From the NCBI GenBank assembly GCA_013334755.1, contig JAAXWX010000006.1:1-64000 (forward strand): a stretch of DNA of 64,000 nucleotides, in the 5' to 3' direction. Under the pieces are notes generated by a model. It saw nothing but the letters and a program-made list of their open reading frames with translations, was not told where the DNA came from and made no database searches. The translations under genes were made by a program, and so were the position numbers. Each line of letters starts with the position of its first letter. Within the stretch, counting starts at the first letter, position 1. Of this stretch, positions 1 through 64,000 are shown in pieces. Origin of the DNA: Chlorobiaceae bacterium. GTDB lineage: Bacteria; Bacteroidota; Chlorobiia; Chlorobiales; Chlorobiaceae.

Positions 1-162
1 TCCATTGACGATTGTGCCCACTTTCATAACATCAACTACATGCGGAGCATAAAAGTAAACGATATGAATCTGGCCAACTGGGCGCCAAACTTTTCAGAAT
101 ACTGCAAACTCTGCGAACAGCTTCACTCCTATCTGAAAGCCGATTCCGGCAAAATGAAATAA
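1..162 (+). CDS. C-terminal fragment of an unidentified protein (5' end outside window)
   Basis: Frame 1 is open from base 1 to TAA at 160-162 (…YCKLCEQLHSYLKADSGKMK*); no family recognised. Confidence 0.5.
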   Translation, partial: SIDDCAHFHNINYMRSIKVNDMNLANWAPNFSEYCKLCEQLHSYLKADSGKMK

Positions 163-165
163 AAG

Positions 166-723
166 CTACAGCTTCATCATCGGTAATGGATTGAACGGAT
201 GAGTTTTGAGCCGTTCGAGACTGAGCGCAGCAAGCATTTTATGGAATCCTGCGTTTGGAAAAGCATCCAGTACATCTGAAACAAAATCATCCGGCAGGCG
301 GAACCGGATCAGTCCGCCCGACAGGTCAATCAAGTCTGCCTTTCTGAACGGCTCAACCAGCCATGAAGGATTTTCCTGATAACGGGTAATCTTGTGATGT
401 TCACCGATCATAGCCTCTATTTCATTGCTCCATGACGCCTTATTGCTCTTTTCAAGATAACGGCGTGCAAGCAGTTGAGAAGGGAGCAGATAGTCGAAGG
501 TCTGTTCGCTCCATATCCCGAGATCGTGGAACACGGCAGCAATAGCGATTTTACCTTCTGCCTCTGTGCTCTCGTCAACAAGAGCACAGCAAAAATTAAA
601 AACACGCATGCAGTGATTACGGTAGGCATCATAATCAGCCCCTAACAATTGCTGATAACCTGCCAGGACATCATCAAGCAGAATAGAGTGAGAAACGTCA
701 AGCGAACGGTATTTTTTATTCAT
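166..723 (-). CDS. HD-domain (phosphohydrolase-like) protein
   Basis: ORF with HD-type motif context (FHDLGIW, GEHHKITRY). Confidence 0.65.
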   Translation of the reverse strand: MNKKYRSLDVSHSILLDDVLAGYQQLLGADYDAYRNHCMRVFNFCCALVDESTEAEGKIAIAAVFHDLGIWSEQTFDYLLPSQLLARRYLEKSNKASWSNEIEAMIGEHHKITRYQENPSWLVEPFRKADLIDLSGGLIRFRLPDDFVSDVLDAFPNAGFHKMLAALSLERLKTHPFNPLPMMKL

Positions 724-1456
724 CTGCGCTTTTACCCGGACGTGCCATCTCTTTTTCCAGATCGACCTCCTTAATAGTATACCCTGCCGGCACTTCGAAT
801 TTTATGGATGGAACCGAGACATTTTCATCGATCCTTGCGGCCTTGATCGTCATGCCGGCCATCTGGGTTTTGAGAGAAATCTTTTTATAGAGTACCCCGT
901 ATACCCTCTCCTCTTTTCTCTCTTTGTTAAACGAGACGGAATATTTCGTACCGGTAACTCCGGCAACTTCTTCTGAACCCTCTTCGCGATAATCGAAATC
1001 CCTTTTCATCTGTTCGAGATCAAACTCCTTGACCATCTTCATGGCCATCTGCCTGGCCTTTCTCATGTCTGTTTTTGTTGCCACCTTGCTGGTCTCATCC
1101 TTGCCATTGACAATTTTTTCAACCTCATAGGAGATGAGATAATCGCCATCGGTGATATCCACCTTTTTTTCATGCGTTTTCATACCCATGATATTCGAAT
1201 CCGTCACGGTTTCTCTTGCCTCCTTGCGGCCGTAATCATCGAAATAAAGGGTTGAAACGCTTTTTATTCCCATTATTTCCATAGGCTCATAGGTAACAAC
1301 GCCTGATTGCAGCTCGTAACGTTTGGGCGTTGCAATGGATGAAGATTCAGTAGAACCTCCCGATGTTACAGAATCTGTTTTTTTGGCGCAGCCGGAGACG
1401 AGAGTCAGTGTTGACAAGAGTAAAACACCGGCGGTTCGTTTCAAGGTTGATTTCAT
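716..1456 (-). CDS. Putative exported lipoprotein of unknown function
   Basis: N-terminal signal with lipobox (LTLVSGCAKK); overlaps the upstream-listed ORF by 8 nt. Confidence 0.65.
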   Translation of the reverse strand: MKSTLKRTAGVLLLSTLTLVSGCAKKTDSVTSGGSTESSSIATPKRYELQSGVVTYEPMEIMGIKSVSTLYFDDYGRKEARETVTDSNIMGMKTHEKKVDITDGDYLISYEVEKIVNGKDETSKVATKTDMRKARQMAMKMVKEFDLEQMKRDFDYREEGSEEVAGVTGTKYSVSFNKERKEERVYGVLYKKISLKTQMAGMTIKAARIDENVSVPSIKFEVPAGYTIKEVDLEKEMARPGKSADE

Positions 1457-1576
1457 TGATGTATATGGTCTTGTGTTAAAAAAGACTCATTCGGGACAAT
1501 GTACACGTATCACGAGGTATTATCAAATGGAGACACAGCCTGGAGCGTACGCTGAACCCGACTGGTATTGGATCGC

Positions 1577-2122
1577 TTACCGATATGGCCGGAATGGTCT
1601 GCTGGCGAAAACCCTGACCTCTGAGACGGCATAGAGCCTGTCGCCACCATGTGCAGATACTCTGAGATATCTGGCTCTCGACGGAATGAACCGTAACCCC
1701 GGAAGGTAGTGCCGGCTGCCTCTCTCGGTACTGACCGTTTCCATACCCCAGCCAATTTCACCAATTTGACTGTTCAGAAACAGCATTCTTGAGAAATACC
1801 GGCCGTCACGTGATGCTTCAATAATATAATTGTCGTTATTGTCTGCCTGCATGGCAATCCCGTCAACATTGTATACACCACCAAGGTCAATCTCGAATGA
1901 GACACGCGGATCAGACCAGTACACGCACTCTGGACCATCAAATGCGGAGCCCTGTTCAGGCATGTAGCCGTCAATAAGTAATTGAGCATCATTGCTGTAT
2001 TCACCATCTCCAAAGACTTCTACAGGGTTGATCGGCGCAGCCTGAAGCTGAGAAGAGGCCATGATGGCAAAACAGAAGAGTGAAATCCTGAACATAAATT
2101 TGCCGAATGCAATACGTCGCAT
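1577..2122 (-). CDS. Secreted protein with discoidin/F5-8 type C-like domain
   Basis: Signal peptide; FEIDLGGVYNVDGIAMQADNNDNYIIEASRDG and ARYLRVSAHGG pattern. Confidence 0.6.
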   Translation of the reverse strand: MRRIAFGKFMFRISLFCFAIMASSQLQAAPINPVEVFGDGEYSNDAQLLIDGYMPEQGSAFDGPECVYWSDPRVSFEIDLGGVYNVDGIAMQADNNDNYIIEASRDGRYFSRMLFLNSQIGEIGWGMETVSTERGSRHYLPGLRFIPSRARYLRVSAHGGDRLYAVSEVRVFASRPFRPYR

Positions 2123-2216
2123 GAGAACCCTCCCTTGAATTGATTGTTACTGTAAAAAACCGCAGTACCTTTGAGTAAGCTGCCAGCCGGTTCGATCAAA
2201 CTTCAGATAAGGTAAT

Positions 2217-2855
2217 TTAATGGTCTCCAACAAGTTTTTTGCCAAAAAAACGGGCTTTTTTTCTGACACGGGCGCTCAGCTCCTGGTGCTGCTGCCGGGC
2301 AGCAAGACCGACAAAAAGTATACCGATTGTCCTGGCTCCGAGCATACCTGCCGCAGATTTAAGCGCTCTGGTGACATCTCCGGTAAACTTCGCAAGAAAT
2401 GCAGGGGCCGCAGATGAAGCTACAAGAACAGCCCGTTTTGTTTTCTTCGGACTACGGTTTTTCGGAGCAGGTGCTCCCCAGGGCCAGTATGCCGTACTGA
2501 CGAGACGTTCAAGAAACACTTTCATGACCGCCGTAACCGTCCCGGCATTCATCGGTGAACCAAGTATCAGGGCATCAGCCCAATCCAGCTCCTTAAAAAC
2601 ACTTTCCATATCATCATCAAGCACACACGCTCCATGCCGTAAACCCTCCCGCTGCGTGCAGCTTCTGCAATTGATGCAGAAGAGAAGATGCTTGTCGATT
2701 AAATACAGTTTCCTCGTCTGAGCACCCGCTTCCTTTGCAGAGGCAAGCATCTCATCAACAACCATATCTATGGTTCCCCCTTTCCGGTAACTGCCGACGA
2801 TAGCAAGGATATGTACCGGAGAGGTCATATGTATTCCTTTTTCTGTTTTTTTCAC
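2217..2855 (-). CDS. NADPH-dependent FMN reductase / flavodoxin-like iron-sulfur flavoprotein
   Basis: GSYRKGGTIDMVVDEMLASAKEAGA, CINCRSC, LGSPMNAGTVTAVMKVFLERL motifs. Confidence 0.8.
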   Translation of the reverse strand: MKKTEKGIHMTSPVHILAIVGSYRKGGTIDMVVDEMLASAKEAGAQTRKLYLIDKHLLFCINCRSCTQREGLRHGACVLDDDMESVFKELDWADALILGSPMNAGTVTAVMKVFLERLVSTAYWPWGAPAPKNRSPKKTKRAVLVASSAAPAFLAKFTGDVTRALKSAAGMLGARTIGILFVGLAARQQHQELSARVRKKARFFGKKLVGDH

Positions 2856-3169
2856 TCTCTTTCCGTCGATACAAATAAAATACTGTTCAGCAACATCCTT
2901 CGGTTACACTCTCTTCTCCTTAACCGATATTCTGCAAATATATCTTAACCTTACTAAAAATTGACAGGTGTTTTCACAGGCTTCACAAAAGGGATTTATC
3001 CAAAGAAAAGAGAGAAAATGGAAAAACAGAGCTTCTCCTGGATTTATTGCTTGGATTGAAGGAATACTTTGTACTTTGGGTTATAAACTAATTATGCCAC
3101 AACAGGCTATTACTACCGAATTCGTTTTCACCAACATTTGTTTTATCAACCACTAATAATAAAAAAACC

Positions 3170-3397
3170 ATGTCAAACGAATCAATCAATGATTTCTCGG
3201 TTGCCCTTAACAATCTTTTGAAAACTGTCGGCACACTTGCACAGCAGCAAATTGAACTCTTGAACATCGGAATCAAGGCAGCAGGGCAGGTTATTGAACC
3301 TCTTGTCAAAACATCCTCTGATCTTTTGGGCAACGTTCTCAATACGGTCGGCCAGGTTGTCCAGAACATCACAAGCGCTCTGGCACCTAAAAAGTAA
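3170..3397 (+). CDS. csmF: Chlorosome envelope protein, CsmB/CsmF family
   Basis: 75-aa protein; EPLVKTSSDLLGNVLNTVGQVVQNITSALAPKK resembles the CsmB/CsmF C-terminal pattern. B versus F assignment is tentative. Confidence 0.7.
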   Translation: MSNESINDFSVALNNLLKTVGTLAQQQIELLNIGIKAAGQVIEPLVKTSSDLLGNVLNTVGQVVQNITSALAPKK

Positions 3398-3414
3398 AAA
3401 CTGTTTTTTTACTG

Positions 3415-3454
3415 AAAAAAGCACCTTATGCATCAGGCATCAGGTGCTTTTTTT
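3415..3454 (+). terminator. Rho-independent terminator after csmF-like gene
   Basis: AAAAAAGCACCT…AGGTGCTTTTTTT stem and U-tract. Confidence 0.85.
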
Positions 3455-3475
3455 GTTTACGAGCCTGACAATCAG

Positions 3476-3946
3476 TTACAGTGCTTTGAAGCTCTCCTGC
3501 AGGTTGGAAAGATAATGCTCTACCATGCCGGTAAATTCCAAGACCACCAGCGGAGAAATGATGAATTCCAGAAAGGAGGGAAAGTCAACCGTCAAATCGC
3601 CTTTTGAAGTGAAGGAAACCTTTGTACCACTCTCTTTCGGTGTAATCGTCCACTCGCCTTGCACAATGGCGTTGCCAACTCCCGAAACCGGCATCCAGTC
3701 AACTTTCAGGGTAGCGGGATCAGAGGTATAGCGGCAAGCGTAGACGGTCTGCTGCAGTGTGTAACTGCCAATACCGATTTTTTCCATCTCCCAGCGGAAA
3801 GCGTTGTCACCAAGATCGACAAGCTGATCTACTTTCGGAAAATGTGAGGCTGAACGAGGAACATCGGCAAGCAATCCAAAGACTTTCTCAGGAGTGCAGG
3901 GGGTCTCGAAAGCCTTTTGAATGTTAACTTTTACAGAGAATGCCAT
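3476..3946 (-). CDS. SRPBCC/polyketide cyclase-like (CoxG-like) protein
   Basis: TPCTPEKVFGLLADVPRSASHFPKVDQLVDLGDNAFRWEM pattern. Confidence 0.6.
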   Translation of the reverse strand: MAFSVKVNIQKAFETPCTPEKVFGLLADVPRSASHFPKVDQLVDLGDNAFRWEMEKIGIGSYTLQQTVYACRYTSDPATLKVDWMPVSGVGNAIVQGEWTITPKESGTKVSFTSKGDLTVDFPSFLEFIISPLVVLEFTGMVEHYLSNLQESFKAL

Positions 3947-3950
3947 AGTT

Positions 3951-5627
3951 TTACAAGCCGCAGCTTTCCGCTTTATATTGAGGAACAGGTTTATTGAGTG
4001 CTTTCAATAATTTTTCATCGCGGTTGTATACATCGTCATGGAAAAAAAGCTCGTCACCTTCAGCGACGGCTGTAAGGTAAACAAGAATAACAGGAACCCG
4101 TTTTGGAAGTAATACCGTTCTTGTTTTTCCGGTTTTGATAGCTTCAAGAATCTTCGTTCTGTTCCAGTGGAGAGTATCCTGCAAAACCAGAGCGGCAAGA
4201 TCTACCGGGTTTTCAACCCTGACACACCCTGAACTGAAGGTTCTTGTACTCTCTTCAAACAGCTCCTTGTTGGGGGTATCATGCAGGTAGACAATATATT
4301 TGTTCGGAAGCATGAATTTGATCCTTCCGAGTGCGCCATGATCTCCGGCACTCTGTTGCAGACGATAGGGGAAGTTCCCGGCCGAGTACTGAGACCAGTT
4401 AACCGATGCCGGATCAACGACACGTCCATTCTGGTCAATAATCTTCAGTTTTTTACGATTAAGATATGAGGCACTTTTGCGGAGTGCGGGAAGCGCATCT
4501 TTGGCAAGAATGGTCGGAGGAATAACCCAGCGGGGATTGATAATGATATACTGCATATCAGCCTTGAAAAGGGGGGTTTCACGCTCTGGTTTTCCGACAA
4601 TGACCCGTGTATCCCACTGGTTATGACCATTTTCGACATACCGCAGGGTAAAGCCGGGTATGTTCACAATAATGGCTGTCGGTTCGATATTACCTAAAAA
4701 CCATCGGTGCCGTTCAAGGTTTATGCGTATTTTGTCGATATAACGATCCACAGGAATATTCATGACACGGAGTGTGGCCGTGCCTGCCACTCCATCAGCC
4801 TGCATGCCGTTCCGTTTCTGAAACCGCTTGACAGCATCAACAAGCTCTCTGTTGTAGACCGTTGATGTATCTGCATTAAGGGCATCGATATCACCCGATA
4901 TTTTGAGTCGTTTCCTCAACACATGAACTCGCTTCTCCCTTGCCCCCTCCTGCAATCTGGAGCCTTCCGCTATAACCGGCCAGCCGCCTTTACGCTCAAT
5001 ACTGCGATACTGAGCAAGCCTTTTTCGGAGCTGATCATACGTTGGATGCTGTAATCGAATGTCTTTCAAAGCGACAGCTATCTGACCCAGGGCAATGGCA
5101 TGTTGAAGCCGGTATTCAAGAATGCTGCGGTTTCTCTCATTATGAAAGTTCCAGTGTGTATCAAGGGTTTCAGGATCAACCTTTCCATAACGGAGATGAT
5201 CGGCAAGGGTAAGAAAGGAATCGGTCATGAGCATGTCGTAACAGGCTGTCAACTCAGGTGTTGCTGGTGGCTTGGTGTACAACTCCCTGATTTCCCGGAT
5301 ATGATAATCTGCCGGATCAAGTCCGTCTTCAACGCACTCCTCTACAGCATTCATCAAATCGGCAACCATCGTCCGCTTTGTCCATACAGGCTGAAAACCC
5401 CGGGCTGCATAAAAACGCTCAAGCCTGATGTTGAAAATAGTCTTTTCGCTGCCACCTGCCAGACTCTTCTGCTTAAGCAAACGGTCAAAACGAGCACGAA
5501 TCTTCTCAGCAATGCCAACCTGCAGCTCTTTCTGCAGCTGATGCTGCTCCACTTGCGTGGCAGCGGGTTTAACCTGAACGGGTTTTACCGGGCTGAAGGC
5601 AAGCCAGAAAAGAAGAATACCGGTCAT
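3951..5627 (-). CDS. L,D-transpeptidase, YcbB type, with peptidoglycan-binding domain
   Basis: YkuD catalytic motif (YLHDTPNK…FSSGCVRVENPVDLA) and PG_binding (VKRFQKRNGMQADGVAGTATLRVMN). Confidence 0.85.
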   Translation of the reverse strand: MTGILLFWLAFSPVKPVQVKPAATQVEQHQLQKELQVGIAEKIRARFDRLLKQKSLAGGSEKTIFNIRLERFYAARGFQPVWTKRTMVADLMNAVEECVEDGLDPADYHIREIRELYTKPPATPELTACYDMLMTDSFLTLADHLRYGKVDPETLDTHWNFHNERNRSILEYRLQHAIALGQIAVALKDIRLQHPTYDQLRKRLAQYRSIERKGGWPVIAEGSRLQEGAREKRVHVLRKRLKISGDIDALNADTSTVYNRELVDAVKRFQKRNGMQADGVAGTATLRVMNIPVDRYIDKIRINLERHRWFLGNIEPTAIIVNIPGFTLRYVENGHNQWDTRVIVGKPERETPLFKADMQYIIINPRWVIPPTILAKDALPALRKSASYLNRKKLKIIDQNGRVVDPASVNWSQYSAGNFPYRLQQSAGDHGALGRIKFMLPNKYIVYLHDTPNKELFEESTRTFSSGCVRVENPVDLAALVLQDTLHWNRTKILEAIKTGKTRTVLLPKRVPVILVYLTAVAEGDELFFHDDVYNRDEKLLKALNKPVPQYKAESCGL

Positions 5628-5642
5628 ATGTTGCTTTATACG

Positions 5643-6374
5643 TTAAGAAACATGATCAGAAAAGAGCTGACGACGGGCAAGATCAGGAGTAAGTATAGTA
5701 GACTTGCTTGCGTAATCTCTGCCAGCATGGTAAATGAAGAGACAACTTCCACCTTTGATAAGATCAATGACCTGTTGAAAACTGTCGAATGAGATAGCCG
5801 GACACCCCTCACTCCTGCCGAGACGCCCATATTTTCTTATATAATCGTAAGAAACATAATCCGCACCATGGATGACAATACTTCTTGATTCAGCATTGTC
5901 GTTAATTCCCCGTTCCATGCCCTGAAGCCTGAGCGAATAACCGTTCTTGCCATCATAGGTATTGCCTGTTGTATAAAAGCCAAGACTGCTTTGACGGGAA
6001 CCAGGGGCGTTTGAAAAACTCTGGGCGTAATTATCGCCGCTGCCTCTGCCATGCGCAACAAGCCCTGAATACAGCAACCTGCCACGGTTGACATCAATGA
6101 CAAAAAGTCGTTCATCGACTGATGGCCTGTTAAAATCAATAACCGTGAGAATACCATCACGGCCTACCTTGCCCTGCTCTTTGAGTGAATGATATCCGGC
6201 AAGCGCCATGCTGAGCACCTGCGAACTTATCTTGTCTCTGAGTTCAGGAAATTTTGAGAATACGGAACTGTTTTTCTTGAATGGATTTAAATCAAAAGTC
6301 ACCGACTGCCCTTTTACGGGAAACGCCATCATAAGCATCATGAAAAGCATGATAATCAATCGAATCATAAGCAT
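5643..6374 (-). CDS. Murein L,D-transpeptidase catalytic domain family protein
   Basis: IDFNRPSVDERLFVIDVNRG, IVIHGADYVS, GRSEGCPAIS. Confidence 0.75.
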   Translation of the reverse strand: MLMIRLIIMLFMMLMMAFPVKGQSVTFDLNPFKKNSSVFSKFPELRDKISSQVLSMALAGYHSLKEQGKVGRDGILTVIDFNRPSVDERLFVIDVNRGRLLYSGLVAHGRGSGDNYAQSFSNAPGSRQSSLGFYTTGNTYDGKNGYSLRLQGMERGINDNAESRSIVIHGADYVSYDYIRKYGRLGRSEGCPAISFDSFQQVIDLIKGGSCLFIYHAGRDYASKSTILTPDLARRQLFSDHVS

Positions 6375-6482
6375 CAGGGATATGTGTTAACCCGGCAAGA
6401 CGTCGAGAATAAATAGATAAAAAAGATAAGTTATTTTTCGGTATGGTCAAATCGACAGATTTCCTGCCTCTCCCTCAGCAGC

Positions 6483-7064
6483 TCAGGAATGATCTATAGA
6501 CGGAGGCTGAAACTGCACCGGAGCTTCAGCAATTTTCCTGTACAGCCTCACATGGAACAGATGTTGAGGCCAGTTAAGCAAAAACGTGGCAAGCGCTTCC
6601 CACATCGATACCCATGCTACAATGGTCAGCCCTTCGGCAAAAACAGAGTTGAGAAATGATGGTGTCCCTCTCAACGCAACAAGATGATTGACCCACAAGG
6701 AAATCCCGAGAATAACAATGCCGATAACAAGAAGGGTGACCGATTTTCTCAGCATTTTGTTCATAACTGCAAGTTCGAGCTCCCGCTGGTACATGAAAAA
6801 TTTATGGACACTGGTACGTACCCGCAGCATAAATTCTTCGGAAGGATAACGCTCGAACATGAACCTGATCACAAAATCACCCCGGCCTATCTCACGCACA
6901 CACTCGGTGAGGTAATACACAAGATCTTCATCAAGATCTTTTTTATGGTATGGAGCTGTTTTATCAAAATCCTCGTACAAATCCTCAACCCGGCGTGCTG
7001 CAACATCAATAATAACGAGTCCATCCTGAGTCTTCTCGTACCGGTCAACGATTCTTTTTTTCAC
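6483..7064 (-). CDS. Conserved membrane protein of unknown function
   Basis: ORF with two predicted hydrophobic segments. Confidence 0.55.
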   Translation of the reverse strand: MKKRIVDRYEKTQDGLVIIDVAARRVEDLYEDFDKTAPYHKKDLDEDLVYYLTECVREIGRGDFVIRFMFERYPSEEFMLRVRTSVHKFFMYQRELELAVMNKMLRKSVTLLVIGIVILGISLWVNHLVALRGTPSFLNSVFAEGLTIVAWVSMWEALATFLLNWPQHLFHVRLYRKIAEAPVQFQPPSIDHS

Positions 7065-7083
7065 TCCTTCCCACCCCCCGGGG

Positions 7084-7824
7084 TTACTTGCTGGCAGGCG
7101 AAGCGATAAAACGCCAGCGGGTATTAACCGTAACGATGATATCCTGTTCAGAAGGGGCTATTTCAGTCGGGGCTGGAGCCGGAGCCGCCTTCATTGCCAT
7201 TGCCTCCATGACCGGTCTGCCTCCAAACACCGGTTGACTGACGCTGACCTCGATCAACTGACCGAGATGTCCCCCGGCTGCACTGGCCATTATTGCAGCA
7301 TCCCTTCGGGCGTTGCTGACCGCAGCCGCAAGAGCCTGCTGACGAAGCCCTTCATAAACACTTGATGAAAACATGATGTTCTGCACCTCATCTGCCCCTG
7401 CCTGCACGGCGGCATCAATGACCCGTCCGACAGTGCCGAGGTTGCGCACCTTCACCATGATCGTATGACGTGCACTGTATCCCTTCAGCAGACTCTTCCC
7501 AAGCACCTGGTCCCACTCCCAGAGGGGAGAAACCGTATAACTTGCAGTTGGTGCATCTTCAAGAGGAATGCCTGCCGTCCGGAGAGCACTCTGCACATGG
7601 CGGTACTTCCCGGCAGTCTCGGCCGCAGCTTTATCTGCCGTTTTTGCGTCCGATTTTACCACGACCCCGAACTCCGCCATATCGGGCTTTACCGAAACCG
7701 TTCCTGCAGCCGATACAACTACCTGTCTTTCCTCTGCTCGTGCCGTGAGAGAGATCCCTGCCATTACGGCAAACAAAAAGAAACTGAAGAAAAACAGCTT
7801 TGTTTTCAGTAATACGTTTTCCAT
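7084..7824 (-). CDS. SIMPL (DUF541) domain periplasmic protein
   Basis: Signal peptide; VVVSAAGTVSVKPDMAEFGVVVKSDAKTADKAAAETAGKY pattern. Confidence 0.85.
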   Translation of the reverse strand: MENVLLKTKLFFFSFFLFAVMAGISLTARAEERQVVVSAAGTVSVKPDMAEFGVVVKSDAKTADKAAAETAGKYRHVQSALRTAGIPLEDAPTASYTVSPLWEWDQVLGKSLLKGYSARHTIMVKVRNLGTVGRVIDAAVQAGADEVQNIMFSSSVYEGLRQQALAAAVSNARRDAAIMASAAGGHLGQLIEVSVSQPVFGGRPVMEAMAMKAAPAPAPTEIAPSEQDIIVTVNTRWRFIASPASK

Positions 7825-7958
7825 GTATCCATCATCAGTGTTAGCGGGTTATACGGCATACATCAACCAAAAAATTTTAACAAACAGGTCAAACCGTGAA
7901 GTCTTATAAAAAAATCAACATATTTCAAGCCGGTTTGCCGAAGTGTGGACGTCGACGG

Positions 7959-8486
7959 TTAATTCTTGTACAATTCTTTCACCTGGAACAAAATGTACCA
8001 GCCAATAATCGTTCCGATGATTCCACCGATAAGACCATTGAAAGAAAGAATAGTGCCAATCAAACTGACTATGCTTGCATAAAAAAGTAATGTCCAGGCA
8101 CTTTTGGAACGTTTGAATAATCCCGGAACAGCAACAATTTCCATGACAAACGTAATCACCGAAAAGACGAGCCCGACAGTTGCAGCAAAGCCCCATCCAA
8201 ATCCGTACGGGTAACCACCCATCATAGCAAATGGAGAAAGAATGGCTGTAAGACCCAAAGCAGCAAAAATAATGGGCAACACCATAACCGCAAAAATAAT
8301 AACCAGATAAGGTGAAACTTTAACAATAAACTCCTTGACTTCTATCGGCAGGGTAAATGGTGCTTTATTCACCATGTATTCATCAAGTATTGCCTCAAGC
8401 TGAGACAATATTCCCTTGACATCTGACTTTACCTGAGCCTTTTGCTCAGAGCCTTTGTTTTCCTCCGGGGGGGTATTTTCTGACAT
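7959..8486 (-). CDS. Membrane protein of unknown function
   Basis: ORF with several hydrophobic segments. Confidence 0.55.
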   Translation of the reverse strand: MSENTPPEENKGSEQKAQVKSDVKGILSQLEAILDEYMVNKAPFTLPIEVKEFIVKVSPYLVIIFAVMVLPIIFAALGLTAILSPFAMMGGYPYGFGWGFAATVGLVFSVITFVMEIVAVPGLFKRSKSAWTLLFYASIVSLIGTILSFNGLIGGIIGTIIGWYILFQVKELYKN

Positions 8487-8608
8487 AAGCTTTTGCTTTT
8501 AAAATTAAATGATGCCACCCTGCAGCAGGTAGCGGGGTATTTTTTTCATGTTAGCAAAATTTCGCTGCAAGCAGCGAAGAATTAAACCTTTAGAAAAACA
8601 AACAGGCC

Positions 8609-9265
8609 CTACCACTCGGTCGAGTACAGACCAATAATATCCTTATAGGCAACTGCCGCAGCACAGGCGGTAACGGGAATGCTGACCAGCAGGCCCACGC
8701 CAAGGGCAAGTCCACCAAGAAGGTTGAGAACAAAAAGGACAAAGGCAAAACCAAAAAATGCAAACCAGTTTTTGGTAATAATCATGCGGCTTGTCTCCAT
8801 AGCCTGCCAGAACTCCATACGGTAATCAATAATAAAATAGGTAGTAAACATGTATGCTACTGCAAGGTAGATACCAGGAATGATCAGCAGCACAAAACCG
8901 ATGCCGACTAAAAAACCGCCTGCCAGAGCTGCAAGAAAAAGGGGAAGAAAATAGTTAAAACCCTTGAAAAAATCAGCAAACTGTAACTGCTGCCCGTTCA
9001 ACAATCTGAAAGCGGCAATACCATATCCGGCGTAGAATGAAGCGGCAACCGCAGAGAAAATAAATGAGCCTGAAACAGCCAGTTTCGAGCTTACGGCAGA
9101 GGCTACGAAAATAATAAGGGTAAAACCAACAAACTCACCTATATGCTCCTTGAACATCTCCCATCCCTGCTGTATATAGTTCTTCACATTGAGCGTGCAT
9201 GGAGCATTGAGATGCCTGTCGAACAACTGAGGATCAACTTTGACCCCGAAATCAAAAGCAGCCAT
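8609..9265 (-). CDS. Multi-pass membrane protein; start re-assigned to MAAFDFGVKV
   Basis: Hydrophobic repeats including FVLLIIPGIYLAVAYMFTTYFIIDY, which resembles the glycerophosphoryl diester phosphodiesterase membrane-domain type. Confidence 0.55.
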   Translation of the reverse strand: MAAFDFGVKVDPQLFDRHLNAPCTLNVKNYIQQGWEMFKEHIGEFVGFTLIIFVASAVSSKLAVSGSFIFSAVAASFYAGYGIAAFRLLNGQQLQFADFFKGFNYFLPLFLAALAGGFLVGIGFVLLIIPGIYLAVAYMFTTYFIIDYRMEFWQAMETSRMIITKNWFAFFGFAFVLFVLNLLGGLALGVGLLVSIPVTACAAAVAYKDIIGLYSTEW

Positions 9266-9568
9266 GATATCATCTCCACGTTTATAATTTATCCCTAAGC
9301 AATAATCGTCAACTGGAATAAATGGAACGATTCCATAAGCCAGGACGAGTTGATGCACAGAAGCCTGTATAACTTGCTTTGCTGAATAATTGTATTGTTA
9401 AGTTACAAAAGAGATGTACAGGCGCCAACCGAAATCAGTAGTTTCACTGAATTATGGACTGCATCAAGTGCTGAGGAGGAGGTATTGGAGCCGAGCACAC
9501 GCAAAGAGCAAATAACAATTGCTTAACCGGAAACAGTGTTCACTTTTCCGGGTGCGGGAGAACAGAAA

Positions 9569-10216
9569 TCATGAAGGGTTGTCAATATCGGCTTTTTCGG
9601 AAGAGAACTGATCTGTAAACGGGAGTTTATTTACAGACAAATCAAGGAGACGAACGGCTCCGGCAAATTTTTTCTCAAAATAGTTCTGTTTGAGCTGTTC
9701 TTCAACGACACCTCTGGAGGTTGACGAATGAACAAAGGTATCGTTTCCGATAAAGATCCCGACATGGTTGATTCGTTGTCCTTTTGACTGGAAAAAAACC
9801 AGATCTCCTGGCTGAAGCTGATCTCTTTCAACTTTTGTACCTATGGCAGACATCTCCCGTGACGTACGGGGAAGACGCATATTGAATACCTTGTTATACA
9901 TGAAGCCCACAAAACCTGAACAGTCAAAACCTGCCGGAGTCTGACCGCCCCACCGATATTTTGTACCAAAATACTGGGTGACTTCATTAAAAAACGTCCT
10001 CATATGCCCGAAAGACTGATGCGGTTGGGAGGATGTCTGTAACAGCTGGACTTTTAAAGCTGGTTCTGAAGCAGGATCACAAAAAGCAGCTTTTGGCTGC
10101 AAACACTGAGAAACTATCAAGACAAAGAAGAAGGCAAGAAGACGATATGTGCGGGCAATATTTTTCAACGGCAAACTCACGCTAAAAGACGATACATGAC
10201 TTGGGTTCAAACGCAT
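9569..10216 (-). CDS. NlpC/P60 (C40) peptidase
   Basis: YRWGGQTPAGFDCSGFV, RINHVGIFIGNDTFVHSS catalytic motifs. Confidence 0.9.
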   Translation of the reverse strand: MRLNPSHVSSFSVSLPLKNIARTYRLLAFFFVLIVSQCLQPKAAFCDPASEPALKVQLLQTSSQPHQSFGHMRTFFNEVTQYFGTKYRWGGQTPAGFDCSGFVGFMYNKVFNMRLPRTSREMSAIGTKVERDQLQPGDLVFFQSKGQRINHVGIFIGNDTFVHSSTSRGVVEEQLKQNYFEKKFAGAVRLLDLSVNKLPFTDQFSSEKADIDNPS

Positions 10217-10427
10217 AAGCCCGGTTTCTTTGGTTTTTAACGAAGATTTTATTGATCACAAAAACAGAAGACTTTATTTTATTTAAAATTATGACGACCT
10301 CCAAATAAGTTACGCTATGAATTCGTCAGAATATCCGCTTCTGCAACAAAAAAAACGGAAGTTCTGCAACTTATGACAGATCCAATGTTCTGCCTTTGTT
10401 CTTGAGATGTATTGAAGACGTTAACGC

Positions 10428-10727
10428 TTACAACAGTTCCTTTTTTGGATGTTTCAGCGCATCAAAGAGATGGGTGAACAGACTGGTGATAAAATGGACT
10501 GCGTTGTTGACCCATAAGCCGATATGCTGAAAGGCCTCATGCGTTGAGCCGCCGGTGAACTGAAGATATGCTGCATATATCACGAGGAGTGCTGCTGCAA
10601 CAAGTAACAAGCGCATGACACTTCTGAAAAAAGGAAGCAGAATCATGATTGAAATGATGACGGCAAGAACAAAAAGTACCGGATGACCAACAAGATAATC
10701 AATTGCTTTTTCCATGATAGATATCAA
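10428..10727 (-). CDS. Small membrane protein of unknown function
   Basis: ORF with TM segments; its start overlaps the end of lpxB. Confidence 0.5.
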   Translation of the reverse strand: MISIMEKAIDYLVGHPVLFVLAVIISIMILLPFFRSVMRLLLVAAALLVIYAAYLQFTGGSTHEAFQHIGLWVNNAVHFITSLFTHLFDALKHPKKELL

Positions 10728-11878
10728 TCATTGATAAGGTATTGCTGTAAAATACCAGCGATTTTGTGTGAAGGAGAGCTGCCTGCCAGCCTGTTTCGTG
10801 CTGCAATCAGTTCCCTGCGCATGGAATCGGCCAGAGCAGGGTCATCAAGAATCATCATCACCTGCCGGAAAATCTCCGGTCCGTTCACATCATGCTGAAT
10901 AAGCTCAGGCACTGCCTTTTCGTGGCTCCCGAGCCCTTTGGCTACAATATTGGCCAGTGATATGCTCTTCAGCTTTACCAACCGGCGGCCAATCATATAA
11001 TTAAGCATCCCTGTCCTGTAAACAACAATCATCGGAAGACCAAAGCAAAGTGATTCAAGCGTTGCTGTACCTGAGGTCACAATAGCCAGTTCACTGAATT
11101 GCATGACTTCATAAGCAGAACAATTAATTACGGTAATATCAGGAAATTCCTTCAAAACATGGTATGACTCTTCATCAAGATGCGGTGCACGCCCCAGGAG
11201 AAAAGTCGCATGGCATTCCCTGTTCAGTAACCGGGCCGCTTTCAGCATTTCCGGCAGAATGTGAGCGATCTCCTGCTTGCGGCTTCCGGGAAGAAGGCCG
11301 ATAAGCCGGGTTTCAGGCTTAAGCGTATGTGTTTTTAAAAACAGCTCCCTGGAAGAGAGTGAAACTTCTGCGAGCTGCTCAATAACGGGATGCCCGACAA
11401 ATTCCGCGTTTATGCCATGGCGCCGGAAAAATTCAACCTCAAAATCGAAAATAACAAGCAGCCTGTCGACATCACGACGAATCGCCTTTACCCTCCCCTC
11501 TTTCCATGCCCAGACCTGGGGAGAAATATAATAGATTACCGGAATTCCGAGTTCATGAAAAAAACGGGCCATGACAAGATTCATGCCCGGATAATCAACC
11601 AGAAAAGCTGCCTGGGGTTGTTCACGGCGTACCGAATCCTTGAGATCACGAAAAACACGTCGAAGAAAACCAGCATGCTTCAACACATCGACAAAGCCCA
11701 TGATGCTCATTTGTGCCGTATCATAGAGCAACTCTGCTCCAAGTGCCCGAAGTTTTTGACCACCAATACCGAAAACCTTGACATCAGGCATTGCCTTCAG
11801 AAGTTCGGCGATGACTCCGGCTGCATGCATATCTCCGGATACTTCACCGGCTAAAACAAAAAGCTTTTTGGACATCAA
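10724..11878 (-). CDS. lpxB: Lipid-A-disaccharide synthase
   Basis: LFVLAGEVSGDMHAAGVI, YISPQVWAWKEGRVK, LLPGSRKQEI, SGTATLESLCFGLPMIVVY. Confidence 0.95.
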   Translation of the reverse strand: MMSKKLFVLAGEVSGDMHAAGVIAELLKAMPDVKVFGIGGQKLRALGAELLYDTAQMSIMGFVDVLKHAGFLRRVFRDLKDSVRREQPQAAFLVDYPGMNLVMARFFHELGIPVIYYISPQVWAWKEGRVKAIRRDVDRLLVIFDFEVEFFRRHGINAEFVGHPVIEQLAEVSLSSRELFLKTHTLKPETRLIGLLPGSRKQEIAHILPEMLKAARLLNRECHATFLLGRAPHLDEESYHVLKEFPDITVINCSAYEVMQFSELAIVTSGTATLESLCFGLPMIVVYRTGMLNYMIGRRLVKLKSISLANIVAKGLGSHEKAVPELIQHDVNGPEIFRQVMMILDDPALADSMRRELIAARNRLAGSSPSHKIAGILQQYLIND

Positions 11879-11991
11879 AAGTGAGATAATTGGATGAACG
11901 ACGGGGAATCTGTATCTTGCAGATTATTTATTTATTATTCATCATTATGTATATAGAAATACAGTTTTAATTATATCAAATTCAATAAAGA

Positions 11992-13374
11992 ATGCAAGTT
12001 AAATTCGGTACTGACGGATGGCGCGCGATTATAGCAAAGGATTATACGTTTGATAACCTGAAACTTGCAGCACTGGCCTCTGCCCGCTACTTTCTAAGTC
12101 ATCCAAACAGGGCAAAAGGTGTATGCGTCGGCTACGATACCCGCTTCATGTCCAGAGAGTTTGCTGAGTATACCGCAGAAGTCTTTTCATCTCAGGGACT
12201 TAAAGTTTTTTTGTCGGATAGCTTTGCCTCAACCCCGGCCGTCTCGCTTTATACAAAGGCAAAACAGCTTGCCGGTGGTATTGTGATCACCGCATCCCAC
12301 AATCCAGCCATCTATAACGGCTTCAAGGTCAAGGCCTCCTATGGAGGACCAGCACACCCGGAAGTAATTGCTGAAATCGAGGCAAATCTTGATCTGATTG
12401 ATCCTCAAACCGAGATCGCAGCCGATAAAAAGCTGATTGAGATTGTCGATATGAAGGGCTTTTATCTTTCCTATCTGAAAAGCAGCATTAATCTCCCTCT
12501 GATCCGCGAGTCAAGAATAAAAATAGCGCATAATGCGATGTTTGGAGCCGGTCAGGATCTTATCACCAACCTGTTTGATGAATCGATGCTCAGTTGTTAT
12601 CACTGCAGCATAAACCCGGGTTTCGGAGGAATCAATCCTGAACCGATGCCTCAATATATCGGTGAGTTTATTGATTTCTTCAATGAGGTTGAACCGGATG
12701 TCGCCATTATCAATGACGGTGATGCCGACAGGATAGGCATGCTCGACGAACATGGAGCCTTTGTGGACTCCCATAAACTCTTCGCTATTATTCTCAAGGA
12801 TCTGGTAGAAGAGAAGCACCAGACTGGCGAAGTTGCAAAAACATTTGCCCTGACCGATTTAATCGATAAAATTTGTGAAAAGCATCATCTCATCATGCAT
12901 GAACTCCCGGTCGGATTCAAGCATGTCAGCAAGCTGATGACCACCAATGATATCCTTATGGGCGGTGAAGAATCGGGCGGAATAGGGATAACGGCATTTC
13001 TTCCGGAAAGGGACGGTGTCTATACCGGTCTTCTGATTCTGGAGATGATGACACGCCGGGAGAAAACTCTTTCGGAACTTGTTCAGGAACTCTATGATGA
13101 ATATGGCTTTTTCTGTTACAACCGTCACGACCTGCATGTCACCGATGCAAAAAAACAGGCGATTATCGAACGTGCAGCAACAGGAGATCTTGAAACCATC
13201 GCAGGTTACAAGGTACTGAAATTCAGCAATCTCGACGGCTACAAGTATCACTTTGAAGGTGGATGGATGCTTATCCGGCCATCCGGTACAGAACCTGTTC
13301 TACGCCTCTATTGTGAAGCAGACTCACAGGAAAAAGTTGACAAGGTTCTTGCCTTTGCTGCAAAACTGGCCTGA
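11992..13374 (+). CDS. Phosphoglucomutase/phosphomannomutase family (alpha-D-phosphohexomutase)
   Basis: [48 protein letters not shown]. Confidence 0.9.
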   Translation: MQVKFGTDGWRAIIAKDYTFDNLKLAALASARYFLSHPNRAKGVCVGYDTRFMSREFAEYTAEVFSSQGLKVFLSDSFASTPAVSLYTKAKQLAGGIVITASHNPAIYNGFKVKASYGGPAHPEVIAEIEANLDLIDPQTEIAADKKLIEIVDMKGFYLSYLKSSINLPLIRESRIKIAHNAMFGAGQDLITNLFDESMLSCYHCSINPGFGGINPEPMPQYIGEFIDFFNEVEPDVAIINDGDADRIGMLDEHGAFVDSHKLFAIILKDLVEEKHQTGEVAKTFALTDLIDKICEKHHLIMHELPVGFKHVSKLMTTNDILMGGEESGGIGITAFLPERDGVYTGLLILEMMTRREKTLSELVQELYDEYGFFCYNRHDLHVTDAKKQAIIERAATGDLETIAGYKVLKFSNLDGYKYHFEGGWMLIRPSGTEPVLRLYCEADSQEKVDKVLAFAAKLA

Positions 13375-13454
13375 GAGACTGGCTGATTTGCTGATTCGGA
13401 ATCTTTTATGCTGGACAATTGTGAAAGAAAAGAGGTGTATTGCAAAAATCAGGA

Positions 13455-13997
13455 ATGACATCCAAAGAAGAGCTGTTCAGGAGCCTTGTTGCCGAACACC
13501 AGGAGATGGTGATCAATACCTGCTACCGTTTTGTCTTTAACCATGAAGATGCGGAGGATCTTGCACAGGATGTATTTGTTGAAGTCTTCCGTTCACTTGA
13601 ACAGTTCCGTGAAGAGGCAAAACTCTCAACATGGATATACAGGATCGCCGTAACGAAATCACTCGACCATTTGCGGCGTTTGAAGAGGAAGAAACGTTTC
13701 AGCTCATTGAAAAGGATTATCGGCGTGGCTGATCCTGTAGAGGATATTGCTGCGCCTTTCACTGATAATCCTGCCGAAGCGCTTGCCGGAAGCGAACGGG
13801 CAAGAATATTATATGATGCTCTGAATTCACTACCTGACAGCCAGAAAACCGCTTTTCTTCTCAGCAAACAGGAGGGATACAGTAATCAGGAAATCGCGGA
13901 TATCCTTAAAACATCAGTATCAGCAGTTGAATCTCTGGTGCACCGGGCAAAAAAAAGCCTTCACGACAAGCTCTATGCATTCTATAGTGAGCATTGA
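13455..13997 (+). CDS. ECF-type RNA polymerase sigma factor
   Basis: [47 protein letters not shown]; region 4 [31 protein letters not shown] at 13440 is an alternative start. Confidence 0.9.
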
Positions 13998-14021
13998 TTA
14001 TTTTTTACAAACCACAAGTTT

Positions 14022-14447
14022 TTGACACACCTGTCGTCTTATATATTGAAACAGGAGCCTATGATGACAAAGCGTAACGAAAACATAGAAAAAAAGGTCA
14101 GCGAAACCATGAAGCTGCTTGATGAGATGGGCCGCGTTGAGGTAAACCATCTTTTCAGGGTACGGCTGATGCAGAGGGTAGAGCGGGAGTTCGGGGAAGG
14201 AGCAGGGCGAGCCCATAGCCGCTTTGGCAACAGGGTTGATGTCCGGCTGGCATTCATGACGCTGCTTCTTATCATCAACCTCGGTTCAGCATTGCTCTCC
14301 GTATTCGACAGTAATCGACAAACGACAACGACTCTCAGTGAACTGCTTGACAACCAGAGTGATGACTACAGCAGTCAGGAATTTGCTTACTATGACCAGA
14401 CTGTAACCGAACCAGCGGTTGGCACAGAGCGGAACCTGGCCCCTTGA
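14022..14447 (+). CDS. Single-TM protein, putative anti-sigma factor
   Basis: Immediately downstream of the ECF sigma gene; cytosolic N-terminus plus one TM (LAFMTLLLIINLGSALLSVF). An ATG at about 14061 may be the true start. Function inferred from context. Confidence 0.45.
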   Translation: MTHLSSYILKQEPMMTKRNENIEKKVSETMKLLDEMGRVEVNHLFRVRLMQRVEREFGEGAGRAHSRFGNRVDVRLAFMTLLLIINLGSALLSVFDSNRQTTTTLSELLDNQSDDYSSQEFAYYDQTVTEPAVGTERNLAP

Positions 14448-14472
14448 AATGATACCATGCAATAAAGAAACA

Positions 14473-14538
14473 ATGAAAAAGATGAAAAAAGATTCCAGCC
14501 TCATGCTGGGACAACCTGAGCTGATGATACTACCATGA
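14473..14538 (+). CDS. 21-aa ORF MKKMKKDSSLMLGQPELMILP overlapping the next gene (ATGA)
   Basis: ATG at 14473; TGA at 14536-14538 overlaps the ATG of the Spy-like gene at 14535. No homology evidence. Confidence 0.3.
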   Translation: MKKMKKDSSLMLGQPELMILP

Positions 14539-15017
14539 ACTTTCTCACTTCAAAACGGCTTGTTACAACAGCATTGGTGCTTCTCGCCCTTCTCAATATA
14601 ACGCTGCTCGGCTTTATTTGGTGGCAGAACACAGACAGGATGGTAGCCGGACCCGGAGCCAGAAACCATCAACACCGACAATTCTTTTTTACCAGGCAGC
14701 TTGCCCTCAACAGATCACAAACAGTCAGTTTTGACAGACTGCGCCAGGAATATTTTCTTAAAATCAGACCTGATATGCAGGCAATTTCGATGCTGAAAAG
14801 AGAACTGATTGAAGAGTCGCTTCAAGAAAAAGCTGATACAGGCAAAATTACAGTAATCGCTGAAAATATCGGCACCCGTCAGGCGATAATAGAGAGAGAG
14901 CTTGCGCTTCATTTTCATGAACTGGCTAAAGTGTGCACGCCTGAACAGCGAGATTCACTAAAAGCCGTACTTGAACGTTTCACCTCACGCAAACGCTTTA
15001 ACAGCAGTAGACAATAA
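14535..15017 (+). CDS. Spy/CpxP/ZraP-like periplasmic protein
   Basis: N-terminal TM and helical periplasmic domain (RQLALNRSQTVSFDRLRQEYFLKIRPDMQAISMLKREL…). Confidence 0.6.
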   Translation: MNFLTSKRLVTTALVLLALLNITLLGFIWWQNTDRMVAGPGARNHQHRQFFFTRQLALNRSQTVSFDRLRQEYFLKIRPDMQAISMLKRELIEESLQEKADTGKITVIAENIGTRQAIIERELALHFHELAKVCTPEQRDSLKAVLERFTSRKRFNSSRQ

Positions 15018-15058
15018 CTGCCGCATCCCTCCCGGCAGAGTCAGTTCCCCCAGGAACT
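15018..15058. terminator. Two adjacent hairpins between convergent genes
   Basis: CTGCCG…CGGCAG (15018-15038) and AGTTCC…GGAACT (15043-15058); weak or absent U-tract. Confidence 0.4.
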
Positions 15059-15108
15059 ATTCAGGGGAGGGGTTCGGAAACTTATAGCTGCGATCATTCT
15101 TCTCTCAA

Positions 15109-16623
15109 TCACTTCCTACTGAATTTATTACTCACTCTGGCAGCAACAAGCAGAGCTTCATGGCGGAAGAGTACCACAGCAACAGCAAGATAAAGTGCCA
15201 GCAGCCCTGACTTTAAAGCAATAACAGCAGCAGCCAGCGGCAACCCCGGCCCGATAAACGACTGAAGCAACGCCATCACAATACCCGTCACAAGCAGCAG
15301 AAAAAGTTTGAGCCAGTCATGGCTGATCGGAAAAAATTTCAGAGAATACCACGCCATAACAAGGCACATAACCATAGTACCGCCAACGATGGCATAAGCA
15401 GCGCCATCCATACCCTGTTCCGGAACAAGCCACCAGCAGAACAATGCTGTCACTGCGGCACCGGCAAAGGTGACGACAGGCAGATAACGGGTATTGCCGG
15501 TAATAAGAAGTCCTGCAGAAAGGTTGGTGGAGATCATGTCGAAAACATAACTCAAAAAAATCCACGGGAGAATTGAAAGCCCTATCCAGTAACGGGGAGG
15601 AAGAAGATAAAAGCTTCCGGCATAATGATAGCGGACAAGATCGGGAACAAAAAAGGTGGCTGCAAGTGCCAGGAACATGGTAAAAAGCGTTGAAATGCTC
15701 AGCACATGCTGAAATAATCTTTTCGCATCGGGCTCTTTGGCATGTTGAAGAAAAAAGGGCTGCCATGCGAAACGGAATACCTGGATAAAAAGCTGTAAGA
15801 CAACCCCGAATGCAGCAATCCTTCCATAAATACCAACGATGTCAGAAGCCTGGAAACCTTTTCCATAAATCCTTTCAATTGAGGATGGAGATATGCGAAT
15901 TAAAATGTTCCGATCAATTAAATGAATAAGAAGTCCGGCAATCCCTGTCGGCACATAAGGTAGCCCTATGCGAAGCATTTCACGCAACTGCCCTGACGAA
16001 AAAAAGATCCTGAACTGACGAAAAACAGGAATGACCAGCAGAAGACTGACCAGAGAACCAATTGCCTCGGCAATAAAAACTCCAGGCAAACCTGTATTGA
16101 GTGGAACGATAAGAATAATCGCACTCACAACTACAGCTATCACCCCGGCCACCCTGGCTATAGCAAACTGTACCGCTTTTCTCTTAAGGCGAAGTTCTGC
16201 AAATGGAATAACCAGCAGGGTATCAATCCATAAAATGAGCGCAGCATATCTGACAAAAAGAAAGTCTCCTGGAGAAAGCCCGATGAGTTGGGCAATAAGT
16301 GGTGCAAAGAAGAAGATGAGCAGAGCAAACAGCGTTGAAGTGACGAGCAGAGTGAGAAAAGCTGTTGAAAAAAGCTGCGTCTCATCCCTCTCCCGATCGG
16401 CTGAATCTGACACTACCTTGAGATAGGAGGTCTCCAAGCCATAGGAGAAAAGAACATTCGCCAGAGCAATATTGGCATAAATTATGGTCTGTATACCGTT
16501 ATCAAACGTTGAGAGTTTATTGGCATAGAGGGGTACCAGCAGATAATTGAGACTACGGGCCAGAATAGTGCTCGAACCGTAGATTACGGTGTCTTTGAAG
16601 AGAAGCTTTAATTTTGAAAACAT
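15109..16623 (-). CDS. Polysaccharide biosynthesis protein / O-antigen flippase (MATE/Wzx type)
   Basis: 504-aa multi-[34 protein letters not shown]-terminus. Confidence 0.8.
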
Positions 16624-16633
16624 GCAGAAAAAC

Positions 16634-17005
16634 TTAAACAGTATCCTCTTTTACCGCTCCGTTCGTTCCATTATCATAAGAAGCTGCACGTCGCTGCTTT
16701 ATCGCCTCCGTATCAATCTGAAACCTTCCATCCTTTTGAATAACAGGGATTTTTGATATCACCTCACTGAGATGTCGCTGTGCCTCCTGCTGCTGTTGCT
16801 TGAGCTTTTCAAGCTCGTCACCATAGAGCCCGACAGGATTATCTTTATCGATAAGCGTATCTTTAAATGACTCTATCTGGAGGTTCTGCTCTTTTTTCAT
16901 ATATCCCACAAATTTCCTGAATAAAAAAACCAGGAAAAAAAACAGTAGCAGGGATGGACCCAAAATAACGAGCCAGCTCATGAGAAAAAGTTTATGTATT
17001 AGCAA
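16634..17005 (-). CDS. Small membrane-anchored protein of unknown function
   Basis: TM plus coiled-coil-like region upstream of the flippase gene. Confidence 0.5.
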
Positions 17006-17103
17006 AGAAAACGATATTTCTTCAATTTAGCCGATATTACAGTTTATAAAAATAGTAACCAATCATCTTTTCTTCATTGAAGCATCTATTCTGCAAGAAG
17101 ACT

Positions 17104-18084
17104 ATGAGCGCACCATCCCGAGACCGGCACATTACAGAGAAAGGAAAAATGATTCTTGAGCAGGAAGCTCACGCCATTCATCTTATAGCTGAACGACTTG
17201 ATGAAAGTTTTTCGAAAGCAGTAGAGCTTTTATCCTCCTGTCAGGGAAAAATCATCATCTCAGGCATGGGGAAATCAGGCATCATTGCACAAAAAATAGC
17301 TGCAACCATGTCATCAACTGGATCAACAGCCCTTTTTCTTCATCCAGCAGACGCTGCTCATGGAGATCTTGGAATTGTCGGTCATGATGACGTCGTTATC
17401 TGCCTGTCGAAAAGCGGCACAACGGAAGAACTGAACTTTATCATCCCTGCTATCCGCCAGATTGGGGCAATGATCATTGCCATGACGGGCAACCAGCGAT
17501 CCTTTCTGGCCCTGAATGCGGATATCGCGCTTGATATCGGCATAGAAAAGGAAGCTTGCCCATACGATCTGGCTCCAACGACCTCAACTACAGCGATGCT
17601 CGCCATGGGAGACGCACTTGCCATTTCATTGATGCAGCAAAAAAAATTCACGCAGAGAGATTTTGCACTGACCCACCCCAAAGGCTCGCTGGGTCGGAGG
17701 CTGACCGTAAAGGTCGCCGATATTATGGCAAAAGGAAATGCTGTCCCGTTCGTAGTTGAAAGTGCTTCAGTGACCGATCTTATCCTTGAAATGACCTCAA
17801 AGCGATATGGCGTGAGCGCTGTTGTCAATAGTGAAGGGGCTCTCAGCGGCATTTTTACCGATGGCGATCTTCGCCGTCTGGTACAAAGCGGCAGGGAGTT
17901 CCTGAACCTCAATGCCGGTTCCGTCATGACAGCAAATCCCAAAACCGTCAACACCGGCACCATGGCCAAAGAGTGTCTTGATCTGCTTGAAACCTATCGC
18001 ATCACACAGTTGGTGGTTTGCGATGATGAACAGCGACCGGTCGGTATGGTGCATATACATGACCTTATTACGCTGGGGCTATAA
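17104..18084 (+). CDS. KpsF/GutQ family sugar-phosphate isomerase (arabinose-5-phosphate isomerase)
   Basis: SIS domain GKIIISGMGKSGIIAQKIAATMSSTG and two CBS domains. Confidence 0.9.
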   Translation: MSAPSRDRHITEKGKMILEQEAHAIHLIAERLDESFSKAVELLSSCQGKIIISGMGKSGIIAQKIAATMSSTGSTALFLHPADAAHGDLGIVGHDDVVICLSKSGTTEELNFIIPAIRQIGAMIIAMTGNQRSFLALNADIALDIGIEKEACPYDLAPTTSTTAMLAMGDALAISLMQQKKFTQRDFALTHPKGSLGRRLTVKVADIMAKGNAVPFVVESASVTDLILEMTSKRYGVSAVVNSEGALSGIFTDGDLRRLVQSGREFLNLNAGSVMTANPKTVNTGTMAKECLDLLETYRITQLVVCDDEQRPVGMVHIHDLITLGL

Positions 18085-18102
18085 AAGGGGAGGGGGGGTT
18101 GC

Positions 18103-18239
18103 AAGAATAAGGATAAATGGGAGTAATAGGACTCATAAGACCTATGGGAGCAACAGGATTTGTATAAGTCCCATTAGTCCTATAGATCCCATATTACTGT
18201 TACTCCCCATATTCCTTCTGCTATTCTTCTTATTCTTCC
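18103..18239. repeat. Fold-back intergenic element built of degenerate 9-nt units
   Basis: GGGAGTAAT AGGACTCAT AAGACCTAT GGGAGCAAC AGGATTTGT ATAAGTCCC ATTAGTCCT ATAGATCCC ATATTACTG TTACTCCCC: purine-rich left half, pyrimidine-rich right half. Confidence 0.7.
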
Positions 18240-19139
18240 TTACCGTCCCAGAGCCTTAAGCATGGCTTCACCAATATCGGCAGGACTCTGGACAACATGA
18301 ATACCTGCCGCTTCCATTGCCGTTATCTTGTCTTCGGCGGTTCCTTTCCCGCCGGATACAATAGCTCCTGCATGACCCATTCTGCGACCGGGAGGTGCTG
18401 TACGGCCTGCAATAAATCCTATTACCGGTTTTTTGAAATATTTCTGGATATAGGCTGCGGCCTCTTCTTCGGCACTTCCGCCTATTTCACCGATCATCAC
18501 AAGCCCTTCAGTTTCATCATCTTGAGCAAAAAGTTTGATGGCATCGATAAACTGGGTGCCAATAATCGGATCACCACCGATACCGATACAGGTTGACTGG
18601 CCAAGTCCAACCTGGGTAAGCTGGTGTACCGCTTCATAGGTCAGGGTGCCACTGCGGGAAACAACACCAATCGTGCCTTTTTTATGAATGAAACCAGGCA
18701 TAATGCCAACTTTGGCTTCACCTGGGGTGATGACACCCGGACAGTTAGGCCCGACAAGAACGGCCCCTTTTTGCTTGACAAATGCGAAGGCTTTCATCAT
18801 GTCGTTGACCGGAATACCCTCCGTAATACAGATAATCACTTTCAGTCCGGCATCAGCAGCTTCCATAATCGCATCAGCAGCAAATGCGGCAGGAACAAAA
18901 ATAACCGTTGCATTGGCCTCTGTCTTCGTCACAGCATCCCGAACCGTGTTAAAAACCGGCACCGGCCTGCAGAACTTGTCTTTGTCATTTCCATGATAGA
19001 GAATATCACCTTTGCCGGGAGTGACTCCGGCAACCACATTGGTTCCATATTCAAGAATCTGGGAGGTATGAAAAGTACCTTCCCCACCGGTTATCCCCTG
19101 CACAAGCAGGCGGGTATCCTTGTTTACTAATACACTCAT
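18240..19139 (-). CDS. sucD: Succinyl-CoA ligase alpha subunit
   Basis: [52 protein letters not shown]. Confidence 0.95.
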
Positions 19140-19187
19140 ATTACTGTATCATTAAGATTAATGGTTGCTAAACACTCCCACCGAAAC

Positions 19188-20615
19188 TCATAGAGAGCGC
19201 TGCATATGTCTGGCTATACCAAGCAGCTTTCCCTCTTCAAAAAAATTACAGATCAGGTGCATCCCGACAGGAAGGTTCAAACTGTCAAACCCGAGCGGGA
19301 CACTGACAGCCGGCATACCAACGATACTTGCCGGAACGGTAAATACATCGGCAAGATACATTTCAAGAGGATTTTCCGTTTTGTCACCGATACCAAAAGG
19401 AGGAAACGGCGATGTCGGACCGGCTATGACGTCTACCTTTTCAAGAGCCTCACGATACCTGTCCTGAAACACCCTCCTTACCTGCTGAGCCTTCTTATAG
19501 TAAGTGTCGTAATATCCTGCGGAAAGCACATAGGTACCGAGCATAATCCTGCGCTTGACCTCCCTGCCGAACCCTTCAGTCCTCGAGTTCACATACATGG
19601 CAGCAAGATCTTCTGAATTTTCAGAGCGATAGCCATACCGCGCACCATCAAAACGGGCAAGATTGGATGATGCCTCAGCAGTGACAAGGATATAATAGGC
19701 AGCTATGGCATATTCACTGTCTGGAAGAGTAATTTCAATCAGTTCCGCACCTTGATCGCGAAGATCAGAAAGCTTTCCCTTCACCAGACGGGCAACGTCC
19801 GGGTTAAGAGTCTCGGGAAAGTACTCTTTCGGAACTCCGATCTTCAATCCCTCAACCGATACGGTCGACATTTCCGAAGCGTAATCAGGAACTGTATGAA
19901 AGGAAGATGTTGCATCATGTCCATCTTTACCAGCCATAACACCGAGCACCAACGCAGCATCATCACAGTTTCGGGCAAGTACTCCTATCTGATCAAACGA
20001 CGAGGCAAACGCCACAAGTCCATAACGGGAGATCCTTCCATAGGTCGGTTTCAGACCGACAATGTCGCAGAAACCAGCCGGCTGCCGAACCGACCCGCCT
20101 GTGTCTGAACCGAGAGCAACCATCGCAAGGCCGCTTGCAACTGCAGCGGCTGAACCGCCGGAACTGCCTCCGGGGACCCTTTTTTTATCAAACGGGTTAG
20201 GAACGTTACCAAATGCCGAGTTTTCATTGGAGCTCCCCATGGCAAACTCATCCATGTTCGTTTTACCCAGAAAAACAGCATCTTCCTCTTCAAGTCGAAG
20301 TACTGACGTTGCATCATAGACGCTTTCGTAATTCTCAAGAATTTTGGATGCGCAGGTAAGCCCCCTCCCTTTTATAGCGATATTATCTTTGATGGCGATT
20401 GGCATTCCAAACAGCTTTCCGAGATGGCCCCCTTCCTGGTGTTTCCGGTCAAGACTTCTGGCCCGCTCAAGTGCCTGCTCATGAAAAACTGTCAGATAAA
20501 TATTATCTTCGCGATGACTTTCTATACGTTCCAAATAAAAACGCACGACCTCTTCACAGGTTATCGCATGCGAGACAAGCCTGGAACGAAGATCTTCGTA
20601 ACTACTTAATTGCAC
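19188..20615 (-). CDS. gatA: Asp/Glu-tRNA(Asn/Gln) amidotransferase subunit A
   Basis: [41 protein letters not shown] amidase signature. Confidence 0.95.
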
Positions 20616-20854
20616 GTCTGTTATAAATTATTTTAAGAAAAGAATGCCGGTAACTCATCATTTTTACCGTTCATAAAAAAAATGCCTGTCAAAATGCAGG
20701 ATTTCCGTTCCGTGTAAAGTTTGTATAATAAGAAATAACTGCATATTATTCAATTTGGGGTGATTTCGTTTACTGAAGATTATTCATGTATTCCATCATG
20801 ACTGCCCATCAAGCGACAAGACAGTAACCCGGATTTATGGCACTCATAAAAATA

Positions 20855-21685
20855 ATGGATTCGTCACAAACTCCTCAACCCCATTGGTTTGCGTCAGACA
20901 ATGACGCTGAAGATAAAAGGACTCAGGCTGAACTAAAAGCATCATGCCAGCTCCCCCGCCATATTGCCGTAATTATGGATGGGAATGGACGCTGGGCACG
21001 GTTAAAAGGCAAAACAAGAATCGAGGGTCATGTAGCTGGCGTCGATTCAGTAAGAGATATCGTGGAATCCTGCTCCCAGCTCGGCATTAACTACCTTACC
21101 CTGTTTACCTTTTCTACGGAAAACTGGAACCGGCCTGAAAAAGAGGTTTCAGCGCTGATGCAGCTTCTTATCAAGGTTATCGGAAGAGAAACCCGTAAAC
21201 TGCATGATAATAATATCTGTGTCAAGTTTATCGGACAGATGGATCTCCTGCCGGAAAAAGTCAGTACGGTTCTGAAGAAAACCATGGAGCTCACCAAAAA
21301 CAACAATAAACTTGTTTTGAACATTGCGCTCAGTTACAGTGGCCAATGGGATCTCACACAGGCTTGCCGTGCAATCGCCTTTGATGTTCAGGAAGGAAGG
21401 ATCGATGCTGAATCTGTTGATGCACAAATGTTCGCATCATATCTTTCTACAGCGTCCATGCCCGATCCCGATCTGTTGATTCGTACAAGCGGAGAGTTTA
21501 GAATAAGTAACTTCATGCTTTGGCAATGCGCATATTCCGAAATTTACTTCACCAACACCTATTGGCCTGATTTTCACCGTACACAGCTTTATGATGCCAT
21601 AAGGGAATTTCAAAGCAGGGAAAGAAGGTTTGGACTGACAACCGAACAAATTCAGAGAAATACTATACCTGCCAACAAGCTTTAA
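20855..21685 (+). CDS. uppS: Isoprenyl transferase (undecaprenyl diphosphate synthase)
   Basis: HIAVIMDGNGRWARLKGKTRIEGHVAG; DLLIRTSGEFRISNFMLWQCAYSEIYF. Confidence 0.95.
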   Translation: MDSSQTPQPHWFASDNDAEDKRTQAELKASCQLPRHIAVIMDGNGRWARLKGKTRIEGHVAGVDSVRDIVESCSQLGINYLTLFTFSTENWNRPEKEVSALMQLLIKVIGRETRKLHDNNICVKFIGQMDLLPEKVSTVLKKTMELTKNNNKLVLNIALSYSGQWDLTQACRAIAFDVQEGRIDAESVDAQMFASYLSTASMPDPDLLIRTSGEFRISNFMLWQCAYSEIYFTNTYWPDFHRTQLYDAIREFQSRERRFGLTTEQIQRNTIPANKL

Positions 21686-21707
21686 CCTGATTGATTCTGG
21701 AAATTTC

Positions 21708-24197
21708 ATGAAACAAACGCAAAAACTGATAACCTTGGTTCTGCTTGCCCTTGCCCTCAATGCAGCAGGGATAACCGTGGAAGCAAAAAATCTGCCCGTC
21801 AGTAAGCCCGGCAAAACTGAACAGACCAGCAATACTGCGCCAAACCGGGAACTCTACACGGTAACCGCGATCTCCTTCAGCGGCCTTGAATCGCTCAGCG
21901 AACAAGAGTTAATGACAAGTCTTCCGCTCAAGATAAAGGACAAGATCACCATTCCCGGAACAGAACTGTCCGGAGCACTGCAATATCTCTGGAAACTGCA
22001 GCTTTTCAGTGATATAAAGGTTGAAAAAAGTGATCTCGGTCAAGGCAACATAGCGCTGCAATTCATGGTTAAAGAACTGCCGGTGCTTGACGAAATCGTG
22101 TTTAAAGGAAACAAGAAGTTCGAAAATGATGAGCTGAAACGGACGGTGACTCTTGTGACCGGCAAGAAAATCAATGACCAGGATCTGCTTACTGCTGTCA
22201 ATAAAATCGAAAAGTTCTATGCATCCAAAGGCTACCTGACGGCAGGAGCTGAATATCAATTGCAGGAAAGCAGCAAGAATCATGTCAAAGCTCTTTTTTC
22301 GATTACTGAAGGCTCAAAAGTTACTATTGAAAAAATCACCTTTCACGGCAACACGGCCTTCAAACAGAATAAACTGCGAAGTGTTTTAAAGGAAACATCC
22401 CAAAACTCCTGGTGGCGCAAGATCTTCGGCGCACCAAAGCTTGATACAGATAAATTTAATGAAGACAAAAACCTGCTGGTTGAGTTTTACAGAAACAACG
22501 GATACCGCGATGCACGTATTGTAAACGATACTATCAGCTATACTCGTGACAAAAAAGGACTCCTGCTCGACATTTATCTCGAGGAAGGGCAGAAATACCA
22601 TATCGGAAATATAACCTGGTCAGGCCATACAAAAGATTTTGCCACAACGGCAATTCTTGAGAAAACTTTCAGAATCAAAAAGGGCGATATCTATAATCCC
22701 CAACTGATCCAGGAAAGACTCAATTACTCTCAGGACAACTCAGACATCAGTTCACTCTATCTTGATCGCGGCTACCTCTCGTTCAAGGCAAATATTGAAG
22801 AAAAGATCATTAAACCCGATTTGGTTGATCTGATTATCACCATGCGCGAAGGCGAACAGTTTCAGCTGAACACCATCAATATCAAAGGCAATACGAAAAC
22901 AAAAGACCATGTGATCCGCCGTGAGCTCTACACTATCCCGGGTGATATGTTCAGTCGGAAAAACCTTGTGCGCAGCATCAGGGAACTCAGCATGCTTAAT
23001 TACTTTGATCCGCAGCTCATTGCCCCTGATGTGTCGCCGAACCCTGAAAACAACACTGTTGACCTGACCTATAATCTCACTGAAAAACAGACTGATACGT
23101 TCAACGCTTCCGTCGGCTACAGCAGCAACGGATTTACCGGTGCGCTTGGCGTAACCTTTAACAACTTTTCACTTCAGGATATTTTCAGCGCTGAAGCCTA
23201 CAAGCCTCTGCCACATGGTGATGGTCAGCAACTCGGCATACAGTGGCAATTCGGCAGCGACCACTACAACACACTCAGCATCAATTTTACCGAGCCATGG
23301 GCATTCGGCGGACCAACCGCAGTGGGATTTTCGGCATTCAAAACCCATAGCGCCTATGACTACACCGATGACAGTGTAGAAAATCCAACGGTCATTGACC
23401 AGTATGGGACAACTCTCTCGATCGGACGGCGTTTGACATGGCCGGACGACTACTCTTCGATCAACTGGAAGCTGAAATATCTGAACAGCAAAGGTGGCTT
23501 CCTCAGTTTCATACAAGCGCCAAACGCCCCCGACGAAGCCGATGAGTATTCGATAACACAAACCATCGGACGCAACAGCATTGACAGCCCGATCTATCCA
23601 CGCAGGGGAAGCAAAAACACGATTTCGGCAGAGCTTGCCGGTGGACCGCTGCCCGGCACAGTAGATTTCTACAAATTCACCGCAAGTTCGAGCTGGTACT
23701 TCCCGATTTCAAAAAAATTCGTCTGGAACATTTCAACAAGGCACGGCTACATGTCGACCTTCAGCGACAGCGATTACATTCCCTATACCGAGTACTTTTT
23801 CATGGGAGGTAACGGCATGTCCAACCTGCCTACCATACCGTTGAGAGGATATGACGACCGAAGCCTTGGGGCAAAACTCAAAGATGGCTCCGACCTCTAT
23901 GCCGGCAAGATCTACTCAAAGTTCACATCGGAAGTGCGCTATCCGTTGAGCATGTCAGAGTCAGTGAGCATTTACGCACTTGCCTTCGTTGAGGCTGGTA
24001 ATCTCTGGGAGAACACACAGTCTGTCAAATTTTCGGAGCTGAAAAAATCCGCAGGACTTGGACTCCGGCTCTACCTGCCCATTATCGGACAGATCGGACT
24101 TGATTACGGTTACGGCTTTGATGCTGTTGAAAGTATTCCGGCAAAAACAAAACAGGGCTGGAGCTTCATGTTCAATTTTGGTACAACAGCAGAATAG
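21708..24197 (+). CDS. bamA: Outer membrane protein assembly factor BamA
   Basis: POTRA repeats and Omp85 barrel (FFMGGNGMSNLPTIPLRGYDDRSLG…). Confidence 0.93.
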   Translation: MKQTQKLITLVLLALALNAAGITVEAKNLPVSKPGKTEQTSNTAPNRELYTVTAISFSGLESLSEQELMTSLPLKIKDKITIPGTELSGALQYLWKLQLFSDIKVEKSDLGQGNIALQFMVKELPVLDEIVFKGNKKFENDELKRTVTLVTGKKINDQDLLTAVNKIEKFYASKGYLTAGAEYQLQESSKNHVKALFSITEGSKVTIEKITFHGNTAFKQNKLRSVLKETSQNSWWRKIFGAPKLDTDKFNEDKNLLVEFYRNNGYRDARIVNDTISYTRDKKGLLLDIYLEEGQKYHIGNITWSGHTKDFATTAILEKTFRIKKGDIYNPQLIQERLNYSQDNSDISSLYLDRGYLSFKANIEEKIIKPDLVDLIITMREGEQFQLNTINIKGNTKTKDHVIRRELYTIPGDMFSRKNLVRSIRELSMLNYFDPQLIAPDVSPNPENNTVDLTYNLTEKQTDTFNASVGYSSNGFTGALGVTFNNFSLQDIFSAEAYKPLPHGDGQQLGIQWQFGSDHYNTLSINFTEPWAFGGPTAVGFSAFKTHSAYDYTDDSVENPTVIDQYGTTLSIGRRLTWPDDYSSINWKLKYLNSKGGFLSFIQAPNAPDEADEYSITQTIGRNSIDSPIYPRRGSKNTISAELAGGPLPGTVDFYKFTASSSWYFPISKKFVWNISTRHGYMSTFSDSDYIPYTEYFFMGGNGMSNLPTIPLRGYDDRSLGAKLKDGSDLYAGKIYSKFTSEVRYPLSMSESVSIYALAFVEAGNLWENTQSVKFSELKKSAGLGLRLYLPIIGQIGLDYGYGFDAVESIPAKTKQGWSFMFNFGTTAE

Positions 24198-24216
24198 AGC
24201 CTGTTAAGGTTGGAGA

Positions 24217-24255
24217 GGTCAATGTCATTGACGAGTGACTGCTATGACATTGACC
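24217..24255. repeat. Perfect 12-bp inverted repeat between convergent bamA and nuclease genes
   Basis: GGTCAATGTCAT-N15-ATGACATTGACC; left part also contains the palindrome GTCAATG-T-CATTGAC. Confidence 0.75.
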
Positions 24256-24306
24256 CTTATAAAACCTGATCTGTATCGGAAGTGCACTGAAAATATGTTC
24301 TCTTTT

Positions 24307-24900
24307 TCAGGATCTTCTGCGCAGTCTTGATATTTCATCACGCAATCTTGCGGCTTCTTCATAATTTTCATTACTGATCGCGTCATTAAGATCTGACTGC
24401 AGCTCTTCGAGCAGGGTATCAGGATTCAAAAGAGCTGCAGGTGTGGTCTCTTTCGGCTCCATTGATGCATCTTCTTCGCCCTCCTCTTTCTGTTCTTCTT
24501 TGATACCCGCTTCATTCATGATCTCTTCAGTCACAAACAGGGGTGCATTAAAGCGGACGGCAATAGCAATAGCATCGCTTGGACGCGCATCGATTTCATG
24601 CACTTCACCATTCACCTCACAGACAACCTTGGCATAAAAAGTTTCATTATGCAGCTCATCGATAATGATTTCATTCACATGCAGATGAAATGCATCAGCA
24701 ATGTTCTTGAACAGATCGTGAGTAAATGGCCTCGGCGGTTTTATATTTTCGAGCTTCAAGGCAATTGCCTGAGCTTCAAAGCCACCAATAATAATCGGAA
24801 GTTTGCGTTTCCCCTCCAGCTCATAAAGGATAAGGGCATAGGCTCCGTTGGTATGAGGACTTGTTGAAAGTCCCAGAATATCTACCTGAAGTTTACGCAT
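24307..24900 (-). CDS. Bifunctional nuclease (DUF151) family protein with C-terminal UVR-like motif
   Basis: LPIIIGGFEAQAIALKLE, RPSDAIAIAVRFNAPLFV; NDAISNENYEEAARLRDEI. Confidence 0.88.
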   Translation of the reverse strand: MRKLQVDILGLSTSPHTNGAYALILYELEGKRKLPIIIGGFEAQAIALKLENIKPPRPFTHDLFKNIADAFHLHVNEIIIDELHNETFYAKVVCEVNGEVHEIDARPSDAIAIAVRFNAPLFVTEEIMNEAGIKEEQKEEGEEDASMEPKETTPAALLNPDTLLEELQSDLNDAISNENYEEAARLRDEISRLRRRS

Positions 24901-24979
24901 TGGATCAAAAAAAATATTTACGTTACACAATTGAAAAAATCAACGGCCTCAGCGTTTATCAACACTAAAGTACAGTTAA

Positions 24980-25963
24980 TCATTTCTTCTTCAAATATTC
25001 CTGTAGTTCATCAATAAGTTTTGGCAGCACAACAAATACATCACCAACAATACCGTAATCAGCTACATCGAAAATCGGTGCATCACGGTCACAATTAATG
25101 GCAACCACAATACGGGCTGAACCAATGCCGGCGAGATGCTGGACAGCGCCTGATATACCACAAGCAAAATAGAGAGCGGGCGCTACTGTTTTTCCTGTCT
25201 GCCCGATCTGCTCGGCATGAGCGCGCCACCCTTCATCAACCGCTGTTCGACTTGCCCCGACAGCACCTCCAAGAAGAGCGGCAAGCTTATCAAGCAATGC
25301 AAAACCCTCTGCGCCTCCCATTCCTCTGCCTCCGGCAACAATTGTCGTTGCTTCAGCAACATCAAGCTGGCCCTTACGCATAACAATCCTGCGAACAACT
25401 GGAAAAAGATCCGAAACTGCAACATGCTGCGGCTGAAGCGTCATGAAGTCAATGTGGCTTTCGGTTGCGGTAACCTCTACCATTCCCCGGGAAAGAATTG
25501 TATAGATAGTGAGTTGGCGGGCAGGTAAAAACGAAGCCAGAGCAGTACCCGAATAGACTGGACGGAAACAACTGCCGGCAATCCCTTCCTGGTTAAAAAG
25601 CAGGCACCCCGAAAGCAGGGAAGCCTGAAGGCTCACTGAAAGCCTTGGAGCAAGATCCCTTGTGAGTGACGAATCCGCAAAAAACAGGACAGTAGAAGCA
25701 TCCCGTTTCATGGTATCAGCAATAAGCCTGGCATAAGCTTCCTGATTGTACAATCCGAAACACTCTTCATCAGCGTGATAGACAACTCCCTTTCCGGCAA
25801 GCAAACCATTGAGCTGCCCGATATCCGCCGGACCGGCAAGTATCCCTGATACTGCCGAGTCCGGCCAAGCAGAAACAAGCCCCTGAACCCTGTTCCAGAT
25901 CTCAATTGAAGCTTTTTTAACCACTCCTTCTCTCTGTTCGAGAAATACCAGAAATTTATTCAT
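24980..25963 (-). CDS. etfA: Electron transfer flavoprotein alpha subunit
   Basis: GGRGMGGAEGFALLDKLAALLGGAVGASRTAVDEGW…GQTGKTVAPALYFACGISGAVQHLAG. Confidence 0.92.
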   Translation of the reverse strand: MNKFLVFLEQREGVVKKASIEIWNRVQGLVSAWPDSAVSGILAGPADIGQLNGLLAGKGVVYHADEECFGLYNQEAYARLIADTMKRDASTVLFFADSSLTRDLAPRLSVSLQASLLSGCLLFNQEGIAGSCFRPVYSGTALASFLPARQLTIYTILSRGMVEVTATESHIDFMTLQPQHVAVSDLFPVVRRIVMRKGQLDVAEATTIVAGGRGMGGAEGFALLDKLAALLGGAVGASRTAVDEGWRAHAEQIGQTGKTVAPALYFACGISGAVQHLAGIGSARIVVAINCDRDAPIFDVADYGIVGDVFVVLPKLIDELQEYLKKK

Positions 25964-25992
25964 TGCGGCAACAGCTGTTTTTGTTCGCCCGA

Positions 25993-26739
25993 TCAGCAAA
26001 GAACTCCATCATGACGGAGCAACTGAAGCAGTTTTTTTTCGTCCTGCAAAAAAAGGCATATTTTTTTCCTTACAACAGGCTCGATACCGGTACAGTGAAT
26101 AAATGGTCTCTCATCAATGCTTACGTCCAAATGATCTATGGTTTTTTTTCTGGCCTCCATTACAGCTCTGATACTGGTCTTTCGTGGCTGATTCAACCCC
26201 TTTTCAGCGCTGAGGAGTGCCGGAAATGCAAGATCGAGATATTCAATTCCTCCTTCTATCTCACGTTCAACATGAAGCATTTCACCTGAAACATTCAAGG
26301 CGGTAATGCCATTGACCGTAGACACACCAAGCAAGGCTCCAAGCATCATGGGTACCTGTTCATGCTGAAAATCGGTGGAGTGCTTGCCGCATAAGACAAG
26401 GTCAGGCAAAGACTCCGTATAAAACGCTGCAATCGCTTTGCTCAATACCAGAGCCGTAAGATAAGGGTCTGACTCCTCCTTACCGTTAACAACAACCGCA
26501 CGGTCAGCACCCATGGCAAGTGCTTTGCGCAACATTTCAGTTGCAGCAGCAGGAATAATACTGAAAACAGTCACCACACTCCCCTCGAAACGCTCTTTAA
26601 GACGCACCGCTTCCTCAACTGCATACTCATCATAAGGATTCATGACCTCATTCACCCTCAAAAGGTCAACCGTTCCGCCAGCAAATCCGATAACCGAAGC
26701 TGTATCGGGTACCAGGCAGACACATACGGCAATATTCAT
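25993..26739 (-). CDS. etfB: Electron transfer flavoprotein beta subunit
   Basis: MNPYDEYAVEEAVRLKE; DLVLCGKHSTDFQHEQVPMMLGALLG. Confidence 0.92.
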   Translation of the reverse strand: MNIAVCVCLVPDTASVIGFAGGTVDLLRVNEVMNPYDEYAVEEAVRLKERFEGSVVTVFSIIPAAATEMLRKALAMGADRAVVVNGKEESDPYLTALVLSKAIAAFYTESLPDLVLCGKHSTDFQHEQVPMMLGALLGVSTVNGITALNVSGEMLHVEREIEGGIEYLDLAFPALLSAEKGLNQPRKTSIRAVMEARKKTIDHLDVSIDERPFIHCTGIEPVVRKKICLFLQDEKKLLQLLRHDGVLC

Positions 26740-26933
26740 AGCGGATTCTTCTGATTATTTAAACATCCAGCTGTGACATTCGCTGGCAGATGCAGAAGGG
26801 CAACTCCCATATCTGTTTTCACCAATAGTGTATGACGGAAGAATCGATTATCCAACAAAATATTTTTCAGGAATTTGCGGACGGAAAGCTGTGGAGAAAC
26901 ATGAAGTGGACATCAGAAGGAAATTCATTCATA

Positions 26934-26961
26934 ACAAAAAAGCCGCGTTAAAGCGGCTTTA
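26934..26961 (-). terminator. Rho-independent terminator downstream of tRNA-Leu
   Basis: Minus strand AAAGCCGC…GCGGCTTTTTT. Confidence 0.85.
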
Positions 26962-26972
26962 ATGATATCAAG

Positions 26973-27054
26973 TGCCCGAGAGGAGATTCGAACTCCTACA
27001 CCTTTCGGCGCTACCCCCTCAAGATAGTGTGTCTACCAATTTCACCACTCGGGC
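26973..27054 (-). tRNA. tRNA-Leu (GAG)
   Basis: Minus strand GCCCGAGTGGTGAAATTGGTAGACAC-ACTATCTTGAGGGGGTAG…GGAGTTCGAATCTCC…CTCGGGCA; loop TTGAGGG. Confidence 0.95.
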
Positions 27055-27087
27055 ATGTCAAACTGCTGAATGTCTTAAAACATCCAG

Positions 27088-27160
27088 TGAGAATAGAAGG
27101 ACTCGAACCTTCGACCCTCTGCTTAAAAGGCAGATGCTCTACCGACTGAGCTATATTCTC
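27088..27160 (-). tRNA. tRNA-Lys (TTT)
   Basis: Minus strand GAGAATATAGCTCAGTCGGTAGAGCATCTGCCTTTTAAGCAGAGGGTCGAAGGTTCGAGTCCTTCTATTCTCA. Confidence 0.95.
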
Positions 27161-27194
27161 AACCTGTAACAAAGGCACTGTTGAGTACCGGAAC

Positions 27195-27302
27195 TTACTT
27201 ATTCTGGTATCTCTGGCGCTTCTTGTGCCGGTTCTTACGGCGCATCTTTTTACGCTTGTGTACCGCCATTTTATGGCGTTTTCTTTTTTTTCCGCAGGGC
27301 AT
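27195..27302 (-). CDS. AURKAIP1/COX24-domain (mS38-like) mini ribosomal protein, 35 aa
   Basis: Translation MPCGKKRKRHKMAVHKRKKMRRKNRHKKRQRYQNK*; matches the MxCGKKRKRHKMxxHKRKKRxRKNRHKK pattern of Bacteroidota/Chlorobi. Absent from the ORF track because of its length. Confidence 0.88.
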   Translation of the reverse strand: MPCGKKRKRHKMAVHKRKKMRRKNRHKKRQRYQNK

Positions 27303-27691
27303 ATAGTAAGTGTCTTTCCTCTTGTTTTAAAGGCAGATAATATAGAAATATTTTTCAAAACCGCAAACATTAATTCCCCCTTTTAAGGGAACAAACCAAG
27401 CATGGTGAAAAACATCGGCAACAAATTCTTTTACCAGAACGGAAGAAACCGTTCAAATAATTCCATTTAAACCCAGGCAACAACAAGACCACCCTGAGAT
27501 AAGCTTTATGGTGGTTGGGCGTTAAGCTGTACACCATAATTTGGCGGCATCATGAAGAGTAATCTGGACTTGGGGGAAGTTGCATGATCACCGATACCGT
27601 AAATAGGCAAAGCAACCAGCCTGCTTTTAAGAGCAGAAGAAAACGGTGCTTGCCATTGCAGCTCATGGCTTAATGCCACAACAGAGGGTTA

Positions 27692-28981
27692 TCAAGCGTT
27701 CATGTATTTGAAAAAATCCTTGTTATCCTTGGTATCAGCCATTTTCTCACGCATGAACTCCATGCATTCAATGGGGTTCTTGTCAGCAAGATACTTTCTG
27801 AGAAGCCATGTTCTGGAAAGCTCTTCCTGTGTAAACAGCAACTCTTCTTTTCGGGTGCTGGAACGAAGAATATCGATGGACGGAAATATCCGGCGCTCGG
27901 AAAGTCTGCGATCGAGCAGAAGTTCCATGTTACCTGTACCTTTGAATTCTTCAAAAATAACATCATCCATACGTGAACCGGTATCGATAAGCGCCGTGGC
28001 AATAATGGTCAGACTGCCGCCTTCCTCAATATTACGGGCTGCTCCAAAAAAACGTTTCGGTTTGGTAAGCGCATTGGCATCAATACCTCCCGACAGAATT
28101 TTTCCTGAATGAGGAATGATGGTATTATGTGCTCTTGCAAGCCGGGTAATGGAATCAAGCAGAACCACCACATCCCTGCCGACCTCCACAAGCCGTTTAG
28201 CCTTTTCAAGAACCATGTCAGCCACAAGGACATGACGTTCCGGATCCTCATCAAAAGTGGAACTCACAACTTCTGCCGGCACACTCCGGGCCATATCGGT
28301 CACCTCTTCAGGGCGTTCATCAATCAGCAGAACAATCAGGTAAACTTCCGGATGGTTTTTAATGATGGCATTGGCAATCATCTGCAGCAGCATGGTTTTG
28401 CCGGTTTTCGGCTGCGCCACAATCAACCCTCTCTGCCCTTTACCGATCGGAGTAAAAATATCCATAATACGGCCACATGCTTCTGACTGCTTGGTCTCAA
28501 GCTTGAGGCGTTCACGCGGAAAAAGAGGTGTCAGATTTTCAAAATAGGGCCTCTCTCGGGTAATCTCGGGATCATTGCCGTCAATCGTATTGATCTTCAA
28601 CAGAGCAAAAAAGCGTTCACCTTCTTTGGGCGCTCTTACCTGCCCGGAGACAGTATCACCGGTACGCATGTTAAAGCGCTTGATCTGTGATGGTGAAACA
28701 TAAATATCGTCAGGAGAGGAGAGATAGTTGTAATTGGCTGACCGCAAAAAGCCATAACCTTCCGGAATGACCTGCAGAACACCCGTGTTGACCATGACAT
28801 TGCCACTTTCAGAATCGGTATTCTTCTGGGACTGTGCTTCAATAATCTTGAAAATCAGCTCTTCCTTGCGCAATCCTGCAGCCATGACCCCAAGTTCTTT
28901 GGCAAAAACATGCAACTCAGAAACCTTCTTTTTCTGGAGCATATTGATGTCCAGACCCTTAAAAACCGTATTGTTCGACAT
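27692..28981 (-). CDS. rho: Transcription termination factor Rho
   Basis: [44 protein letters not shown]. Confidence 0.97.
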
Positions 28982-29032
28982 TTTATTGTATTCAACGCTT
29001 GTTAATTAAAAAAGCAAAAGAAAAAGTAACGA

Positions 29033-29058
29033 GAGCTTGTAACATCTGTACAAAGCTC
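29033..29058 (-). promoter_or_regulatory. Stem-loop in the putative rho 5' leader
   Basis: GAGCTTGTA-N7-TAC(A)AAGCTC, about 50 nt upstream of the rho start. Confidence 0.35.
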
Positions 29059-29296
29059 CAGATTCATGGCCAATACCACGATTCTTTTTCTGGGGATAAG
29101 CTTTAACGCTTCATCATGTACCATGAAAGCAGTAAAAAGAGGATGACAGGGGAAGATTCTCTATAATTGAAACAGGGATAAGCACAGTAAGGAATTATGG
29201 AACGGGATGTTCCTTTCAATACACGAAGAATTTCAGTGGCTTGGATAAAATATAAAAAAATTTCATTAAAAAAGCGCTCTTTACACCGGTTCATTA

Positions 29297-30565
29297 TCAT
29301 GTTTCAGACGCAATTATATCACCGGCAAGATAAAATGAACCGGTTACAAGAATCAAATCATCAACACCGGCTTTCGCCCGCAAATGAGCAAGCCCCTCCC
29401 TCCCGGTACTTAGCGCTGTTGCCTCCCCCCCCTCTTTTTGACACAGAGAGCTTAACGTTTCAGCGGAAACGCTGCGTTCCGAAGGAATATTGACAAGAAC
29501 AAAAGAGCAGTCAAGGCGAAGAAGCTCGCGGATAACCGCCCTGGCATCCTTGTCTGAAGCCAGACCAAGCACAACGTACATCTTGCGATATTCATGCCGG
29601 AATGAACAAATCGCGTTGACAGTTTCACGCATGCCGTCCTGATTATGTGATACGTCAAGAAGTATTGTTGGATGGATACCGATCCTTTCAAGCCTTGCTC
29701 TGTATCCCGTCTGCAATAACCGTTCAAGCCCGGAATAGATATGTTCGGCAGCGATGCCGGCATCCTCGGCAACCATAACGGCAAGAGAGACGTTGGCTGC
29801 ATGAAACGATCCGGTAAGGGGTACCTTCAAGCCTGGATATTTACGGGAAGAGGACGTGACCTCAAGCTCAAGCATTCCCGGCTGTGCGGAAAAAACCGTG
29901 CTGACTGAATCTTTTCCATAAACAAAGAGTGGTGCGTCGCACCCTTCCGCCTTCTTTCGTATCGGAAGAAGGGCTTCAGGCTGAGAAACAGCTGTGAATA
30001 CCCTGCACCCTTTTTTAATAATAGCTGCTTTTTCAGCTGCAATCAAGGCGAGAGTACCTCCCAGCCAATCTGTATGATCCAGGCCAATCGTTGAAATCAC
30101 AACATAATCGGAATCCACAACATTTGTTGCATCAAGCCGCCCACCCATACCGGTCTCAATGATGGAAACATCAACACCTTCCTGGGCAAACCAGGCAAAT
30201 GCAATGGCTGTTGTCGCCTCAAAAAAAGTTGCATGGTTGTCGATTGCCGTATCTTTTATGAGTGAGCAATAGCGGGCTACACTCTCCCGTGGAATCTGGC
30301 AGCCATTGATGCGGATCCTCTCCGTAAAATCAACCAGATGCGGTGAGGTATAGAGTGCGCATTTTTTGCCGGCGGCCTGAAATATCGATGCGAGGGCTGC
30401 AGCAATACTCCCCTTTCCGTTGGTACCGGCGATATGGACAACCATCCCCAGATGCTTATGCGGGGAACCCAGATAATCAAGCAAAGCGAAAACACGATCA
30501 AGACCGGGCTTTATACCAAACCGGTGCAGAGGATAGAGAAAATCGAGCGCTTGCTGGTAGGTCAC
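29297..30565 (-). CDS. folC: Folylpolyglutamate synthase / dihydrofolate synthase
   Basis: HIAGTNGKGSIAAALASIFQAAGKKCALYTSPHLVDFTERI; VSHNQDGMRE. Confidence 0.94.
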   Translation of the reverse strand: MTYQQALDFLYPLHRFGIKPGLDRVFALLDYLGSPHKHLGMVVHIAGTNGKGSIAAALASIFQAAGKKCALYTSPHLVDFTERIRINGCQIPRESVARYCSLIKDTAIDNHATFFEATTAIAFAWFAQEGVDVSIIETGMGGRLDATNVVDSDYVVISTIGLDHTDWLGGTLALIAAEKAAIIKKGCRVFTAVSQPEALLPIRKKAEGCDAPLFVYGKDSVSTVFSAQPGMLELEVTSSSRKYPGLKVPLTGSFHAANVSLAVMVAEDAGIAAEHIYSGLERLLQTGYRARLERIGIHPTILLDVSHNQDGMRETVNAICSFRHEYRKMYVVLGLASDKDARAVIRELLRLDCSFVLVNIPSERSVSAETLSSLCQKEGGEATALSTGREGLAHLRAKAGVDDLILVTGSFYLAGDIIASET

Positions 30566-30574
30566 CGTTATCTG

Positions 30575-31177
30575 CTAACTGTTATGAATGGAGACGAGAG
30601 CTGATTTGACCACCTCTTCGACCGTAAGTCCGGGATTTTGTTCAAGAATGCCGATCACGGCTTTCTGTACAGTAATTCTTGAAAATCCGAGTGTTACAAG
30701 AGCATTGACTGCATCATCCCGCAACTGGCTGGTCTGATGCACGGCTGGCGAGGCCACGCCGGAAACAGAAGAGAGCTTCAAAATTTTATCCCGCAACTCA
30801 AGAATAATTCTTGCCGCGGTTTTCTTTCCGACACCGGTTATACCGTAAAGCCGTTCCGGAGCATTGGCCAGAATGGCATCATGAACATCCTGAACTGATA
30901 ATCCGGAAAGAAGCGCAAGGGCAAGTTTTGGCCCTACACCCGAGGTGAGCAAAAGCAGCCGAAACAACTGACGCTCCTCTTCCTTTGAAAAGCCATAAAG
31001 CTGCAGGGCATCTTCCCTGACGACAAGATGAGAAAAAAGGAGAACGTCGCTACCCGGTTCGGGCAACTGACGATGTGTGGTTGCAGAAATGAGAAACCGG
31101 TAAGCAACACCGGAAACCTCGACAACCACCTCTTCTGGCAAGAGTGACGTTAACTTGCCGCGAAAATAAGCGAACAT
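30575..31177 (-). CDS. ruvA: Holliday junction branch migration protein RuvA
   Basis: [63 protein letters not shown]. Confidence 0.95.
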
Positions 31178-31295
31178 GAAAGAGGATATGGAAACCCGGC
31201 ATGAAAACCCGCATAGAAACAGTTCTTTGCAGTTTTTTCAGGCCGGATGTCAGACAATGAAGATCACTATTGGTCTTACCGGCAAAGTTCTACGC

Positions 31296-31571
31296 TCACT
31301 CAGCCTTCACGTAACTGTTTAAAAGACGTGTCAACTGTGACTTCTTACGGGAAGCTTTATTGGCATGTATGTAATTCTTGACTCCCAGACGATCGAGTTT
31401 CTGGACTGCCGAGCGGTAGGCAACTTCGACTACTGCTTTGTCAGCACTGGTATCAATCAGTTTCTGCATGGTTTTAACAAGAACTTTCAGCTCTTTTTTC
31501 CTTGATCTGTTTCTGGCATTTCTTCTTTCTGACTGCCGCAATCTTTTTTCAGCCGATTTGTGTAAAGGCAT
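31296..31571 (-). CDS. rpsT: 30S ribosomal protein S20
   Basis: [33 protein letters not shown]; start moved downstream of the longest ORF start. Confidence 0.93.
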
Positions 31572-31865
31572 ATAAGGTGCAATTAGGATAAATATATTGT
31601 TGAATAACAAAAGGCATATAATATAGAAGAAACAAGCAAACATTCAAAAGTATTTTCTCGCATTCCTCTTGAGCTCTGCCCCATAACCCGGTCACCCATC
31701 TCTGCTTAATTCTTCAGTATACCCTGGCAATTCAAGACCTGGGTACATTTCCTTTCTTATTCATCTCTTCACGGAGACAGCAACCAATCGCCACCCTTTT
31801 CCTCTTCATCCCTCTTTTTTTCTGTATATTGCGCAAAATTTTAATCACCTGTTATCGAGCTTGTT

Positions 31866-33293
31866 ATGAGTCTGATGATCAGCGTTTCCGGGATAAGAGG
31901 GATTGTCGGCGAAAGCCTGACCCCGAAAAATCTTACGGCATTTGCCATGGCATTCGCCACCCTGATTCTTCGACAGAAAGAGCGATCCGGAGAGGCCAAT
32001 CCGGAGAAGCGGCCTGCAATCGTCATCGGCAGGGATACCCGCCCGACAGGCAAGGCTATCGGAGATCTTGTCAGCAATACACTGATCCTTTGCGGATGTG
32101 ATGTTATTGACCTTGGAGTCGCCACAACACCAACTGTTGAAATTGCCGTTCCGGGTGAGCATGCCGACGGTGGTCTGATTATTACAGCGTCACATAATCC
32201 TGTTGCATGGAATGCACTGAAAATGCTCAACCGCAGGGGCGAGTTTCTGGGCTCCCGAGAGGTTGACGAACTGCTTGCTATTGCCGGGAATGAGCTGTTT
32301 GTGAGTGCAAAATGGGATGAAATCGGCACTCTTTCAGACAATGACCGGTATGACGTACTGCATATTGAAAAAGTGCTTGAGCTCTCCTGTATTGATACAG
32401 CAGCCATTGCAAAAGAGCATTTCCGGGTGCTGGTCGACTGTGTGGAAGGAGCCGGTTCATCGATTGTTCCGCAGCTTTGCAAAAAGCTTGGGATCAACAG
32501 TATTGTCGAAGTTGCATGCGGCGGCACCGGACTCTTTCCCCGGAACCCCGAACCCATAGAGGAGAATCTTTCCGGCACCATAGCTGCGCTTAAAGAGAGC
32601 GGATGCGATTTTGCCCTGATTGTTGATCCTGATGTTGACCGACTGGCCCTTCTTTGTGAAGATGGTTCACTTTTCGGTGAGGAGTATACCCTGATCGCCT
32701 GCGCTGATTTTTACCTGAAACACAAAAACGGACCGGTAGTAAACAATCTTTCAAGCAGCCGCGCCTTGCGCGATATTGCTGCAAAGCACGGTGTGGCCTG
32801 TTACAGCGCAAAAGTTGGTGAAGCCAACGTCAGCGAAGTTATGAAAGAGATGCAGGCTGTCATCGGCGGCGAAGGCAATGGAGGGGTTATCCTTCCCGAA
32901 CTGCACTACGGACGGGATGCTCTGGTCGGCATAGCACTGTTCGTCCAGGCTTTCACTCTCTGGCGCACCGAAAACAGCGGCGGATCACTCTCGCAGTTCC
33001 GGCAGAGTTTCCCCGACTACTTTATGTCAAAACAAAAAATTGATCTGGGCAACACCACCCGTAACTCGCTTGAAAACATATTCAGTGAAGTTGCCCACCA
33101 TTACCATACCGCAGAAGCAAACTGGGCCGACGGGCTGAAACTTGACTTCGCCGACAGTTGGGTACATTTACGACCATCCAATACTGAGCCTATTGTAAGG
33201 ATCTATTCCGAGGCACCATCAAAAGTCCGGGCTGAAAAGCTGGCCAGCGAATTGAAGCATGAAATCGAAAAAAGGGTCGCGGGCACAAAGTGA
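31866..33293 (+). CDS. glmM: Phosphoglucosamine mutase-like alpha-D-phosphohexomutase
   Basis: [50 protein letters not shown]. Confidence 0.85.
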
Positions 33294-35134
33294 CAATAAG
33301 TAACGACTCAACAAAGAAAAGCTTCAGGCCTCAGCAGGATGATACCCTGCAGAAAGGGAAAAAACATTCGCTTGACCGCTACATCATTTCCCGACTTTTA
33401 AACTATATCAAGCCGTACAAAACACTTGTAGCTGCGGCTATCGTGATCACCATTGCCGGTTCCTTTCTCGGCCCGCTTAGGCCCTATCTGACAAAAATTG
33501 CCATTGACGACTATATCGCTCAAGGCAATCTCAAAGGTCTGACCATTGTCAGTATTTTTCTCGCAGGAGCCATCCTGCTTGACGGCGTCAAGCAATTCAT
33601 CACAACATGGATGACCCAGATTATCGGTCAGAAAGCTGTCTACGACATCCGGATGGATATTTTCAGGCAACTGCAGAAGCTGCCTGCGAGGTTTTATGAC
33701 CGAAATCCCATAGGGCGGCTGATCACCCGTACTACCAGTGATGTTGAATCACTGAACGAAATGCTTTCAAGCGGTATCATCACCATTCTTGGCGACCTCC
33801 TGCAGCTTTTTTTCATAGTGGTGCTGATGGCATGGATCGACTGGCAATTGACCCTCATCGTCCTCAGCATTCTTCCCCTGATGATCTATGCAACCGCAGC
33901 CTTCAAAAACAGGGTCAGGATTGCCTTTCAGGATGTGCTCACCCATCTGGCCCGTTTGAACACTTTTTTCCAGGAGCATCTCACCGGCATGACCATCGTT
34001 CAGCTCTTTAATCGTGAAGAGCGCGAATCACGGAAATATGCCGCCATCAATGCAGATCACCGGAATGCCAATATCCGAACCGTATTTTATTTCTCCATCT
34101 ATTATCCATTGATCGAGGTTCTCAGCTCTGCCGCTGCTGGTCTGGTCATCTGGTACAGCGGCGTCCGGCTGCTCAAAGCTGATCTCACCATAGGAGTGGT
34201 CATCTCGTTTGTTCAGTATATCTGGCTTTTTTTTCGCCCCCTTCAGCATCTTTCCGACCGTTTCAACGTTATTCAGACTGCCATAGCGAGTTCTGACCGC
34301 ATTATCCGCCTGCTTGATGAACAAGAAGGAATAGAAGACCCTGCAGGAAAACAGGATATTGAAAGCTTCAAGGAAAGTATTGAATTCAAGAACGTCTGGT
34401 TCGCTTACGAGGGTGAAAACTGGGTGCTGAAAGATATCTCCTTTACCATCCGGCATGGAGAAAAAATCGCCATTGTCGGTGCCACTGGAAGCGGGAAAAC
34501 AACCCTGATCAATATTCTCTCCAGACTCTACCCCTTCGCTAAAGGCTCAGTAACCATTGATGGTGTTGGACTACAGGAGATAACGGAACACTCGATAAGA
34601 AAACTTATAGGCGTAGTGATGCAGGATGTTTTTCTCTTTTCCGGCACCATACGCGAAAACCTGGCCTTCGGCAATCCTGACGTTTCTGATGAAGCCATAC
34701 GGGAAGCCGCCCGGATTGTCGGTGCAGACCGCTTTATTGACCAGCTCCCCGGCGGTTATGAATACAGGGTGCTTGAAAACGGCACCGGCCTCTCGTCAGG
34801 ACAGAAACAGTTGATCGCTTTCGTGCGGGCGCTCCTCTACAACCCGGAAATCCTTGTGCTTGATGAAGCCACCAGCTCGGTTGACACGGAAACCGAAACT
34901 CTTATTGATGCGGCAACTGCACGCCTGATGAGTGAGCGCACCTCCATTATCATTGCCCACCGGCTTTCAACGGTTCAGAAAGCAGACAGAATCATTGTCC
35001 TGCACAAGGGAATTATCAGGGAGTGCGGCAATCATCAGGAACTTCTTGCAAAAAGAGGACTCTACTACAAACTCTACCTGCTGCAGCACCCCGAACAAAG
35101 CATCCACATCGGTTCAGGGTCACCCCTTTCTTAA
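33290..35134 (+). CDS. ABC transporter, fused permease/ATPase (MsbA/multidrug type)
   Basis: Walker [11 protein letters not shown], signature LSSGQKQL, Walker [16 protein letters not shown] start overlaps the glmM stop. Confidence 0.93.
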
Positions 35135-35146
35135 ATGGAGTGAACG

Positions 35147-36415
35147 CTACAGATTACTGTCGCGCAGCACACTGACCGGTTCAAGTTTCGCGGCCCTCGC
35201 TGACGGCAGGATGGCTGCAAGCGTGCTGATCAGTACCGTTACACCGATAACAAGAAAGAAATAGAGGGGATTATAGGACATGCTGAAACCGGTTTTGGTG
35301 ATCGGTCCCTGAGAACTTTCAACTGGCAAACTGGCAAAGATATTGATGGATCCTATGGCGAGAACCCCTCCGACAAGAGCGCCGGCCAATCCCACCATGA
35401 AGCCTTCAAAAACAAACATGCCGACAAGCTGCACCGCAGAAAATCCGAACGACTTCATGATGGCTATGTCGCGGCTCTTTTCAAAGACAGTGGTAACGAG
35501 AATATTTGCAACACCGAACCCTGAAACAATACCGACAAACGCCACCAGAGAGAAGACGATATAGCCGATTCGGGCAAAGAGGGTGAGAATACTTGCATTC
35601 TCCTCCTGCCAGGTCAGGCACCGGTATCCGGTTATCCGCTCCAGCTCCCTTGCAAGAGGGGCATTCTGGAACGGATCAGAAACTTTAAGCGCAATACCGG
35701 AAACCTTGTTGGCCGGCAACCCTTCGATGATCTGGGCAAGCTTGAGTGATACGAGCACACTGTTATCAACCGCATTGACGCCAGAAAAAAAGATACCCGC
35801 CACTTTGCACTGCCGGCTCTTTCCGGAAGCGGGAATGATCACAACCTGGTCGTTCAGTTTGAGATTCATATCCCTCGCCACCGTACGCCCAACAAGCAAT
35901 GCATTGGATGTTTTTTCAAACAGGGCGATATTGCCCTGTACCAGTTTTTTCCCGATACCACTGATAGCGTCCTCCCGCTCAATCAGAACACCCTTGAGAA
36001 GCAGTGGCTGGTTACGGCCTCCTTTCACAGCCATTACCTGTGACTCGACATAGGGGGAAGCGGCAACAACCTGTTTTTCATACTGCGGAGAGCTGAATAC
36101 TGTAAGAATCTGGCGATAATTCCGCACCTCTTCGCGATCGAGCTTCTGGATATTGTCTTGAACAAAAGCAACAGACATGGGCCTCCCTTCTTTAAAAAGA
36201 TTGACCGGCATGGGGCGCATGCTTTCACCTTTAAGCGTGATATGAGGCGCAACATTCACTATGGTCTCTACAAAAGAGTCAAGCAGTCCCCTGGTCAGGG
36301 AATTGGTGGTAATCAGCACCATCGTGCTCACCGCCACACCAAAAATAGTGGTCAGCGTCTGCCTGCGACGCCCGAGCAGATGACGCAGGGCTATATTAAA
36401 TAATGTTTTCAGCAT
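35147..36415 (-). CDS. ABC transporter permease, FtsX/LolC-MacB type
   Basis: LRHLLGRRRQTLTTIFGVAVSTMVLITTNSLTRGL; C-terminal FtsX core (ANILVTTVFEKSRDIAIMKSFGFS…). Confidence 0.88.
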   Translation of the reverse strand: MLKTLFNIALRHLLGRRRQTLTTIFGVAVSTMVLITTNSLTRGLLDSFVETIVNVAPHITLKGESMRPMPVNLFKEGRPMSVAFVQDNIQKLDREEVRNYRQILTVFSSPQYEKQVVAASPYVESQVMAVKGGRNQPLLLKGVLIEREDAISGIGKKLVQGNIALFEKTSNALLVGRTVARDMNLKLNDQVVIIPASGKSRQCKVAGIFFSGVNAVDNSVLVSLKLAQIIEGLPANKVSGIALKVSDPFQNAPLARELERITGYRCLTWQEENASILTLFARIGYIVFSLVAFVGIVSGFGVANILVTTVFEKSRDIAIMKSFGFSAVQLVGMFVFEGFMVGLAGALVGGVLAIGSINIFASLPVESSQGPITKTGFSMSYNPLYFFLVIGVTVLISTLAAILPSARAAKLEPVSVLRDSNL

Positions 36416-36518
36416 AGCATAATGCCCTCCCGGAGAAGGGGGAAAAAGCCAAGCTCGCACTTTTTCCTGATCATAATAATTTTTATAACGTTGCTCAATG
36501 TCATTTCAGGCATTCAGA

Positions 36519-36716
36519 TCAGCGTAATTCTGGAGAAATTTTATTACTGTCTGCCTGCTCGTTGCAGGCAATGCAATCATTTGCACAAGCTTTAAGATAA
36601 CCTTTAAGCGTAAGAATCACTTCGTTATGCAGACGTTTTTGCGCAATGGCATTTTTATAATCAAGGGTGAAACTGAAAAAAACTCTGCCGGAAGAGACCG
36701 TATATTTAGCAAGCAT
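36519..36716 (-). CDS. Hypothetical 65-aa protein
   Basis: ORF in a gene-free region; no recognised family. Confidence 0.25.
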   Translation of the reverse strand: MLAKYTVSSGRVFFSFTLDYKNAIAQKRLHNEVILTLKGYLKACANDCIACNEQADSNKISPELR

Positions 36717-36864
36717 TCCAGATGCCTGCCCAGTGGATATCCGCTGTAACGGGTCGTTTTTGCTCTCTACTTAAACAAGCCAAAGGCCCAAAGATTTAAT
36801 TAATTGTCCATTATCTCCTCATAATTGACTGATATAATACTGCTGGCACACTTTTAATTTTAGT

Positions 36865-36968
36865 GAAGGTCAATAAATGAACAAAGCACAATCCCGCTGA
36901 AGGGAAAATCGCTGTAGACCCTTCTGAAACAAAACAATAAAGAGGCGACGGGGCCTCTTCAGTTATTG
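36865..36968 (+). promoter_or_regulatory. Possible structured leader / attenuator or ncRNA upstream of idi2
   Basis: SD-like GAAGG (36865-36869), mini-ORF MNKAQSR* (36877-36900), hairpin GAAGGG…CCCTTC, then bulged 12-bp stem-loop CAATAA-AGAGGC…GCCTCT-(T)CAG-TTATTG (36935-36968). Confidence 0.45.
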
Positions 36969-37055
36969 TGTACTCATGTTAATGGTATATATTACTGAAT
37001 TACATTTTACAACATCACATACCAGAAATCCTGCAAGAAACGTATCCGGGGCGGC

Positions 37056-38129
37056 ATGAGCGACAACGCAAGCAACAGAACAATCGAACGGAAGCATAGC
37101 CATGTGGAAATATGCCTGCATGGTGACGTTGCCTTTAACGGGAAAACAACCGGATTTGAGCGTTTTGAGTTTGAGCCTAATGCCCTGCCCGAACTCTCTT
37201 TTTCCGATATTGATATCTCTACAACATTTCTTGGAAAAACTATCGGAGCACCGCTGATGATCTCCTCTATGACAGGAGGATACAGCGAAGCAGCAACGCT
37301 TAACCAGCGTCTTGCAGAAGCGGCTGAACGTTTCCGCATTCCCCTTGGGGTTGGCAGCATGCGTCAGGCGCTGGAGAACAGTTCGTACCGTGAGAGTTTC
37401 GCGATTGTGCGAAAATATGCTCCTTCCATACAGATTTTCGCAAACATCGGAGCACCGGAGGTGGCCAAAGGGCTGACAGATAATGAGGTCAGCACCATGC
37501 TTGATCTTCTGCAGGCCGACGGCCTTATCGTCCACCTGAATGCTGCGCAGGAGCTCTTTCAGCCGGAAGGAAACACCGATTTCCGCCATGTGCTTGAGCA
37601 GCTTTCGATACTCACTGCTAAAATACCTGTACCGGTGATTGTCAAGGAGGTCGGATGCGGCATTTCGGCATCTGTAGCCCGCCAGCTCATTGAAGCTGGC
37701 GTGAAAGTAATAGACGTTGCCGGCGCTGGAGGCATAAGCTGGCAGAAAGTCGAGGAGATCCGCTATACCCGGCAGTTTGGCCAGGAAACGCGCTTCAGTC
37801 TGCCAGCTCTCGAAGAGTTTCTGAACTGGGGAATACCAACAGCACAATGCCTGCTGGATATCAGAGCACTTAAAAATGAGTCCGATGGCCTCAACGCTTT
37901 TGAAATTATCGCTTCAGGAGGAATCCGGTGTGGCATCGATATTGCCAAATCACTTGCACTTGGAGCACAGCTCGCCGCTTCGGCACGATATATCCTTAAA
38001 GCCCTTCATGAAGGAACACTTGAAGAGACTATCAATTCCTGGCTGAACGATCTCAGGGCAGTGATGTTCCTGACCGGAGCCGGCACGATACCAGAGCTTC
38101 GGAATAAAAACCTTCTCATTAAACACTGA
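37056..38129 (+). CDS. fni: Type 2 isopentenyl-diphosphate delta-isomerase
   Basis: [73 protein letters not shown]. Confidence 0.93.
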
Positions 38130-38140
38130 CGGATTTCACC

Positions 38141-39139
38141 ATGAATATACCCGTGACACAGGCACTTATCGAAAACAAGTACCGCTTCTCCCTGTCGAGA
38201 ATCAATGATGCTCTTGCGAGCTGTTTCGACAGGCAGAATCCGGTTACCCTTTACGCTCCGGCCAGGTATATTCTTGAAGGAAAGGGAAAAAGAATCCGTC
38301 CGTTTCTTACCCTTCTTGCTTCGGAAGCGGTATGCGGTTCTTCGGAAAATGCTCTCCATGTCGCCCTGGCGGTTGAAGTCCTGCATAACTTCACCCTTAT
38401 TCACGACGACATCATGGATCAGGCAGAACTCCGTCATGGCAGACCAACTGTTCACAAGCAGTGGAACGTCAATGCTGCCATCCTGTCAGGTGACATGATG
38501 ATTGCCTACGCTTATGAACTCGCCCTGAAGGAAAAAAGCAACCGTCATGGTGAACTGATCCATATTCTCAACGACGCCAACATCACGATCTGTGAAGGGC
38601 AGGCGCTCGATATGGAACTGGAAGAGAAAAAAGATGCTACGATAACCGACTACCTTGACATGATTGCAAAGAAAACCGGACGACTTATTTCGGCGGCACT
38701 TGAAGCCGGAGGCGTTGCGGGCAATGCAACCGACGAGCAGCTTCAAAGTCTGGTGCTTTTCGGCGAAAAAATCGGTCAAGCGTTCCAGATACAGGATGAT
38801 TATCTGGACATTATGGCTGAGAACGGGAAATCCGGCAAAATTTCCGGCGGCGATATCATCAACGGCAAAAAAACCTACCTTCTGCTCCGCTCTCTTGAGC
38901 TGACATCAGGAGCGGATTTTGATCTCGTCAACTCCATCATCATCAATAAAGGCATCAGCGCCGACAGGGTTCCTGAAGTAAAAGCCATTTACGAACGGTG
39001 CGGTGTGCTTGAAGAAACCGCATCACTGATCAACCGTAATACCGAAGAGGCGCTTTCAGCAATTGATCATCTGCCATATGCTGAAGGACGAGAGTTTCTC
39101 AAGGGATTTGCCAATATTCTCATGAAGAGGGACTTCTAA
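38141..39139 (+). CDS. Polyprenyl diphosphate synthase
   Basis: LIHDDIMDQAELRHGRPTVH (first DDxxD) and QDDYLDIMAENGKSGK (second). Confidence 0.92.
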   Translation: MNIPVTQALIENKYRFSLSRINDALASCFDRQNPVTLYAPARYILEGKGKRIRPFLTLLASEAVCGSSENALHVALAVEVLHNFTLIHDDIMDQAELRHGRPTVHKQWNVNAAILSGDMMIAYAYELALKEKSNRHGELIHILNDANITICEGQALDMELEEKKDATITDYLDMIAKKTGRLISAALEAGGVAGNATDEQLQSLVLFGEKIGQAFQIQDDYLDIMAENGKSGKISGGDIINGKKTYLLLRSLELTSGADFDLVNSIIINKGISADRVPEVKAIYERCGVLEETASLINRNTEEALSAIDHLPYAEGREFLKGFANILMKRDF

Positions 39140-39152
39140 CCATCCGGGCGTT

Positions 39153-40307
39153 ATGACACTCCCTGCTCCATTGGAAGAGAGGGTTCTGTTGCTTGCCCTG
39201 ACCCTCATCCCGGGTATCGGTCCCGCAAGAATCAAGGCAATCGCAACTCACCTGCCCGGCAGACTTAGAGATTTGCTGCACCTTGATGTCAGAGAGCTTA
39301 CAGAGATATCGGGAATTGGTGAATCTCTGGCCCGGCAGATTCACCATTTTCTTCACCATACCGCAACAAGAGAGGACGCTGAGCGGACTGCTGAAAAGCA
39401 GATGAACGAACTTCAGCGCTTTAACGCACATCTTGTCACGATTCTTGACCCTGACTATCCGCCACTCTTAAAGGAAATTTATGATCCACCTTCGTGCCTG
39501 TTTGTAAGGGGGAGACTCCCTGACGCAAACAAGCCTTCACTTGCCGTTGTTGGTACGAGATACGCTTCACAGTACGGAAAACAGGCTGCAACAATGCTGT
39601 GCCGTGATCTTGTCAACTCCGGGGTCATCATCTACAGTGGACTGGCTTATGGAATCGACATGGCGGCACATGTCGCGACTCTGCAAAACGGGGGCACAAC
39701 GGTTGCTGTTCTTGCAAGCGGAGTTGATACCATCTATACCGATCCGAAAGGAAAACTCTGGCCAAAAATCATTGAACATGGAGCCCTCATCTCAGAGGAG
39801 TGGATTGGTTCAGAACTTTCACCGGGAAAATTCCCGAAAAGAAATCGCATCATATCGGGAATAACTTCCGGGACTATTATCGTAGAATCTGATTTGAAAG
39901 GCGGATCGTTGATCACTGCAGCTTCTGCCCTTGAGCAGAACCGTGAGGTTTTCGCCGTTCCCGGAAGCATTTTTTCACGAACCTCAAGGGGAACAAACAA
40001 GCTTATCCAGCAGGGATCGGCAAAAGCCGTCATGAACGTTGAAGATATCATAGAGGAACTCGGGCCGCAATTTGCAGAAAATTATTCCGTAAAAACACCA
40101 TTGCGGCAAAACAGAGAGCAAACCCCTTTTACCCCGATAGAACAAACCATATTGGGATACATGACGACTGAACCCATTCATATAGACGCCCTTGCCGCAG
40201 CATCAGGCATCGATATATCCCCGCTTCTGGTGCACCTGTTTGAGCTTGAACTGAAAACAGCAGTCATACAACAGCCAGGGCAGTTTTTCCAAAAAAGAAT
40301 TTTCTGA
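39153..40307 (+). CDS. dprA: DNA-processing protein DprA
   Basis: LAVVGTRYASQYGKQAA, SGLAYGIDMAAHVATLQNGGTTVAVLASGVD, FPKRNRIISGIT. Confidence 0.95.
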   Translation: MTLPAPLEERVLLLALTLIPGIGPARIKAIATHLPGRLRDLLHLDVRELTEISGIGESLARQIHHFLHHTATREDAERTAEKQMNELQRFNAHLVTILDPDYPPLLKEIYDPPSCLFVRGRLPDANKPSLAVVGTRYASQYGKQAATMLCRDLVNSGVIIYSGLAYGIDMAAHVATLQNGGTTVAVLASGVDTIYTDPKGKLWPKIIEHGALISEEWIGSELSPGKFPKRNRIISGITSGTIIVESDLKGGSLITAASALEQNREVFAVPGSIFSRTSRGTNKLIQQGSAKAVMNVEDIIEELGPQFAENYSVKTPLRQNREQTPFTPIEQTILGYMTTEPIHIDALAAASGIDISPLLVHLFELELKTAVIQQPGQFFQKRIF

Positions 40308-40447
40308 ATACAAAACATAAAAGGATAGAGGCTTTTCAGCTTTGTGTAGTTTTTTACCGCGGAATTCTTACCTTTGAATTGTATAATTATGACCAATTGT
40401 ACATTCAAAGGCATTGAACGATTAGCATACTAACTTAAACTATATCA

Positions 40448-40999
40448 TTGATGATTAATTCAAGAGGATTTATGAAGATGTCACGCCGTATTATTATGGC
40501 GGTTGGCTTGAGCGTGGTGCTGGGTGCCCCTCAATCGTTCGCCGCACAGGACACAGGAAAAGTTAGTGTTGTGGACTCAGGTAAAATCCTGCAGCAGCTT
40601 CCTGAAACAAAACAGGCCGAAGCATCTTTGCAGGCAACAGTCACTCCATTGCAGAAAGAGCTTGACCGCTTGAACCAGGACTATCAGAAATCAATTGCAG
40701 CATATCGGCAGGAGGCAGGTTCCTTGACAAAAGCAGCAAGAGACCAGAAAGAAAAAGAACTCGGTACAAAAGCTGCGGCTATTGAAAAATACCAGCAGGA
40801 AAAGTTCGGGCGTGGAGGTGTTATTGAAAAGAAACAGCAGGAACTGCTCACCCCTATTCGCCAGAAAGTATTGAATGCTATTGAATCAATAGCACAAAAG
40901 GAAGGAGTTGGTCTGGTTATTGAAAAAAATGTTGCCATTTTTGTAACGCCTGACCATGATCTCACCTTCAAGGTGATGAACCAGTTGAATATCAAGTAA
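40448..40999 (+). CDS. OmpH/Skp family periplasmic chaperone
   Basis: Signal peptide; VSVVDSGKILQQLPETKQAEASLQATVTPLQKELDRL coiled coil. Confidence 0.85.
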   Translation: MMINSRGFMKMSRRIIMAVGLSVVLGAPQSFAAQDTGKVSVVDSGKILQQLPETKQAEASLQATVTPLQKELDRLNQDYQKSIAAYRQEAGSLTKAARDQKEKELGTKAAAIEKYQQEKFGRGGVIEKKQQELLTPIRQKVLNAIESIAQKEGVGLVIEKNVAIFVTPDHDLTFKVMNQLNIK

Positions 41000-41011
41000 T
41001 TATCTTGTGAT

Positions 41012-41560
41012 TTGAAAAGAGTAATTGTTCTTTTTCTGCATGTTATTCTGATTGTAGCATCGGGTTGCGGCGATCCGGTACAGGAGCGCCGCTCTCCCGA
41101 AACGGGATTTATCGGTCCCGGTCATCCCATTCAGGAAAGCTGGAATGTCAGAATTTCCCTTACAGAGTCCGGGGTAAAACGTGGAGCCATTGAAGCCGGA
41201 CATGGAGCAGAATACAGAGTTAATTCCGGCAGCGAACATCATCTTGACCGCGGGATCAGGCTTACCCTCTTTGACATCAATGGCTATACGACAACGACCA
41301 TAACGGCCAATAAGGCTGTCATTCATGATAATCAGGATATTGAAGCCGAAGGAAACGTTATCATCACCTCTCGAGGCACAACGGTTATCAAAACCGAATA
41401 TGTCAAACGAACGTCCAACGATCACATGATTCGTTCAGACAGGTTTGTCACCATTACCAAAAAGGATGAAACCATCCGGGGTGAGGGTTTTGAAAGTGAT
41501 CAGACCTTGAAAAAGTACCGGATATTCCGGGGAAGCGGAGAGGGATTTATAAAACAATAA
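41012..41560 (+). CDS. lptC: LPS export periplasmic protein LptC-like lipoprotein
   Basis: Lipobox (IVASGC); beta-jellyroll-like [25 protein letters not shown]…[22 protein letters not shown]. Confidence 0.7.
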
Positions 41561-41576
41561 TGAAGTTTGTCTGTTC

Positions 41577-41963
41577 ATGAAATTACACATCTTAAAGTCA
41601 AAAATTCATAACGCTATAGTTACAAGTGGTGATCTCGAATATGAAGGGAGCATCACCATTGACAATGAGCTTCTTGAAATGGTCGGTATGATTCCCAACG
41701 AAAAAGTTCTTGTTGTCAACAACAATAACGGTGAACGGTTTGAAACCTATATTATCAAAGGCGCTCATGGCTCCAGGGAAATTCAGTTGAACGGAGCTGC
41801 CGCCAGATGCGCTCTGGTTGGCGATGAAATTATTATCATGACCTTTACCATTATGGAAGAGGAGGAAGCAAGAAACTTCAAACCCATGGTTCTTATTGTC
41901 GACAAGGAAAACAATCCAAAAAGCCGGCACCATGTAGGCGAAGAAGGTGAACCCTTATCATAA
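41577..41963 (+). CDS. panD: Aspartate 1-decarboxylase
   Basis: [23 protein letters not shown] with GS self-cleavage site; [29 protein letters not shown]. Confidence 0.95.
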
Positions 41964-41999
41964 TTCCATCCGATATTTCCCACATTATTCCAGCAATCA

Positions 42000-42734
42000 A
42001 TGGCACTTGCAGTAATCATCATGGCCGCCGGAAAAGGCACTCGAATGCAGTCAGACCTGCCAAAAGTGCTGCATCAGGCCAATGGGCGCCCGCTTATCGA
42101 CTATGTGCTCGATACAGCAAACATTCTTGATCCTGACAAAATAATATTGATTGTAGGTCACCAGGCGGATCTGGTCAAAGAGGCTGCCTCCCGGTATAAC
42201 GTGATAACTGCTCTTCAGGAACCTCAACTCGGAACAGGTCATGCTGTCATGCAGGCTGAAGCCCATCTCCATGATTTTGATGGTGACGTCCTCATTCTGT
42301 CAGGAGATGCACCATTGGTCAATGCCGGCACGCTGCAAGACCTGATTGCCTTTCACCATTCCAGCAATGGGGCGGCAACGGTCCTTACTGCAGAAATGCA
42401 GGATCCCACCGGATATGGCAGAGTAATCCAGCAGAACAACAGTGAAAGCGTCCTTAAAATTGTGGAACAAAAAGATGCCACAACAGAAGAACTTGCCGTC
42501 AGGGAGATTAATTCAGGTGTTTACGTATTCAATGCACGCCTGCTTTTTCATGCCCTTCATCAGATAAACACGAACAATGCACAGAATGAGTACTATCTGA
42601 CTGATGTTTTCGGTATCTGCTTTGAGAACGGCGAAAGGGTTTATGCTTTCAGGACAGAGAATCCGAACGAAATTCTCGGCATCAACACACCAGAACAGCT
42701 TAAGGAAGCTGAACAACTGCTCATACACTGCTGA
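42000..42734 (+). CDS. GlmU-type UDP-GlcNAc pyrophosphorylase domain only (no LbH acetyltransferase domain)
   Basis: VIIMAAGKGTRMQSDLPKVLH; LGTGHAVMQA; SGDAPLV; ends at 244 aa. Confidence 0.85.
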   Translation: MALAVIIMAAGKGTRMQSDLPKVLHQANGRPLIDYVLDTANILDPDKIILIVGHQADLVKEAASRYNVITALQEPQLGTGHAVMQAEAHLHDFDGDVLILSGDAPLVNAGTLQDLIAFHHSSNGAATVLTAEMQDPTGYGRVIQQNNSESVLKIVEQKDATTEELAVREINSGVYVFNARLLFHALHQINTNNAQNEYYLTDVFGICFENGERVYAFRTENPNEILGINTPEQLKEAEQLLIHC

Positions 42735-42864
42735 TTGAAAATCCGTAAAAAGGTAAGTGAGCTGAGAGGTTTCAGAGTGGATTGCGTGATAATTGCATCT
42801 TGGCCAGGGGCAAACTAAGGAAACGCTCAGGCTGAATATTCACGTTCCTGAAGATATATTCAAC

Positions 42865-43359
42865 CTATTTTCTGGTGCGTCGTGGTTTTTGCTCTTCTGA
42901 TTCTTTTGCTTTGTTCTGCCTGCTTCCTTTGATGTAAGAGACCGGAGAGGAGAGGTCAATATCTTTACTGTCCTTCTGTATTCCGTTCTCATGCATGGAA
43001 TAAAACTCTACAAGATTACCGTCAGGATCCATGACAAAAAAAGCTCTCCCTTCCCGGCGATGAGCTGGCCTGGTCACAATATGGACACCATGGTCGTCAA
43101 GATAGCGAGCTGCCGCGTCAACTTCAGCGTCTGAAGCAAGCCTGAAACCAAAATGATCTACCCGGATATCCCTTGTTTCAGGAGATCCGGGTGTTTCGGC
43201 TTTCACAAGCACAAGCATATCCGAGTTAATGCGCAGATAAGTAATATTTGCACCAACCCTGTGATCAAGCTTGAGTCCAAGAATACCACCGTAAAACTCT
43301 TCGGCCGTACGCAAGTCATTGACACGAAGGGTTATCTGGCTAATCCCTGTCAGTTTCAT
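42865..43359 (-). CDS. VOC/glyoxalase family protein
   Basis: ISQITLRVNDLRTAEEFYGGILGLKLDH…FFVMDPDGNLVEFYS. Start within rpoZ-like gene. Confidence 0.85.
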   Translation of the reverse strand: MKLTGISQITLRVNDLRTAEEFYGGILGLKLDHRVGANITYLRINSDMLVLVKAETPGSPETRDIRVDHFGFRLASDAEVDAAARYLDDHGVHIVTRPAHRREGRAFFVMDPDGNLVEFYSMHENGIQKDSKDIDLSSPVSYIKGSRQNKAKESEEQKPRRTRK

Positions 43360-43693
43360 CATCTTCTTCAGCTTGAACAATTTTTTTCTCGACTGGTTTC
43401 TCCAGCGTGTAATTGTATTTTTTGGCAAAATACTCGGCAACAGCTTTGTGTGACGACTTTTCCCGAATTTCAAATTCAAGGCTGATCGCTATCTGTTCCG
43501 GAAATACCTTGTCCGATTCGGATTCACTGCTTGGGTTACGGATCATCTCCTTGTAGGGAAGAAGCTTGTCTTCAAGTTCTGCCCGTTCTTCATCATGTAA
43601 CCTTTTTGCTTTTTTTGAAATAGCGACCACCGTCTCGTACAGATTCGAGTGTGCACTTCTCAACTTGTTCAGGTCAACAGGTTTAACCGGCAT
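43340..43693 (-). CDS. rpoZ: Putative RNA polymerase omega subunit
   Basis: Position next to gmk; N-terminal SNLYETVVAISKKAKRL resembles omega of Bacteroidota/Chlorobi. Confidence 0.6.
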   Translation of the reverse strand: MPVKPVDLNKLRSAHSNLYETVVAISKKAKRLHDEERAELEDKLLPYKEMIRNPSSESESDKVFPEQIAISLEFEIREKSSHKAVAEYFAKKYNYTLEKPVEKKIVQAEEDDETDRD

Positions 43694-43704
43694 TGCACTT
43701 TATT

Positions 43705-44289
43705 TTACGTGTTTATAAGAAATTTGCTGATTATTGCGGTCACGGTATCTACCGCCTTGTCAAGATTATCGTTCACAACCACCTCATCGAACCGCTCTGC
43801 GTATGAGAGCTCCAAGCGGGCCCGCTCAAGACGCGCTTTCAGACTCTCTTCATCCTCGCTCTCCCGCTCTTCAAGCCTTTGTTTCAAAACATTCATACTC
43901 GGCGGCTTGAGAAAGAGCAGCAATGAATTTTCAGGGAAAAGCCGCTTCAGATTCAGTGCACCCTTCACATCAAGATCAAGCAGAATATGGTTACCGGCAT
44001 CAATTATTTCAAGTGTTTTATCAAGCAGGGTACCGTAATAGTTTCCAAAAAAGAATTCATGCTCAATAAAGCCGCCCGTGCGGATCTTTTCTTCAAAATC
44101 CTCTTTCTTCAGAAAATAATAGTTTATCCCTTCTTGCTCGCCAGACCTTTTCTGGCGCGTAGTAGCTGATACTGAAAACCTGATATCCGGCAGGCGTTCA
44201 AGCACCATTTTGGCAATGGTTGACTTTCCTGTGCCCGAAGGCGCTGAAAAAACAATAAGTTTTCCCCGCTGCCGCAACTCTTCAACCAT
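43705..44289 (-). CDS. gmk: Guanylate kinase
   Basis: LIVFSAPSGTGKSTIAKMVLERLPDIRFSVSATTRQKRSGEQEGINYYFL. Confidence 0.96.
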   Translation of the reverse strand: MVEELRQRGKLIVFSAPSGTGKSTIAKMVLERLPDIRFSVSATTRQKRSGEQEGINYYFLKKEDFEEKIRTGGFIEHEFFFGNYYGTLLDKTLEIIDAGNHILLDLDVKGALNLKRLFPENSLLLFLKPPSMNVLKQRLEERESEDEESLKARLERARLELSYAERFDEVVVNDNLDKAVDTVTAIISKFLINT

Positions 44290-44293
44290 AGAA

Positions 44294-45181
44294 CTACTCT
44301 ATATTTTGCAGTTGCTCCCTGATTTTCTCAAGATCTTCCTTGATCTGAACGATTTTCTGGGAAATATCTGCATTCTGGGATTTTGATGCAATAGTGTTTG
44401 CTTCACGCAACTGCTCCTGAAGCAGAAAGTTAAGTTTCCTTCCAGTCCCGCTTTCATCGTTGCTCAACTCTTCAAGAAAAAACTTGTTATGACTGGCGAA
44501 CCGGGTCAGCTCCTCAGTAATATCAAGTTTATCAGCCGCAAGAACCAGCTCCATTTCAAGACGATCCCTGCTGTATGTCAAATCCTTACCGGCAACAGCT
44601 TCCACTTTAGCTGCGAGTCTTTTCCTGACCGCCTCAAGATTACCAGCCGCAAGAGTTGTAATAAGTTCAAGCGTACTTTCGATTTCGGCAATTCTTTTTC
44701 TGAAATCTATTGAAAGCTCTTCGCCTTCCCTTCGCCGCATAGCCTTGAGACGCTCAATCGCCTCCTGCAGGAGGTTTTTAACAAACGGCCAAAGCTGTTC
44801 GACGTTGTCAAGCGAAGAGACACCATTGTCGAATATTTCCGGAAACCGCAGCAGATGCTCAAGGAGAATTGGAGTATCAATATCAGATTCTCTCTTCAGT
44901 GTATCGAGCAGCGCTTTATAGGCTCTTACCTTGGGTAGATTGATACTGACCGAAATGGGCTGAGCATCATCGAGCTGGATCTGAATAAACGCGGCTATTT
45001 TTCCCCTCTGAAAATGCGCACGAATCATTTCCCTGACTTCAAGCTCGTAAGAGAGTAACTGACGGGGAAGCTTTACACTGATTTCAGCGTACCGGTTGTT
45101 GACTGACCGTAACTCAACAAGAGTCCGGACACCGCTTTCAACTGATTCAGCGCTGCCATATCCGGTCATGCTTTCCAACAT
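44294..45181 (-). CDS. YicC family endoribonuclease-like protein
   Basis: MLESMTGYGSAE; ELRSVNNRYAEISVKLPRQL; C-terminal GRKLNFLLQEQLREANTIASKSQNADI. Confidence 0.94.
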   Translation of the reverse strand: MLESMTGYGSAESVESGVRTLVELRSVNNRYAEISVKLPRQLLSYELEVREMIRAHFQRGKIAAFIQIQLDDAQPISVSINLPKVRAYKALLDTLKRESDIDTPILLEHLLRFPEIFDNGVSSLDNVEQLWPFVKNLLQEAIERLKAMRRREGEELSIDFRKRIAEIESTLELITTLAAGNLEAVRKRLAAKVEAVAGKDLTYSRDRLEMELVLAADKLDITEELTRFASHNKFFLEELSNDESGTGRKLNFLLQEQLREANTIASKSQNADISQKIVQIKEDLEKIREQLQNIE

Positions 45182-45203
45182 AGTATTTCCTGCTGTATTC
45201 TTT

Positions 45204-45237
45204 AAAAAAAAGTAACCTGCAGGGCGTAACCCTGCAG
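45204..45237 (-). terminator. Rho-independent terminator after rpsO
   Basis: Minus strand CTGCAGGG-TTACG-CCCTGCAG…TTTTTTTT. Confidence 0.85.
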
Positions 45238-45268
45238 AGATCGGGCAAAAAGGATGTCATTCCCCCTT

Positions 45269-45538
45269 TTACTTGCGAAGATCAAGTTCTGCTATCACCT
45301 TGCGGTAACGGTCGATATCAACATTTTTTACATAATTCAACATTTTCTTGCGCTTTGCTACCAGCATAAGCAACCCGCGACGGGAATGCTTGTCCTTCGG
45401 ATGCAACTGCAAATGACCGGTAAGATCACTGATTCTGCGGGTATATAGGGCCACTTGAACCTCGGATTTTCCGGTATTTGTTTCTGAAGCGCCAAACTGC
45501 TTGATAACTTCGGCTTTAAACTCTTTTGTCAGGCTCAT
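45269..45538 (-). CDS. rpsO: 30S ribosomal protein S15
   Basis: GKSEVQVALYTRRISDLTGHLQLHPKDKHSRRGLLMLVAKRKKMLNY. Confidence 0.97.
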   Translation of the reverse strand: MSLTKEFKAEVIKQFGASETNTGKSEVQVALYTRRISDLTGHLQLHPKDKHSRRGLLMLVAKRKKMLNYVKNVDIDRYRKVIAELDLRK

Positions 45539-45584
45539 ATCTCTTCGTTTGTTATGTTAAATCAGTTGACCTTTAATATAATAT

Positions 45585-46547
45585 TTAGCAATACAACTCC
45601 ACCGTTTTTTTATCTTTTTCAATTTGCATTTTCAGCTCATCGAGTGTCGCAAATTTCTTCTCCTCCCTGATGAACCTGAGCAGAACGAACTTGACAATAC
45701 AATCATAAAGAATGCCGCTATATCCAAGAATATGAGCCTCAACCGTTTTAATTCCTTCCTGAGAAACTGTCGGGCGAACACCAATATTCATCAAGGCCAT
45801 GAAGGAATTGCCGTTAAGTACCGTTTGAGCAAGATAGACTCCGGCACGAGGCAGCAACTTGTCTGGATCTGAAAGCCTGAGATTTACTGTCGGAAAACCG
45901 ATATCCCGTCCCCGCTTGTCGCCATCCACCACAGTCCCGCTGATCATATAGGGCGAACCGAGAAATTCGTTGGCCTCTTCAATCTTGCCGCTTTCAAGCA
46001 GTCCTCTTATTCTGGTACTTGAAAAGTGTTCATTGCCGATAAGAACTTCATCGACAACCTCCACATCAAAACCGAGTTCACATCCCAGTACCTCAAGTGT
46101 CTTGCGGCTCCCGCTCCTGTCACGACCAAATGCGTGATCATATCCGACAATTATGCTTTTTGCTCCAAGCAGCCCTACCAGAATATTTCTGATAAAATCA
46201 TCCGAGCTGCGTGATGCGAAATCCGGTGTAAACCGAATGACAAAGAGCAGATCAACATGTTCCCCGGCAAGAAGATCAATTTTTTCATCAAGTGTGGTCA
46301 GCAGGCCGAGCGGTCCTGAAACTGCGCCTTTGAGCACCCTTCTTGGATGCGGCTCAAAGGTCACAATAACACTTCTCAAACTGCGGGATTTTGCAACGGC
46401 AACCAGCCGGGCAATAATCATCCTGTGTCCTTTATGCACGCCATCATAGGATCCTACCGTCACAACAGAAGGAACGGCAGAAAAATCATCAGGTCTTGCG
46501 GAACCATAGCTATAGACCTGACTATTATCATACTCAACAATACGCAT
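45585..46547 (-). CDS. ribF: Bifunctional riboflavin kinase/FAD synthetase
   Basis: VVTVGSYDGVHKGHRMII; GYDHAFGRDRSG; GDKRGRDIGFPTVNL. Confidence 0.95.
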   Translation of the reverse strand: MRIVEYDNSQVYSYGSARPDDFSAVPSVVTVGSYDGVHKGHRMIIARLVAVAKSRSLRSVIVTFEPHPRRVLKGAVSGPLGLLTTLDEKIDLLAGEHVDLLFVIRFTPDFASRSSDDFIRNILVGLLGAKSIIVGYDHAFGRDRSGSRKTLEVLGCELGFDVEVVDEVLIGNEHFSSTRIRGLLESGKIEEANEFLGSPYMISGTVVDGDKRGRDIGFPTVNLRLSDPDKLLPRAGVYLAQTVLNGNSFMALMNIGVRPTVSQEGIKTVEAHILGYSGILYDCIVKFVLLRFIREEKKFATLDELKMQIEKDKKTVELYC

Positions 46548-46565
46548 AGCTGCGCTTATCTCCTC

Positions 46566-47309
46566 TCACCCGGACGGGGTGTTTGATACCTCTTGAAGAA
46601 TAGCTTCAATACTCTCTGATACCGTTCTGGCCGAGCTCAGTTCGTAAGGGCCAACGGAGACCCTCCTGAGGGAGGCAAGATAGCCTCCGACGCCAAGCGC
46701 AGAACCAAATTCATGCGCAATAACCCTGATATAGGCTCCCTTGGAAACATGAAGCATAAAATAGACCACCGGCAGTTCAATGCGCGTGACTTCAAAACGG
46801 TGTATAACAATCTCTTTTGCTTTGCGCTCCCTGATCACCTCTCCCTTGCGGGCATGTTCGTATAGACGTTTTCCGTTGTGCCAGGCAGCGGAATGCATGG
46901 GTGGCTGCTGCTGGTGCTTGCCAATAAAGGCTGAAGCTGCTGAACGGATATCATTCTCCGTAAGGTGTGCCGTAGCACAATGGCCATATTCTGCCGTTTC
47001 GATATCATGACTGTCCGTCATGGCACCAAGCTTTATGGCTCCGTCATAGACCTTGTCAAGCACTTCAAGAGAGGAGATCTCTTTTGTTTTCCTTCCAGTC
47101 GCAAGGATAAGCAGACCTGTTGCCTTTGGATCAAGAGTTCCACAATGACCCACCTTGCGCTTCATACCTGCATGCTTATAGGTATTCCTGATTTTTGCCA
47201 CCACATCGAACGATGTCCAGTCGAGCGGCTTATCAATCAGGAGAAAATTGCCTTCATCAGGTAAAGGCTCCCTGTTTCGCTGTTCATCCATGCACACTCT
47301 TGACAACAA
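46566..47309 (-). CDS. truB: tRNA pseudouridine synthase B
   Basis: LLIDKPLDWTSFDVVAKIR; KVGHCGTLDPKATGLLILATGRKTK. Confidence 0.96.
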   Translation of the reverse strand: MLSRVCMDEQRNREPLPDEGNFLLIDKPLDWTSFDVVAKIRNTYKHAGMKRKVGHCGTLDPKATGLLILATGRKTKEISSLEVLDKVYDGAIKLGAMTDSHDIETAEYGHCATAHLTENDIRSAASAFIGKHQQQPPMHSAAWHNGKRLYEHARKGEVIRERKAKEIVIHRFEVTRIELPVVYFMLHVSKGAYIRVIAHEFGSALGVGGYLASLRRVSVGPYELSSARTVSESIEAILQEVSNTPSG

Positions 47310-47317
47310 GCTCTCTT

Positions 47318-47677
47318 TTAAGCGTTTTCAACGGAACTTTTTCTCACCCCGCTCAAAAGCTGTTCAATCCGGTTTGCACGCTCATAGAGGTGATCTTCAT
47401 GGAATTCAAGTTCCGGAATACGTCTGAAATGGTGCCGAATTTTCGATGAAAGAATCTTTCTAATACTCTTTGTTTTGTCGTGCAAGGAGGCCATAGCTTC
47501 CTGCTGCTCTTTGGGCGTACCGATAATTGAAACATAAGCCCTGGCTATGCTCAGATCGGCTGTAATCTTCACCTCGACAACGGTGATGATCGGACCACTG
47601 CGGGAAAGCTCTTTTTGAAGGATTGCTCCAAGTTCCTGTTGCAGCAGTGATGCAACTCTCTCAGTACGTATCGACAT
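47318..47677 (-). CDS. rbfA: 30S ribosome-binding factor RbfA
   Basis: RTERVASLLQQELGAILQKEL; VVEVKITADLSIARAYVSI; position in operon. Confidence 0.93.
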   Translation of the reverse strand: MSIRTERVASLLQQELGAILQKELSRSGPIITVVEVKITADLSIARAYVSIIGTPKEQQEAMASLHDKTKSIRKILSSKIRHHFRRIPELEFHEDHLYERANRIEQLLSGVRKSSVENA

Positions 47678-47695
47678 ACATCAACAATAAGCTGT

Positions 47696-50497
47696 TCAAA
47701 GTTTTCGTTTTTTCTCCACAATCTTGTAGGCCTCAACAATGTCACCGACCTTGATATCATCATAGTTCTTCAAGCTCATTCCACACTCATATCCGGCATC
47801 AACCTCCTTGACGTCGTCCTTGAAACGCTTGAGCGCAGCAAGCTGACCTTCATAGATCTGAACACCGTCACGGAGCAGGCGAACCTTCGAGTCACGGAAC
47901 ATCTTGCCTTCAAGCATATAACATCCTCCAACATTGCCAATCTTGGGCACCTTAAAGATCTGGCGGATTTCAAGAGAACCAAGGCTCTCTTCATGTAGCT
48001 CAGGAGAAAGCATTCCTTCAAGTGCCTTTTCGACATCTTCAAGCACATGATAGATAACACTGTAGAAACGAACATCGAGATCTTCCTTTTCTGCCAGCTT
48101 TTTGGCGTTGACATTCGGACGCACCCTGAAGCCTATAATGATGGCATCTGAAGCCGCGGCAAGCAACACGTCGGTTTCTGTTATCTGCCCGACACCCTGG
48201 TGAATAATCTGTACCTTGACCTCTTCGTTCTGAATTTTCATGAGACCATCAGCCAGAGCCTGAATAGAGCCGTCAGTATCAGCCTTGATAATGACGCTCA
48301 GCTCTTTCATCAGCCCTTCCTTGATCTGGCGTGCAATACTGTCGAGCTTGACGCGAGTACTGCGGCGGAAATCATGCTCGCGACGAATAACCTGCCGTTT
48401 CTGCGCCAGGTCGCGCGCCTCCCTGTCTGTCGCCATGACCGTCAGTGCATCGCCTGACTGCGGGAGATCCTCAAATCCAAGAACCATTACCGGCTGAGAA
48501 GGGCCGGCAACAGGAATTCTTTTTCCTCTTTCATCCATAATGGCGCGAACCTTGCCAAGAGTATTTCCTGCAACAAAAGGATCTCCAACCTTAAGAAATC
48601 CCCGCTGAACGAGAACCGTGGAAATAACGCCCTTGCCTTTGTCAAGCTCCGATTCGACTATAATACCGCTTGCCTGGATTTCTCTTGAATAATTACCGCG
48701 AAGTTCCCTCATTTCAGCTTCAGTCAGAACTTTTTCCATGAGATCGGCAATACCGAGCCCTTTCTTTGCTGAGATCTCCTGACACTGATAAACACCACCC
48801 CATTCTTCAACGAGCACTCCAGCTTCGGACAACTGGGTTTTGATCTTTTCCGGGTTGGCTTCGACCTTGTCAATTTTATTGATTGCAACGACAATCGGCA
48901 CTCCGGCCGCCTTGGCGTGATTGATTGCCTCAATGGTCTGAGGCATAACACTGTCGTCGGCAGCCACTACAAGAATAACGATATCGGTCACCTGTGCGCC
49001 CCTTGCCCGCATTGCAGTAAAGGCTTCGTGGCCCGGCGTGTCAAGAAAGGTGATTTTTCTGTTCCCATCAACTGTTACTTCGTATGCTCCGATATGCTGG
49101 GTAATGCCGCCGGATTCACCAGCAACAACCTTGCTGCTGCGAATATAATCAAGCAGAGAAGTCTTTCCGTGATCAACATGCCCCATGATCGTGACAACAG
49201 GAGGACGGGTCTGCAAATCAGCTTCCGCATCTTCCTCTACAATCACCGCAGTTGCCTCAACCTCAGAGATAAATTCAGCCTCGAAGCCAAACTCAAGAGC
49301 TATCAGTTCAATCGACTCCTTGTCAAGCCGCTGATTGATGGTAACAAACTTGCCAAGCGCGAAACATTTCTGGATAATATCCTTTGCTGTTATACCCATA
49401 AGCTCCGCCAGTTCATGAGGTGAAGCATACTCGGTAACTCTGACAATCATCCGCTGTGACTCACGCAAAGCCTCATCCTCCTCATGCTCGCGCTCACGCT
49501 CGTTTTTGCGCATCTTGCGGAATTTCTGACGTGAGCCTGTACTGCTGCGATCATCAATCCCGCTGATGGTTTTCTGTATATTTGCAGAAATCACCTTATC
49601 ATCTACCGCAGGCTTCTTTTTCTTCTTTCCTTTTTTCTTGGCACTGGATGAACTGTCAGCAACGACAGGCTTTGGTTTGGCATCCGAAGCTGCTTTAAGC
49701 GGTTTCTTCGCAACGGGAGCTTTTTCTTCGGCACGTGCCTCCTCTGCCGGCTTTGGCTCAAACTCAACTTTCAATGCATCAGCCTGCTCCTGAAAATTCT
49801 TTTTACGGTTTTTCTTGCTTCTTCCGGCCTGCATATCAAGGGTACCAAGCACGGTAAGACCACCCATCATCTGCGGAGAGTCAAAAGAGACCAGATGCTC
49901 ATTGACTGAAGGCTCCTCTCTTACCGGCGCCGGTTCGGGAAGGTCCGGGATCCCGGGAACCTCTGGAACTTCTGAAACTTCTGGAACCTCAATGACTGCA
50001 AGGGGCTCTTCTACTGCAGCAACTTCCTTGACCTCTGAAACTTCTGGAGCATCAAAAGCTTTCGGAAGAGTTGGGAGCTCAGGGGGCTCAGCAGCAGGAA
50101 TTTCCAGCTGTGCAGGCGGTTCTGGAGTTGCCTCAATGATTACAGGCGCAATCACCTCTTTTTTTACTTCATGCACAACAACCACCGGAGATGGCGGAGG
50201 GCTGAGGGTTTCACTGAGGTGCTGCTCTTTTTCATAGGTTTTCCGTGACTGTTCCTCAAGCCTCGACAAGCGCTTCTCTTTCTCTGCTCTTATTTTTTTG
50301 GTCTCATCGACCATTTTTTTCTCAACACTGAAATGACCGAAAATCAGGTCGTGTATCTCTTCACTAACCATAGAGGATGTAGAGGCCACCTTGCCCCCTT
50401 CCTTCTTGACAAAAAGTAATACTTCCTGCGGACTTACCTGCAGTTCTCTTGCTATATCACTTATCCGATATCTTTTTTCCATGTCCTCAAGGGCCAT
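47696..50497 (-). CDS. infB: Translation initiation factor IF-2
   Basis: [40 protein letters not shown]; 933 aa with low-complexity N-terminal region. Confidence 0.97.
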
Positions 50498-50559
50498 TAC
50501 ATCCTCCTCTGGATTTAAAAACTCTTTACTCTTCAGCGATCTTCACTCTATGACCGTGC

Positions 50560-52104
50560 TCATGATTCATCCACCGCCAACACATCCGGCTCAGTGTCGA
50601 TAGTATCATCAAAAAGACCCTCAAGATCCGCTTCGGTAAACTGTTCCTTTACGGTTTTATAAATATTTTCGGCAATCTTCTTCCAATAGCGCTTTTCTTC
50701 GTCGGTTACCTTTCGTTCTCTCGGCTTTACGCTGGTCTTATATGTTTTACCAAAGACAGTCTGCTCTTCAGGTTTAGTTGATCCAAGAAGAGCAAGCTCA
50801 ATTTCATCAACTCCAGCTTTCAGTACTTTTTTTGCCGTATCAAGGCCGCTATCCAGAAGCTGGTAAATCATATCATCACCAAACTCTTCACGGAACTCGA
50901 TAATATCGATGTCTGTGGGATCTTCAGTCGACTTGTCAATCACATCACGATAAACATCAATCTCATAACCGGTAAGTTTTTCCGCCAGATGAATGTTGTT
51001 CCCATTCTTTCCGATGGCATATTTAATCTGGTCAGGTTTGAGCATCACCCTTGCTTTCCGGGTTTTAATATCAGCATGAACCGTCAAAGGATCAATTTTC
51101 GCCGGCTGCATCGCCCTTGAAATGTAAATCTGCGGCTCATCAGCGTAGTAAATAACATCGATATTTTCATTGTTCAGCTCTTTGACAATGCTCTGGATAC
51201 GTTTACCACGATATCCAACGGTAGCACCAACCGGATCTATCCTTGCACTGGTCGATTCAACGGCAACCTTTGCGCGTTCCCCTGGAACCCGTGCAATAGC
51301 CTTGATCACAATAAGACCATCAAGTATTTCCGGAACCTCATGTTCAAAAAGTTTGTACAAAAAACGATCATCAACTCTCGATACAATAACCTTCATTCCG
51401 CCGTCAGCTTTTTCCCGCTCAACCATACTGCCGTCATCAAGCCTCACTTTTGTTTTCTCACGCTCGATACGCTTGACATAGAGTTTCATCCTCGGAGTTC
51501 TGCGGGGATTATCCTTTTTCATCATCTCAGCCTTCGGCAAAACCAGCTCAACGCGGTGATCTTTCGATGTGTTATAGGTAAAAACAACTTCATTGGCACG
51601 AATTTGATAAACCTCGCCCGCAACAATCTCCCCGACTTTTTCGAGGCACTCTTCATAAACAACAAGACGTTCAAGATCCCGTACTTTTTTCTGTACAGAC
51701 TGCTTGATAATCTGAATGGATTTACGACTCAGATAGTCTTCAAGCCTTATCGGGCCTTCCTCATAATAATCACCAATTTCAAGAGAGTCATCAATTTTTC
51801 TTACCTCTTTGAGTGTGATCTCGATGCTTTCAATATCTATTTCCTCTACAATCTTTTTCAGAATATAGACTTCAAAATCACCCCGTTCCGGGTTAATGAA
51901 AATGTTGGATTCAACTTCAGGATCATAATCTTTTCTGAGTTGCTTCTGAATAATGTCCTTCAGAAGATCGGCAATATCCATTTTGACAGCCGCACTTTCC
52001 GTGCGTTTATCCAGAAAGATCTTTGACTGTTCGATCTCCCCGAAAGCACTGGCAATCTGCAACCTCCGATCCTGACCCTCATCTTTTATCTTCTTTCTGA
52101 CCAT
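50560..52104 (-). CDS. nusA: Transcription termination/antitermination protein NusA
   Basis: KH domains (DPVGATVGYRGKRIQSIVKELNNENIDVI); position between rimP and infB. Confidence 0.95.
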   Translation of the reverse strand: MVRKKIKDEGQDRRLQIASAFGEIEQSKIFLDKRTESAAVKMDIADLLKDIIQKQLRKDYDPEVESNIFINPERGDFEVYILKKIVEEIDIESIEITLKEVRKIDDSLEIGDYYEEGPIRLEDYLSRKSIQIIKQSVQKKVRDLERLVVYEECLEKVGEIVAGEVYQIRANEVVFTYNTSKDHRVELVLPKAEMMKKDNPRRTPRMKLYVKRIEREKTKVRLDDGSMVEREKADGGMKVIVSRVDDRFLYKLFEHEVPEILDGLIVIKAIARVPGERAKVAVESTSARIDPVGATVGYRGKRIQSIVKELNNENIDVIYYADEPQIYISRAMQPAKIDPLTVHADIKTRKARVMLKPDQIKYAIGKNGNNIHLAEKLTGYEIDVYRDVIDKSTEDPTDIDIIEFREEFGDDMIYQLLDSGLDTAKKVLKAGVDEIELALLGSTKPEEQTVFGKTYKTSVKPRERKVTDEEKRYWKKIAENIYKTVKEQFTEADLEGLFDDTIDTEPDVLAVDES

Positions 52105-52163
52105 CTCTTTCTTGATTGTGCATTTTTAAAAAGAAAATTTCCACTCACCCGTATAAAATCCCC

Positions 52164-52691
52164 CTATAATTCAGCCTCAGGAACCGCACGGATTACCTGA
52201 TTAAGATAAAGTGTGATGCATTCCATTTTCTGCCGTTGCCCTCTTTTTTTACTCTCTTGCGGCATGATCACGATGTATGCCCCGCTCTCTTCCGATAAAG
52301 AAACATCCTGAAGGTGTCCGGTCAGCTCAACAGGCTCACCATTCAAATCAGTATAGGTAACCTGCAGCAGTTTGCCGACGTGCCTTATATATTGACGTGG
52401 CAATATTATAGGTTCACCAAGGCCGGGAGAAGAAACCATCAGGTCAAAATTTTCACCAATCAGCTCAAGAAGCTCATCATCGCTTTCAATACGCTCTCTG
52501 ATCCTTCTGCTCACCCATGCACACTGATGAATACGGATACCAATATCAGCATCCATCAAAATCTCTATTTTCCGGCCGCTACCTTTACCTTTTACCTTGA
52601 TATCAATAAGATATGCCCCTTCACCCCGCGTACCGACAGACTCTGCAAGAACCTGTGAGACACAATTTTTGATGCGCTCCTGCATGAACAC
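52164..52691 (-). CDS. rimP: Ribosome maturation factor RimP
   Basis: MDADIGIRIHQCAWVSRRIRERIESDDELLELIGENFDLMVSSPGLGEPI. Confidence 0.93.
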   Translation of the reverse strand: MFMQERIKNCVSQVLAESVGTRGEGAYLIDIKVKGKGSGRKIEILMDADIGIRIHQCAWVSRRIRERIESDDELLELIGENFDLMVSSPGLGEPIILPRQYIRHVGKLLQVTYTDLNGEPVELTGHLQDVSLSEESGAYIVIMPQESKKRGQRQKMECITLYLNQVIRAVPEAEL

Positions 52692-52713
52692 CCCATACGA
52701 ACTTTAAATAGAA

Positions 52714-52740
52714 AACAAAAAAGTGGGGAATCCCCACTTC
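52714..52740 (-). terminator. Rho-independent terminator upstream of rimP operon
   Basis: Minus strand GAAGTGGGGATTCCCCACTTTTTTG. Confidence 0.8.
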
Positions 52741-52813
52741 AGATAAGATAATTCTATACGTCTTTAAATCAAGTCTTTCAGTATACGAAAAAAACTGCCA
52801 GAAGCAAAATACC

Positions 52814-53026
52814 TTATATGGCATCCTGTTCTTTATTATTGAGACGGCTTGAAATAACCTCATAATCAGCCTCCTCTATATGGCGCTCTGAAGAAAATGA
52901 ACCCGATGCACTTTCGCTATGGCTGGAAGCGCCTTTATTGAAAAAAAACAATCCTTTCTTCAGCATACGTAACACCATACGCAAAACCAGAAAAAGAAAC
53001 AAAACAAGAAGAATGAATTTCAGCAT
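52814..53026 (-). CDS. Small single-TM protein of unknown function
   Basis: ORF MLKFILLVLFLFLVLRMVLRMLKKGLFFFNKGASSH…. Confidence 0.5.
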   Translation of the reverse strand: MLKFILLVLFLFLVLRMVLRMLKKGLFFFNKGASSHSESASGSFSSERHIEEADYEVISSRLNNKEQDAI

Positions 53027-53153
53027 CGCATCAACAGTTATTCACATCGTTTAACATTTTTGATCAGCAATCAATTATCTGCAGAGCCACCTCCGATCCG
53101 CCCTTATCTTGTATCCGTTAATCATGAATCAGTGGAAGCTTTATCAGGCCCTG

Positions 53154-53405
53154 CTACTCGACCATTAACATGGATCGTAATTTCCCTTCGTTCACCCGGT
53201 ACTTGAATGCCTGGACACCGTCAATAAAAATAACGGGAATTTTAAGTCCGAACTCTTCCAGCAGTTCCTGTTTACTGGATATATCTATTTTTTCAATATC
53301 AAAGGGCACAGTTGCTCTGACTTTCTGCAACACGTCCATTGCCTCATCACACAGGCAGCACTCTTTTTTGCCATAGAGTGTAACCGTATGACGCCTTATC
53401 GTCAT
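53154..53405 (-). CDS. Glutaredoxin/thioredoxin-like small protein
   Basis: [22 protein letters not shown] … [22 protein letters not shown]. Confidence 0.8.
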
Positions 53406-54694
53406 GATTTCAACGGCTCCTTTTCAGCCTGTTCCCTCAGAAGTTCAAGCACAGCTTCCAGAGAAAGCGTTGTCTGTTCCGAGGTTACCAGATTTTTCAA
53501 TGCATAGAGTCCGGTTGTACATTCCATCGTGCCGATAAACAAAGCATAGGATGCGCTTATCCTGTTGGCTTCTCTCATTTGAGCCTTCATGCTCCTTGCT
53601 GCAAGGTCTATTTCTGTCTTTATGCCTGCACGGCGCAACCGCCACGCAATCTGCAGGCCATGATCGACCAAATCCTGCTGCTGCACGACAACATAGACAA
53701 GTGGGTTGTCAGAGTCGAGGAGAGCAAAAAGCCCCTGTTTTTCCATCGTCATCAGAAGCCTCTCCATTCCAACAGCAAATCCAACAGCGGGAACTTCCAC
53801 AGAACTTCCAAGCTCCCGGGAAAGGCCATCGTATCTTCCGCCACCACCTATGGCATCCTGCGCACCAAGCTCTGAACTGGTCACTTCAAAGGCGGTATTG
53901 CAGTAATAATCAAGTCCACGGACAAGACGATAATCAATGTCATAAGCAATATTGCGTTCAGCAAGGTAAAACAGCACCTTCTCAAAATCCTGAACAGATG
54001 AGTCGTTAAGATAATCGTATAACCTGGGCGCCCCGGCTATCAGTTCCTGGAGTGCCGGGTTTTTCGAATCGAGAATTCTCAAAGGGTTTTTTTCAAGCCG
54101 CTCTTTCGATGCTTCATCAAGGATATCGTGAAAAGGCGTAAAATAGAGCTGTAATGCCTCACGATATCGGAGCCTGTCCTCCGTGTCGCCAAGACTGTTG
54201 ATCCTGAGCTTCAGACCATGCAGTCCAAGTGAATCAAAAATCTCCATCATCAGGGTTATAACCTCAGCGACTGCTGCAGGAGAAGAAACTCCAAGCAGTT
54301 CAGCACCAAACTGTGAGAACTGACGCTGCCTGCCTGCCTGAGGTCTTTCCTTGCGAAACAGTTCGCCGATATAATACAGTTTGTGTACCGGAGCTGACGA
54401 AAGCAGATTTTTCTGGAGTGCCGCCCTCATAACACCTGCGGTCATCTCCGGACGAAGTGTCAGAGAGCGACCTTTCGGATCAGGCTGAAAAGAAAACATC
54501 TCTTTTCCAACAATGTCCGTTGTCGAGCCGATGCCTCTCTGGAACAGCTCGGTATACTCAAAAACCGGAGTCCGTATCTCGCTGAAACCGTATAGGGAAG
54601 CAAACGTATGGACCACTCTTTCTACATATTTCCATTGGGCAGCCTCTTCGGGAAAAATATCCCTTGTGCCCTTAACTGCCTGGTACTGCGGCAT
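53402..54694 (-). CDS. hisS: Histidyl-tRNA synthetase
   Basis: [48 protein letters not shown]. Confidence 0.97.
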
Positions 54695-54727
54695 AACTTA
54701 TAATAATCCCTGCTGATGAATATGTTG

Positions 54728-55198
54728 TTATATCTGCGGAAAATCTTTTTCCTCTTCCCTGAACAGCTCAATCACCTCTGCTGCTGATGTTGAAAGAACG
54801 AGTCGCCTGCGAACATCATCCCGACCTGCAATTCTCGTAATCCGGCCAAGGAGTTTCAAATGCTCAGCAAGCATCTCTTCCGGAGTTGCCAGAAGAAAAA
54901 CAATCTTTACCGCTTCATTATCAATCGAATCAAAATTAATGGCATTCCTTAGTGTGGCAAAAGCCAAAACCGGCTTATTCACCCCGGCACTCTTGGCATG
55001 AGGCAGAGCTAATGTTTTACCAATACCAGTCGACATCTCATGTTCACGTTTGAGAACATCCTCGCGAAGCCTGCCGATATCCACAACCGCTGGATGATCG
55101 GCCACAATGGAGAGCATTTTTTCAATAACCTGACTTTTTAAGGTAAGTTCCAGATTCAAAACAATGTATTTTTCGGAAAGAAGACCTTCAATTTTCAT
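54728..55198 (-). CDS. PTS IIA-like (PtsN/fructose-mannitol type) regulatory protein
   Basis: LREDVLKREHEMSTGIGKTLALPHAKSAGVNKPVLAFA with conserved His. Confidence 0.85.
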   Translation of the reverse strand: MKIEGLLSEKYIVLNLELTLKSQVIEKMLSIVADHPAVVDIGRLREDVLKREHEMSTGIGKTLALPHAKSAGVNKPVLAFATLRNAINFDSIDNEAVKIVFLLATPEEMLAEHLKLLGRITRIAGRDDVRRRLVLSTSAAEVIELFREEEKDFPQI

Positions 55199-55318
55199 TA
55201 TGACAACCTCTTGCGGTTAAAACTTCTCCCAGTTGAAAGGTGCTTTCTTCTCACAAATCCAGTTTACAATATAAAAAAACATTTACTATCCGTTGCGGCC
55301 GCAGCACTGGATGCCGGT

Positions 55319-56140
55319 TCATAGGCGAATGGTCAGAAAATAGATAAATGGCGACACGAACATGATGGTATCAAACCTGTCCAGCACTCCTCCATGACCA
55401 GGAATCAAGCCGGAAGAATCTTTTACTCCGGCATCTCTTTTGAACATTGATTCAATAAGGTCGCCCGCCGGACTTGCCAACCCGATCAGTAATCCCGTCA
55501 ACAGCGCTGTAGTTTCAGGAAGTTTCGGCACAAAAATCCCATAAATCATTGATGCAGCAATGCTTCCTCCCAGACCGAATAAAAAGCCCTCCCACGTTTT
55601 ATGGGGGCTCAGACGCTCGAACAATTTGCGATGAATAAATTTTCCGCCCAGGGTACTTCCTCCGAAATAGGCAAAAATATCAGCTGACCAGACACAGAGA
55701 AACATCAGAAAAACCATAGCCTCTCCTCTTCCATCGACAACATCAAGGCGAAGTCTCAGAAGGGAACCGAAAGAGAGATTGACGTAGAGCAGTCCGGGAA
55801 AGATTGCTCCAAGATTAAGCAATGGAGAACCCTCTTTCAAAAAAAGCTCCATCACCAGAAGCGCGATCACAATCAAAAGCAAAAGCTCCCATACTTCCAT
55901 TAATTGCAAGTAAAAGTTAACCTGTAAAAGCAGTGTGATTAACAGAACAAGCCAGAGCGCCGGGGGGTTGGCTTTATGAAGTGCAAGACGGTGAAACTCA
56001 AAAACGGCAAGAAGCGCCAAAAACGAAAAAAAGACAAAAAACCAGAATCCGCCAAGCTTGATAAGCCACAGCAGAAAAGGAATGCCTGCAAGAGCCACAA
56101 TGACCCTCTGCAATAAATTAACGCTTAAAAGTTTACCCAT
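55319..56140 (-). CDS. cdsA: Phosphatidate cytidylyltransferase
   Basis: SPHKTWEGFLFGLGGSIAASMIYG; GLASPAGDLIESMFKRDAGVKDSSGLIPGHGGVLDRFD. Confidence 0.96.
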   Translation of the reverse strand: MGKLLSVNLLQRVIVALAGIPFLLWLIKLGGFWFFVFFSFLALLAVFEFHRLALHKANPPALWLVLLITLLLQVNFYLQLMEVWELLLLIVIALLVMELFLKEGSPLLNLGAIFPGLLYVNLSFGSLLRLRLDVVDGRGEAMVFLMFLCVWSADIFAYFGGSTLGGKFIHRKLFERLSPHKTWEGFLFGLGGSIAASMIYGIFVPKLPETTALLTGLLIGLASPAGDLIESMFKRDAGVKDSSGLIPGHGGVLDRFDTIMFVSPFIYFLTIRL

Positions 56141-56183
56141 ACATCATTAATTAGACAACTGATCAACCTCCATGAGAAGCACT

Positions 56184-57119
56184 TCACTGCAATACCTCCT
56201 TCTTTGATGAAGATAAAGCAAACAACCGCCGAAGAACCATGAAAAAAAGGATTAAACTTCCCAAAACAATAAGCCACCACCATGGGGACTCGAGAATATT
56301 GCCAGACTCAACAGCTCTCAGGGATACCTTGCCTTCATTAAAAACAAGAAAAAGCAATGCGGCAATATTGTTTGCAAGATGAACAACAAAAGGAACAGCC
56401 AGATTACCTGTTTTGAGATAAATATAGCCAATATACCACCCAAGCAAAGCAAGGGGGAAAAGATTTGCCGCACTCATGTGAAAGAGGGCAAAAATAAAGC
56501 CTGTCAGCACTACTGCTGACCCGGACGACATGGATCTGGTATAATTCTGCTGGATATAACCCCTGAAAAGAAGCTCTTCACAAACAGCAGGAGTCACTGC
56601 AAGAACCACAGCAACAGTAACAAACTCCTGTATCGAACGCACCTGGGCAAGTTCTTTGATGAAGGCTTCCATCAAGTCACGCTGACGAACAACTTCAGCC
56701 CCCGCTGCTCCAAGAGCGGGCCATAAATAGCTGTCCTGTAATGCCATGACTGTATACAAAAATGGCTGAAGAAGAAAAATGCCGCTGACCGCAATGGCTG
56801 CTGCACCAAAATCTATACTCCTGTGTACCCCCAAAAAAGCAAGACTCTCCTGTGAAAACGGATTTTTCTTGCCTGTATGACGGCCAGCCAGGAACATAAC
56901 GGGCAGAGCAAGTACAAGAACCTGCCCTATGGCTTGAATAAGGCGGATGGATGGAAGCATGCTTTCCTTAATACTCAATAAGGAAAAAGCCTCCGGGCTG
57001 CCTCCGGTAACAAGAGAAAAAAGTAATCCACCGGTGAGTGGATAAAGCACCATTATACCGATCAAAAAAAGAGTATTGGCCAGAAAAGTCGGACGACCGG
57101 AAGAGGAAAATGTCTGCAT
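56184..57119 (-). CDS. CPBP family intramembrane metalloprotease
   Basis: AVTPAVCEELLFRGYIQQNYTRSM; FALFHMSAANLFPLALLGWYIGYIYLKTGNL; VHLANN. Confidence 0.92.
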   Translation of the reverse strand: MQTFSSSGRPTFLANTLFLIGIMVLYPLTGGLLFSLVTGGSPEAFSLLSIKESMLPSIRLIQAIGQVLVLALPVMFLAGRHTGKKNPFSQESLAFLGVHRSIDFGAAAIAVSGIFLLQPFLYTVMALQDSYLWPALGAAGAEVVRQRDLMEAFIKELAQVRSIQEFVTVAVVLAVTPAVCEELLFRGYIQQNYTRSMSSGSAVVLTGFIFALFHMSAANLFPLALLGWYIGYIYLKTGNLAVPFVVHLANNIAALLFLVFNEGKVSLRAVESGNILESPWWWLIVLGSLILFFMVLRRLFALSSSKKEVLQ

Positions 57120-57316
57120 TGATTATCAATTACAATGAATCACGGTGAATTTGATACTTTATCTTCTGTAAACCCTGAAAAATAACATCCCCATTCAACA
57201 GAGAGATATTCGACCGGGATAAAACAAGTAAAAGAACTGAACTATCCGAACCTAACTATCATGGGAAGCATTGCATCACGCACCCCTGCAGGGGCTGACA
57301 CTGACCGGATCTGACA

Positions 57317-58321
57317 ATGATAAAGATTCTCTGTTTTCACAACGCAAGCCACCGTGCCAGTTACCGTTATAGAGTCGGACAGTTCCTCCCTTACTGGACG
57401 CATTATGATATTGATATGCATACCTGCTGTATTTCAGGAAAACACTACATCAACGTCCTTCGATTCCTCTTTTCATTTCACCAGTACGACTATATTCTGC
57501 TGCAAAAGAAAATAGTGCCAAAGATACTCATCAAGATCATGACAAGCCACTCGAAACTTATCTATGACTTCGATGATGCGCTATACACAAGAGAGAGCCG
57601 GGAATTAAAACAAAAAAAACCGCTTTCTGACAGTACAATCAATAAGCTGAAGTACATCCTGAAAAAATCATCTCTTGTTTTTGCCGGGAGCACCGACCTT
57701 GTTAATTATTCTAAAACAGTAAATGACCATGTTCACCTGATACCTACAGCTCTCGGCAAACAGATTTCTGAACTGGCTCTCCCTCCGGAATCCGACCACG
57801 TAACAATTGGCTGGATCGGTAATAATGTAAATCTGTTTTATCTCTCCATTATTGATGATGCTACAGTTTATTTACAACAAAAACATCCCAATGTCAGATT
57901 TTCCTTGCTGTGCGGAATCCCACCTAATAAGCTTAAAACGCATTGGCATTTTACTGAATGGTCATCCCGGGAAGAAAAAACATGGCTTCAATCCATTGAT
58001 ATCGGAATCATGCCGCTGACTGACGACATGTGGAGCAGAGGTAAATGTGCTTTCAAACTTCTGCAATACATGGCTTATGGAAAACCGGTTGTAGCCTCCG
58101 ACGTGGGAGCCAACAAAACAACAGTCCATCATTCCGTAAATGGTTTTCTGGCAAGCACAACCGAAGAGTGGATTTCTGTATTGGAGCAACTTGTTCTTGA
58201 CAGACAGATGCGGATCAATATGGGAAGGGAGAGCCTGAAGATCTTTACAGAAACATTTGAACGAAGCCGCATTCAACAGAAAATGGCCGATATTCTGCAC
58301 GAATTCCATAATTTATTATAA
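57317..58321 (+). CDS. Glycosyltransferase (group 1 type)
   Basis: LIYDFDDALYTRES; C-terminal GKCAFKLLQYMAYGKPVVASDVGANKTTVHHSVNGFLAST. Confidence 0.85.
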   Translation: MIKILCFHNASHRASYRYRVGQFLPYWTHYDIDMHTCCISGKHYINVLRFLFSFHQYDYILLQKKIVPKILIKIMTSHSKLIYDFDDALYTRESRELKQKKPLSDSTINKLKYILKKSSLVFAGSTDLVNYSKTVNDHVHLIPTALGKQISELALPPESDHVTIGWIGNNVNLFYLSIIDDATVYLQQKHPNVRFSLLCGIPPNKLKTHWHFTEWSSREEKTWLQSIDIGIMPLTDDMWSRGKCAFKLLQYMAYGKPVVASDVGANKTTVHHSVNGFLASTTEEWISVLEQLVLDRQMRINMGRESLKIFTETFERSRIQQKMADILHEFHNLL

Positions 58322-58336
58322 AATAACTGCTCATGA

Positions 58337-59290
58337 TTACCGCAATTCCCGGCGAGTCAGCAAAAGCCCGGGGATCATGGGAAGGTACACCATAAAACCA
58401 CGCAGAAGCAGTGTTGCAGCCAATGCCGTTTCAACCTTTATACCCAGCATGACAAGCAAAGCAACACAAGTTGCTTCAAATGACCCGATCCCTAAAGGAA
58501 TCAGGCTGAGCATGGCAACAATAGAGGCCAGAACAAAACAGGGAAAAGCAAGAAAAACCGTCACCGGTTCTCCCAACGCATAGAGCATGGCCCAGAGTGT
58601 GGCTGCATCGAGCAGGAAAACAATTATCTGAAAAAAGGTTGCTTCGGCGAAGAGGAACGGTTGACGCATCGCATCATCCGGCACATCAGCATAGGTTTCA
58701 AGAATACCGACAACAATCGGCAGACGCATCAACCATACTGGAAGCTCCTTCTGAACACCCCGCTTTTTTACCAGCAGGATTACCCCCGGTACAGCAACCG
58801 CAAACACAAAAAATATTCCGCCAACAACAACCATCCACTGACTTATATGGTGATATTCCCATAAAATAAAAAATGACGCAGCAGCAACTAAAACGTACGC
58901 TGCATAATAGGTTAGTATGCTGAGCAGCATGACACCCATGCCGAGTTTCCGGGAAATATTTCGCTGTCTGAATGCATTGACGATAAAGGCAATACCGCTG
59001 ATACCTCCCGAAGGGAGCGCCTGATCGGCAAAAAGTTTTGCAAGAGCAAGAGGAAGAAGCTGATGCAGGGGATAGTCTACTCCGAAATGCGACAGTGCAC
59101 GCTGCCAGACAAGGGCAAGCGCAATATAGGTACCGATCTGAAAAAATAATGCAAGCAATATCCAGAAGGGTTCAATATTGCGGAGCAAAAACAGAAAATG
59201 CGTCAACTCTCCAAAATGGCTAACGGCAAAGACAAGTGCTGCCAGAAGGAGCAAACCCGCAAAGAGCGCTTTATAAAAGTTTTTCCGCAT
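58337..59290 (-). CDS. Lysylphosphatidylglycerol synthase TM-region / UPF0104 flippase-like protein
   Basis: LFADQALPSGGISGIAFIVNAFRQRNIS; LSLIPLGIGSFEATCVALL. Confidence 0.85.
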   Translation of the reverse strand: MRKNFYKALFAGLLLLAALVFAVSHFGELTHFLFLLRNIEPFWILLALFFQIGTYIALALVWQRALSHFGVDYPLHQLLPLALAKLFADQALPSGGISGIAFIVNAFRQRNISRKLGMGVMLLSILTYYAAYVLVAAASFFILWEYHHISQWMVVVGGIFFVFAVAVPGVILLVKKRGVQKELPVWLMRLPIVVGILETYADVPDDAMRQPFLFAEATFFQIIVFLLDAATLWAMLYALGEPVTVFLAFPCFVLASIVAMLSLIPLGIGSFEATCVALLVMLGIKVETALAATLLLRGFMVYLPMIPGLLLTRRELR

Positions 59291-59329
59291 AATAGCACAC
59301 TTTTTTCTATGAACTCAACGGGTAATGAT

Positions 59330-59818
59330 TTACTGCAATGATGAGTAAATAAAGGGAACAAGTTTCTTAGTTTTCTGCTGGTAAGCGCGATACTGATCAC
59401 CAAAGGCTTTTTTTAAACCGTCTTCTTCCATGGGAATCAGCAATAAGAGCAAGACAACATAGATGGAAAACACGCAAAAAAAAGCCCATGCCACAAGGAG
59501 ATACCCGATCACATAGTGCATCAATCCTATGATTTCCAGTACAATCGAAATCCATAACTCATCTATGGATATTCGGGCAGGATCGACCGTTGGCAGACAG
59601 CGGTTGATCAGCAGTACAGCTATAAGGGAATTTACAATAAGCAGGAAAAAAAGGTTGAAGATATTGACAAGCTGAACCATAATGGTGCCTGTTGTTTTAT
59701 CCAGAACAGAGCCCGTAGCAACCAGCATGAGGGTTAAGAGAATGCCCAAAAGGCAAAGAATCGCGGTTCCAGCTATCTTGATCGAATAGATACATAGCTT
59801 TCTCCTCAACGTGAGCAT
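59330..59818 (-). CDS. Membrane protein of unknown function
   Basis: ORF with about four hydrophobic segments. Confidence 0.5.
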   Translation of the reverse strand: MLTLRRKLCIYSIKIAGTAILCLLGILLTLMLVATGSVLDKTTGTIMVQLVNIFNLFFLLIVNSLIAVLLINRCLPTVDPARISIDELWISIVLEIIGLMHYVIGYLLVAWAFFCVFSIYVVLLLLLIPMEEDGLKKAFGDQYRAYQQKTKKLVPFIYSSLQ

Positions 59819-60155
59819 TCACAAAAGAAAAAAACAAAAATCGACTCATGATCATAGAACAATGACTTTGCCTGTTTTAAAGACAAAAGCACTGAGCATT
59901 CTCTTTACAGACCTTCCCGGAAACAATTCAATACCATCTTTAACTATTTTTATATTAAATAAATAATGAATTCAGATCCGTTCCGGTTCCTGAAATAATT
60001 ATTGAGAAAAATACCATAAAAATAACCTGAAAACACCCGGTAACAGAGTAAATAAATAGTCACGGCACTTTGAAAACTGTCCGACCCGGTTTTCTGATAT
60101 AATAATCAAGCGACAGTTTGCCTCTTTGACACATCTTTTGCTGAATAAAAAACAA

Positions 60156-60174
60156 CTGTTGCATTGTACAACAG
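60156..60174. promoter_or_regulatory. Dyad CTGTTG-N7-CAACAG, candidate activator site
   Basis: Inverted repeat about 120-125 nt upstream of the candidate sigma-54 promoter. Confidence 0.3.
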
Positions 60175-60285
60175 CTCAATAACACTCATTCACCTCAGGA
60201 TTTTTTTTAGCAAAAGAAAATAACGCCAGGCATAACTTATTCTTTAAATAGCACTTATATAATAATGCGCGGAATATTTCACTGT

Positions 60286-60302
60286 TTGGCACGTTTTTTG
60301 AC
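60286..60302 (+). promoter_or_regulatory. Candidate sigma-54 (-24/-12) promoter
   Basis: TTGGCACG-TTTT-TTGA: TGGCAC-N5-TTGA, 10 nt between GG and the -12 G as in the consensus; one mismatch (TTGA for TTGC). Confidence 0.55.
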
Positions 60303-60357
60303 TAATTATCTTCAGAAAACGAAAAACATTTACTCAAACAATAAAGAAAACAAAGCC

Positions 60358-60984
60358 ATGAATACCATCAGCAAAATAAAAGCCCTTATTATCGGAGCAG
60401 CAATCATCGCTTCAGCTCCTGTTGCAGCACAAGCAGTAGTCATAGCTCCTCCAAGCGGTGCATCCACGAAAGGAAGCGCAAAAGTAGAAGTCACAGTACC
60501 TGAGTTCATTATCCTTCATTACTACTCGTCTCTCTCGCTGAACTTCGCAACACCGGAAAGCGAAATCGTTAATGAAGGTTCGAACGCATTGAATGTTACC
60601 TGGGAAGGCAGAACGGACGGCAGTGGACTTGCTCAGGGAAGCTTGAAAGAATCAGCGCTTGAACTGGACGGCGGTGAAACCACTGTGCACATTCCGAATG
60701 TCTGGGCAGTAAGGGGATTCGCCCAAAATGGAAAAGCAAAAATATCAATTGAAATCCCTAACGAAGGTGGCAAGCTGGTGAACGGAACATCGGAAATCGT
60801 CCTTTCAAACCTTAAAATCACGAGTGAGCACGGCACAGCAGCATCTGTAGATGTTCCTTTGAACGGCATAACAAAGAGCAATGCAACGGTAGGCGGGATT
60901 GACATGGACCTCAATTTCGACAAAACGTCACTTTCCGGCACCCATACCGGCGGACAGTACACCATCATTGCTTCGACGCTCTAA
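60358..60984 (+). CDS. Secreted beta-rich protein, pilin/DUF4402-like appearance, function unknown
   Basis: Signal peptide (IIGAAIIASAPVAAQA); SGTHTGGQYTIIASTL C-terminus. Start chosen at MNTISK because the promoter lies inside the longer ORF. Confidence 0.6.
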   Translation: MNTISKIKALIIGAAIIASAPVAAQAVVIAPPSGASTKGSAKVEVTVPEFIILHYYSSLSLNFATPESEIVNEGSNALNVTWEGRTDGSGLAQGSLKESALELDGGETTVHIPNVWAVRGFAQNGKAKISIEIPNEGGKLVNGTSEIVLSNLKITSEHGTAASVDVPLNGITKSNATVGGIDMDLNFDKTSLSGTHTGGQYTIIASTL

Positions 60985-61000
60985 AGAACATCTTCAGTTA

Positions 61001-61042
61001 AAAAAATCCGGGACTCTCTTGACAGGAGTCCCGGATTTTTTT
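61001..61042 (+). terminator. Strong Rho-independent terminator (could serve both strands)
   Basis: AAAAAATCCGGGACTC-TCTTGACAG-GAGTCCCGGATTTTTTT. Confidence 0.9.
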
Positions 61043-61067
61043 ATGCTCGCTCGGGCAGAATTACTGT

Positions 61068-61976
61068 TTACGACTTCCGTTCTGTTAGCCCCTTAAATGT
61101 CGTCCCAATATCGAGCAGATCAGCAATATTTGCTGCCGGGTCAATGAGAGGCTTGATAAGCGGCGAGGCACAGGTCATGAGTGTGGTAACTCCCGGTCCG
61201 TGGCCGGCTTCAAGACAGTCGCTGTGCACAACAATACCGATCGTAACCGCACCCTTACGGTATGCTCTGCCGTAACGGTTGTCATGATCCATCAAGGCAA
61301 CAAAATCGCCAAGACGGATCTTGTCGAGTCCATACTCTCTGACGGTTTCTGCATCACTCGTCATGATATCGTAGTCCCCTTTTGCCACATGAGCAGAACC
61401 AATGCCCGATCCCATGCAGACCGCAGGAACTACAGTTGTAACCGGCACTTCAAGTACGCCGTCCTCACGCTCCCGGATATTCATACCCTTTAGCAGGGAT
61501 GGATCGAGGTTGAAAAGAGTGATTTCAGGGTAATCCGTGAGTTTCAGCCCCTGCCCTTTACCCCTGATGATGACGGTATCACTGTAGAGCAGCTTTTCCT
61601 TGACATCGCGCTCGAAATCGACAATTACATGCTCTGATCCTCCGTGATGACCGATCACACGACCTACGGCACCTTTTGCCTCACCGGTAGCGATAGTGGC
61701 CAGGTTGCCTGTGCATGAGTATATCTGCAAACCGACGTTTGGATGCTCGAAAGGTTTTTGCGTATCGGCGGTGCAGCTTACCCCGGGTTCAATATGATCA
61801 CCTTGCCAACCGAAAGCCGGATCACCAACCTGAACGTTCAGGGTAATCCCCCCGATTGATGGAAGAAGAAATGGTTTGCCTTGATGGTCAACCTCCCAGT
61901 TACCTCTCGTTCTCGGCTGTCCCGGCTGGCATTGCAGCAGAAACTCTACAAGATATTGTTCATTTGTGTGAAGCAT
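61068..61976 (-). CDS. DUF4438-like protein
   Basis: ORF with [52 protein letters not shown]. Confidence 0.65.
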
Positions 61977-62021
61977 GTAATCTTCTGGTTAGTGTGTTGA
62001 TTCGAAAAAAAGTCAGGAATA

Positions 62022-62759
62022 TTATGCATCAAACCCCGGACGAATAAAGGCCCGCGCAGCGGGAAAAACAACTTCAACTGAACGGCGCAACCGGTCAAGA
62101 TGAACCAGAATCTCAAGAGTACTGTCCTCCTCGGCAGGACGCTCTCTATAAAGCAGGCTCCATGCTGCAAGAGAACGATCAATGGCTATCAAGGCAACTT
62201 TCGCCGTCCCGCAAGCGTCAGCCTCAAGGGAACAACCGGAATCAGCCTCTCCACTGAGACGCCCTTCGACGGCACGGACAATTTTCGGGTAAATGAAATA
62301 CTGGTAGTGCCTGATAACCTGGATCGGCTCTTCAAGAAGATGCGGGGGATGAGTCAGCAGCGATTCCTCCGATTCAGGAAGCTCACCGGCAGCCGCAAAC
62401 CATTCATTGACCATGCCGGAGTAGAGAAGAGCCGCGCTGGCACAAGGGTGTTCCCGAGCATCACGCAGGAGACTCTGCGGCGGTTCAGAGAAAACGGTCT
62501 CATTCTGCAGATCCTTAGATTCAATACCCTCCTTGACTGCAAACTCCTTGATAAGACGCATGGCCTGCACAAGCGCTTCGCCCATTTCCTCCCAGAACTG
62601 CAAGTTCAATGCATCAAAATTCTGCAACACCTCTCCACCACCTTCTCTTTCTTCAGCTTCAATACGAAACTGCAAGCAGCGGGATGTGAATGCACAACGC
62701 TCACACCAGCGATCGCAATAAATGTATATACCCGGAATCAGATCTGGTTCGCTGACCAT
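62022..62759 (-). CDS. Unknown protein with N-terminal Cys cluster (CDRWCERCAFTSRC)
   Basis: ORF; putative metal or Fe-S ligands CxxxCxxCx5C. Confidence 0.55.
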   Translation of the reverse strand: MVSEPDLIPGIYIYCDRWCERCAFTSRCLQFRIEAEEREGGGEVLQNFDALNLQFWEEMGEALVQAMRLIKEFAVKEGIESKDLQNETVFSEPPQSLLRDAREHPCASAALLYSGMVNEWFAAAGELPESEESLLTHPPHLLEEPIQVIRHYQYFIYPKIVRAVEGRLSGEADSGCSLEADACGTAKVALIAIDRSLAAWSLLYRERPAEEDSTLEILVHLDRLRRSVEVVFPAARAFIRPGFDA

Positions 62760-62947
62760 GACTTACAATATTTTTTGATCGTTAATCAATATCGTGCATC
62801 TGCAATTGGAATATACCCCAACCTTATAAATCGCCTAAAATACGTATTTTTAACGTAATTAAATTCAGATAGTGAAAACATAATGCTACATTGGTTTTTT
62901 TATACCTGGCACGATGCATAACATGATTTGAAACGAAAAAGATACTT

Positions 62948-64000
62948 ATGATTGCACCAAAAAAGATTTTCCAGATGTTTTTCAGCCGGCTGAGACCGCT
63001 CAAACAAAAAATTTCTCCAGCACACCTGTTGCCATTGCTTGCCGGAACACTCGTTGTCGTTTTCTTCACCATCACACTTCTTCTGTCCGATCCAGGAAGC
63101 TATACTGACGAACTTGGCTTTACCGGCGATAATGATGTCGTCGTCATAGAAGAGAGCCCTCCAGTAAAACAACCGCTTGTTACGGTTACAAGGGAAAAGA
63201 TCAAACCCGGTGAATCACTCTATACCATTCTTTCAGACAAAGGTCTGTCACCCAACGAAATTGACGGTATAACAAAACAGCTTAAAGGCAATTTTTCACT
63301 TCGGGGTTTCCGGCCTGGACAAAGCTATGAAACGGCAAAAAACAGCGATGGCACCCTGCATCATTTCTCTTATTTCCAGGACAAGGCAACTACCATTCAT
63401 ATTGAACAAAACGAGGAAACCAGCCAGCTCGTGGTACGCCGAGATGTAAAAGAGTTTGATACCAGAATTGCATCCCTTGAAGGCACGGTGACCAACAATC
63501 TCTCAAGTTCCCTTAAATCTAATGGCCGACCCAACCTTATGGGCGGCATAAAAAACCTCTTTTCCTCCAGGGTGAATTTCAGAAACGATATTAACCCCGG
63601 AACAAAATACAAGATTCTTTTTGAAGAAAAATGGTTGATGAATGAATTTATAAGCACCGGAAAAATCCTCGCTGTTGAACTTTCACTCGCAAACCGCACC
63701 TGCAAAGCGTACCTGTACACTGACAATAAAGGCAAATCAGGTTATTTTGACGAACATGGCAATGCACTTGAGCGAACTTCACTGTTCATAACCCCTTGCA
63801 ACTATTCGCACATTTCAAGCAGCTTCGGATATCGGATTCATCCTCTGAAAAGAACAAGGCATTTTCATGGCGGAATAGATCTGGCTGCTGCTTCAGGTAC
63901 CCCGGTACGTGCCGTTGCCGATGGAAGAATTATTTTCAAGGGGACAAAAGGAGGAGCTGGCAATATGATAACAGTAGCACACTCCGACCATTATTACAGC
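62948..64000 (+). CDS. M23 family metallopeptidase (LytM), truncated by window end
   Basis: Open frame from ATG 62948 to the window end; SSSFGYRIHPLKRTRHFHGGIDLAAASGTPVRAVADGRIIFKGTKGGAGNMITVAHSDHYYS. Not in the ORF track. Confidence 0.9.
   Translation, partial: MIAPKKIFQMFFSRLRPLKQKISPAHLLPLLAGTLVVVFFTITLLLSDPGSYTDELGFTGDNDVVVIEESPPVKQPLVTVTREKIKPGESLYTILSDKGLSPNEIDGITKQLKGNFSLRGFRPGQSYETAKNSDGTLHHFSYFQDKATTIHIEQNEETSQLVVRRDVKEFDTRIASLEGTVTNNLSSSLKSNGRPNLMGGIKNLFSSRVNFRNDINPGTKYKILFEEKWLMNEFISTGKILAVELSLANRTCKAYLYTDNKGKSGYFDEHGNALERTSLFITPCNYSHISSSFGYRIHPLKRTRHFHGGIDLAAASGTPVRAVADGRIIFKGTKGGAGNMITVAHSDHYYS

Follow-up and report, generated by a model that had tools for sequence, protein, structure and literature searches.

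The closest described counterparts of the system reported here are the archaic and alternative chaperone-usher pili (Csu, CupE, CFA/I, and ECP), in which small secreted beta subunits, a periplasmic PapD-like chaperone, and a large outer-membrane usher are encoded in one locus, with several subunit paralogues. Archaic systems are given for Proteobacteria, Cyanobacteria, and Deinococcus-Thermus (PMC4654587, PMC10104325), with Chlorobi not among them. Green sulfur bacteria also carry surface pili of another kind, the Tad pili of Prosthecochloris, which follow a different assembly pathway and in whose description ushers are not mentioned (PMC7762298). Our literature search, with subscription papers and supplementary files outside its range, retrieved no chaperone-usher system described for Chlorobi, and the novelty of the present one is therefore provisional.

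The DNA analyzed in this study (the window, 64,000 nucleotides) lies on contig C40 of a 2.1-Mb Chlorobiaceae genome, and its matches are Chlorobiaceae MAGs. Together with genes on contig C65 of the same genome, the gene under study (Table 1) resembles the Csu, CupE, CFA/I, and ECP systems in gene content, in the number of subunit paralogues, and in fold matches to CfaB and CsuA/B, while the usher shares its fold with the FimD and PapC ushers of type 1 and P pili (E values of 1e-12 to 1e-5). It differs from the former in that neither the subunits nor the usher match a Pfam pilin or usher model, the usher ends in a CarboxypepD_reg-like domain, and the predicted promoters are of the sigma-54 type; it differs from the latter in showing about 10 to 14% identity over the alignment and no sequence-profile match.

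We consider the following account likely to hold as a whole. The window gene would encode a secreted subunit with an incomplete Ig fold, part of a chaperone-usher pilus in green sulfur bacteria. Once exported by Sec, the subunit would have its fold completed by the PapD-like chaperone encoded on C65, and the FimD-like usher of the same contig would thread subunits, the orphan one included, into a fibre via donor-strand exchange. Sigma-54 RNA polymerase would transcribe the gene from TGGCACG-N4-TTGA upon activation from a palindromic site about 130 to 165 nt upstream of this box, most likely by C94, an activator with the same palindrome before its own gene; C94 would probably control the Chlorobi-1 small RNA as well.

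Table 1. Coordinates and properties of the features discussed (positions refer to the window unless a contig is given)
Feature	Position	Strand	Properties
Possible second, weak site TGACACA-TC-TTTTGCT	60127..60142	+	5.2 bits; putative
Proposed activator site AAAAACAACTGTTGCA	60148..60163	+	centre 131 nt before box; 11.8 bits
Dyad CTGTTG-N7-CAACAG	60156..60174	+	overlaps AAAAACAACTGTTGCA; 0.01 expected per window
Predicted sigma-54 -24/-12 promoter TGGCACGTTTTTTGA	60287..60301	+	expected start near 60313; conserved upstream of family
Orphan chaperone-usher pilus subunit gene	60358..60984	+	208 aa; signal peptide ~1-26; candidate N-terminal donor strand ~37-47 (G39..V43-V45-V47)
Intrinsic terminator	61000..61042	+	18-bp stem, 7-nt loop
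DUF4438 protein gene	61068..61976	-	conserved neighbour marking orthologous locus; outside pilus system
PapD-like chaperone	C65:2391-3236		PapD_N 7e-5, above Pfam cut-off
FimD-like usher	C65:1-2375		frame reaches past end of stretch read
C94 orphan response-regulator activator	G000:C94:2996-4441		receiver - AAA - Fis-type HTH

Subunit family and chaperone-usher machinery

Neither Pfam nor NCBIfam gave a match above cut-off for the window protein, and when PDB sequences were searched by profile, starting from the subunit and the usher, no pilin or usher was retrieved, only CopC and CarboxypepD-like domains; a fold search was needed. The PDB fold matches of the subunit model were mostly chaperone-usher pilins at weak E values (0.01 to 0.1), including the CFA/I chaperone-tip complex, FimG, PapE, CfaB, FimA, and CsuA/B. 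The candidate donor strand is an unpaired alternating segment in this model, in which residues 66 to 104 are of low confidence, and the N terminus, MNTISKIKALIIGAAIIASAPVAAQA, looks by eye like a typical signal peptide. DUF4402 (PF14352) weakly matched 3 of 31 subunits (best 0.005) as well as the second subunit type (0.02); every one of these matches fell below the curated cut-off, and the domain was not assigned.

Four further family members reside on C65, two of them identical (54% identity to the window protein) and the others at 50 and 41%. They lie upstream of the chaperone and usher genes in a row that also contains a second subunit type, the PapD-like chaperone (281 aa), and the usher-sized protein. 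PapD_N matches 11 of the 15 chaperone family members, the best at 8e-8. Pfam usher models did not match the usher; for its 869-aa homologue in G001, the top 16 Foldseek matches were all FimD or PapC (best 1e-12), obtained with a low-confidence model (pLDDT 57) that was used for fold search only. The same-genome paralogues in a chaperone-usher locus and the pilin fold matches support the initial annotation in describing the product as pilin-like. Its remark that no chaperone or usher gene is adjacent is true at the window locus, but the machine is encoded elsewhere in the genome.

A C65-like gene arrangement was found in at least eight other genomes. At L017, L067, and L068, the subunit, second subunit, chaperone, and usher genes form a compact operon with a box ahead of the subunit gene, and L016 is alike except for a split usher frame. 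Among 121 relatives searched, 21 possess the subunit, and all 21 possess the chaperone. G034, G047, and G058 contain a second, more distant chaperone-usher locus (L061, 7137-7736; L060, 6509-7111), whose subunits are about 28 to 32% identical and show no sigma-54 box in those read. We also noticed that the subunit gene of L055 in G031 (7951-8640, minus strand) is frameshifted near its 3′ end, with the matching end in another frame, and that the two identical tandem copies on C65 (L049, 4444-6056) share the same promoter sequence and lie near a run of N, suggesting either a recent duplication or an assembly artefact.

Predicted promoter, upstream palindrome, and candidate activator

A TGGCAC-N5-TTGA box with strict -24/-12 spacing had been proposed ahead of the ATG, and it is present as TGGCACGTTTTTTGA, 71 to 57 nt ahead of the ATG at 60358. 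It has GG at -24 and the 10-nt spacing, and GA at -12, where the sigma-54 criterion is GC. Since the base after TTG in 33 family boxes is most often A (A 17, T 9, C 6, G 1), TTGA is the usual form in the subunit family. A relaxed box, [TC]GGC[ACG][CT][GA]-N4-TTG within 200 nt of the start, lies upstream of 33 of the 51 family members versus 10 of 326 control genes (p of order 1e-25), and the strict box TGGCACG-N4-TTG upstream of 23 of 51 versus 3 of 326; family upstreams share ancestry, and family-based p values are therefore generous. Most members lacking a box fall into either of two paralogue groups at the chaperone-usher locus, the one farthest from the chaperone gene or the one next to it.

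Genome-wide, the pattern TGGCACGNNNNTTGH gave nine matches versus five for a reversed control. The nifH promoter is among them and serves well as a positive control; also included are the window gene, the two identical C65 paralogues, and two Chlorobi-1 copies. Matches on C17, C73, and C85, which lie within housekeeping genes, were attributed to chance. The presence of rpoN and sigma-54 activators, named in the initial annotation as a check, was confirmed: rpoN is on contig C46, and the genome encodes five full NtrC-type activators.

From 30 non-redundant family upstreams, a palindromic 16-mer was learnt, with the consensus TGACACA-RY-TGTGTCA and a total score of 358 bits versus 240 to 259 in eight shuffled sets. 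Most subunit promoters have a strong copy, and in the majority of good matches its centre is 126 to 168 nt upstream of the box. When the window was excluded from training, the window copy scored 10.5 bits, a value reached by 9 of 301 control upstreams (3%); this copy is suggestive of a site rather than strong evidence for one. The possible weak site lies 21 nt, or two helical turns, upstream of it. The dyad originally read as an enhancer does exist and overlaps the family palindrome, but its 6-7-6 form was ruled out as a conserved enhancer, as orthologues carry the TGACACA-RY-TGTGTCA palindrome instead. In G007, G014, and G026, the subunit upstreams contain mostly GTCTCA / TGAGAC repeats in its place.

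C94 has no adjacent kinase gene in the stretch read. Its gene is preceded by the palindrome TGAAACAATTGTGTCG (19.4 bits), and palindromes of 16.4 to 19.5 bits (control 95th percentile, 9.6) precede five of nine other close C94 orthologues. C94-type proteins form two groups, of 66 to 78% and 51 to 58% identity; the palindrome is strong before the gene in 6 of the 10 members of the first and weak or absent in the second. Within the genus, a C94-type activator occurs in 19/19 subunit genomes versus 13/46 others (p = 2.8e-8, shared ancestry ignored); G068 has a subunit and no C94-type match. Judged by these patterns, C94 is most likely the activator of the subunit genes.

Alternatively, the gene could encode a chaperone-usher subunit activated by NifA or another NtrC-type protein, the palindrome belonging to a second regulator. 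The existence of five activators, the sharing of the box with nifH, and the weakness of the window palindrome would all accommodate this reading. It is opposed by the distribution of the palindrome, which is lacking before nifH, the NifA control (0.6 bits), and which among the five activators of the host precedes only C94 in the stretches read (for L003, the intergenic side of its response regulator). As for co-occurrence, L003 showed no association with the subunit (p = 0.83), whereas NifA, L004, and L006 are near-universal and so uninformative. NifA itself was judged unlikely, given its near-universality and the lack of the palindrome at nifH, and we regard this alternative as possible, if on balance doubtful, and retain C94 as the preferred activator.

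The orphan gene and its neighbourhood

In a maximum-likelihood tree, the window gene groups with L020, L021, and L056 (support 97/96), and all four adjoin a DUF4438 gene. As an orphan copy of the subunit, it is of long standing. In G007, G014, and G026, a different family branch (L063, L047, and L032) is found in this neighbourhood. Downstream, the very strong terminator that had been predicted was borne out as a hairpin of -26.8 kcal/mol (z -7). Elsewhere in the window, a group 1 glycosyltransferase gene (57317-58321) lies on the plus strand amid minus-strand genes.

An orphan of this kind might have retained its promoter but lost its place in the pilus, now acting by itself as a secreted protein of the cell surface or periplasm. 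The gene does lie apart from the pilus machine, among unrelated neighbours, and loop 66-104 is variable; yet the protein retains the subunit core residues G39, L53, Y55, Y56, W116, and G120, three orthologues in the 97/96 clade share its locus, and every genome of that clade has the chaperone, all of which make such a change of role improbable and favor a pilus subunit.

The box pattern has a single match within the window, which alone is not significant because 0.18 chance matches are expected per window. At the window locus, each of the four orthologues carries the box, at 71, 95, 95, and 88 nt before the start. That it is a chance match in a gene served by an ordinary promoter is very hard to believe, for although a match of this kind turned up in 18 of 100 shuffles and the genome-wide count is nine against five for the reversed control, the family enrichment and the four orthologues speak against it. 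Conservation in orthologues, the test set by the initial annotation, thus supports its sigma-54 reading, and the window gene appears to be transcribed from such a promoter.

Chlorobi-1 RNA and subunit start sites

The Chlorobi-1 RNA motif (RF01696) is already known (Weinberg et al. 2010, PMC2864571), and the main text of that paper makes no mention of sigma factors or a shared activator site. We found a TGGC[AG][CT]-type box about a dozen nucleotides before the first model position of 25 Chlorobi-1 copies. Of 20 first copies, 7 have a palindrome scoring above the 95th percentile of the controls, e.g., TGAGACAACTGTGTCA (L083) and TGAAACAACTGTCTCA (L084), and other copies have half-site words only (TGTCTCA / TGAGACA). 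Chlorobi-1 and C94-type activators co-occur (15/16 versus 4/27, p = 3.5e-7, shared ancestry ignored), and in G035, the one such genus genome seen, a Chlorobi-1 RNA without a box is accompanied by no C94-type activator. In the host genome, two tandem copies (L071, 1501-1620 and 1751-1870; G000:C20:5911-6280) have sigma-54 boxes and intrinsic terminators, with a long palindrome, TTGTCTCAAATTG..CAATTTGAGACAA, upstream of the first.

A GGGGG run is present in the stem-loop of Chlorobi-1. Of 46 subunit genes, 21 have a CCCC in the 30 nt preceding the start (controls, 21/337), the window gene having none, and C-runs complementary to the GGGGG loop are found directly 5′ of subunit start codons, e.g., at L050 9350 (+), L056 7299 (-), L055 7711 (-), and L049 3988 (-). 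From such sequence matches we infer any sRNA-pilin link, and the pairing itself is a lead only. One sigma-54 regulon under a single orphan response regulator might co-produce the divergent chaperone-usher pilus and Chlorobi-1, whose GGGGG loop would pair with C-runs at many subunit starts and tune their relative amounts, a proposal that we put forward tentatively and consider rather unlikely.

Taken together, the above results suggest that a photosynthetic phylum possesses a chaperone-usher pathway, with ushers and pilins too divergent for standard family models, and name a likely activator of the pilus subunit genes. Since Chlorobi-1 is preceded by a promoter of the type found before these genes, and many of its copies by the shared upstream site too, that RNA gains a testable role and a candidate regulon. 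If true, pairing between its GGGGG loop and the C-runs would explain the function of Chlorobi-1.
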